In this document: positions 1 through 34,008 of the stretch, one piece after another
Layout: each line of letters starts with the position of its first letter
Numbering within the stretch: position 1 is the first letter of the stretch
Assembly: GCA_001793865.1 (NCBI GenBank)
Contig: MGIS01000023.1
Coordinates: forward strand, 136,573-170,580
Length of the DNA stretch: 34,008 nt
Reading direction: 5' to 3'
Origin: Candidatus Wolfebacteria bacterium RIFCSPLOWO2_01_FULL_47_17b
Lineage (GTDB): Bacteria; Patescibacteriota; Minisyncoccia; UBA6257; JAGOQP01
Position numbers and translations under genes: made by a program
The notes under the pieces: model-generated
Seen by the model: the letters and a program-made list of their open reading frames with translations, nothing else
Told to the model about the DNA's origin: nothing
Database searches by the model: none

Positions 1-1441
1 TGCGCACCGCAAGGTCCTCGATGAGCACCGGTTTGAATGCCTGTATGCCGAGCCGGTGCAGTGTCGGCGCGCGGTTCAGAAGCACCGCTTTGTTCTGGAT
101 TACTTCTTCGAGTATTTCCCACACTTCCGGAATGCCTTGCTCAATGAGCCGGTTCGCGTTTTTCAGGTTGTGCGCCATGGCACGCTCCAGTATTTCGTGG
201 ATCACGAACGGCTTGAAAAGCTCTAGTGCCATGCGCTTGGGAAGTCCGCATTCGTTCAGCCGCAGTTCCGGACCAACCACGATCACCGATCGGCCTGAGT
301 AATCCACGCGTTTTCCGAGTAGGTTCTGGCGAAACCGCCCCTGCTTTCCTTTGAGAATGTCGGCAAGCGATTTGAGCGGGCGGTTCTGCGATGACATCTG
401 CTGGCGTCCGTAGCGCGCGGTATTGTCGATAAGCGCGTCTACCGCTTCCTGCAGCATGCGCTTTTCGTTCATAATAATGATCTCCGGCGCCTTGAGCTCG
501 ATGAGCTTCTGCAGGCGGTTGTTGCGGTTTATAACCCGGCGGTACAAGTCGTTGAGGTCCGAGCTTGCGAACCGGTTGCCGTCCAACGGCACCATAGGCC
601 GCAGGTCCGGCGGCAGTACCGGCAGTACCGTGAGTATCATCCATTCGGGGCGGATGCCGTTTTTACTGAACGCGTGCAATACACGGAGCTTGTTCATAAG
701 CTTCTTTTCCTGCGTACCGTCTTTGCGTTTAAAGTGTTCCAGCGCGGTTTGGGTTTCCGCTATTTCTTTTTTGATATTAACTCGCTCAAGCACTTTTTGC
801 AACGCTTCGGCTCCGGTGTGCGCTTCGAATACGTCTCCGAATTTTCGGGCGTAATCGAAGTATTCCATTTCCTGCAGCACCGATCCGGGCCGTACGCGCG
901 TAAGAAAATCTTTTGCTTTCTCAAACGCGTCGTCGAGCGTTTTTTGCTCGTCGTCGCTCTTTGTATCCTTCTGCTTTGCCTTGAATTCCTGCTTGAGATT
1001 CGTAAGCATCTCTTTGCGCTTATCTTCGTTTACTTGAGTTACAATATAGGCCGCGTAATATACCACTTTTTCCAATTTGCTTATCGGCGCGTCGAAAAAG
1101 AGACCTATCTTGGAATTGCCTGTTTTCAAAAACCAGATATGCGCCGCCGGTGCGGCGAGCTTGATGTGCCCCATGCGTTCGCGGCGGACAATGGCGCGGG
1201 TGACCTCCACACCACACTTGTCGCAGATCGTTCCTTTATAGCGGAGCCCTTTGAACTTGCCGCAGTAGCACTTGTAATCCTTAGTCGGACCGAAAATGCG
1301 CTCGGAAAAAAGCCCGTCCTTTTCAGGGCGCTGGGTCCGGTAGTTTATCGTCTCCGGCTTGGTTATTTCCCCGTAGGACATCGCGGTGATTTCCTCGGGA
1401 GACGGTATTTTTAGTCTTAAATAATCAAAATCGCTGGTCAT
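1..1441 (-). CDS. rpoC: DNA-directed RNA polymerase subunit beta' (N-terminal part, runs off the left edge)
   Basis: Minus-strand translation from ATG at 1441: [65 protein letters not shown]...; RpoC N-terminus with zinc-binding Cys; directly downstream of rpoB. Missing from the ORF track, probably because it has no stop inside the window. Confidence 0.96.
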
Positions 1442-1466
1442 ATATTAGTTGAGAGTTCAAAGTTAT

Positions 1467-1505
1467 AAAGTTATCAAGACTTTTTTCTCTGCACTTGATA
1501 ACTTT
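1467..1505. repeat. rpoB-rpoC intergenic inverted repeat (12-bp perfect arms AAAGTTATCAAG / CTTGATAACTTT)
   Basis: Arms 1467-1478 and 1494-1505, with further partial copies of AAGTTATAAAG around them. Confidence 0.75.
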
Positions 1506-1529
1506 CAACTTTATAACTTGATAACTCAT

Positions 1530-4500
1530 TTATTCTTCGTCGTATTCATCTTTTTTAATCGGTTCGACTTTCAGTCCCAATGCCTGTATTTCGTTCATAA
1601 GCACGTTGAACGCGGAGGGGTTGTCGGATGTCTGTATTTTTTCGCCTTTCACGACTGCCTCGAATGCCGCCGCGCGCCCGAGCACGTCGTCTGATTTTAT
1701 GGTAAGCATTTCCTGCAGCGTATATGCCGCTCCATGCCCTTCCAGTGCCCACACCTCCATTTCTCCGAATCGCTGCCCTCCGAACTGCGCCTTTCCGCCA
1801 AGCGGCTGTTGGGTGACCAGCGAGTACGGGCCGATCGAGCGCATATGGATCTTGTCTTCCACCAGGTGGTTGAGCTTGAGCATATAAATGTATCCCACCG
1901 TCACGTCCTGGTCGTAGCGCTTGCCGGTGCGGCCGTCATACACGCTCATCTTGCCGTTTTGCGGATATCCCGCCTCCTTGAGCTGGTTTTGTATATCTTC
2001 TTCGCTCGCTCCCGCAAATACCGGCGTGATGGCGCGGTATCCGAGTTTTTTGGCCGCGATGCCCAGATGCGTTTCGAGTATCTGCCCCAGGTTCATACGC
2101 GATGCGACACCGAGCGGATTGAGCACAATATCCACCGGCGTGCCGTCTGCGAGATATGGCATATCCTCAACTGGACGTATCTGCGAAATGACTCCTTTGT
2201 TTCCGTGGCGACCCGCGAGTTTGTCTCCCGCGCGGACTTTACGAAGCTGTGCCACTTCTATCTGTATGCGCTTCACCACACCAAGGTCGAGCTTGTCTCC
2301 CCGCTCTCGTGAAAATATTTTGATATTCACCACGCGTCCTGATTTTCCGTGCGGCAGGTAGAGCGACGAGTCTTTCACGTCGCGCGCCTTTTCGCCGAAG
2401 ATGGACCGGAGCAGTTTTTCTTCCGCGGTCAGCTCGGTTTCGCCTTTTGGAGAAATTTTTCCAACCAGTATGTCGCCCGCGCGAACTTCCGCGCCGATGC
2501 GAATAATTCCCTCCTCATCGAGGTTGCGGAGTTTTTCTTCGGATACGTTCGGGATGTCGGATGTGGTTACCTCTGCCCCCAGCTTCGTATCACGAACATC
2601 ACAGCTGAAATCCTGAATGTACACCGAGGTAAAGCGGTCTTGCTGTACCACCCGTTCCGAAAGCACGATCGCGTCTTCAAAATTGCCCCCGAAATACGGG
2701 ACAAACGCCACCAAAAGGTTTTGGCCAAGCGCCAGCACGCCTTTGTCGGTGGATGGTCCGTCCGCGAGCACGTCTCCTTTTTTGACTTTCTGCCCCATCT
2801 GCACGATGGGCTTTTGGTTTATGGCGGTGTACTGGTTTGAGCGCTTGAATTTATTCAGATTATGTGTTTCTGCTCCGTTTTTCGTCCTGATGGTGATCTG
2901 CGAACCGTCTACTTTTGTTATTTCACCCTCCTCTTTGGCGAGCACCATGCGGCCCGAATCGCGGGCTATAAATTCCTCGTTTCCGGTGCCGACAAGCGGC
3001 GCGTCGGGGCGCACCGATGGCACTGCCTGCTTCTGCATGTTTGATCCCATCAAGGCACGGTTTGCGTCGTCGTGCTCCAAGAACGGAATGAGGCTTGTGG
3101 CGCCGCTTATGACCTGCGTGGGCGATATATCAATAAATTCAACATCATTGCGATGGCAGATGCTGGGCTCCGCCTGTATGCGCGCTTCCACCATCTCTTC
3201 CATAATTTTTCGATGTGAATCGATTTTCGTGCTACCGCCGGCGATCTTATGCTTCGCTTCCTGCGCAGCGTCCATCCATACGATCTCATCGGTCACTTTG
3301 CCGTTTTTTACCACCGCGTAGGGCGTTTCCAAAAATCCGAACCTGTTCACCCGCGCGAATGTGGCAAGATGGTTGATAAGACCGATGTTCTGTCCTTCGG
3401 GCGTATGAATCGGGCAGATGCGGCCGTAGTGCGAGGTGTGCACGTCGCGTACCTCAAACCCCGCTCGTTCGCGCGTCAAACCTCCGGGGCCCATGGCCGA
3501 CAGGCGGCGCTTGTGCTCAAGTTCGGCAAGCGGGTTTATTTGATCCATAAATTGCGACAGCTGTGACGATATCAAAAATTCCCGCACGACGGACGTCAGC
3601 GGTTTGGGGTTCACAAGCTGGACAGGCGAGAGCGCCTGCGGTTCCAGCGTGGACATGCGATCCTGCAAAATGCGGCGAATGCGGGCAAATCCAACGCGCA
3701 TGCGGCCCTGCAAAAGCTCTCCGACCGACCGTACGCGGCGGTTCGAAAGGCTGTCAATGTCATCGGGCATGGCATGCTCATCGTTATTGAGCCGGATGAT
3801 CTCTTGTATGATCAGTACCAGGTCCTCAAGGCGCAGAAGCTGGGTAGTTACTTTCTCTTTTTCGGAAATGTTCAGACGTTGATTGAGTTTATAGCGGCCG
3901 ACTTCCGACATGCTGAAGCGGTCGTTGCGCTTGAACATGCCATCAATGAGCCCTTTTGCATTTTCGGGGCTTGCCAGATCGCCGGGACGCAGGCGCCGAT
4001 ATATTTCGATGTATGAGTCCTCCACGTTGTGCGCGCCGTCTTTTTTGAGTGTCGCGGCAAGGTGCTTGATAGGACCCGTATCTATGCTTGCGAATGTTTT
4101 TAGTATGTCTTCATCCTTTTCCAGCCCGAATATGCGCAGTACGTCTGTCGCCGCCACCTTGCGGTGCTTGTCTATTTTGATGCCTATAAATCCGTCCGCT
4201 TCGGTCTCAAATTCCATCCAGCTGCCCCGATCGGGGATAATTTTTGCTCCGAACTGCCTTTTGCCTTTGACCATCCGCACCGTAAAGTTCACGCCCGATG
4301 AGCGTATAAATTGCGATACAACCACGCGCTCCACGCCGTTTATAATAAAGGTGCCGCGGTCGGTCATCACGGGATAATCGCCCAGGTATACTTCCTGGAC
4401 CATTTCCTTTTTGGTTTTGAGGTTGACGAGCTTGACTTTGACGCGCAAGGCCGACTCGTAGGTGGATTGCCTAGCCCATGATTCTTCTTCGGTGAACTTC

Positions 4501-4694
4501 GGCTCATCGAATGAGTAATCGGAAAAATACACCTCGAATTCTTTTCCGGTGTAATCCTGTATCGGAGATATTTCTTTGAATAATTCTTTAATTCCCTGCG
4601 TGGCAAACCATTTCCACGAATCAAGCTGTATTTGGGCAAGAAATTGGCGTTTTACCAAATCCCCAGGGTGTTTTGAAAAAGATTGTATTTTCAT
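1530..4694 (-). CDS. rpoB: DNA-directed RNA polymerase subunit beta
   Basis: 1054-aa ORF with RpoB motifs (GTFIINGVERVVVSQ, GRICPIHTPEGQNIGLI, GDKLAGRHGNKGVIS, GGKAQFGGQRFGEMEVWALEGHGAAYTLQEMLTIKSDD). Confidence 0.99.
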   Translation of the reverse strand: MKIQSFSKHPGDLVKRQFLAQIQLDSWKWFATQGIKELFKEISPIQDYTGKEFEVYFSDYSFDEPKFTEEESWARQSTYESALRVKVKLVNLKTKKEMVQEVYLGDYPVMTDRGTFIINGVERVVVSQFIRSSGVNFTVRMVKGKRQFGAKIIPDRGSWMEFETEADGFIGIKIDKHRKVAATDVLRIFGLEKDEDILKTFASIDTGPIKHLAATLKKDGAHNVEDSYIEIYRRLRPGDLASPENAKGLIDGMFKRNDRFSMSEVGRYKLNQRLNISEKEKVTTQLLRLEDLVLIIQEIIRLNNDEHAMPDDIDSLSNRRVRSVGELLQGRMRVGFARIRRILQDRMSTLEPQALSPVQLVNPKPLTSVVREFLISSQLSQFMDQINPLAELEHKRRLSAMGPGGLTRERAGFEVRDVHTSHYGRICPIHTPEGQNIGLINHLATFARVNRFGFLETPYAVVKNGKVTDEIVWMDAAQEAKHKIAGGSTKIDSHRKIMEEMVEARIQAEPSICHRNDVEFIDISPTQVISGATSLIPFLEHDDANRALMGSNMQKQAVPSVRPDAPLVGTGNEEFIARDSGRMVLAKEEGEITKVDGSQITIRTKNGAETHNLNKFKRSNQYTAINQKPIVQMGQKVKKGDVLADGPSTDKGVLALGQNLLVAFVPYFGGNFEDAIVLSERVVQQDRFTSVYIQDFSCDVRDTKLGAEVTTSDIPNVSEEKLRNLDEEGIIRIGAEVRAGDILVGKISPKGETELTAEEKLLRSIFGEKARDVKDSSLYLPHGKSGRVVNIKIFSRERGDKLDLGVVKRIQIEVAQLRKVRAGDKLAGRHGNKGVISQIRPVEDMPYLADGTPVDIVLNPLGVASRMNLGQILETHLGIAAKKLGYRAITPVFAGASEEDIQNQLKEAGYPQNGKMSVYDGRTGKRYDQDVTVGYIYMLKLNHLVEDKIHMRSIGPYSLVTQQPLGGKAQFGGQRFGEMEVWALEGHGAAYTLQEMLTIKSDDVLGRAAAFEAVVKGEKIQTSDNPSAFNVLMNEIQALGLKVEPIKKDEYDEE

Positions 4695-4797
4695 CCCGTT
4701 AGAAATTTCAAATACTTAATAATGTTAATAATTGACGCTAATTGCTGCATACATATCCCGTTTGGAAAATCTTCTATTTCCAAATTTCTAACGGGAT
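4693..4797 (-). promoter_or_regulatory. Candidate structured RNA leader of rpoB with mutually exclusive pairings
   Basis: On the minus strand, ATCCCGTTAGAAATTT (4797-4782) is perfectly complementary to AAATTTCTAACGGGAT (4708-4693), which covers the rpoB start codon. A third segment, TTTCCA-AACGGGAT (~4767-4753), can pair with the same first segment. Confidence 0.5.
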
Positions 4798-4891
4798 TCA
4801 TAAACAAAAACATTCCAGCGCAAAAAACTGCGTTGGCATTTCAAAATGCTTATTCTAAATTTTTTTTGCAATATGGTTACGCACCGTTTCT

Positions 4892-4917
4892 GTCATTCCG
4901 GACCCGATCCGGAATCT
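4892..4917. repeat. Short palindromic GTCATTCC...GGAATC repeat
   Basis: gtcattccggacccgatccggaatct; related copies at 14492 and 29868. Confidence 0.6.
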
Positions 4918-4980
4918 ATTTTCCCCGCAAGTTCAATTAACCCATTCTTGCACGGTACGTTTTTCGTGTCAACCCCATTT

Positions 4981-5949
4981 CTAATCCGCCAGGTACTGAG
5001 CCCTTTTTTTGGAGTGCTCCTCAAACGTCGCGCTGAAGTGCGTCGTGCCGGTCGCGCGGTCGGTTAGATAAAAGTAGTAATCCGTTTGTGTGGGGTTGAG
5101 CGCGGCCTTGATCGCGTCCACGGAGGGGTTTGCGATCGGATGCGGAGGGAGTCCTGTTCGCGTGTAGGTATTATATGGCGTGTCTTTTTTGAAGCTGTCC
5201 GCGCTGAAAGTTTCGCACGCCGTATACACTCCTTCACACGCGCCGTACGCGACCGATGCGTCTATCTGTAGCGGATACTCATTATACAGCCGTTTGTATA
5301 TGATCCCCGACACGATCCTGCGATCGTCAACACGGGAAACTTCCTTTTCTATAAGCGAAGCGATAGTTACTATCCGCGTTATTTCTTTTTCACTCATATT
5401 CGCGAACAATTCTCTGGTTTCTGCGTTAAAATTCTCTCGCATTTTTTCGACAACAACGGAAACGTCCGACTGCTGATGGAAATGGTACGTGTCGGGCATT
5501 AAAAATCCTTCGAGTTTTTCTTCAATCGCAAACTTTTCCAACTCGTGCCGCCGAATAACTCCGCTTTCATAAAGCTTTTTGTCCATCTCCGATACACTCA
5601 TACCCGGATATAGCGTGACAGCCACGTCCTGCGGGCCTTTGGTAAGCGCTCGCACGATGCCGGGGATATTGCCCACCGGAAGCGCGTATAGCCCGGGCTT
5701 CAGGTTGCGGAATGCGCCCGTGATCGCCGCGTAGGTAACGAACGAAAATTTGGAGGTGATGATGTTATCTTTATGCAGCTTTGCCGCGATATCCGACGCG
5801 CCCTCCCCTCTTAATACTTCGAATGGCGTACTGCCCGCCGTAAGTATATTCGCGGTCGTGTCCAGGTCAGCTACCGCGCTCCCAATAAACGAAGCAATCG
5901 CGACAATTAAAAAAAATCCGACTATAAGTTGTATGTTATTTGCGCGCAT
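4981..5949 (-). CDS. mltG: Endolytic murein transglycosylase (YceG/MltG family)
   Basis: 322 aa; N-terminal TM; IASLIEKEVSRVDDRRIVSGIIYKRL, IDASVAYG, YNTYTRTGLPPHPIANPSVDAIKAALNP are MltG signatures. Confidence 0.95.
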   Translation of the reverse strand: MRANNIQLIVGFFLIVAIASFIGSAVADLDTTANILTAGSTPFEVLRGEGASDIAAKLHKDNIITSKFSFVTYAAITGAFRNLKPGLYALPVGNIPGIVRALTKGPQDVAVTLYPGMSVSEMDKKLYESGVIRRHELEKFAIEEKLEGFLMPDTYHFHQQSDVSVVVEKMRENFNAETRELFANMSEKEITRIVTIASLIEKEVSRVDDRRIVSGIIYKRLYNEYPLQIDASVAYGACEGVYTACETFSADSFKKDTPYNTYTRTGLPPHPIANPSVDAIKAALNPTQTDYYFYLTDRATGTTHFSATFEEHSKKRAQYLAD

Positions 5950-7006
5950 AGAGTGACTGAATTATACCAATCAGCATCAGGTTCGCAATGATGCTGGACC
6001 CCCCGTAACTGACAAACGGCAATGTCATACCGATAACAGGCGCATAGCCAACCGCCGAACCTATGTTCACCGCCGACTGCAGAAAAAAGAGCACCGCGGC
6101 ACCTAGCGCGGTGAATTTCGCGAAGTTTCCCTCCAGTACGGTTCCTTCGCGAATGAGCCGGAATATGACGAAAAACTCCGCTACCAATACGATCCATGCG
6201 GCTAAAAGTCCCCCTTCTTCGGCTATCGCCGAAAATATGAAGTCTGTCTGCGCTTCGGGCAAGAACCCCAATTGAGACTGTGTCCCCTGCCCAAATCCTT
6301 TGCCGAAAAATCCTCCTGATCCGATCGCAATTTTGGATTGGATCACATTGTATCCGCTTCCGAGCGGATCCGCCGCCGGATCAAACACGCTTATGATCCG
6401 CTCTTTCTGGTAATCCTGCAATCCGAACTGCCATGCCAGACCGAAAACAGCGGCAAAAATCAGAACGGTGATGAGTAGTTTTTTTGCGGGGATGCCTGAG
6501 AGGAGCACGAAGCCGAGCCAGATGCCGATGATGACTACCGCCGATCCGAGGTCCGGCTGCAGCATAATAATGGCTGCGGGTATTGCCGCGTATATAAAAG
6601 AAATAAAAAGCGTCTGCATGCGCGCGATGCGCACATGCCTTCGGGAAAAGAAATATGCCAGAAGCAGTATAACCGCGAGCTTTGCAAATTCCGCCGGCTG
6701 GAATTGGAACGTGCCGATCACGATCCACGCCCGGTTTCCCTGAATGCTCGGCGCGATGAGGAGTGTGAGCACTAAGAGAAGGTTTATGAATATATAAAAT
6801 CCGTATATAACATTCTTACTTGAAAAAAATGAGCGTAGATCGGCAAAAAGGAGTATGCCCATGAGCACCGCGCCGACTCCAACAAGCACGAGTTGGCGAT
6901 AAAACAGTTCGCTCTGCGTACTCAATAAACTCAATAATCCCGCCGCGATAAGCAGGGCAATAGCTATGTAAAGTTTCCAGTCTGTACGCTTGAGGATGTG
7001 TAGCAT
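5936..7006 (-). CDS. rodA: Rod shape-determining protein RodA / SEDS family
   Basis: Multi-TM protein; QPAEFAKLAVILLLAYF, QPDLGSAVVI, GYNVIQSKIAIGSGGFFGKGFGQGTQSQLGFLPEAQTDFIFSAIAEE. Likely start MLHILKRTDWK at 7006; overlaps mltG. Confidence 0.94.
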   Translation of the reverse strand: MLHILKRTDWKLYIAIALLIAAGLLSLLSTQSELFYRQLVLVGVGAVLMGILLFADLRSFFSSKNVIYGFYIFINLLLVLTLLIAPSIQGNRAWIVIGTFQFQPAEFAKLAVILLLAYFFSRRHVRIARMQTLFISFIYAAIPAAIIMLQPDLGSAVVIIGIWLGFVLLSGIPAKKLLITVLIFAAVFGLAWQFGLQDYQKERIISVFDPAADPLGSGYNVIQSKIAIGSGGFFGKGFGQGTQSQLGFLPEAQTDFIFSAIAEEGGLLAAWIVLVAEFFVIFRLIREGTVLEGNFAKFTALGAAVLFFLQSAVNIGSAVGYAPVIGMTLPFVSYGGSSIIANLMLIGIIQSLYARK

Positions 7007-7008
7007 AG

Positions 7009-8235
7009 TTATAGATTTAATATCCCATTTGCCTTCAACGGGTATTTTTTCTTCTGCTCGTATGCCATAAAGCCCGCGACCGCTATCATTACCGCGTTGT
7101 CCATACAATATCGGAAAGGGGGTACGAGAAGATCATGGGAGTAGGTGTGGATGCTTGTTTGGTCTGTGGGTCTGGTTGTACGTACATCTTTAGACTCTTT
7201 ACCATACTGGCTTCTATGCCCTTCAACTAAACCTTTCCGAAGCATCCGCCGCAGTGCCTTGCTTGCCGCAACACCTCCTCCTATGGATACGCTTTTTGCC
7301 TTGTATTCATCCGCCGCCCGGGCGGTTTTTTTTACCAGCACCCGAAATGCCGCCTCCTGGAACGAAGCCGCTATGTCCGCTTTTGTTAAGGTCGAACCTT
7401 GGGTTGGAAGCGACAGCTCGCTTCCAACGGGCGTAACGTTATCCGAGAATCGGATAGTTCTACGCCCTGGAACTGGGAAGGTTCGACCTTGGCTTTGTAG
7501 ATCCCGCAGATAATACAGCACCGCCGTTTTCAATCCCGAGTAGCTGAAATCATAATTCTTTTGGCTCAGCATAGGTGATGGAAACGGTATCGCGTACGCG
7601 CTTCCCGTGCGGGAGATTTTTTCGATTTCGGGTCCGCCGGGGTAGGGCAGCTTCAGGAGTCGAGCGACTTTATCAAAACACTCCCCCACCGCGTCGTCCT
7701 TTGTTTCTCCGAGTTTCTTGAATGTATTGAGATTTTTCAGCACCCCGAGAATCGTGTGGCCTCCGCTTACGATCAGCGAAACCATGGGGAAAAGGAGCCT
7801 CGGAGGCCGAACCTTGGCCTGGGAAGGTTCGGCCTCGCGAGACAATAAGAATGAGTAGAGATGCCCGTGCAAATGATTCGCTCCAACCAGTGGGATCTTT
7901 TTTTCAAAGTATTGCTCGTGGAGCTCTTGAGCGAACGTGATGCCTGTCCACAAAGCAGGTTCAAGACCCGGTCCTACCGTTACCGTTAACAGATCCACCT
8001 TTTTGCTTTTAACTACCGGGTGCTTCAAAAACTTCTTCCATATAAGAGGCAGATTTTTGATATGTTCACGCTTCGCCAGCGTGGGAACCACGCCTCCGAA
8101 CGGTGCGTGTATTTTTACCTGCGACGACACTATACTTTTGAGTACTTTTACTCGAGGCGCGGAGGCCTGGCCTTTAATCTCCACCAGCGCTATCGCCGTT
8201 TCGTCACAACTTGTTTCAATCGCCAAAATGTTCAT
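7009..8235 (-). CDS. tsaD: tRNA N6-threonylcarbamoyladenosine synthase TsaD with palindrome-encoded insertions
   Basis: MNILAIETSCDETAIALVE, ANHLHGHLYS, SLIVSGGHT, FSYSGLKTAVLYYLRD, DIAASFQEAAF, SIGGGVAASKALR, CMDNAVMIAVAG. Confidence 0.96.
   Translation of the reverse strand: MNILAIETSCDETAIALVEIKGQASAPRVKVLKSIVSSQVKIHAPFGGVVPTLAKREHIKNLPLIWKKFLKHPVVKSKKVDLLTVTVGPGLEPALWTGITFAQELHEQYFEKKIPLVGANHLHGHLYSFLLSREAEPSQAKVRPPRLLFPMVSLIVSGGHTILGVLKNLNTFKKLGETKDDAVGECFDKVARLLKLPYPGGPEIEKISRTGSAYAIPFPSPMLSQKNYDFSYSGLKTAVLYYLRDLQSQGRTFPVPGRRTIRFSDNVTPVGSELSLPTQGSTLTKADIAASFQEAAFRVLVKKTARAADEYKAKSVSIGGGVAASKALRRMLRKGLVEGHRSQYGKESKDVRTTRPTDQTSIHTYSHDLLVPPFRYCMDNAVMIAVAGFMAYEQKKKYPLKANGILNL
7388..7490. 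repeat. Composite palindromic element inside tsaD (outer 13-bp inverted repeat enclosing two hairpins)
   Basis: AAGGTCGAACCTT (7388-7400) / AAGGTTCGACCTT (7478-7490). Inside: GTTGGAAGCGA-cagc-TCGCTTCCAAC (7403-7428) and gggcgtaacgttatccga/tcggatagttctacgccc (7429-7467). Confidence 0.85.
7803..7836. repeat. Palindromic element inside tsaD (13-bp perfect stem)
   Basis: GAGGCCGAACCTT (7803-7815) / AAGGTTCGGCCTC (7824-7836); shares the GAACCTTGG / GGGAAGGTTC core with the 7388 element. Confidence 0.85.
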
Positions 8236-8249
8236 GGTCTTCCAACTTT

Positions 8250-8300
8250 ACCCCCACACCAAACAAGAAACAAGGTCTATTCTTGTTATGGTGTGGGGGT
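8250..8300. repeat. CCCCACACCA-family interspersed palindrome, copy A
   Basis: acccccacaccaaacaaga ... tcttgttatggtgtgggggt, in the divergent tsaD/tig intergenic region. Confidence 0.85.
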
Positions 8301-8335
8301 GAATCCTTTGACATACAGATTGATTCTGTGTACGT

Positions 8336-9322
8336 TTGGTCTCTATGCTGGAAAAATATTTTACCATTATCAAAACGTCTGAGCCGAAGGACGCCATTGT
8401 CGATATTGAGATTGAGCTCTCGGCGGAAAAATTTGAACAGCATCGCAAAGACGTACTGCGCGCGCATTCACGCGATCTAAAACTTCCTGGATTCCGTCCG
8501 GGGCATATTCCCGCCGATGTAGCCGAAAAGCATTTGGATCCCCAACACATACTTAAACATGCCGCGGAGCACGCGCTCCAAGAACAGTACCATTATATTG
8601 TGGAGGAGGCCTGTATTGATCCCATCAGTTCCCCTCGCGTGCAGATACAGAACATGCAAAAAGGATCTCCTCTTGTATGTACTCTATCCATTGCGGTTCG
8701 CCCCGATGTATTGCTCCCCAATTACAAAAAAATAGCCACGAAAATAAAAAAGGAGCAAAAACCAATTGAAATTACGGATTCTGAAGTTCAGGAATTCGTA
8801 CAATCCATAAAAAAATCGCAAAAGAATGCGGGCGAAGACTCAAAAATGAGCGACGAAGAGCTTGAAAAAAACGTTCGCGAGACGATGCAACGGGAAAAAG
8901 AACTCGAACAGAAACAAAACCATCGCACGAATCTGCAAAAGGAACTCGCTCAAGAGTCAAAAGTACATATTCCCGCGCTTCTGGTGGAAGACGAATTCGC
9001 CACAAATATACGCCATATACAGCGGGACCTGCGGAAGATGGGAGTGACCATCGAGGATTACCTCAAAAAAATGCGCAAAAGCGAAGAGGAGTTCGTGAAA
9101 GAATCCCAGGCATCGCTTGAGGAACAGCTGAAGGTCAAATTTATTCTTTCCGAAATAGCGGGAAAAGAGCATATCGAACCGGACGAAAGCGAGCTGAAAG
9201 AACAGCTCACCTACGCATACGCACAATATCCCAACGCATTAAAAGATCGGGTACAAGAATCCGTTCGCGAAGCGCTTACGTACCGCAAAACACTTGAGTT
9301 CCTCGAGCGAGCTGAGTTTTAG
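8336..9322 (+). CDS. tig: Trigger factor (peptidyl-prolyl isomerase chaperone)
   Basis: IEIELSAEKFEQHRKDVLRAHSRDLKLPGFRPGHIPADV...; TF ribosome-binding motif GFRPG and C-terminal helical domain. Start could also be ATG 8345. Confidence 0.92.
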   Translation: MVSMLEKYFTIIKTSEPKDAIVDIEIELSAEKFEQHRKDVLRAHSRDLKLPGFRPGHIPADVAEKHLDPQHILKHAAEHALQEQYHYIVEEACIDPISSPRVQIQNMQKGSPLVCTLSIAVRPDVLLPNYKKIATKIKKEQKPIEITDSEVQEFVQSIKKSQKNAGEDSKMSDEELEKNVRETMQREKELEQKQNHRTNLQKELAQESKVHIPALLVEDEFATNIRHIQRDLRKMGVTIEDYLKKMRKSEEEFVKESQASLEEQLKVKFILSEIAGKEHIEPDESELKEQLTYAYAQYPNALKDRVQESVREALTYRKTLEFLERAEF

Positions 9323-9550
9323 TTATGCCCGAAGAGGCACAAGTTTTTCTCCTATCCTCACAGTTATTTTCCTCTCCTGTTTGCTGCCCGTCATAAAGCG
9401 GGATGCCGATAGAATTTCAAAACCAACCACATCTCCTTTTGAATTCATATCTGCCATGCAAAAATCGCTTATCTCCTGCGTCCTTTTAATAGCTCCTTTG
9501 CGCAGCTGCAGGTACAGGGAATCTGTTTTTTTGTCGTATGTTATGTTCAT
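9323..9550 (-). CDS. DUF2283-family small protein
   Basis: MNITYDKKTDSLYLQLRKGAIKRTQEISDFCMADMNSKGDVVGFEILSAS: DUF2283-like pattern. Confidence 0.75.
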   Translation of the reverse strand: MNITYDKKTDSLYLQLRKGAIKRTQEISDFCMADMNSKGDVVGFEILSASRFMTGSKQERKITVRIGEKLVPLRA

Positions 9551-9566
9551 GTCGAATTCATATTTT

Positions 9567-10001
9567 TCAGGCAGAATTAAGGATCCAACGCATCCAATCC
9601 CTTCTGATTGTTTTTGAAGAATTTACAAGTTTATCTATTGCATGAATTGTTTTATCTGAAACTGAACCTGCTTTTTTTATTTCTTTCCCCCAACTTTCTT
9701 TTAATTTTTTAACGCTTAGTTCCCTTATACGATTCAGGTCTATCACACATTTCCGCGGCAAAACTACTTCTTCTCCTTTTTGAATTAGTAAAAATTCTTT
9801 TACTATTTTACTTGGTTTCTCAAAATACTCTGTTTTGGTTGTGGCGCGTATAGCAAGCACGCAGTTGTTTTGTACATCCGTTAATATAAGAAATAAAGAG
9901 TCTTTTTTCTCTCCCGTTTCGTAGAATTCAAAGCCGCTCCAAAAAATAACATTGCCTTTTGTGAGATGTCCCAAAGTGTTGGTTCCAGCCGATTCAGACA
10001 T
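9567..10001 (-). CDS. Small protein paired with a Panacea-domain gene; candidate toxin
   Basis: 144 aa, begins ~10 bp after the upstream Panacea-domain ORF on the same strand; family not recognised with certainty. Confidence 0.5.
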   Translation of the reverse strand: MSESAGTNTLGHLTKGNVIFWSGFEFYETGEKKDSLFLILTDVQNNCVLAIRATTKTEYFEKPSKIVKEFLLIQKGEEVVLPRKCVIDLNRIRELSVKKLKESWGKEIKKAGSVSDKTIHAIDKLVNSSKTIRRDWMRWILNSA

Positions 10002-10011
10002 AACAGAAAGC

Positions 10012-10572
10012 TTAGTGATTTATCGTCCCCTCAACCTCATCATCCTCTTCTTGCAGTTCGGAAAGGTATTTTTTGTCCGCTTCATCCTCGATAGCATCTG
10101 TGTACTCGATCGGGAAGACCTTAGGAGTATTTTTTACAAACGGAATTTCGTGGGTTTTTTCCGCTAGACCCGTTCCTGTCGATTCATAGAATTTTGCGGA
10201 AACTTCTGTCATAATCTCAAGATCAGATTCGCTAAAAACATCCCTGTTATATTCTTTGAGCGGCTCTATTTTATGGAATTTTTTTCCTCCTCCAATCTGC
10301 TCTGGGCTTACTTTCATAAATTCCTCTAGTCCCGTTTTTCCGTCTTTTTGAAAAAATGTTTTCTTAAATAAATCATACGATATTGTCGGAACAGGCCCTT
10401 CGGGAAGATGGAAGTATACATCGCCTATAATTGGCCTCCCATATTTTTCATAATGTAGAAAATCCGCATAGAAAAGAAGCTTCACTAGTTTCGTGATGCC
10501 AAGTTTTCGCGGATTGGTGTGCTTTGCGAAATAAAGCGCGGCGTTTATGAACTTGTCTTTTTGATACTGCAT
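10012..10572 (-). CDS. Panacea-domain (DUF4065 / SocA-like) protein, putative antitoxin
   Basis: MQYQKDKFINAALYFAKHTNPRKLGITKLVKLLFYADFLHYEKYGRPIIGDVYFHLPEGPVPTISYDLFK matches the DUF4065 core (KLvKLLYfaD, GRPI.GD.Y....GPVP). Longer ORF runs to 10623. Confidence 0.82.
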   Translation of the reverse strand: MQYQKDKFINAALYFAKHTNPRKLGITKLVKLLFYADFLHYEKYGRPIIGDVYFHLPEGPVPTISYDLFKKTFFQKDGKTGLEEFMKVSPEQIGGGKKFHKIEPLKEYNRDVFSESDLEIMTEVSAKFYESTGTGLAEKTHEIPFVKNTPKVFPIEYTDAIEDEADKKYLSELQEEDDEVEGTINH

Positions 10573-10656
10573 AGAGCTAATACAAAAAGGCCTCCTTTTG
10601 ATTATAACGAACCAGAATGACAAACATTTCTTCTAGTGTAGCACGCTGTGCATAAA

Positions 10657-10690
10657 AAATCAGCCCGTGCTTTTAGCAGGGGCTGATTTA
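10657..10690 (-). terminator. Rho-independent terminator
   Basis: Minus strand AAATCAGCCC-ctgctaaaagcac-GGGCTGATTTTTT, just after the 10699-10998 ORF. Confidence 0.85.
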
Positions 10691-10698
10691 TAATTAAT

Positions 10699-10998
10699 TT
10701 AGTCTACGTTTGTTTCATTTTTTCTGAACCTCTCAACTCCATGTTTCTTTCGCAAAGATCTTATCTGATGAACCGTAACATCAACGATTTCAGCTATATC
10801 TTTATCGGGAAGCTCTCCTAGAAATGGTATAACTTTCGCCCGCCAGTTGTAGTTTTCGGGAAATTCGTATTTAATCCCAATTTTTTCAAAAGCTTCCCGT
10901 ATGCCTCCGTGGTGAACTATTGAAGATCTGTACACTGCCGGATTGTTTTTTAGTAATTCATCGGGCGTAAGGTGGCTCAATGGCCGAAGTTGCTCCAA
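10699..10998 (-). CDS. Hypothetical protein with C-terminal helix-turn-helix-like segment
   Basis: LPDKDIAEIVDVTVHQIRSLRKKHGVERFRK resembles an HTH; followed by a terminator. Confidence 0.6.
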   Translation of the reverse strand: MEQLRPLSHLTPDELLKNNPAVYRSSIVHHGGIREAFEKIGIKYEFPENYNWRAKVIPFLGELPDKDIAEIVDVTVHQIRSLRKKHGVERFRKNETNVD

Positions 10999-11196
10999 TG
11001 CTTGAATGTCGCAGAAGATATGAGTAATATATCACTATTATCTATGTATGTCAATCTCGTGCATGGCGCGAAGCGCGAGCGAGAAAACCCGCATGCTTCT
11101 GAACGACTCCCGGAGCGCGGCTGGCGCGAGGTAGAGGCGAAAAACCAGCAGGTTTTTACGCCGTATCGTGAAGAAATATGTTGGGTTTTTGAGCGT

Positions 11197-12723
11197 CTAC
11201 TTGGCGTACTCCACTGCGCGCATCTCCCGAATCACCACTACTTTAATTTCACCCGGGTAGCGCAGTTCCGCTTCTATTTTATTGGCGATATCCCGCGCCA
11301 TCTGCAGTGACCCAAAGTCATCTATGCGCTCCGGGGTAACGAAGATGCGCAGTTCCCTGCCCGCCGATATGGCGTATGCCTGTTTTACGCCTTCAAACTG
11401 AGTCGCAATGTTTTCAAGCTCCTGTAGGCGCTTGAGATAGTTTTCAATCGTGTCGCGCCTTGCGCCTGGCCGTGCCGCCGAGAGCGCGTCCGCGGACGCC
11501 ACCACGTAGGCCTCGGGGATCGCATAGGGGTATTCGTCGTGATGCGCTTCCATTGCCTGTATTACCCGCTCGTCTATGTTGTATTTTTTGAGAATCTTCC
11601 TTCCGAGCTCCACATGGCTTCCCTCCACTTCGTGGTCAATCGCCTTTCCAATGTCGTGCACCAGCGCTCCGCGTTTTGCCACATCCACATTGAGCCCCAG
11701 TTCCGCCGCTATCATGCCCGCGAAGTGCGCCACCTCTACCGAGTGGCGAAGCACGTTTTGCCCGTAACTGGTGCGGAACGCGAGCCGCCCGAGTATCTGC
11801 ATAATTTCTTTTGGAAAATCGAGTATGCCGACTTCGTACGTTGCCGCTTCGGCCGCTTCGTTCATCATTTTCGCGACTTCTGATTTTGCCTCCTCTACTT
11901 TTTCTTCAATCTTTGCCGGCTGGATACGCCCATCTTTTATAAGCCGTTCCAATGCTACCCGCGCGATCTCTCGGCGTACCGGGTCAAACGATGAGATAAC
12001 AATACTGTCGGGCGTTTCATCCACAATAAGCTCGACGCCCGTAAGTCGTTCCAACGCGCGAATATTGCGCCCTTCTTTTCCGATTATTTTTCCCTTAAAA
12101 TCTTCGTCGGGCAACGGCACGCTTGAGGTTGTGAATTCCGCCGCCGACGATCGGCTGTAGCGCTGCATAACCGTCGTCATAATTTCCGCAGTTTTCTTTT
12201 CTATCTCTTCGCGGCGTTCCTGCATCATTTTTTTGCCATACGCCACAAGATCCTGGCTAAATTTCTTCTCCACGTCCACAAGCAATGCTTTTTTGGCATC
12301 CTCTTCGGAAAGTCCCGCCACCTTCTGGAGCTCTTGCTGGATTTTTTCTTTCAGCTCGCCTATATGCGTTTTCGCTTCGGTGAGTTTTGCCAGGTCGCCC
12401 TGTACAGATTTTTCTTTTCCGCGTAGCTCCGCTGCCTGTTTATCAAGATTTTCTTCTTTGCTCAGTATGCGCTCTTCAAGCTTATCCAACTGTAACTTAC
12501 GCTCCTTTTCGTCGCGTTTAATGTCCTCAAGTATCCGTGCCGATTTATCCTGTGCCTCCAGGATCAGCTCCTTTGACTTGGCGTTCGCCTCGTCGAGTTT
12601 TTCTTTTATTTTCTGCTCAACGGACGTTGCCTGCTTGGAAGCAAGCGTTTGCCGAACTATATAACCTACCGCCAGCCCCACTGCGATTGAAACAATGATG
12701 TATATGATGGTCGATGTATCCAT
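11197..12723 (-). CDS. rny: Ribonuclease Y
   Basis: N-terminal TM, coiled coil, KH segment (GKIIGKEGRNIRALERLTGVELIVDETPDSIVISSFDPVRREIAR) and HD domain (RGALVHDIGKAIDHEVEGSHVELG). Confidence 0.98.
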   Translation of the reverse strand: MDTSTIIYIIVSIAVGLAVGYIVRQTLASKQATSVEQKIKEKLDEANAKSKELILEAQDKSARILEDIKRDEKERKLQLDKLEERILSKEENLDKQAAELRGKEKSVQGDLAKLTEAKTHIGELKEKIQQELQKVAGLSEEDAKKALLVDVEKKFSQDLVAYGKKMMQERREEIEKKTAEIMTTVMQRYSRSSAAEFTTSSVPLPDEDFKGKIIGKEGRNIRALERLTGVELIVDETPDSIVISSFDPVRREIARVALERLIKDGRIQPAKIEEKVEEAKSEVAKMMNEAAEAATYEVGILDFPKEIMQILGRLAFRTSYGQNVLRHSVEVAHFAGMIAAELGLNVDVAKRGALVHDIGKAIDHEVEGSHVELGRKILKKYNIDERVIQAMEAHHDEYPYAIPEAYVVASADALSAARPGARRDTIENYLKRLQELENIATQFEGVKQAYAISAGRELRIFVTPERIDDFGSLQMARDIANKIEAELRYPGEIKVVVIREMRAVEYAK

Positions 12724-12921
12724 GTTCCGCGCCTCCCAAATTCTTAATGGCCAAAACAGCAGTTTTCTGCCTTATACCTCCTATCCCGCGTATGTGGTTC
12801 CAAGAATTCATTTGAGAAGAATTACGTTAATAAATGTTTATTTTTTTATCATACTCCTTGGGTATAAAAAGTCAAAGAGTTCAGTTTTGAGAAATGGAAC
12901 ATCTTCCTTTATACTATACAC

Positions 12922-14460
12922 ATGCGTAACACCGTTGTACTTATTGTATTGGACGGTTGGGGTATTGGCCGGGACGATGCGTCTAACCCCATCCACGCCG
13001 TACAGCCCAAGACCATCGCCTACATCAAAAACAATTTTCCCTCCGGATCCTTACAGGCGTCCGGCATCGCGGTGGGACTTCCATGGGGAGAAGAAGGTAA
13101 CAGCGAGGTTGGCCATCTTACGATGGGTATCGGGAAAGTGGTATATCAGCATTTTCCGCGCGTAAGTCTTTCCATATCCGACGGCACGTTCCAAAAAAAT
13201 GAGGCGCTCTTAGGCGCTTTCGAGCACGCGCGCAAGAATAACAGCCGTGTGCATCTTATGGGTCTTGTCGGCCAGGCGAATGTGCATTCGTCTATGGAGC
13301 ACCTGCGAGAACTTATAAAAATGCTTGATGGCGAAAAGCTTCCTTATATCATCCACGCATTTACCGACGGACGCGACAGCGATCCCGATTCGGCGTATGA
13401 ACTCCTTTCAAAACTGCCCGCGGAAAGGCTCGGCAGTGTGAGCGGCCGTTATTACGCTATGGACCGCGACAAACACTGGGACCTTACGAGCCGAGTGTAT
13501 GAAGTCCTGACTGGCGCGGGTAAGATTCTCCCAATCGCCGACTTGCAAAAGCATATCCAAAATACTTATTCCAACCGCCTGAACGACGAATACATCGCCC
13601 CCGTAATCATCAATTCGCAGGATAACGCGATCAAAGAGCAGGATGCGGTTATTTGTTTCAATTTCCGGGAGGATCGTATGCGCCAGATTGTAGAAGCACT
13701 TGTTAATCCGCACTTCAAGGAATTTGAAACAAAAAAATTTACCAATGTGCATATCGTGTCTATGACCCAGTACCGCGATGATTTTAATATCCCCACCGCG
13801 TTTCCACCCGAAAAAATTGATGATTGTCTGGGCCACGTGCTTTCCCAGAACAACAAAAGCCAGCTGCGTGTTGCCGAAACGCAAAAATACGCTCATGTAA
13901 CGTTTTTCTTCAATGGTCTTCAGGATAAGCCCTTCCCCGGCGAGTACCGCGTGCTCATTCCGTCCAAAGTCATCCCCCGACAGGAAGATGATCCTGTTAT
14001 GATGGCTCCCGCCATCGCGACTCGTCTCACCGAGGCACTCGAAGAAAATGCATTTGATTTCATACTCGTCAATTTCGCAAACTCAGACATGATCGCCCAC
14101 ACGGGCAATTACGAGGCATCTGAAAAAGCGATACAGGTGGTGGACGAACAGCTCGCGAGAATAGTGCAGACCGCTCTTCGCACAAATGCCACACTTCTTA
14201 TAACCGCCGACCATGGTAATGTGGAGCGGCTGTTTAACCCCGTTACGGGCGAGCCCGAAACCAAGCATGATGCGAGCCCCGTTCCCGTGTATCTTGTCGG
14301 TAATAGATTCGCCCGTCCGCAAAACCCATTCACCGTACAGGAGCGGGAGAAAGTGACCATGGGGATGCTTTCCGATATCGCCCCAACAATCTTGGAGCTT
14401 ATGGATATACAAAAACCGGCCACTATGACCGGCCAGAGTCTGTTGAGATATCTTGTGTAG
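12922..14460 (+). CDS. gpmI: 2,3-bisphosphoglycerate-independent phosphoglycerate mutase
   Basis: VVLIVLDGWGIG, GNSEVGHLTMGIGKVVYQ, HAFTDGRDSDPDSA, SGRYYAMDRDKHWD, ITADHGNVERLFN. Confidence 0.98.
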   Translation: MRNTVVLIVLDGWGIGRDDASNPIHAVQPKTIAYIKNNFPSGSLQASGIAVGLPWGEEGNSEVGHLTMGIGKVVYQHFPRVSLSISDGTFQKNEALLGAFEHARKNNSRVHLMGLVGQANVHSSMEHLRELIKMLDGEKLPYIIHAFTDGRDSDPDSAYELLSKLPAERLGSVSGRYYAMDRDKHWDLTSRVYEVLTGAGKILPIADLQKHIQNTYSNRLNDEYIAPVIINSQDNAIKEQDAVICFNFREDRMRQIVEALVNPHFKEFETKKFTNVHIVSMTQYRDDFNIPTAFPPEKIDDCLGHVLSQNNKSQLRVAETQKYAHVTFFFNGLQDKPFPGEYRVLIPSKVIPRQEDDPVMMAPAIATRLTEALEENAFDFILVNFANSDMIAHTGNYEASEKAIQVVDEQLARIVQTALRTNATLLITADHGNVERLFNPVTGEPETKHDASPVPVYLVGNRFARPQNPFTVQEREKVTMGMLSDIAPTILELMDIQKPATMTGQSLLRYLV

Positions 14461-14491
14461 GCGAGCATACCGCGGCAATCTCCTTCCCTTT

Positions 14492-14517
14492 GTCATTCCT
14501 GCGAATGCAGGAATCCA
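14492..14517. repeat. Short palindromic repeat GTCATTCCTGCGAATGCAGGAATCCA
   Basis: Inverted arms ATTCCTGC/GCAGGAAT; related to the copies at 4892 and 29868. Confidence 0.75.
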
Positions 14518-14528
14518 TCCCTATTCCG

Positions 14529-15509
14529 TCATTCTGAATGAACATGAAGAATCTTTAGTTGTAGTTTGTGTGCATTCCCATGCTTCAGTAACCCCAGATA
14601 CGAATTGAGTGTTTCCGGCGTGGGAGATGCCTGTATGCGCTTGAACATCCTTTTCTTAGTCGCCGTCCGCAATACCCGATGATCGGGAAAATGCACCCAA
14701 CCGAGGAAATCCACTCCTGACCCTATGGTTTTGATAAATAACTTGTCTTCGTGCAGCGAAAGCTTCAATTTTTCAGACAGGAATTTTTGTATGATGGGAA
14801 TGATATTTTCTAACTCCCCTCTCTCGCGAAAAAGAAATACAAAATCATCTGCGTATCTGATGTAGTACTTTTCTTTGAGCGCATGCTTCACGAACTGGTC
14901 AAATTCATTCATATACACATTTGCGAATAATTGAGAGGTGAGGTTACCCAACGGCAGTCCCTTGCCTTCTATTGGATTGAAACTGCGTATAATCCGCTCG
15001 CAGAGCCAAAGCGTATCCGTGTCTGTAATATGCTTTTGGATGATTGAAATAAAAATATTGTGATCAATATTCGCAAAGAACTTTCTGATGTCACATTTGA
15101 GCACCCAGCATTGTTTGGTGTTGTTTTTGGATACAATGCGGATAAATTTTTCAAAGCGATAGAGTGCTCGGTGCGTTCCTTTATTATTCCTGCATGAATA
15201 GGAATCGTACTCAAATTTCTTTTCAAAATATGGATATAGTTTTCTGTACATGGCGTGATGAAGCAGTCGATCGCGCACGGGAGCGATATGTATAATCCGC
15301 GGTTTTGGGTCTGATATCTTAAGAACTCTATACGCGCCGTGGCGGTATGTTCTGTTTTGGAGATCTCGATACAAAGAAAAGAGATGATCCATCAATTGCA
15401 GTTGAAAATGCGCGATGTCTTTTCTATTTCTTTTTTCCTTCAAAAACTCTTCCCAAGCTTCAAGCAAGTTTTGCACGGAAATAAGTTCTTCGTATGGACT
15501 TTGACGCAT
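14529..15509 (-). CDS. Diversity-generating retroelement reverse transcriptase
   Basis: RT palm motifs CDIRKFFANIDH and YIRYADDFVFLF; DGR-type motif GLPLGNLTSQLFANVYMNEFD; flanked by Avd and a TR/VR pair. Confidence 0.97.
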   Translation of the reverse strand: MRQSPYEELISVQNLLEAWEEFLKEKRNRKDIAHFQLQLMDHLFSLYRDLQNRTYRHGAYRVLKISDPKPRIIHIAPVRDRLLHHAMYRKLYPYFEKKFEYDSYSCRNNKGTHRALYRFEKFIRIVSKNNTKQCWVLKCDIRKFFANIDHNIFISIIQKHITDTDTLWLCERIIRSFNPIEGKGLPLGNLTSQLFANVYMNEFDQFVKHALKEKYYIRYADDFVFLFRERGELENIIPIIQKFLSEKLKLSLHEDKLFIKTIGSGVDFLGWVHFPDHRVLRTATKKRMFKRIQASPTPETLNSYLGLLKHGNAHKLQLKILHVHSE

Positions 15510-15564
15510 ATTCGTAGTATATATGCATATATGAATTTTTCACCCCCCCCCCGCAGCACCTTCA

Positions 15565-15948
15565 GTGCTGCAGAAAGCAAAGCTTGCATACACGCTATGG
15601 CTTGTTGTAGCAGAGCAGATCCCGCGTATACATCGCTACGGACTTCGGAGTAGAGTTGAATTCTACTTTCTTGAACTTCTCGAATCAATCTTCACGGCTC
15701 TATTTCTTCCTCCTATTGAAAAAATACCGTATATCGAACGCGCAATGAAAAAACTGAATGGTGTGAAATTTTTTTTGCAACTGTGCTGGGAAAATAAACT
15801 CGTTCCCAACAGCCAATATATACAACTCACCGAACAATTGAATGAAATTGGGAGAATGCTGGGAGGATGGAAGATTGGCATAGAAAAGAAAACTCTCGCC
15901 CGTACCTGCGAGAGAAAACCGCAAGTTTCGGGAAGGAAGACGCGATGA
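15565..15948 (+). CDS. avd: Accessory variability determinant (Avd-like four-helix bundle), GTG start
   Basis: KAKLAYTLWLVVAEQIPRIHRYGLRSRVEFYFLELLESIF...NEIGRMLGGWKIG: Avd / 23S-IVP-like pattern. Opposite strand to RT; 3' end overlaps the TR. Confidence 0.88.
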   Translation: MLQKAKLAYTLWLVVAEQIPRIHRYGLRSRVEFYFLELLESIFTALFLPPIEKIPYIERAMKKLNGVKFFLQLCWENKLVPNSQYIQLTEQLNEIGRMLGGWKIGIEKKTLARTCERKPQVSGRKTR

Positions 15949-16045
15949 TGATTCTCGGCATTCCAAACATTGTCGTTCTCGAACCGGTTCACGTTCGCCT
16001 TCAGCGTGCCATCAGCATTGACGTTCACGTTGGCAACGAAGAATT
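15926..16045 (-). repeat. DGR template repeat (TR)
   Basis: 120-bp ungapped match to 16373-16492 (constant offset 447) with 18 mismatches, 17 of them at T on + (A on the coding strand). Coding reading is Asn-rich: ANVNVNADGTLKANVNRFENDNVWNAENHHRVFLPE. Confidence 0.96.
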
Positions 16046-16288
16046 GTGCGCTATGCCATCTATGTCGCATTTCTGCCACTGCGGTCCAACTTATGGATCC
16101 GCTGCATCGTACATGGGGCATCCAAAGCCCTCCAGCACATCGCACCAACTGGCTGCTTTTTTGAAAAAATGCATGCACACTCTTGCAAGACGTATCCGGC
16201 AAAATTCTCTCATACATTTTCTCATAACCCTAACCCCAAAACCGTGGTCGTGGGATGACATAGGATTACACTATTATGATATAAAAAA

Positions 16289-16332
16289 TCCCCCAAATTT
16301 CAAGATACAAAGTGTATAAGAAATTTAAGGGA
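16289..16332 (-). terminator. Long hairpin downstream of the variable gene, with U-tract (terminator and/or DGR target hairpin)
   Basis: Minus strand TCCCttAAATTTC..ATACA-ctt-TGTAT..GAAATTTggGGGA then TTTTTT. Confidence 0.7.
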
Positions 16333-16358
16333 TGTTTAAAAGGGGAAAGGGATTAAAG

Positions 16359-17015
16359 TTACGCAGCCAGTTTTGCGGGAAGGAAGACGCGATGATGACG
16401 CTCGGCACTCCAAACACCGTCGTGACCGAACCGGCGCACGCGCGCCAGCAGCGCGCCATCAGCATAGACGTTCACGTAGGCAACGAAGAATTTTCCTTTT
16501 GATTTGAACAAAAAGAAATTTGCCCAGCCATCGCCTCGTAACCAGTTTCGGTATCTTTTTACGATACTGCGAATCTGCCCGTGTGTGAAACACATGGCAT
16601 CAAGGTTTCCAGTGACGGATGTGAAGAAGTCTGCAAATGTTCCACTCTTCTGCAATTCGTAGACATCGAATGGCATGTCTAGAGTTGCATTTCCTTTTTC
16701 ATTCGCCCCATACTTTGCAAAATCCGAATCAACGTATGAAAACATGCCATCGGACTCTTCAATAACTTTATCTTCGCATGCGGAGACGATATACTGCTCA
16801 TTTCCGGAGAGAAGTTTCAGATATTCGTTTCCGGAAAACGGATGGGTTGTGTTGCCAATAATATCTTCCGCCCATTTATCGTACAGCGGGCTTCCGGTTT
16901 TGAGCTTTTCGAATATCTGTTCTTCGGTGCCGCCTGCTTTTATGACGGATCTGTACAGATTGTTTAGAATTTCTGTACCGAAATTCATTCCGCTGACCAT
17001 TACTGATTTTTTCAT
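16359..17015 (-). CDS. DGR variable (target) protein
   Basis: C-terminus AYVNVYADGALLARVRRFGHDGVWSAERHHRVFLPAKLAA lies in the VR. Likely start MKKSVMVSGMNFG at 17015 preceded by AAGGA; longer ORF to 17048. Confidence 0.93.
   Translation of the reverse strand: MKKSVMVSGMNFGTEILNNLYRSVIKAGGTEEQIFEKLKTGSPLYDKWAEDIIGNTTHPFSGNEYLKLLSGNEQYIVSACEDKVIEESDGMFSYVDSDFAKYGANEKGNATLDMPFDVYELQKSGTFADFFTSVTGNLDAMCFTHGQIRSIVKRYRNWLRGDGWANFFLFKSKGKFFVAYVNVYADGALLARVRRFGHDGVWSAERHHRVFLPAKLAA
16373..16492 (-). repeat. DGR variable repeat (VR)
   Basis: See TR; substitutions almost only at TR adenines; located at the 3' end of the target gene. Confidence 0.96.
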
Positions 17016-17229
17016 TTCTTTATTCCTTCTATTGTGCCTATCCTCCACTTCTTACTACGTTTCAGAAGCTCCAAATAAGCGTTTTAATTTTCAATGAACG
17101 CATCTTGACGATGTACTGTAATTATATCATAGCTAAATTCAAAAGTCAAGCAGCAGGATAGTGAAGCTACGCTCTACTACCCTGCAAGCCCTTAATAGGG
17201 CCTTATTTCCTTGCTTATTTCGCCCCCGT

Positions 17230-17259
17230 CTTACACCGTGTCGGCCGACACGGTGTAAG
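17230..17259. repeat. Perfect 30-bp palindrome CTTACACCGTGTCGG|CCGACACGGTGTAAG
   Basis: Left half is the exact reverse complement of the right half, no spacer; abuts the HicB-like ORF stop. Confidence 0.95.
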
Positions 17260-17260
17260 A

Positions 17261-17473
17261 TCACTGTATGAGCAAAGAAACTCTGATGCGTGGATTTGAA
17301 GAAAGACCAAGTTCAGTGAGATTCTCCCCATCAAAATGAAGTTCCGTTGCTTCTTTGATATTATAAGCCAATTCATCCAATGTTTTTGCCTGGGTTACGA
17401 TAGGAAAATCAGTACACACAGCGAAGTAATATATATTGTCTTTTGATATGGTGAAGTTGATAGTTTTTTTCAT
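17261..17473 (-). CDS. HicB-like / DUF1902-like small protein
   Basis: MKKTINFTISKDNIYYFAVCTDFPIVTQAKTLDELAYNIKEATELH: HicB-type pattern; 4-bp overlap with the upstream gene. Confidence 0.65.
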   Translation of the reverse strand: MKKTINFTISKDNIYYFAVCTDFPIVTQAKTLDELAYNIKEATELHFDGENLTELGLSSNPRIRVSLLIQ

Positions 17474-17901
17474 AAAAGATCTCTTTCTTTCAATTCAATT
17501 TCTTCTTTCAGTATATCAAATTTTACCGTGAAGATGTCGAAAAAACCTTTTTGGCCCAAAACTCCAAATCCACGTTCTGCTATGTCGTATGAAAATCCGA
17601 CTGTTGTTTTATAATCCCACCCTCCGACCGAAAGAATCACATCGTGCAAAAATGCCGTCGCCCCGCCACGCTCCTGGACACCGCCGAAGATTTTTTCTCT
17701 GCCGAATCGCACATCAAGACCAAGATATTCTCCTAACTCGGCGTCAAAAATACAGAAATCGGCACCTGAATCAATAAGGGCTACGTAATCAAGTTCATCA
17801 TTTTTAATTTTAATCTGTATTGGGATAATCGGCTTTAGTATAGCCGATCCAAAGAAGTCATCTTTTGACGGCAGAAGTAGTTTTCTATACTGAAATTTCA
17901 T
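17470..17901 (-). CDS. Retropepsin-like aspartic protease domain protein
   Basis: VALIDSGADFCIFDAELGEYLGLDV: D-S-G-A catalytic signature of retropepsin-like (clan AA) proteins. Confidence 0.8.
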   Translation of the reverse strand: MKFQYRKLLLPSKDDFFGSAILKPIIPIQIKIKNDELDYVALIDSGADFCIFDAELGEYLGLDVRFGREKIFGGVQERGGATAFLHDVILSVGGWDYKTTVGFSYDIAERGFGVLGQKGFFDIFTVKFDILKEEIELKERDLL

Positions 17902-17916
17902 GACAGCCGAGGTTAA

Positions 17917-18111
17917 TTACATTCCTCCTATATATGGAACGATTTTAGATGGTACGCGGAAAAGTATGGGTTTTGCATAGCCATTTTTTTCAGCTTTCTC
18001 CATGACCTCTCGTACGGTTTTCCCACTTGCAACAACGGTTGTTTCATCTTTCTTCAACCCCACCCAGAGACCTTTGTATTTTCTGCAAATGAGAGTCCAG
18101 TCAATTGTCAT
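17917..18111 (-). CDS. DUF5678-like small protein
   Basis: DWTLICRKYKGLWVGLKKDETTVVASGKTVREVMEKAEKNGYAKPILFRVPSK. Confidence 0.65.
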   Translation of the reverse strand: MTIDWTLICRKYKGLWVGLKKDETTVVASGKTVREVMEKAEKNGYAKPILFRVPSKIVPYIGGM

Positions 18112-18182
18112 GTACTACATAATACACCCAACTATTCAGAACACAACATTCTCTCTCGCTACCCATTCCGCCAGCTGGCGGA

Positions 18183-19397
18183 TCACCTCCCATTTTGCAC
18201 AATATCCAATATCCTTTGGTACTTGGCGATGCGTTCGGGCTTTCCGGGAGCGCCTGCTTTTATTCCCCACGCTCCCGATGCAATCGCAAGATCTCCTATA
18301 AAATCGTCCATGGTCTCTCCGCTCCGGTGGCTTACTACCGCGTGCCAGCCGTTTTTGTATGCTTGTGTTATGACATCAAGCGTTTCGGATATGCTTCCTA
18401 TCTGATTCGGTTTTACAAGTATTGTATTGCCTGATTTTTTATCTATAGCGGTTTGTAAGCGCTTCGGATTTGTTGTTGTTAGATCATCAGTGATAACAAG
18501 AAAATCTGACCTGTCCTTCATAACTTTTGTGAAGAAGGATGAGAAACTATCAAAATCCTCCTCGTGAAACGGATCCTCAATGCTAATAATCGGAAATGTA
18601 TGCGCAAGCTGTTCATATTTTTTCATGAGGTCGTCGACCGTAAGTGGATTTCCTTCAACCATATACACGCCGTCACCGAAAAATTGCGTTGCCGCCGCGT
18701 CGAGTCCAATGCGCAGCGGATACTTCTGCGATTCAATGAGTTCAGACATAATATCCAGCGCTTCTTCGTTGGACGCGAACGGGCATGAGAATCCTGCTTC
18801 GTCTCCCAATTGCACCTTTTCCTCGCCGAATTTTTTTATGAGTATTGCTTTTAATTTCCTGTAGTATTCCGCGCTCACGCTGAACCCAAGCGCGAAATCC
18901 CTCGTTGTCGGTATCACCTGAAATTCCTGAAAATCCAATGCTTTGAGTGCCGCGTGCGCTCCCCCGTTTATAACATTGCACATCGGGTGCGGGACCTGGT
19001 CGGGTATCGAGGTTCCTCGCACCGCGAGTTCTTTGCGCAGGAACGCGAATAGTTCCATTTTTTCTTCAATCGCTTTTGCTCTGCACCATGCCATCGAAAG
19101 CGCGAGTATCATGTTGCCTCCCAGTCGGCTTTTATTCTCCGTTCCGTCCAGTTCTTTTAGCAGCCCGTCGAATTCGGCTATCGCTTCGAAGTCCGATGTG
19201 AATAGGCGATCCCCCACGACATCGAGCTTTTCCTGCCCCGTGGCCGGATCAATAACTGCGGCCTCATGCGCTCCGGTGCTTTTTCCGGATGGTACGCTAG
19301 CCTCGAATACTCCATGAGGAGTTGTGAGCATGGATTGCAACGTAGGCTGCGATCTGGAATCTAATATTGTCTTTATTTGGATGTCAGTTATCCTCAT
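18183..19397 (-). CDS. eno: Enolase (divergent)
   Basis: FEASVPSGKSTGAHEA, GDEAGFSCPFASNEEAL, SIEDPFHEEDF, LVKPNQIGSISETLD, VVSHRSGETMDDFIGDLAI, IKAGAPGKPERIAKYQRIL. Start MRITDIQ at 19397. Confidence 0.93.
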   Translation of the reverse strand: MRITDIQIKTILDSRSQPTLQSMLTTPHGVFEASVPSGKSTGAHEAAVIDPATGQEKLDVVGDRLFTSDFEAIAEFDGLLKELDGTENKSRLGGNMILALSMAWCRAKAIEEKMELFAFLRKELAVRGTSIPDQVPHPMCNVINGGAHAALKALDFQEFQVIPTTRDFALGFSVSAEYYRKLKAILIKKFGEEKVQLGDEAGFSCPFASNEEALDIMSELIESQKYPLRIGLDAAATQFFGDGVYMVEGNPLTVDDLMKKYEQLAHTFPIISIEDPFHEEDFDSFSSFFTKVMKDRSDFLVITDDLTTTNPKRLQTAIDKKSGNTILVKPNQIGSISETLDVITQAYKNGWHAVVSHRSGETMDDFIGDLAIASGAWGIKAGAPGKPERIAKYQRILDIVQNGR

Positions 19398-19504
19398 GGA
19401 GTAGTTTCGAATTACGAAATACGAATTTCTATTCAATTTCTAAATTAAGAAATTCGAAATTGATTCAAAATTTAAAATTAAAAATTTATAATTTCCGGAC
19501 GAGG

Positions 19505-21949
19505 TTATTTTCCTTTCTTCCCCAGATATAAAATCGTTTTTATAACCGAGTCCGGATTCAAGGACATGCTCTCTATCCCCTCTTTCATAAGAAACTCGGC
19601 AAACTCCGGCATATCACTCGGCGCCTGGCCGCAGATACCGATATACTTTTTCTGCTTTCTGCATTCCTTTACGATCATCCGAACAAGTTCTTTTACCGAT
19701 TCATCTGATTCGTTCGCGATACCCCGGATCCGCTCATTGCCGTCGCGATCAAGACCAAGGGTCATCTGAGTAAGATCGTTTGATCCGATGCTCATTCCGT
19801 CGAATATTTTCAGAAAATCCTTTGCTCGAATCACGTTGGTAGGAATCTCGCACATAACGTGTACTTTCATTTTATGCGCTCCTTTGCGAAGGTCCGCTTT
19901 GTCTATAAGCGCGAGCACTCTTTCCCCTTCTTCGGGCGTGCGGCACACGGGCACCATTCCCTGAAGATTTGTGAGTCCCATTTCTTCGCGCACTTTTTTA
20001 TACGCGTCCAACTCCATCTGGAACGCGGGCGCGAATGCCGGATGGTAATAACGCGAAGCTCCTCTCCATCCGAGCATGGGGTTTTCTTCTTTTGGCTCGT
20101 ACAGCTCGCCTCCTACAAGCGTACGGTATTCGTTCGTCTTAAAATCTGAGAACCGTACGATAACCGGCTTGGGATAGAATGCCGCGCATATCCGCCCGAT
20201 GCCGTATGCCAACGTATCCACAAAAAACTGTTTTTTGTCTGTATAGCCCGCTGTCCGCTTGTCTATTTCTTTTACGACTTTTGCCTTTTCTTTATCCTTT
20301 ACACTTTCACCTTTTAACTTGCCGTAATCGATGAGCGCCATCGGATGTATGCCTATCTCTGAGGCGAGTATAAATTCGAGCCGTGCCAGTCCCACTCCCT
20401 CGTTGGGAATGAACGATTTTTCAAACGCGGTTTCTGGCGTGCCGATATTCATCATAATCTTGGTCTTTAATTTTGGCAGGCGGGATACATCGTGCACGGT
20501 CGTGGAGAATTTCAGGGCTCCCTTATACACAAATCCGTCGCTTCCGGTCGTGTCCACCGTTACCATGTCTCCTGTCTTTATCTTACGTGTAGCTTGCTCG
20601 CTTCCCACAATACACGGGATGCCCAGCTCGCGCGACACGATTGCCGCGTGCGACGTGCGCCCTCCTTTATCCGTTACGATCGCCGACGCGATCTTCATGA
20701 TTGGCTCCCAGTCGGGGTCGGTCATATCGGTCACGAGCACTTCGCCTTTTTGGAATTGTTTCATTCCCGATGCGTCAAGTATCACCCGTGCCTTCCCGAC
20801 CGCAACTTTCGTTCCTACCGACGCACCCTTCACGATTGGTTGCGATCCGCCTGCTGGCGGAGTGGAAAGTGAGTATTCGGTGACTTTAGTAAAATCTTTT
20901 TGCGCCTGCACCGTCTCGGGACGTGCTTGAATCATAAACAACTCTCCCGTCACACCGTCCTTTGCCCATTCCATATCCATAGGTGTCCATTTCTTGTGCA
21001 CTTTGGAGTAGTGCTCTTCAATGAGCGTTGCCCATTTTGCGAGCCGTATAATTTCCTCGTCTTTTAATACAAGCGCGTGCTTCTCCTTATCCGGAACCGG
21101 TATGATTTTTACAGGTTTGGCGCCGGTCGAGTAGATCATCTTGCGGTCTTTTCTAGCTATGTGTTTATAAATAATCGATTGCGTTGGTTTGAACACAAGG
21201 TATTCGTCCGGGATCACTTCCCCTTGCACAATCATCTCTCCAAGCCCCCACGCCGCGCTTACCACAACCACATTCTTGAATCCGGATTCGGTATCTACGC
21301 TGAACATAATCCCCGAAGATGCTTTATCTGAGCGTATCATTTTCTGCACGCCAACCGAGAGCGCGATCTTCAGATGATCAAATCCTTTATCCTGCCTGTA
21401 CGAAATCGCCCGATCGGTAAATAAAGAAGCTATGCACTTTTTTACCGCCACGAGCAGGTCTGCTTCGCCGGTGATGTTCAGATACGTTTCCTGCTGGCCA
21501 GCGAAGGATGCGCCGGGCAAATCTTCCGCTGTCGCGGATGAGCGCACCGCGACATCAACGTTGTTCCCATACTGCTTCTCCATCTTTCGATATGCTGCGG
21601 TTATTTCTTTCTGTAAATCCACAGGAAGTTCGGCCGATATGATGCCCGAACGAATCGCTTTTCCCGTCTGCTGAAGATTTCTTAAATTATGCGTATTTAA
21701 ATTTTTGAGCGTATCTTTCAAAAAATCCTGCAGCGTTATCCCTTCCTGCTTTCCCCCTTCACCTTTCACCTTTGACCTCTTGATGAATTCTCTATACGCG
21801 CTTGCTGTAACCACAAACCCATCCGGGATGCGGACCCCTTTGGGTTTCAGATGCTTTATCATCTCTCCTAGCGACGCGTTTTTGCCTCCAACCTCAGGAA
21901 TGTCCCCGATAGTCAGATCTGCAATCTTTCGTATGTATGGTTTTGTCAT
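19505..21949 (-). CDS. ppsA: Phosphoenolpyruvate synthase
   Basis: VGGKNASLGEMI, GRTSHAAIVSRELGIPCIVG, EGVGLARLEF, CGQAPSD, MSLNPDSV. Confidence 0.97.
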   Translation of the reverse strand: MTKPYIRKIADLTIGDIPEVGGKNASLGEMIKHLKPKGVRIPDGFVVTASAYREFIKRSKVKGEGGKQEGITLQDFLKDTLKNLNTHNLRNLQQTGKAIRSGIISAELPVDLQKEITAAYRKMEKQYGNNVDVAVRSSATAEDLPGASFAGQQETYLNITGEADLLVAVKKCIASLFTDRAISYRQDKGFDHLKIALSVGVQKMIRSDKASSGIMFSVDTESGFKNVVVVSAAWGLGEMIVQGEVIPDEYLVFKPTQSIIYKHIARKDRKMIYSTGAKPVKIIPVPDKEKHALVLKDEEIIRLAKWATLIEEHYSKVHKKWTPMDMEWAKDGVTGELFMIQARPETVQAQKDFTKVTEYSLSTPPAGGSQPIVKGASVGTKVAVGKARVILDASGMKQFQKGEVLVTDMTDPDWEPIMKIASAIVTDKGGRTSHAAIVSRELGIPCIVGSEQATRKIKTGDMVTVDTTGSDGFVYKGALKFSTTVHDVSRLPKLKTKIMMNIGTPETAFEKSFIPNEGVGLARLEFILASEIGIHPMALIDYGKLKGESVKDKEKAKVVKEIDKRTAGYTDKKQFFVDTLAYGIGRICAAFYPKPVIVRFSDFKTNEYRTLVGGELYEPKEENPMLGWRGASRYYHPAFAPAFQMELDAYKKVREEMGLTNLQGMVPVCRTPEEGERVLALIDKADLRKGAHKMKVHVMCEIPTNVIRAKDFLKIFDGMSIGSNDLTQMTLGLDRDGNERIRGIANESDESVKELVRMIVKECRKQKKYIGICGQAPSDMPEFAEFLMKEGIESMSLNPDSVIKTILYLGKKGK

Positions 21950-22016
21950 GGGATAAATATATCACAAAATTCCTCCTTTCCTAAAGGAGGCGCCGCCATG
22001 CGGACGATTTATTTTG

Positions 22017-22174
22017 TGCGCCCATGAAGAGTCGAACTTCAATTATCCCGATATATGCCATTTGTGCGTCTGAGAGGAGTCGAACCCCTATTACGGGATC
22101 CGCAATCCCGCGTCCTATCCATTGAACGACAGACGCATATCATCGGGACGTCCTATCCATTGAACGATGGGCGC
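22017..22174 (-). tRNA. Outer, interrupted tRNA (anticodon GAT or CAT depending on insert boundaries), hosting a second tRNA in its anticodon loop
   Basis: GCGCCCA...TGGGCGC acceptor perfect; D arm GTTC-AATGGATA-GGAC; anticodon stem TCCCG...CGGGA; T arm TGAAG-TTCGACT-CTTCA. Halves 22174-22137 and 22064-22017 flank an intact tRNA. Confidence 0.6.
22065..22136 (-). tRNA. tRNA-Arg (anticodon GCG)
   Basis: 72-nt cloverleaf: GCGTCTG/CAGACGC acceptor, GTTC/GGAC D stem with A20, CGGGA-TTGCGGA-TCCCG anticodon arm, AGGGG-TTCGACT-CCTCT T arm, discriminator A. Confidence 0.9.
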
Positions 22175-22267
22175 AATATAGCTATTTAATCATTGAATCG
22201 GTTGCATTTCAATACGGTATGCATTACATTATTGGCAGAATATCAAAACAACACAAAAGGTGAAAAA

Positions 22268-23224
22268 GTGAAGATAACAGACGGGATATACGGAACCTTT
22301 AGCATAGGCGAACCGGTGATCATTGACCTCATCAATTCTCCGGCCATGCAGCGGCTTAAGGATATCTCACAGTTGGGGATTCCGGATAGGTATTACCATC
22401 TGAAAGGATTCAGCAGATACGATCATTCCATAGGCGTATTTCTATTGCTTCGTTCACATAAAGCAAGTATTGCGGAGCAAATTGCAGGGCTTATCCACGA
22501 TATAAGCCACACTCCTTTCAGTCATGTTATTGACTGGGTAATAAACGGAAAAGGCGGAGAGGAGTTGCACCAAGATGATCGCCACGCGGAATTCCTCCAC
22601 AATTCTGAAATTCCCGGTATATTAGCCTCTTATGGTATAAGCATTGATGTTATCCTGGAAAATGATTTTGGCTTGCTTGAACGTGAAATCCCAGATATAT
22701 GTGCCGATAGGATTGATTATGCACTACGGGAATTTTCCAATGACGATGCGCACTATTGCTTGAATCATCTTACGGTACGCAACGGAAGTTTCGCGTTTGA
22801 TACTATGCGTTCGGCTCGGTTATTTGCGATTCGGTTTCTCGAGAGACAAGAGCGGAACTGGGGAAGTTACGAAGCAACTTCTCGGTATAAAAATTTTGCT
22901 GAGATGTTCCGATATGCAGTGGAATCGAACATTCTTTCAATTGAGGAGCTTTTGAACGGAAAAGAAACCGCGATCATAGAAAAGCTCGAATCAGCGGAGG
23001 ATTGGCGTATACGGCTTGCTCTTTTTAAAATGACGGCAAAAAGTCTTGATGGGCATCCAATTAGAGAAACTCCTGAAATTAAAAAATTCCGACACGTTGA
23101 CCCTCTTTTCGTATTGCACAGGAAACTGGTCCGGCTGAGTGATGCTGATCCGGGGTTCAAAGAACTACTTGAGGCCGCCCGTGAACGCAACAAAAAGGGC
23201 GTCCGTACGGCAATTATTTTCTAA
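22268..23224 (+). CDS. HD-domain phosphohydrolase (dGTPase/SpoT-like HD fold)
   Basis: SPAMQRLKDISQLG...YDHSIGVFLLL...IAGLIHDISHTPFSHVID. Probable GTG start at 22268; longer ORF from 22193. Confidence 0.85.
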   Translation: MKITDGIYGTFSIGEPVIIDLINSPAMQRLKDISQLGIPDRYYHLKGFSRYDHSIGVFLLLRSHKASIAEQIAGLIHDISHTPFSHVIDWVINGKGGEELHQDDRHAEFLHNSEIPGILASYGISIDVILENDFGLLEREIPDICADRIDYALREFSNDDAHYCLNHLTVRNGSFAFDTMRSARLFAIRFLERQERNWGSYEATSRYKNFAEMFRYAVESNILSIEELLNGKETAIIEKLESAEDWRIRLALFKMTAKSLDGHPIRETPEIKKFRHVDPLFVLHRKLVRLSDADPGFKELLEAARERNKKGVRTAIIF

Positions 23225-23227
23225 TAA

Positions 23228-23259
23228 AACGGCTACTTTATAAGTAGCCGTTCTTTTTT
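23228..23259 (+). terminator. Rho-independent terminator of the HD gene (overlaps the 3' end of the convergent Nudix gene)
   Basis: AACGGCTAC-tttataa-GTAGCCGTT-CTTTTTT. Confidence 0.85.
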
Positions 23260-23575
23260 AATTCATCCGCGATTTTTCTGGTTGCGTCCGAGAGTTTCTC
23301 ATTTACGCAATCGAAATGCGTGAAGAATCTGCTTTCTGAAATTTCAGCCGCTGGGACGAAATCACCTTCCATATCCACAAAATACACCTTTGTCTCCACC
23401 ACATCGCCTGTGTGTGGAGCCGTGCCAGTGAATTTTCCAAAGAATTTTTTGACAAGCGTTATTTGGGTATTTGGAAGTTCTTCAATGGTACATTCCCTCA
23501 ACAAGCATTGAATGTCGTCTTCTCCTTCATTCGGCTTTCCACTCTGATGTATGCGCCATCTATGACAATCCTCAT
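23238..23575 (-). pseudogene. Truncated / frame-disrupted Nudix hydrolase
   Basis: Frame reads ...WRIHQSGKPNEGEDDIQCLRECTIEELPNTQITLVKKFFGKFTGTAPHTGDVVETKVYFVDMEGDFVPAAEISESRFF (Nudix-box like). No start in frame; the ATG at 23575 overlapping the upstream stop leads into another frame that ends after 25 codons. Confidence 0.6.
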
Positions 23576-24591
23576 GATGGAACCTCTATATCAATCTTTG
23601 CATGCCGGATTTCTATATCTGCTTCTTCGAAGAGTTTTAGTCCATTATTCGGGTATACACCCTCCGGGACTACAATTGCAGAAATACCGCAACCTATGAG
23701 AAGTTTTGCGCACATGATACATGGCTCTGCGTTTATGTATACGGTTGCACCAATCAATGAGGTCCCTCCGGACATTCCGTGGTTCTGGACGGCAACATAT
23801 TCAGCATGCAGACATCCTCTATCATTTGACGTTCCACTCGGAATATTTTCTCTTTCTCGTATGCATCCCTGCTCTAAGCTGCATTCGGAGGTTCTGCGGT
23901 TGAATCCTTGGGCGATGATATTGCGATTCTTTGTAATAATGCACCCGAAACGCCTAGCTGATCCCACGTAGTTTCCCGCACCGTTTTTTATGGCGCCACG
24001 CAGGCAATCTGACAAAAACGAAGCTCTAACCGCAATCCCCATGAAGTATTCGTCCCATTTCATTTGTTCCATAAGGTACTGCTCTTCGCCTAACGGAACA
24101 TCAAAGAGCCCGGTTGATCCGAACCCGCCCGCATTTCTAGTGGTAGGAGGTAATTCATCAACTTCAATAAAGTGGGGAAGCTCCACTTTCGAAAATATAA
24201 GCTGAGCCACACGCATGTCCTTATCAATTATGAATTTTTTCTTCCCACGATTTCTAAGCAGAATACCAGCCTCCCCTCTGAAATCTGGATCAACTGTTCC
24301 TGGGGAATTTGAGAGTTCAATATCGTGTTTATTTGCGAGTCCTGATCGGGGTCACACCTGACATTCATATGATGGTGATATTGCAAAAGCCACCCCTGTG
24401 CCCACGAGCACACTCTCATCAGGATGTAGAATGTATGGCAAAGCATCATTTATCTCTTCTTTCGTTTCTTTATCTATAATGTGGTAAGCGAATACATCAT
24501 AACCAACTGCTCCATCACTTGCTCTCTTTGGTATCAGCGCTCCGGAATAGAGCTTTTTTACGCGAACGCTGTTTAAAGGCTTGATATTCAT
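23572..24591 (-). CDS. dUTPase-dCMP deaminase fusion, interrupted by one in-frame TGA at 24354-24352
   Basis: dUTPase: MNIKPLNSVRVKKL...PKRASDGAVGYDVFAY...HPDESVLVGTGVAFAISPSYECQV-TGA-PRSGLANKHDIELSNSPGTVDPDFRGEAGILLRNRGKKKFIIDKDMRVAQLIF...AGGFGSTG. Deaminase: CLHAEYVAV and PCIMCAK. The same frame is open throughout except for the TGA. Confidence 0.85.
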
Positions 24592-24688
24592 TGCTTTTGT
24601 CCTTCTATTATTTAGTTTTGGGTATTTTACTATTCTTTTTTTAATATAAATCTGATACGAAGTCAAATAAAAAGGAGGGTTACCCCTC

Positions 24689-25357
24689 CTATGAAGCTTT
24701 GCGCACACGCAATAATTCATCAAATTTATCCCGAATCACTTCAAAGACTTCTTCGATATTTTTACTTGCGTCCACAATCATCCATGTGCCTGGGAAGAGC
24801 TCTGTTCTGCAATATTCTTTGAATCCCTCTCGCGCTTTATTATGGAAGTCTGGATCCTCGATTTCAAAGCGGTCTTTCTTTCCATTCTTTGTATTCCTCA
24901 TTTTCCCGATTTTATGATCAATATCAAGAATAAATGTAAAATCAGGTTTCAATCCGCCCGTTGCATAATTATTCAACAAACGGAATTCATCCAGCGTGCA
25001 TGCACCGCGTGTGAAATATTGATACGCGTACATAACCGCTTCGAATCGATCGCAAAGAACAATCGTATTTTCATATACATTAAGATCTTCTAATACCGGC
25101 TTAACTACTTCTTCAATGTGTTGAGCGCGATCTCCACAGAATAAAAACAGTTCGGTTTTTTTGTTAAATCCTCCTTTGTGTTTGGGATCTAGAAGAATTT
25201 TGCGGATATCAACACAAACAGGATCACCTCCGCCCGGTTCTTTGGTCGTGAACACTCTGTAGCCTTGCCCCTGCAGATACTTCCGAAGTTTTTCAATTAT
25301 CGTACTTTTCCCACCACCCTCCGGCCCATCAAACACAATAAAAAGTTTCTTCTTCAT
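24689..25357 (-). CDS. tmk: Thymidylate kinase
   Basis: KLFIVFDGPEGGGKSTIIEKL (P-loop), TKEPGG, DRFEAVMYAYQ. Confidence 0.92.
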   Translation of the reverse strand: MKKKLFIVFDGPEGGGKSTIIEKLRKYLQGQGYRVFTTKEPGGGDPVCVDIRKILLDPKHKGGFNKKTELFLFCGDRAQHIEEVVKPVLEDLNVYENTIVLCDRFEAVMYAYQYFTRGACTLDEFRLLNNYATGGLKPDFTFILDIDHKIGKMRNTKNGKKDRFEIEDPDFHNKAREGFKEYCRTELFPGTWMIVDASKNIEEVFEVIRDKFDELLRVRKAS

Positions 25358-25449
25358 TACGCACTCCTTTTTTTGTAAATTTGTCTTTTCACACCCTACT
25401 CATACAGAAGTAAAAAAGCAAGCCGCACATGACTTGCTTGAAGCAATGC

Positions 25450-26388
25450 TTATACGGCCATTCTTTGGTCGCCTGGTAATTTCTCGTGATATTTGTATCC
25501 CACGAGCTGTACATAGTCATCGATCACAGTGATCGGCTTCCTTCTGCCAGAAACAAAATCATCTTCTGTTTCTACTCGTTTAACCATCTTATCTAGTCGA
25601 AAATCATCAATTTCTTTGATTTCAGGATTGATCCAGAGAGTGGGAAATTCAAGCGGCTTGCGTTCAATCTGGGTTCGAGCAGCTTCGTAGTGGTTCTCAT
25701 ATATATGATGATCACCGAGAATATGCACAAATTCCGCAAGCGGGTATCCCGTTATATGCCCAATAAGAGATCCGAAAAGTTCGTAGCTTGGAGTATTAAA
25801 CGGAACTCCCAGAACCATATCACAGCTCCTTTGATACATCATGAAATGAATTTTTCCATCAATAATGTCGAAGTGCACCATCACATGACAGGGTGGTAAG
25901 CTAACTTTATTTGCCTGTACGGCTGCCGGATTCCAACCACAAATTATCATCCTTCTGTCATTTGGATTTGCGCGAATCATATTTATGAGCCACGCAAGCT
26001 GATTAACCTCACCGGTCGGATCCCAAGGAGATGAAAAATGAATCCATTCAACTCCATAAATTCTTCCTAGATGTCCTTTATATTCTCTATATTTCTCCCA
26101 CCATTCTGAATATGCGTTGCCATCCCATATGTGCAAACCAACTTTGTTCATTTCCCGCACATCATCTGTCGCAGCGATGAATGCGGCGAGTTCAAGTGCT
26201 ACCAGTCGGAATGGAACCGGTTTTGTTGTGACAATAGGAAATTTCCCGTTGGTAAGATCAAACCTCATTTCTCTTGCAAATTTTCTACTTGTTCGCGCTA
26301 TCACCTGTTTTCCGTCAAGTCTTGGACGACTTACGCGATCCCAGCCGTTCTTAAGTGTATCTTCTAAAATATCAAGATATTGTTTCAC
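25450..26388 (-). CDS. thyA: Thymidylate synthase
   Basis: NPNDRRMIICGWNPAAV, LPPCHVMVHF (catalytic Cys), YQRSCDMVLGVPFNTPSY, LGDHHIYENH. Confidence 0.97.
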   Translation of the reverse strand: MKQYLDILEDTLKNGWDRVSRPRLDGKQVIARTSRKFAREMRFDLTNGKFPIVTTKPVPFRLVALELAAFIAATDDVREMNKVGLHIWDGNAYSEWWEKYREYKGHLGRIYGVEWIHFSSPWDPTGEVNQLAWLINMIRANPNDRRMIICGWNPAAVQANKVSLPPCHVMVHFDIIDGKIHFMMYQRSCDMVLGVPFNTPSYELFGSLIGHITGYPLAEFVHILGDHHIYENHYEAARTQIERKPLEFPTLWINPEIKEIDDFRLDKMVKRVETEDDFVSGRRKPITVIDDYVQLVGYKYHEKLPGDQRMAV

Positions 26389-26547
26389 TTCTTCACCTTA
26401 TTGTTTGTTTTTGAAATGTAATTAACTGCCTTTCTTGTAACATGCGCCTGAATGCTTGTCAAAACGCCGTGTTGACAGCCGATGCTGAACATTCTAACCT
26501 AAAGACAGTTGTAAAATATTTATAAACAAATAAAAGGAAATCATCTG

Positions 26548-27624
26548 ATGGAAGCGAAAAAACGTAAAGCAGACGAGCGATATCTGAATATCGCTCATAT
26601 AAACGTGCTCCCTCAGATGAGAAGGACATTTGACGGGACACAAGAACTGGCAGAGAGTATACATAGGAACGGTCTCATACATCCTGTTACGGTTGCCGAA
26701 TTAAACGATAAGGAAGCCCGCGGACATCTAAACGTCATTAATAGCGTTCAAAAAACACACGTTCGTTTTAGCAATCTTAGACCACGAAACAGAAAATTCT
26801 TGATTCTTGTCGCAGGAGAGCGGCGAATACGTGCCCACAAATATCTCCAGGAACTCTACGGAGGGTATAGGATCATTCGAACAACGGTATGCCCAAAAAT
26901 GAGCTCCGAAGATCTTATCGCGCTTCAAGGAAGCGAGAATACGAACAGATCAGTTCGGCCAGAAGAAGAGGCGATCTTCTACTACAGATTTTATAACTAT
27001 CTGAAAAAGGTCCGCGAGAAGATCACGCTTATGGAATTCGGACGCATGGTCGGAAGAAGCCCTCAGGTCATAGCAACTTCTTTGCGGTTTGCACAACTTC
27101 CCGAATACATTCAGGAATGCGTGTTTGATGGAAATCTTCAATACGGCATGGCATGTGAACTTGCCCGGCTACAGATGGCTAGTGTGACTGGCAGAAACCT
27201 GGAGGATTGGTTCATACGATCTTCTCTTCATTCACAAAATGTTTCGACGTTCAAAAATACAGTAAGCAAGTATCTGAAAAATTATTCGAGTGACCAAACT
27301 TCCCTTTTGGATATATTTGACACTGAATCGCACGAAGATCTCCTCCGGTCACAAAGGCGTAGAAGCATAGAGAAGAACACTTCCGATATGTTCTATGCAT
27401 CGAATGCTTATTTTCTGCGAATGCTATATCTTTTTGAACATCGCCTGCTTGGATTGGAAGATTCTCCATTTTCCATGAAAGGCCCGCTTGCCGTTTTCAG
27501 AAAACAGGTCGAGCTTTTTAAAAAGCTCATCCCTCATCTGGAAAAAGTTGCCGATATGCTGGAGGCAATGGCCGCCGTTGATAAAACTGAAGCACTTCTT
27601 TCCAGACTTGAAAAAGTAGCATAA
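26548..27624 (+). CDS. ParB/Spo0J-like nuclease-fold DNA-binding protein
   Basis: LAESIHRNGLIHPVTVAEL...LVAGERRIRAHK...ALQGSENTNRSVRPEEEAIFYYRF, then an HTH-like segment (MEFGRMVGRSPQVIATSLRFAQLPEYIQE). Confidence 0.85.
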   Translation: MEAKKRKADERYLNIAHINVLPQMRRTFDGTQELAESIHRNGLIHPVTVAELNDKEARGHLNVINSVQKTHVRFSNLRPRNRKFLILVAGERRIRAHKYLQELYGGYRIIRTTVCPKMSSEDLIALQGSENTNRSVRPEEEAIFYYRFYNYLKKVREKITLMEFGRMVGRSPQVIATSLRFAQLPEYIQECVFDGNLQYGMACELARLQMASVTGRNLEDWFIRSSLHSQNVSTFKNTVSKYLKNYSSDQTSLLDIFDTESHEDLLRSQRRRSIEKNTSDMFYASNAYFLRMLYLFEHRLLGLEDSPFSMKGPLAVFRKQVELFKKLIPHLEKVADMLEAMAAVDKTEALLSRLEKVA

Positions 27625-27625
27625 A

Positions 27626-27667
27626 AAATGCCGCCAGATAGTACATCTGCGCGGCATTTATTTTTTT
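27626..27667 (+). terminator. Rho-independent terminator of the parB-like gene
   Basis: AAATGCCGC...GCGGCATTT then ATTTTTTT. Confidence 0.85.
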
Positions 27668-28177
27668 ATTAGATCAGCATCATCTACAAAAAGATCTGGT
27701 GGCTTCTCTCGCTTCCCCCTCTTCTGGAGCACTCCTCTTCTGTAGTATTCCGCTGACGGCACGTTGAATTCACATGTCGCTTGCACGGGGCATTTCCCAC
27801 ATGTCTCGAAGTAGGTACGCCTTTGCGATGTTTTATCCCATGCTACTTTCCGTGGTATGAGTTCCGTCTTCCGCGCTTTGTATTCACCATGGTGCGAGTT
27901 GTTCCCCGGATGTCTTCTGCAAAGCGTCCTCGAAAGAATCCACAGCGCATCACATCGCAACGTCGCTTCTAATTTCCCCGCGCATATAATAACAAAGGCA
28001 GAAGAGGTAGCATGCGTGCTCTCGTGTTCTGAAAACCAGGCCTTTTGGCATATTTTCAATAATTTGCGGTGGCTGAGCTGTGGGAAGGTTATACGGAAAT
28101 TTTTTATGTTGGTAAGCATACATAAGCTTATCAAATACTTCATAAGCCTTTGTGCGTTTTATCACATATTTTTCCAT
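27658..28177 (-). pseudogene. Frame-interrupted hypothetical gene (C-terminal Cys cluster CGKCPVQATC)
   Basis: MEKYVIKRTKAYEVFDKLMYAYQHKKFPYN...RGEIRSDVAM-stop in one frame; protein-like sequence ...YKARKTELIPRKVAWDKTSQRRTYFETCGKCPVQATCEFNVPSAEYYRRG... continues in another. Confidence 0.5.
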
Positions 28178-28266
28178 TATGTATTCCTTTTTTTATTGTA
28201 AAAAACTGCTTGCACCCTACTGTATTTCTGCTTGCACGTCAATGATTGTGCTATAGTTACTAATAT

Positions 28267-30429
28267 ATGCATGTTACCCTCGCGACACCTCTTGCGGACA
28301 TTAAAGGCATAGGAGCCCGGTTTTTGGACAGTTTGGACAAGCTCGACATCAGAACCGTTAAAGACCTTTTGTACCACTTCCCTTTCCGGTATATGGATTT
28401 TTCAAAAATTTTGCCTATCGCGGGGGCGGAAGAGGGAGTTGTCGCCACGTTTTATGGAGTCATAGAAAAAGTTTCGCTTTCAAAGACGTACCGCAGAAAG
28501 ATGTGGGTCGTAACCGCCCGCATCGTGGACGAAACGGGAAAGCTGAACTGCGTGTGGTTCAACCAGAAGTTTCTCATATCCACGTTCAAAGAGGGCCAGT
28601 CCATACATGTCGCCGGTAAGGTCCTGCACGACGGAAAAAAGCTGTACTTGGCATCCCCCATATTCGAAGTTGTTTCATCTCAGGGATCTATGCATAGGCA
28701 CACGGGGCGGTTGGTACCGGTGTACCCCGAAACAAAAGGAGTTACGTCCAAACTTATACGATTTGCTTTGAGCAAGGTGATGCCGCTGATACAGGATATA
28801 CCGGAATTTCTGCCGGAGTCGCTTTTGGAAACATACGGCTTGCCGCCCGTATACGAGGCATTCTTACATATACATTACCCCAGCACGATACAGGAAGCCG
28901 AATCGGCGCAAAAGCGATTTTTGCTTCAGGATCTTTTTTTGCTGCAGCTTCTGCACTTCAGCGAGCGGCAGAAATTATCGCAGGAAAAAGCAGTGCCGTA
29001 TCCCTACGATGCCGATATTATCAAGGTGTGGCTGTCTCGGCTACCGTTCGAGCTCACGCTAAGCCAAAAAAAGGCATTGCACGAAATACTTGAGGATCTT
29101 GCTTTGGACCACCCAACACAGCGCCTGTTGCAGGGAGATGTAGGATCGGGGAAAACCGTTGTTTCAGCCATTGCGGCGCGGGTTGTCGCGGGACACGGGC
29201 ACCAGACGGCCATACTCGTTCCCACCGAGGTGCTCGCGCATCAGCATTTCGATACATTCAAAAAGTTTTATAGCACGTTTGAAGTCGAACCACCGCTCAT
29301 TATACTCGCAACCGCGTCCAAGTACGCGCTGTTTGCCGGAGAGGGGCTTGAATCCGAATTGTCCAAAAAACAGGCCTTGGAGCATATTGCATCCGGCCAA
29401 GCGAAGATCGTTATAGGCACGCATGCGGTCATACAAAAACATATTTCATTCCACCGGCTTGGATTTTTGGTTATAGATGAGCAGCATAGATGGGGGGTTC
29501 GTCAACGAGCAGAGCTTTTGAGCCGCACCGACGCCGACAAAGGTGTGTTTGGTGCACATCTGCTATCGATGTCGGCTACACCGATACCGCGAACACTAGC
29601 TATGACCGCGTATGGAGACCTTGATCTTTCGATTATTTCCGAGCTGCCGAAGGGGCGTAAAAAGATAGAAACAAAAGTCGTTTCCCCTGCCAAGCGGCAG
29701 GAAACGTACGATTTCATCCGTACGGAGATCAAAAAGGGCCACCAGGCCTACGTGGTGTGCCCGCGCATCGAACCAGCTGACCCGGATGTACCGCTTTCTC
29801 CGCGCCAGTTATTCAATCTCGAGGTAAAGTCGGTAAAGGAAGAATATGAAAAGCTGACAGCAATGCTGTCATCCTGGCGAAAGCCGGGATCCACCGGGTT
29901 TCGAGCAGAAATGCTTCATGGAAGGATGAAAGCGCAGGAAAAGAATAAAATCATGCAAGATTTTAAGGACGGTAAAATCGATATGCTAGTCACCACATCT
30001 GTCATTGAAGTTGGTGTGGATGTACCCAATGCCACCATTATGATGATCGAAGGGTCCGATCGATTCGGGCTTTCACAGTTGTACCAGTTTCGCGGACGCG
30101 TGGGACGGGGCGAAGAACAGTCGTATTGTTTCCTGCTTTCCGATGTGCAATCCAAAACAACCAGCGCCCGCCTACGGGCGCTCGTGCAGGCAAAGAACGG
30201 ATTCCAACTCGCGGAGATGGATCTTAAGATGCGAGGTCCGGGGCAGTTTTTAGGCGATGTACAGACAGGACTTCCCGACGTGGCAATGAAGGCGATCCAA
30301 AACCCTGAGCTTGTACTGGGAGCACGGGAACAAGCGCAAAAACTACTAGAAGAAGACCCCGAGCTCAAAGAATATCCTTATCTTGCCGCGTACTTGAAGC
30401 TATTCAAAAAATCCGTCCATCTTGAATAA
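28267..30429 (+). CDS. recG: ATP-dependent DNA helicase RecG
   Basis: LADIKGIGARFLDSLDKLDIRTVKDLLYHFPFRY, RLLQGDVGSGKTVVSAIAA, VIDEQHRWGVRQR, MSATPIPRTLAMTAYGDLDLSIISELPKGRK, LHGRMK, TTSVIEVGVDVPNA, QFRGRVGRG. Confidence 0.98.
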   Translation: MHVTLATPLADIKGIGARFLDSLDKLDIRTVKDLLYHFPFRYMDFSKILPIAGAEEGVVATFYGVIEKVSLSKTYRRKMWVVTARIVDETGKLNCVWFNQKFLISTFKEGQSIHVAGKVLHDGKKLYLASPIFEVVSSQGSMHRHTGRLVPVYPETKGVTSKLIRFALSKVMPLIQDIPEFLPESLLETYGLPPVYEAFLHIHYPSTIQEAESAQKRFLLQDLFLLQLLHFSERQKLSQEKAVPYPYDADIIKVWLSRLPFELTLSQKKALHEILEDLALDHPTQRLLQGDVGSGKTVVSAIAARVVAGHGHQTAILVPTEVLAHQHFDTFKKFYSTFEVEPPLIILATASKYALFAGEGLESELSKKQALEHIASGQAKIVIGTHAVIQKHISFHRLGFLVIDEQHRWGVRQRAELLSRTDADKGVFGAHLLSMSATPIPRTLAMTAYGDLDLSIISELPKGRKKIETKVVSPAKRQETYDFIRTEIKKGHQAYVVCPRIEPADPDVPLSPRQLFNLEVKSVKEEYEKLTAMLSSWRKPGSTGFRAEMLHGRMKAQEKNKIMQDFKDGKIDMLVTTSVIEVGVDVPNATIMMIEGSDRFGLSQLYQFRGRVGRGEEQSYCFLLSDVQSKTTSARLRALVQAKNGFQLAEMDLKMRGPGQFLGDVQTGLPDVAMKAIQNPELVLGAREQAQKLLEEDPELKEYPYLAAYLKLFKKSVHLE
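29868..29893. repeat. Palindromic repeat copy inside recG coding sequence
   Basis: GTCATCCTGGCGAAAGCCGGGATCCA, matches the 14492 family; encodes part of SSWRKPGSTGF. Confidence 0.7.
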
Positions 30430-30430
30430 C

Positions 30431-30471
30431 AAAAATCCGCTGCGAGGGCTGTCAGCTCGCAGCGGATTTTT
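30431..30471 (+). terminator. Rho-independent terminator of recG
   Basis: AAAAATCCGCTGCGAG-ggctgtcag-CTCGCAGCGGATTTTT. Confidence 0.9.
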
Positions 30472-30507
30472 GTCTCCCACCCGACTCAATGTAATGGTGA
30501 GGGACGA

Positions 30508-30620
30508 GCCCCCACACCAATTGCGGCACAGCCGATGCTTACGCACAATCTAAAGACGTAGTCGCCTCACGGCTCAAGACAGTGCTTTATTACATCCCCT
30601 GCAACAATTGGTGTGGGGGC
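30508..30620. repeat. CCCCACACCA-family interspersed palindrome, copy B (long internal region)
   Basis: GCCCCCACACCAATTG (30508-30523) / CAATTGGTGTGGGGGC (30605-30620). Confidence 0.8.
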
Positions 30621-30730
30621 GAGGGTAGACCTCCTTTTTTTTGTATTGAGTGAGTGCTCGCTCGCCACCCACCTATACGATATCACCATTATAGTAAATA
30701 GGCAAAATCAGTTCAAGGGCAAGGATGTGG

Positions 30731-30763
30731 ATAAAAACCCAGCACCATTTGCATGGTGCTGGG
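30731..30763 (-). terminator. Rho-independent terminator of the GtrA-like gene
   Basis: Minus strand CCCAGCACCA-tgcaaa-TGGTGCTGGG-TTTTT. Confidence 0.8.
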
Positions 30764-30851
30764 AAAAGAAGATAGCTCCTTAGAAACTCTAGGGAATCCA
30801 CTCCTCAATACTCGAGTAGTATACTCCCCTCGCTTTTATATGTCAAGCCCG

Positions 30852-31514
30852 TTAGCTCTTTCGCTCGCTATGATGTACGAACAGCGTCCCCTCCTTTCGG
30901 TGAAAGACAAAATATTTGTATCCAATGAAATTCCATACCATCGATGCCACCGTCGCCACTATCGCTCCAACATTTGCCCAGAGCGTTTCTGACGACCCGG
31001 CGGGCGGCGCTAATACATTTACGATAATGGATGCAATAATGACATTTATGCCGAACCCTATAATACTGACGGTAAAGAAGCGGATAATCTTTTTGGCATC
31101 GGTTTTTTCGTGAGACCCGAACGTCCAGAGCTTGTTCCATGCGTAGCTATTAAGAACTGCTACAATAAAGGAGACTGCTTTGAAGATCGTGTAGAGCGTC
31201 CCCGATGCCGCGCTGAAGATGAGAATGAGGATGTTTAACACCCCGAAGTCCACAAGCGTATTGAGCCCGCCTACTATCAAAAATTTTACCGCCTCGTATA
31301 CGGTTTTGACTTTGCGCCCGATAAAACTCCCGATGGCTATAATAAGGCACACGATACCGAAACATGCGGCGACGATGGATGCTAGCCGCCAGCCGTTCAG
31401 GCCAAGATCATATAAAAACGCGCTTTCCCGTTCCAGACTTTTTGCGATAAGCGCCGCAAATCCGCCTATCAACAATCCCGCTATGACCGCCGCGGTAAAA
31501 TCTCTTTTTGTCAT
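30852..31514 (-). CDS. GtrA-like family membrane protein
   Basis: Multi-TM; FLIVGGLNTLVDFGVLNIL, FIVAVLNSYAWNKLWTFGS, FIGYKYFVF. Confidence 0.88.
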   Translation of the reverse strand: MTKRDFTAAVIAGLLIGGFAALIAKSLERESAFLYDLGLNGWRLASIVAACFGIVCLIIAIGSFIGRKVKTVYEAVKFLIVGGLNTLVDFGVLNILILIFSAASGTLYTIFKAVSFIVAVLNSYAWNKLWTFGSHEKTDAKKIIRFFTVSIIGFGINVIIASIIVNVLAPPAGSSETLWANVGAIVATVASMVWNFIGYKYFVFHRKEGTLFVHHSERKS

Positions 31515-31566
31515 GTTATGTGAAGTATAACACACCCGCCCGGGGAAGTACTGTGGATAACATTTA

Positions 31567-31632
31567 TCCCCACACCATAACGAGTGTTTTATTCACGGAA
31601 TCGCAGTGCGCTATGCTCGTTTGGTGTGGGGA
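31567..31632. repeat. CCCCACACCA-family interspersed palindrome, copy C
   Basis: tccccacaccataacgag (31567-31584) / ctcgtttggtgtgggga (31616-31632). Confidence 0.85.
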
Positions 31633-31633
31633 T

Positions 31634-33112
31634 TTATTTCTTTCTGTGTTTGGGTGTTACCCAAAAATCAAGGCGGAATTCCCCCGAAAGGGCTAGGCGT
31701 GTTTGCGCTTCAATCGCGGGGAATGCCCCAAATATGGTGAGTGTGATGGGCGTCAGCACCCAGCTTACCGCGTGGTACAGATACTGATACCATTTAAGCG
31801 GCTTCGAGCGGGGCAGGAGTACCACGCTGAGCACAATGCAGGTCACAATGCCTATGGACGTAAACATCATAATTTGCGATGTTATTGAAGGCAGGTTATA
31901 GGCAAGTATGCTTATGCGAAACTGCTGCCCTCCTATCAAAAGCGGCAGCCAACCCAGCGAGAAGATAATAAGCGAGTTCGTTGCCCAGGAATGGAAGCCC
32001 TCTAGCTGCTGGAATCCCCAGTACCATTTTTTATACAGCGGAATAGATTTGTTTTCCCTGAATTTATTCAAAAGATACGCGATATTTTCACTCCCCCACG
32101 CCCATCTGCGCTGCTGTTTATAGAGATTTACCAGCGTTTGCCAAAATGAAGCTCCTACGTTTGCATCCATCGAAACAGGATAGAACAGCGGCACCGTGCG
32201 CCAATCGCCTTTGAAATGCAGTAGACACTGAAAAAATATCCGGGAATCTTCCGACACGATATCCCTTTGCCAAAAGCCGACGTCTATAAGCGGCTGAAGC
32301 GGCATGGAATGAGATGAAAAGGTAACCAGCTTTTCGGGCATGGATTGCTGCATCAAGTGCCAGAACGTCCCTGAAAACCCTATGATGCGCGAAAGCGCCG
32401 GCGCTTCGAAAATATTGTTCAAAAAAAACGGCACTGGCTGGTAGCTTGATCGCTGGGGGTGCGGCGCCGTCAGAAACGTGTAGGTAAGTATGCCGAAATA
32501 ATCCGGATAAATTTGCGTATCCACGTCGAATGTAGAGACAAGCACCCGTTCATACGGAATGTTTTTTGCATCAATGCACCCCTTAATGGCTTCTTTCGCC
32601 GCCCAGGTTTCGTTGGAGCTTTTGCCGGGTTTTTCGTCCGGAAGCCCGTATGGATGCGTTGTCGCCAGAAGCGAGCCAAAAGCATCCCTAAATTCTTCTT
32701 GTATTTTTTTGGCGACTTCCTGTGCGTGCTCGCCCGCTTTTTCTTCCAACCCAAGCACGATATGGAATTTATCTTTCGGGTAGTTGGACTGCGCGAGTTG
32801 CAGGAATGTTTCCCGCACTACCTCATACGCCTCCTTGTACATCGGCAGTACAATAAGGTGCTCCACCTCTTTCCATGATCGTATTTTTTCCAATTCCTCC
32901 AGCCAATTTTTTCGCATATTCCTCCGCAGGAGCCGGTATCCGCTTTGCAGATGAATGGTAAAGTAGAGGGTTTTCAAAAACCAATAGATATCGAATATGA
33001 TTATGAACACCGCTATCCACGCGGGCAAAAGAAACGAAAGCGCCGCCAAAAGTGCCAGCGTCCCCCACACCAGAAGGGCGGGCACTATCTCCATCCATCG
33101 GTAAAAAGTCAT
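31634..33112 (-). CDS. Family 2-like (cellulose synthase-type) membrane glycosyltransferase
   Basis: HLIVLPMYKEAYEVVRETFLQL, STFDVDTQIYPDYFG, QQRRWAWGSENIAYLL and TM segments at both ends. Start MTFYRWMEIVPALL at 33112. Confidence 0.85.
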   Translation of the reverse strand: MTFYRWMEIVPALLVWGTLALLAALSFLLPAWIAVFIIIFDIYWFLKTLYFTIHLQSGYRLLRRNMRKNWLEELEKIRSWKEVEHLIVLPMYKEAYEVVRETFLQLAQSNYPKDKFHIVLGLEEKAGEHAQEVAKKIQEEFRDAFGSLLATTHPYGLPDEKPGKSSNETWAAKEAIKGCIDAKNIPYERVLVSTFDVDTQIYPDYFGILTYTFLTAPHPQRSSYQPVPFFLNNIFEAPALSRIIGFSGTFWHLMQQSMPEKLVTFSSHSMPLQPLIDVGFWQRDIVSEDSRIFFQCLLHFKGDWRTVPLFYPVSMDANVGASFWQTLVNLYKQQRRWAWGSENIAYLLNKFRENKSIPLYKKWYWGFQQLEGFHSWATNSLIIFSLGWLPLLIGGQQFRISILAYNLPSITSQIMMFTSIGIVTCIVLSVVLLPRSKPLKWYQYLYHAVSWVLTPITLTIFGAFPAIEAQTRLALSGEFRLDFWVTPKHRKK

Positions 33113-33158
33113 GAAGTCTCTACGAAATACGAATAACGTACGAATATACGAAAATCCG

Positions 33159-33872
33159 TCATTGCGACCCCGCACTTGATGCGGGGGAAGTAATCCCTCC
33201 TGCCTCGCCCTCCGTAGCTTCACGCGAAGGATGGGTTATTCCGTGCTCCGGCACGGAATCCAGTTTCTTTTCCTGTAGCTTCTTATACACCCACACTGTC
33301 GCAAGCGAGGTAAGTGGAATAGACACGAGCAATCCAATCCCTACAATCATGGCCCCCACAATATTTGCCAGCACCACTACGATCGTAAACCCAACAAGGT
33401 GCCAGCGATCTCCAACGGTAATTTTTCGGCTCGTTTTCATGGCCTCAATCGGTCCAACCGCCTTTTCAATAATAATGTATGAGTAGAAGTAGTACGTAAA
33501 CATCCATATGAGTCCGGGCACGATAAGAAGTATGAATCCGACAAGCACGGTGAGCGATACAAGAATGCCTCCGATGATGCTTTTCCAAAATATATCCCAC
33601 GACAGGAATAAATTCTTAACCTCGATGCGCTCTCCGCGGTATATGCGCAGATACACGTTAATGATCCCTATGGAAATATACACGCCTATAATATTGCCAA
33701 TCGCCTGTACCAGCCAGTTTGCTTCCTGCGGATCTCCTCCGGGATTTGATCCCCACGAAACCAGCGCGTAGAAAATCCCCAGAGCGATAAATAGCGGCAC
33801 CAGAAACTTCCAATGCTCTTTATATTTCGACCATCCGAACGAAAACGCCTCTTTTATAGTGAATGATTTCAT
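33159..33872 (-). CDS. Multi-TM membrane protein (DUF975 / GDPD-membrane-domain-like)
   Basis: MKSFTIKEAFSFGWSKYKEHWKFLVPLFIALGIFY...; C-terminus lies in a palindromic repeat. Confidence 0.6.
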   Translation of the reverse strand: MKSFTIKEAFSFGWSKYKEHWKFLVPLFIALGIFYALVSWGSNPGGDPQEANWLVQAIGNIIGVYISIGIINVYLRIYRGERIEVKNLFLSWDIFWKSIIGGILVSLTVLVGFILLIVPGLIWMFTYYFYSYIIIEKAVGPIEAMKTSRKITVGDRWHLVGFTIVVVLANIVGAMIVGIGLLVSIPLTSLATVWVYKKLQEKKLDSVPEHGITHPSREATEGEAGGITSPASSAGSQ

Positions 33873-34008
33873 GCCTTACAGTGTACCAAAACCTCCGTCG
33901 TTTGTCATGCAGTAGTTGAGCTCAGCACATTTTGGACATAGAATCGGCACACAAACCTATGTCCTATCAATCATTCACTACACAGCAGAAATGGTCGATT
34001 GTCCGCCA

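Follow-up and report, generated by a model that had tools for sequence, protein, structure and literature searches.

An open question about a diversity-generating retroelement (DGR) is how the cell protects useful receptors from being scrambled by its mutagenesis. The question bears on a cassette in a 34,008 nt stretch of the genome of Candidatus Wolfebacteria bacterium RIFCSPLOWO2_01_FULL_47_17b (the whole stretch is called the window below), in which the avd gene carries a run of ten cytosines at its start and is out of frame as assembled. The cassette, its relatives in other Patescibacteria and the repeats found in them are described here, and a slipped-strand on/off switch is weighed against other readings.

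The retroelement of the window and its host genome

The template repeat (TR) and variable repeat (VR) align over 120 bp at an offset of 447, ungapped and with 18 mismatches, exactly as the preliminary description of this DNA had claimed. Its claim of adenine specificity also stands upon realignment; the mismatches are not spread over all bases, since 17 of the 18 lie at a template adenine and 17 of the 32 TR adenines are changed (hypergeometric P=4.6e-11). Read in the coding sense, eight are A>G, six A>C, three A>T and one G>T. An unbiased self-comparison of the whole window returned no other TR/VR pair. The VR lies within the last 45 codons of the target ORF, and the parts of the cassette are listed in Table 1.

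Table 1. Parts of the DGR cassette in the window, with coordinates counted from the first letter of the stretch
Feature	Position	Strand	Evidence or remark
DGR reverse transcriptase (RT), 326 aa	14529..15509	-	RVT_1 E=3e-27, PHROG, PDB; start codon CAT 15507-15509 on +
avd gene: candidate ATG 15531-15533, C10 tract, Avd domain	15531..15948	+	bAvd, DivGenRetAVD; relatives with the same architecture
C10 homopolymer, proposed slipped-strand on/off switch	15543..15552	+	repeats at the same place in relatives
Avd-like ORF, 127 aa, opening at GTG 15565	15565..15948	+	full Avd domain
Template repeat (TR)	15926..16045	-	similarity to VR begins ~15925
Variable repeat (VR)	16373..16492	-	3′ end of target gene
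Target protein, 218 aa	16359..17015	-	helical N-terminal part; compact C-terminal domain with VR; AlphaFold2 pLDDT 87.3

The RT contains the DGR motif GLPLGNLTSQ noticed earlier, which fits [IVL]GxxxSQ, as well as YADD. Its best solved relative is the DGR RT of Bordetella phage BPP-1 (8ub7, E=2.8e-42, versus 7e-20 for a group II RT), and it matches the PHROG family ‘Reverse transcriptase’ with E=1e-106. The Avd-like protein of the preliminary description was recovered by Pfam bAvd (41.9 bits, cut-off 40), by PHROG Avd (E=8e-14) and, below the cut-off of 80 bits, by NCBIfam DivGenRetAVD (58 bits, E=8e-16); a PDB sequence search with Avd gave no match. The target protein likewise has no sequence match in Pfam, PHROG or PDB, and related target proteins occur in DGR loci of other Patescibacteria. 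The suggestion that its fold might be C-type-lectin-like was followed with AlphaFold (pLDDT 87) and Foldseek. The top chains are C-type-lectin-like, but an E of ~0.45 and TM scores of 0.24–0.39 amount to a weak hint.

Judged from its sequence, the DGR of the window is a genuine protein-diversifying retroelement, with an RT, an Avd and a TR/VR pair that are ordinary for the Patescibacteria (CPR), to which its ultra-small host belongs. Its RT would make errors at adenines when copying the TR RNA, and the resulting cDNA would take the place of the VR in the 3′ part of the target gene; for this cassette, the TR/VR pattern and homology argue for both steps. The earlier term ‘complete DGR’ holds for the parts and for past activity, yet in the assembled sequence the one candidate ATG of avd does not share the frame of the Avd domain. 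The preliminary description made no mention of the antisense position of avd, of the repeat tract or of the number of DGRs in the genome. The host genome (730 kb, 25 contigs) holds four DGR-type RTs, each adjoining an Avd-like gene: those of the window and of contigs C10, C12 and C24. A-biased TR/VR pairs are present at all four, and four of the seven C/G runs of at least 8 nt in the 730 kb lie in these four DGRs.

Several minor features of the window and the host genome were also noted. Apart from tRNAs, Rfam found no known RNA in the window and the DGR loci searched. At 9567-10623 (-) of the window a SocA/Panacea-domain protein (E=1e-19) adjoins a weak PemK-like protein (E=0.06), possibly as a toxin-antitoxin pair, and beside the DGR target gene, at 17470-17901 (-), lies a retropepsin-like aspartyl protease domain (Asp_protease_2 E=5e-4, below cut-off). 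In the DGR of contig C10 the TR is present twice, as identical copies in a tandem arrangement of 481 bp (L005:9584-10209); the second bears the downstream flank of the VR, which is what unequal crossing-over of TR with VR would be expected to produce.

The antisense avd gene and the repeat at its start

The avd gene of the window lies on the strand opposite to RT, TR and VR, antisense to the TR-RT spacer, and its 3′ end overlaps the TR. Reading along the plus strand, the RT start is followed by the candidate ATG, the C10 tract and the Avd frame, with the divergent avd and RT starts ~21 nt apart. The same architecture is found in three of the four host-genome cassettes (window, contig C10 and contig C12), avd starting near the divergent RT start, traversing the spacer in antisense and ending at or in the TR; in the contig C24 cassette target, avd, TR and RT all share a strand. 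The loci retrieved through similarity of their RT comprised 143 distinct antisense cassettes and 11 same-strand ones. A tree of 278 RT sequences places the antisense cassettes almost all in a single clade of 172 RTs (support 0.995), with one RT labelled antisense outside it, and the close relatives of the window RT are this antisense-avd Patescibacterial DGR clade. The layout may already have been described in earlier literature (Wu 2018, Paul 2017).

The antisense-avd RTs of the host genome (that of the window, L006:2041-3003 and L005:8196-9170) look mosaic. Those of the window and contig C12 have near-identical C-terminal halves and divergent N-terminal halves, a pattern that suggests gene conversion. 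Locus L229 (G183:C18) has an RT gene with three in-frame TGA codons, and its lineage possibly reads TGA as an amino acid.

The candidate ATG of the window is one phase out of frame with the Avd domain; nine cytosines instead of ten would read MNFSPPPAAPSVLQK.... The avd gene of contig C12 is also out of frame. That of contig C10, 93 % identical to the window in this region and with one A fewer before its own ten-cytosine tract, is in frame. Strict scoring was applied to 140 antisense-avd loci, three with Ns being set aside, and 113 of them have a repeat at the avd start. The units differ: C7-14 in 103 loci, (CT)7-13 in seven, and (CA)8, (CAAC)11 and (GCCAGCC)6 in one each. The avd 5′ end holds 103 of the 106 C/G runs of at least 8 nt in 720 kb of antisense-avd loci, where 0.05 would be expected from background. 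An in-frame ATG is present in all 27 repeat-free loci versus 26 of the 113 repeat-bearing ones (Fisher P=2e-14). Within the group L047, L080, L125 and L159, which are ~82–87 % identical, one and the same site is seen repeat-free with avd in frame, repeat-free, as C9 and as (CAAC)11.

As assembled, 87 of the 113 repeat-bearing avd loci are out of frame (OFF); a single unit lost would restore the frame in 50 of these and a single unit gained in 37. The start codon was assigned by position only, and at many loci this ATG overlaps, on the opposite strand, an RT codon for a conserved His. When the nearest ATG is taken, the in-frame share is 23/113, below one third (P=0.003), perhaps through mis-assigned starts or through selection.

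Repeats in and beside the RT gene

Same-strand Patescibacterial cassettes carry their repeat within the RT gene. A first site, at residues ~121–130, holds G9-12 or (GA)7-27, and a second, at residues ~159–188, holds (GA)11-35 or, at a single locus, G10. Wherever avd was scored in a cassette with the second site, it proved to be antisense. In the RT alignment the two sites correspond to loops of variable length. The RT of contig C24 has a G12 tract (L007:9103-9114; C24:71102-71113) that reads in frame as GGGG in the loop preceding catalytic motif A; a model of this RT (pLDDT 89) puts the first site between helix 108-123 and strand 130-136. The RT is read in two frames in 18 Patescibacterial loci, and most RT-repeat cassettes are split at the repeat. 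Two loci, L188 and L201, are identical over 2,315 bp save for one substitution and the tract itself, which is G9 with the RT in frame in the former and G11 with the RT out of frame in the latter. Their bins are placed in different genera, so that transfer or mis-binning is possible.

Pooling all sites gives 172 repeat-bearing cassettes, with unit lengths of 1 (137 cassettes), 2 (25), 4 (8), 5 (1) and 7 (1) nt. Units of 3 or 6 nt occur in none of the 172, and none has repeats at two locations. The negative control consisted of viral DGRs only (96 loci, BPP-1 itself not among them), and in these no repeat within or beside the RT and no split RT was found; a plasmid search for DGRs returned mostly group II introns. 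MutS_V gave no match in any of 21 genomes, the host included, and was present in 11 of 14 controls.

Eight cassettes without an avd repeat (L168, L172, L173, L245, L249, L250, L257 and L266) have repeats ~80–110 nt downstream of the RT, made up of TGGA, GTTG, GGAT or AGAT (6–10 copies) or C13 and not located in an identified gene. Several of these are preceded, on the opposite strand, by an ATG and a TATAAT-like box.

A proposed slipped-strand switch and its alternatives

In the BPP-1 DGR, avd nonsense mutants drop to a repair frequency of ~1e-9 (PMC12875486). Avd being essential in this model DGR, an out-of-frame avd or RT should stop retrohoming, and slippage should restore it. We propose that replication slippage at the C10 tract, in genomes that yielded no MutS, adds or removes units and so shifts avd in or out of frame; a minority of cells would thereby hypermutate while the others have the process switched off, and in related DGRs the equivalent switch would sit inside the RT gene. 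The cassettes show three hallmarks of a contingency locus: a repeat near the gene start far above background, non-triplet units that vary, and ON as well as OFF states among relatives with the gene otherwise intact. On sequence evidence, slipped-strand translational phase variation is the best and a likely explanation, by which mutagenic retrohoming would be alternately enabled and disabled. Switching in living populations and the gating of mutagenesis are suggested by the tracts (their lengths taken from assemblies), the frame states, the conservation of the site and the L188/L201 pair. The window cassette is probably switched off in the assembled consensus, given that the sole candidate ATG of the essential avd and the Avd domain are in different frames. 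It is likely, too, that Patescibacteria repeatedly evolved such switches at alternative DGR sites (the avd 5′ end and two RT loops), which would make targeted hypermutation a stochastic, heritable on/off trait.

The tract might instead, or as a second effect, act on expression of the RT, as it lies ~35–45 bp upstream of the RT start codon. In the former case its length would alter the spacing of a divergent promoter for the RT or the TR RNA, and the avd frame would be immaterial; a few loci with 4-nt repeats or C13 ~100 nt downstream of the RT would also suit such transcriptional phase variation. We regard it as unlikely, since the frame contrast between repeat-bearing and repeat-free avd loci and the repeats that split the RT point to translation. 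Somewhat less likely still is an ordinary active DGR in which translation of Avd begins beyond the tract, at a GTG or TTG, so that the repeat would serve as an untranslated leader or spacer. The GTG of the window does open an ORF with the full Avd domain, and an in-frame start (ATG, GTG or TTG) follows the tract in 45 of the 87 OFF loci. However, this start is ATG in only 3 and is absent from the remaining 42, whereas the repeat-free loci have an in-frame upstream ATG without exception; RT-splitting repeats and the absence of 3- and 6-nt units would also be left unexplained.

That so many repeat-bearing loci are out of frame could be taken as decay, the avd or RT genes being pseudogenes. This is very improbable, as the lesion is confined to the repeat: the Avd domain is stop-free over 85 codons in 86 of the 87 OFF loci, the repeats persist across the clade, and A-biased TR/VR pairs are kept in OFF loci (65/78) as in ON loci (21/22). 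Homopolymers are the commonest site of indels in assemblies, and miscounted runs could give false frameshifts in an avd that is truly in frame. There is little to recommend this for a tract that recurs at one site in more than 100 loci from many assemblies, and whose place is taken by di-, tetra-, penta- and heptanucleotide repeats, (GA)n reaching 35 units. Programmed slippage, in transcription or on the ribosome, is in principle favoured by poly-C and poly-G runs and would keep Avd at a low, steady level; tetra-, penta- and heptanucleotide repeats are not expected to support such slippage, and neither tract length nor phase is conserved, so that we give it hardly any weight. A fixed poly-proline linker, a G-quadruplex or an RNA element was also considered, and a sequence-specific role of this kind is disfavoured because the repeat units change and triplets are absent.

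DGRs of CPR bacteria are well known, as are slipped-strand contingency loci. The contingency loci of Neisseria, Haemophilus, Campylobacter and Helicobacter resemble the window cassette in having a homopolymer or short coding-region repeat with a non-triplet unit and a model of reversible frame switching. They switch mostly surface or modification genes, whereas the gene switched in the window cassette would belong to the mutagenesis machine itself. With the BPP-1 DGR (mtd-avd-TR-brt) the window cassette shares an RT of the same family, Avd, an adenine-specific TR/VR pair and a target gene whose 3′ end holds the VR; in BPP-1, avd is upstream of the TR on the same strand (PMC12875486), while in the window it is antisense to the TR-RT spacer and bears a repeat tract. 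Cellular CPR DGRs whose targets lack recognisable domains, a trait that the window cassette shares, make up clade 2 of Roux et al. 2021, which is confined to Patescibacteria/CPR (PMC8144416). Avd is not mentioned in the main text of that paper, and hence neither are an antisense avd or repeats in avd, and the cassette classes of Yan 2019 are based on TR, VR and RT only. A literature search found no paper joining DGRs with slipped-strand mispairing, and none that links them in its title or abstract with simple sequence repeats or phase variation; it covered subscription literature incompletely, so priority for the link is not established.

If the repeats are switches, hedging would occur at two levels: a random switch would pick the lineages that mutate, and the DGR would pick what mutates in them. 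Many CPR DGRs in databases would then probably be assembled OFF, with the RT split or avd mis-annotated, and surveys requiring intact ORFs would therefore miss or truncate them. The phase-switch hypothesis is directly testable from existing metagenomic reads.

A further tract was seen in the genome on a 5.9-kb contig (C14) that may be foreign to the host bin. There, a gene for a secreted protein with a YPNPFNP-type C-terminal sorting domain (L222:478-1395) carries a G10 tract.

Follow-up and report, generated by a model that had tools for sequence, protein, structure and literature searches.

The window, i.e. the whole 34,008-nucleotide stretch of DNA analyzed here from Candidatus Wolfebacteria bacterium RIFCSPLOWO2_01_FULL_47_17b, contains by ARAGORN and Rfam a sole tRNA, a tRNA-Arg(GCG) on the minus strand that is enclosed by the halves of a second tRNA. 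Read along the minus strand from 22174 to 22017, the locus consists of the 5' half of the outer tRNA, the left arm of an insert, the complete inner tRNA, CAAATGGCATATATCGGGA, and finally TAATTGAAGTTCGACTCTTCATGGGCGC-A (Table 1); the insert measures ~100 nt and the whole precursor 158 nt. This nesting was described in a first-pass annotation of the DNA, and its coordinates and sequence check. The outer pair 22174-22018 was also recovered independently by our own split-tRNA scan of the whole genome, a program used in place of the intron mode of ARAGORN, which mis-paired many nests.

Table 1. Parts of the nested tRNA-Arg locus, in window positions
Feature	Positions	Strand	Basis
Outer tRNA-Arg 5' half GCGCCCATCGTTCAATGGATAGGACG (acceptor 5' strand GCGCCCA, D arm; ends at tRNA position 26)	22149..22174	-	Sequence and split-tRNA scan; 26-nt identity to tRNA-Arg(GCG) of genome G004 (L032)
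Insert left arm TCCCGATGATAT, pairing with the right arm; the repeat reaches 2 nt (GC) into the inner tRNA	22137..22148	-	Sequence; arm statistics over 78 nests
Complete inner tRNA-Arg(GCG); the genome has no other gene for Arg(GCG)	22065..22136	-	ARAGORN/Rfam, 59.2 bits
Linker CAAATG and insert right arm GCATATATCGGGA	22046..22064	-	Sequence; arm statistics
Outer tRNA-Arg 3' half: TAAT variable loop, T arm TGAAG-TTCGACT-CTTCA, acceptor TGGGCGC, discriminator A	22017..22045	-	Sequence and split-tRNA scan; 25/29 nt as in the G004 tRNA-Arg

The outer acceptor GCGCCCA/TGGGCGC is paired at all 7 positions and the outer T stem TGAAG/CTTCA at all 5, as the annotation had it, but its third outer stem, an "anticodon stem" TCCCG/CGGGA, is better taken as the base of an inverted repeat that extends beyond it, TCCCGATGATATGC / GCATATATCGGGA. 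The 17-nt anticodon arm of the outer tRNA is gone and this inverted-repeat base stands there; the whole anticodon arm is likewise replaced in another nest, L099. Since the insert arms took the place of its anticodon arm, the window outer is, judged from its sequence, unable to decode. The 7-nt loop with a GAT or CAT anticodon that was predicted to follow excision of the insert is arithmetically possible but fortuitous, a by-product of the cut that is chosen. The precursor folds with z = -3.45. An Rfam search of the window locus returned the tRNA plus one sub-threshold unrelated match and no group I or group II catalytic core, and a group I/II intron was rejected at this nest for lack of such a core. 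Elsewhere in the window (14532-15509, minus strand) lies a 326-aa reverse transcriptase that resembles group II intron and DRT/retron-type enzymes and scores below every curated cut-off.

The two tRNAs in the host genome

The host genome is a 100% complete MAG of 730 kb in 25 contigs. RpoB, TsaD, RNase Y, PEP synthase and RecG of the window, together with related Brennerbacteria and Liptonbacteria loci, place it in the Parcubacteria group of the Patescibacteria, and the host, a tiny bacterium, is probably a parasite. The outer tRNA was a tRNA-Arg of a type present in the host family, as follows from its match to the intact tRNA-Arg(GCG) in G004, a genome of the same family; the four differences in the 3' half are two compensated T-stem pairs. 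The first-pass annotation had offered tRNA-Ile(GAT) or tRNA-Met/Ile2(CAT) as its identity, and this was rejected: the acceptor and D arm are of Arg type, and a look through the genome for other genes of these kinds, suggested along with that reading, turns up two intact tRNA-Ile(GAT) and two tRNA-Met(CAT) genes besides one tRNA-Ile(TAT). The D arm common to inner and outer is that of most Arg(GCG)-type tRNAs in relatives. The 53 ordinary tRNAs of the host genome include one Arg(GCG), the inner, and no Arg(ACG); the inner tRNA is presumably essential.

Besides the window nest, the split-tRNA scan of the host genome gave one real interrupted tRNA, the sole tRNA-Phe(GAA) (contig C23:68571-68861, minus strand; L374 9672-9962), which carries a group I intron (Rfam RF00028, 77.3 bits). 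A second, decayed nest lies on contig C10:38021-38163 (minus strand), where an elongator tRNA-Met has downstream of it a GTGCGGGG arm and then the degenerate 3' half of an outer tRNA with a GTTTAATTC T loop; the 3' half is mutated and the 5' half lost. No empty site was found for the window locus, and same-family synteny of this locus was rejected on G001, which has an HD-domain homologue without an adjacent tRNA-Arg.

Nested cognate tRNAs across Patescibacteria

Nests were sought as two T arms 28-58 nt apart, a spacing too small for tandem tRNAs. The pattern scan finds such pairs in 78 of 246 genomes of the order, 136 of 392 of the class and 71 of 389 of the phylum, these being counts of pattern matches that include a few terminators or protein-coding tandem repeats; the reversed control pattern gave about a dozen matches in the order. 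A perfect outer acceptor with a D arm is present at 67 of 149 sites as against 1 of 149 with scrambled acceptors, and on this and the folding of the window precursor the nests are not due to chance. Nor is the arrangement an assembly artefact of one genome, since a check of its conservation, which the first-pass annotation had proposed, shows that the nested structure recurs in many other MAGs. Many isotypes are affected, and some loci (L267, L268, L298 and L303) are multi-layered, with more than one outer 3' or 5' half.

Several loci show further features. The nested Glu loci L321 (G239) and L392 (G365), from different orders, are identical over more than 270 nt and diverge just past the outer 3' end, which reflects either a recent transfer or MAG contamination. 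At L112, L126, L131 and L292 there is no outer 5' half, and downstream of a tRNA its own 3' half is repeated almost exactly; these loci may be scars of classical integration or nests that were half lost. Outers often contain further hairpin inserts devoid of a tRNA, as in L272, L273, L274, L286 and L308 (CCTGCCTGC.., CCCCGAAGG..CGGGG and TCCCGC..GCGGGATTGCGATTT..AAATCGGGAA), the last of which also occurs reversed in Ser nests.

Inner and outer tRNAs are cognate and, in most cases, foreign to one another. With isotypes assigned by nearest neighbour, they agree in 73 of 78 parsed nests (expected 8.9, maximum 19 in 1000 permutations), and at least two of the five disagreeing nests look like assignment artefacts. 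When the inner tRNA of each nest is ranked among same-anticodon inners of other genomes by its closeness to the outer, its mean fractional rank is 0.45, and it is the closest in 9 of 53 cases where 10 are expected. Near-identical inserts, including arms, linkers and inner tRNA, are found within different and well-paired outers in the Ala nests L284 and L298 of different families. In G038, a complete genome, each anticodon present has exactly one intact tRNA; there are four nests (Val, Thr, Gly and Glu), and no intact gene other than the inner serves the anticodon in any of them.

Two syntenic comparisons bear on the order of events. In G009 an intact tRNA-Arg beginning GCACCCG is present, and the same-genus genome G004 shares its upstream gene (70% over 484 nt); in G004 the GCACCCG tRNA-Arg is broken after ATTG, with a hairpin in its D loop and its 3' half missing, and is followed by an intact GCGCCCA-type tRNA-Arg(GCG). 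In a syntenic Tyr-Thr(TGT)-Thr(GGT) cluster, G230 has a GCCACCT outer with a GCCGAAG inner, and G038 a GCCGAAG outer with a GCCGGGA inner, the inner of G230 being the same as the outer of G038 over all 56 nt compared. A syntenic empty site and an outer that is the former resident, as in-place replacement predicts, are thus found in G009/G004 for Arg and in G230/G038 for Thr, and since the first pair supplies the empty site and the second an inner turned outer, replacement has been serial. The GCGCCCA type, for its part, is the newcomer in G004 and the outer in the host genome of the window. In these cases, what arrives in one round of replacement is displaced in the following one.

The same data bear on an origin by local duplication, in which palindrome-induced template switching or unequal recombination would have copied the resident into itself, with divergence or conversion to follow. 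The first-pass annotation had favored duplication or conversion, and the identity of inner and outer in the Gly nests L273 and L274 fits such an origin, as does the inverted repeat that enters the 5' end of the inner tRNA in 15 of 78 nests (none when shuffled), a signature of fold-back copying. However, the newcomer is unlike the resident in the empty-site and serial cases, and an inner tRNA that resembles its own outer no more than a random same-anticodon inner does makes local duplication unlikely; recent self-duplication was rejected for most loci on the above rank and count. This origin is accordingly given little weight.

Outer halves and insert arms

The outer halves have aged more than the inner tRNAs: the T stem is perfect in 119 of 149 outers as against 141 of 149 inners (imperfect in 30 and 8, respectively), and U33 or the anticodon is absent from many, several Pro outers being without U33 and many Ala nests without an anticodon. 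An RNA intron might nevertheless be proposed, in which RNase P and 3' processing free the inner tRNA and the joined outer halves form a second functional tRNA. Excision would restore the anticodon of the inner in the majority of parsed nests, often within a 7-nt loop (in G038 with the anticodon split as TG/T for Thr, TA/C for Val and C/TC for Glu), and outer stems are often fully paired and different from those of the inner; a decoding tRNA would thus result from excision in many other nests but not in the window. Against this stand the loss of the anticodon or of U33 just described (the anticodon also in the window and L099) and the finding of a group I or group II intron in none of 19 nested loci. 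The first-pass annotation envisaged a split tRNA joined by an RtcB-type ligase, and a look-up of RtcB (PF01139) in related genomes, which it suggested, gives a match in 15 of 61 and none in the other 46; the host genome and G038 have none. An RtcB-spliced intron was therefore rejected for the host, whose outer in addition has no anticodon arm. Scanned whole, the host genome and G038 contain no hairpin-interrupted tRNA that lacks an inner cognate, save the group I tRNA-Phe, and every anticodon is served without any outer. A removable intron is thus considered improbable; because of the G038 gene set, the T-stem decay, the missing U33 and anticodons, and the absence of RtcB, the outers are treated as remnants, with splicing possible in other lineages.

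It is about as unlikely that the outer halves are kept as a natural tRNA scaffold that assists the inner tRNA in folding, protection or processing. The acceptor, the T stem and the arms do pair, and the low folding z-score of the window precursor is in keeping with this; nothing requires a scaffold, though, the inner persists where the outer is lost or decaying (Arg in G004, Met in the host genome), and most tRNAs in the same genomes have no outer.

Exact inverted arms of at least 8 nt, which agree with the terminal inverted repeats of MITEs, bound the inserts in 52 of 78 nests as against 4 when shuffled. With the repeat running on into the inner tRNA, the right arm looks as if the left arm and the first tRNA nucleotides had served as its template. 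Dispersed elements of 50-140 nt in G038 and the host genome are bounded by CCCCGCACC../..GGTGCGGGG or CCCCGTTAGA../..TCTAACGGGG, which are nest arm families. Several such same-arm elements, devoid of a tRNA, have 4-bp direct duplications (e.g. TCAA, TAAA and TTCA), and the dispersed elements are apparently an undescribed MITE-like family. Target duplications were not seen at the tRNA junctions of tRNA-bearing inserts, and such inserts were not clearly found outside tRNA genes. That tRNA-bearing elements transpose at random finds no support as the only explanation, tRNAs with a downstream GTGCGGGG arm being mostly in or beside cognate tRNA remnants, or followed by ordinary terminators. The IS200/IS605 Y1 transposase was rejected as the required enzyme: the host genome has four RAYT-size copies and G038, with its four nests, none.

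The anticodon loop is a known sublocation of integration, and nests might accordingly be remnants of ordinary integrase-driven integration at tRNA genes from which the element was later deleted. L112, L126 and L292, where there is only a tRNA and an exact copy of its 3' half, would suit this origin. From classical integration one expects a restored chimeric tRNA and a single fragment, an outcome that differs from a whole foreign cognate lodged between both halves with inverted arms. At the window, in place of an integrase, a chimeric restored tRNA and a direct-repeat fragment, there is an intact foreign tRNA between the halves in an insert that is too small for an integrase, and in the loci read the same outer halves nowhere enclose an intermediate-length insert with integrase genes. 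Such remnants therefore have only a slight chance of explaining the nests.

Probable replacement in place and related systems

The resident tRNA-Arg(GCG) of the window was probably inactivated, and its function taken over at the same locus by another tRNA-Arg(GCG) that an insert brought in; of the three options of the first-pass annotation, i.e. a scaffold, a split tRNA or a tRNA broken by insertion, it is the last that the evidence supports. A tRNA gene flanked by inverted-repeat arms would enter the anticodon region of the resident gene and break it, with loss of the anticodon arm, and the inner would take over as the sole Arg(GCG) tRNA, making the insertion irreversible. The outer halves, presumably still co-transcribed and able to pair, would decay over time. 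A MITE-like insert that has a tRNA as its passenger is the simplest account. We infer horizontal movement of the insert, an origin of its arms from dispersed MITE-like repeats of the same genomes, and selection as the reason why nests are restricted to cognates, since a non-cognate insertion into a single-copy tRNA gene would be lethal and a cognate one survivable; there is possibly an added target preference for tRNA loops. Against replacement by such an insert, no tRNA-bearing insert has been caught moving, no mobilizing enzyme was found, a random transposon would also leave tRNA-bearing copies outside tRNA genes, and the junctions do not have the target duplications of the dispersed repeats. 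Moreover, the many outers with perfect stems unlike those of the inner, and excision to the same anticodon, are also expected of a spliced intron. More speculative, and rather doubtful at present, is a new minimal class of selfish element, an arm-flanked tRNA gene that would home into the anticodon region of its cognate, destroy that gene, become essential itself and have swept repeatedly through the Patescibacteria, the repeat that extends into the tRNA 5' end pointing to fold-back copying in its mobility.

Phages, ICEs and islands are integrative elements that insert in tRNA genes and leave tRNA fragments (PMC9897764). The nests share with these the tRNA gene target, a newcomer that preserves tRNA function and the tRNA fragment left behind, but differ in the split on both sides, the complete and different cognate, the inverted arms and, in the window, the ~100-nt insert without an integrase. 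In Caldiarchaeum the disruption of a tRNA-Thr, with intron gain and a displaced tRNA fragment, is attributed to a mobile element (PMC3293823); this differs as a 1.8-kb recombinase-encoding element associated with archaeal introns, and the abstract mentions no nested cognate tRNA. Intron-containing and split tRNA genes of archaea are interrupted in the anticodon region (PMC4090602, PMC3218864), whereas the nests have a bacterial host that lacks RtcB, an anticodon that is often destroyed and an insert that is itself a tRNA gene. MITEs and palindromic repeats are alike in their terminal inverted repeats and dispersed copies in the same genomes; unlike them, the inserts with a tRNA seem to occur in cognate tRNA genes only and have no clear target duplication. 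Bacterial group I introns insert in tRNA anticodon loops, as does the one in the tRNA-Phe of the host, but the nested inserts are without a catalytic core.

No earlier report of nested tRNAs in Patescibacteria was found in the open-access literature. Mobile elements in tRNA genes, displaced fragments, archaeal disruption and tRNA introns are known; what appears to be new is the serial, phylum-wide nesting of a complete foreign cognate in the gene that it replaces, and there is a fair chance that nested tRNA replacement will deserve a class of its own once its mechanism is known. tRNA genes are usually seen as stable, vertically inherited and near-untouchable, above all where a reduced genome has a single gene for each anticodon. 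The nests suggest that they are overwritten in place, repeatedly, by unrelated cognates in about 1/5 to 1/3 of the sampled Patescibacteria genomes. If this is true, the nests would be a fossil record of horizontal tRNA replacement in which each outer is the previous resident, odd tRNA annotations in Patescibacteria genomes would be explained, and it would become testable whether a mobile element can have a tRNA gene itself both as its cargo and as its strategy for survival.
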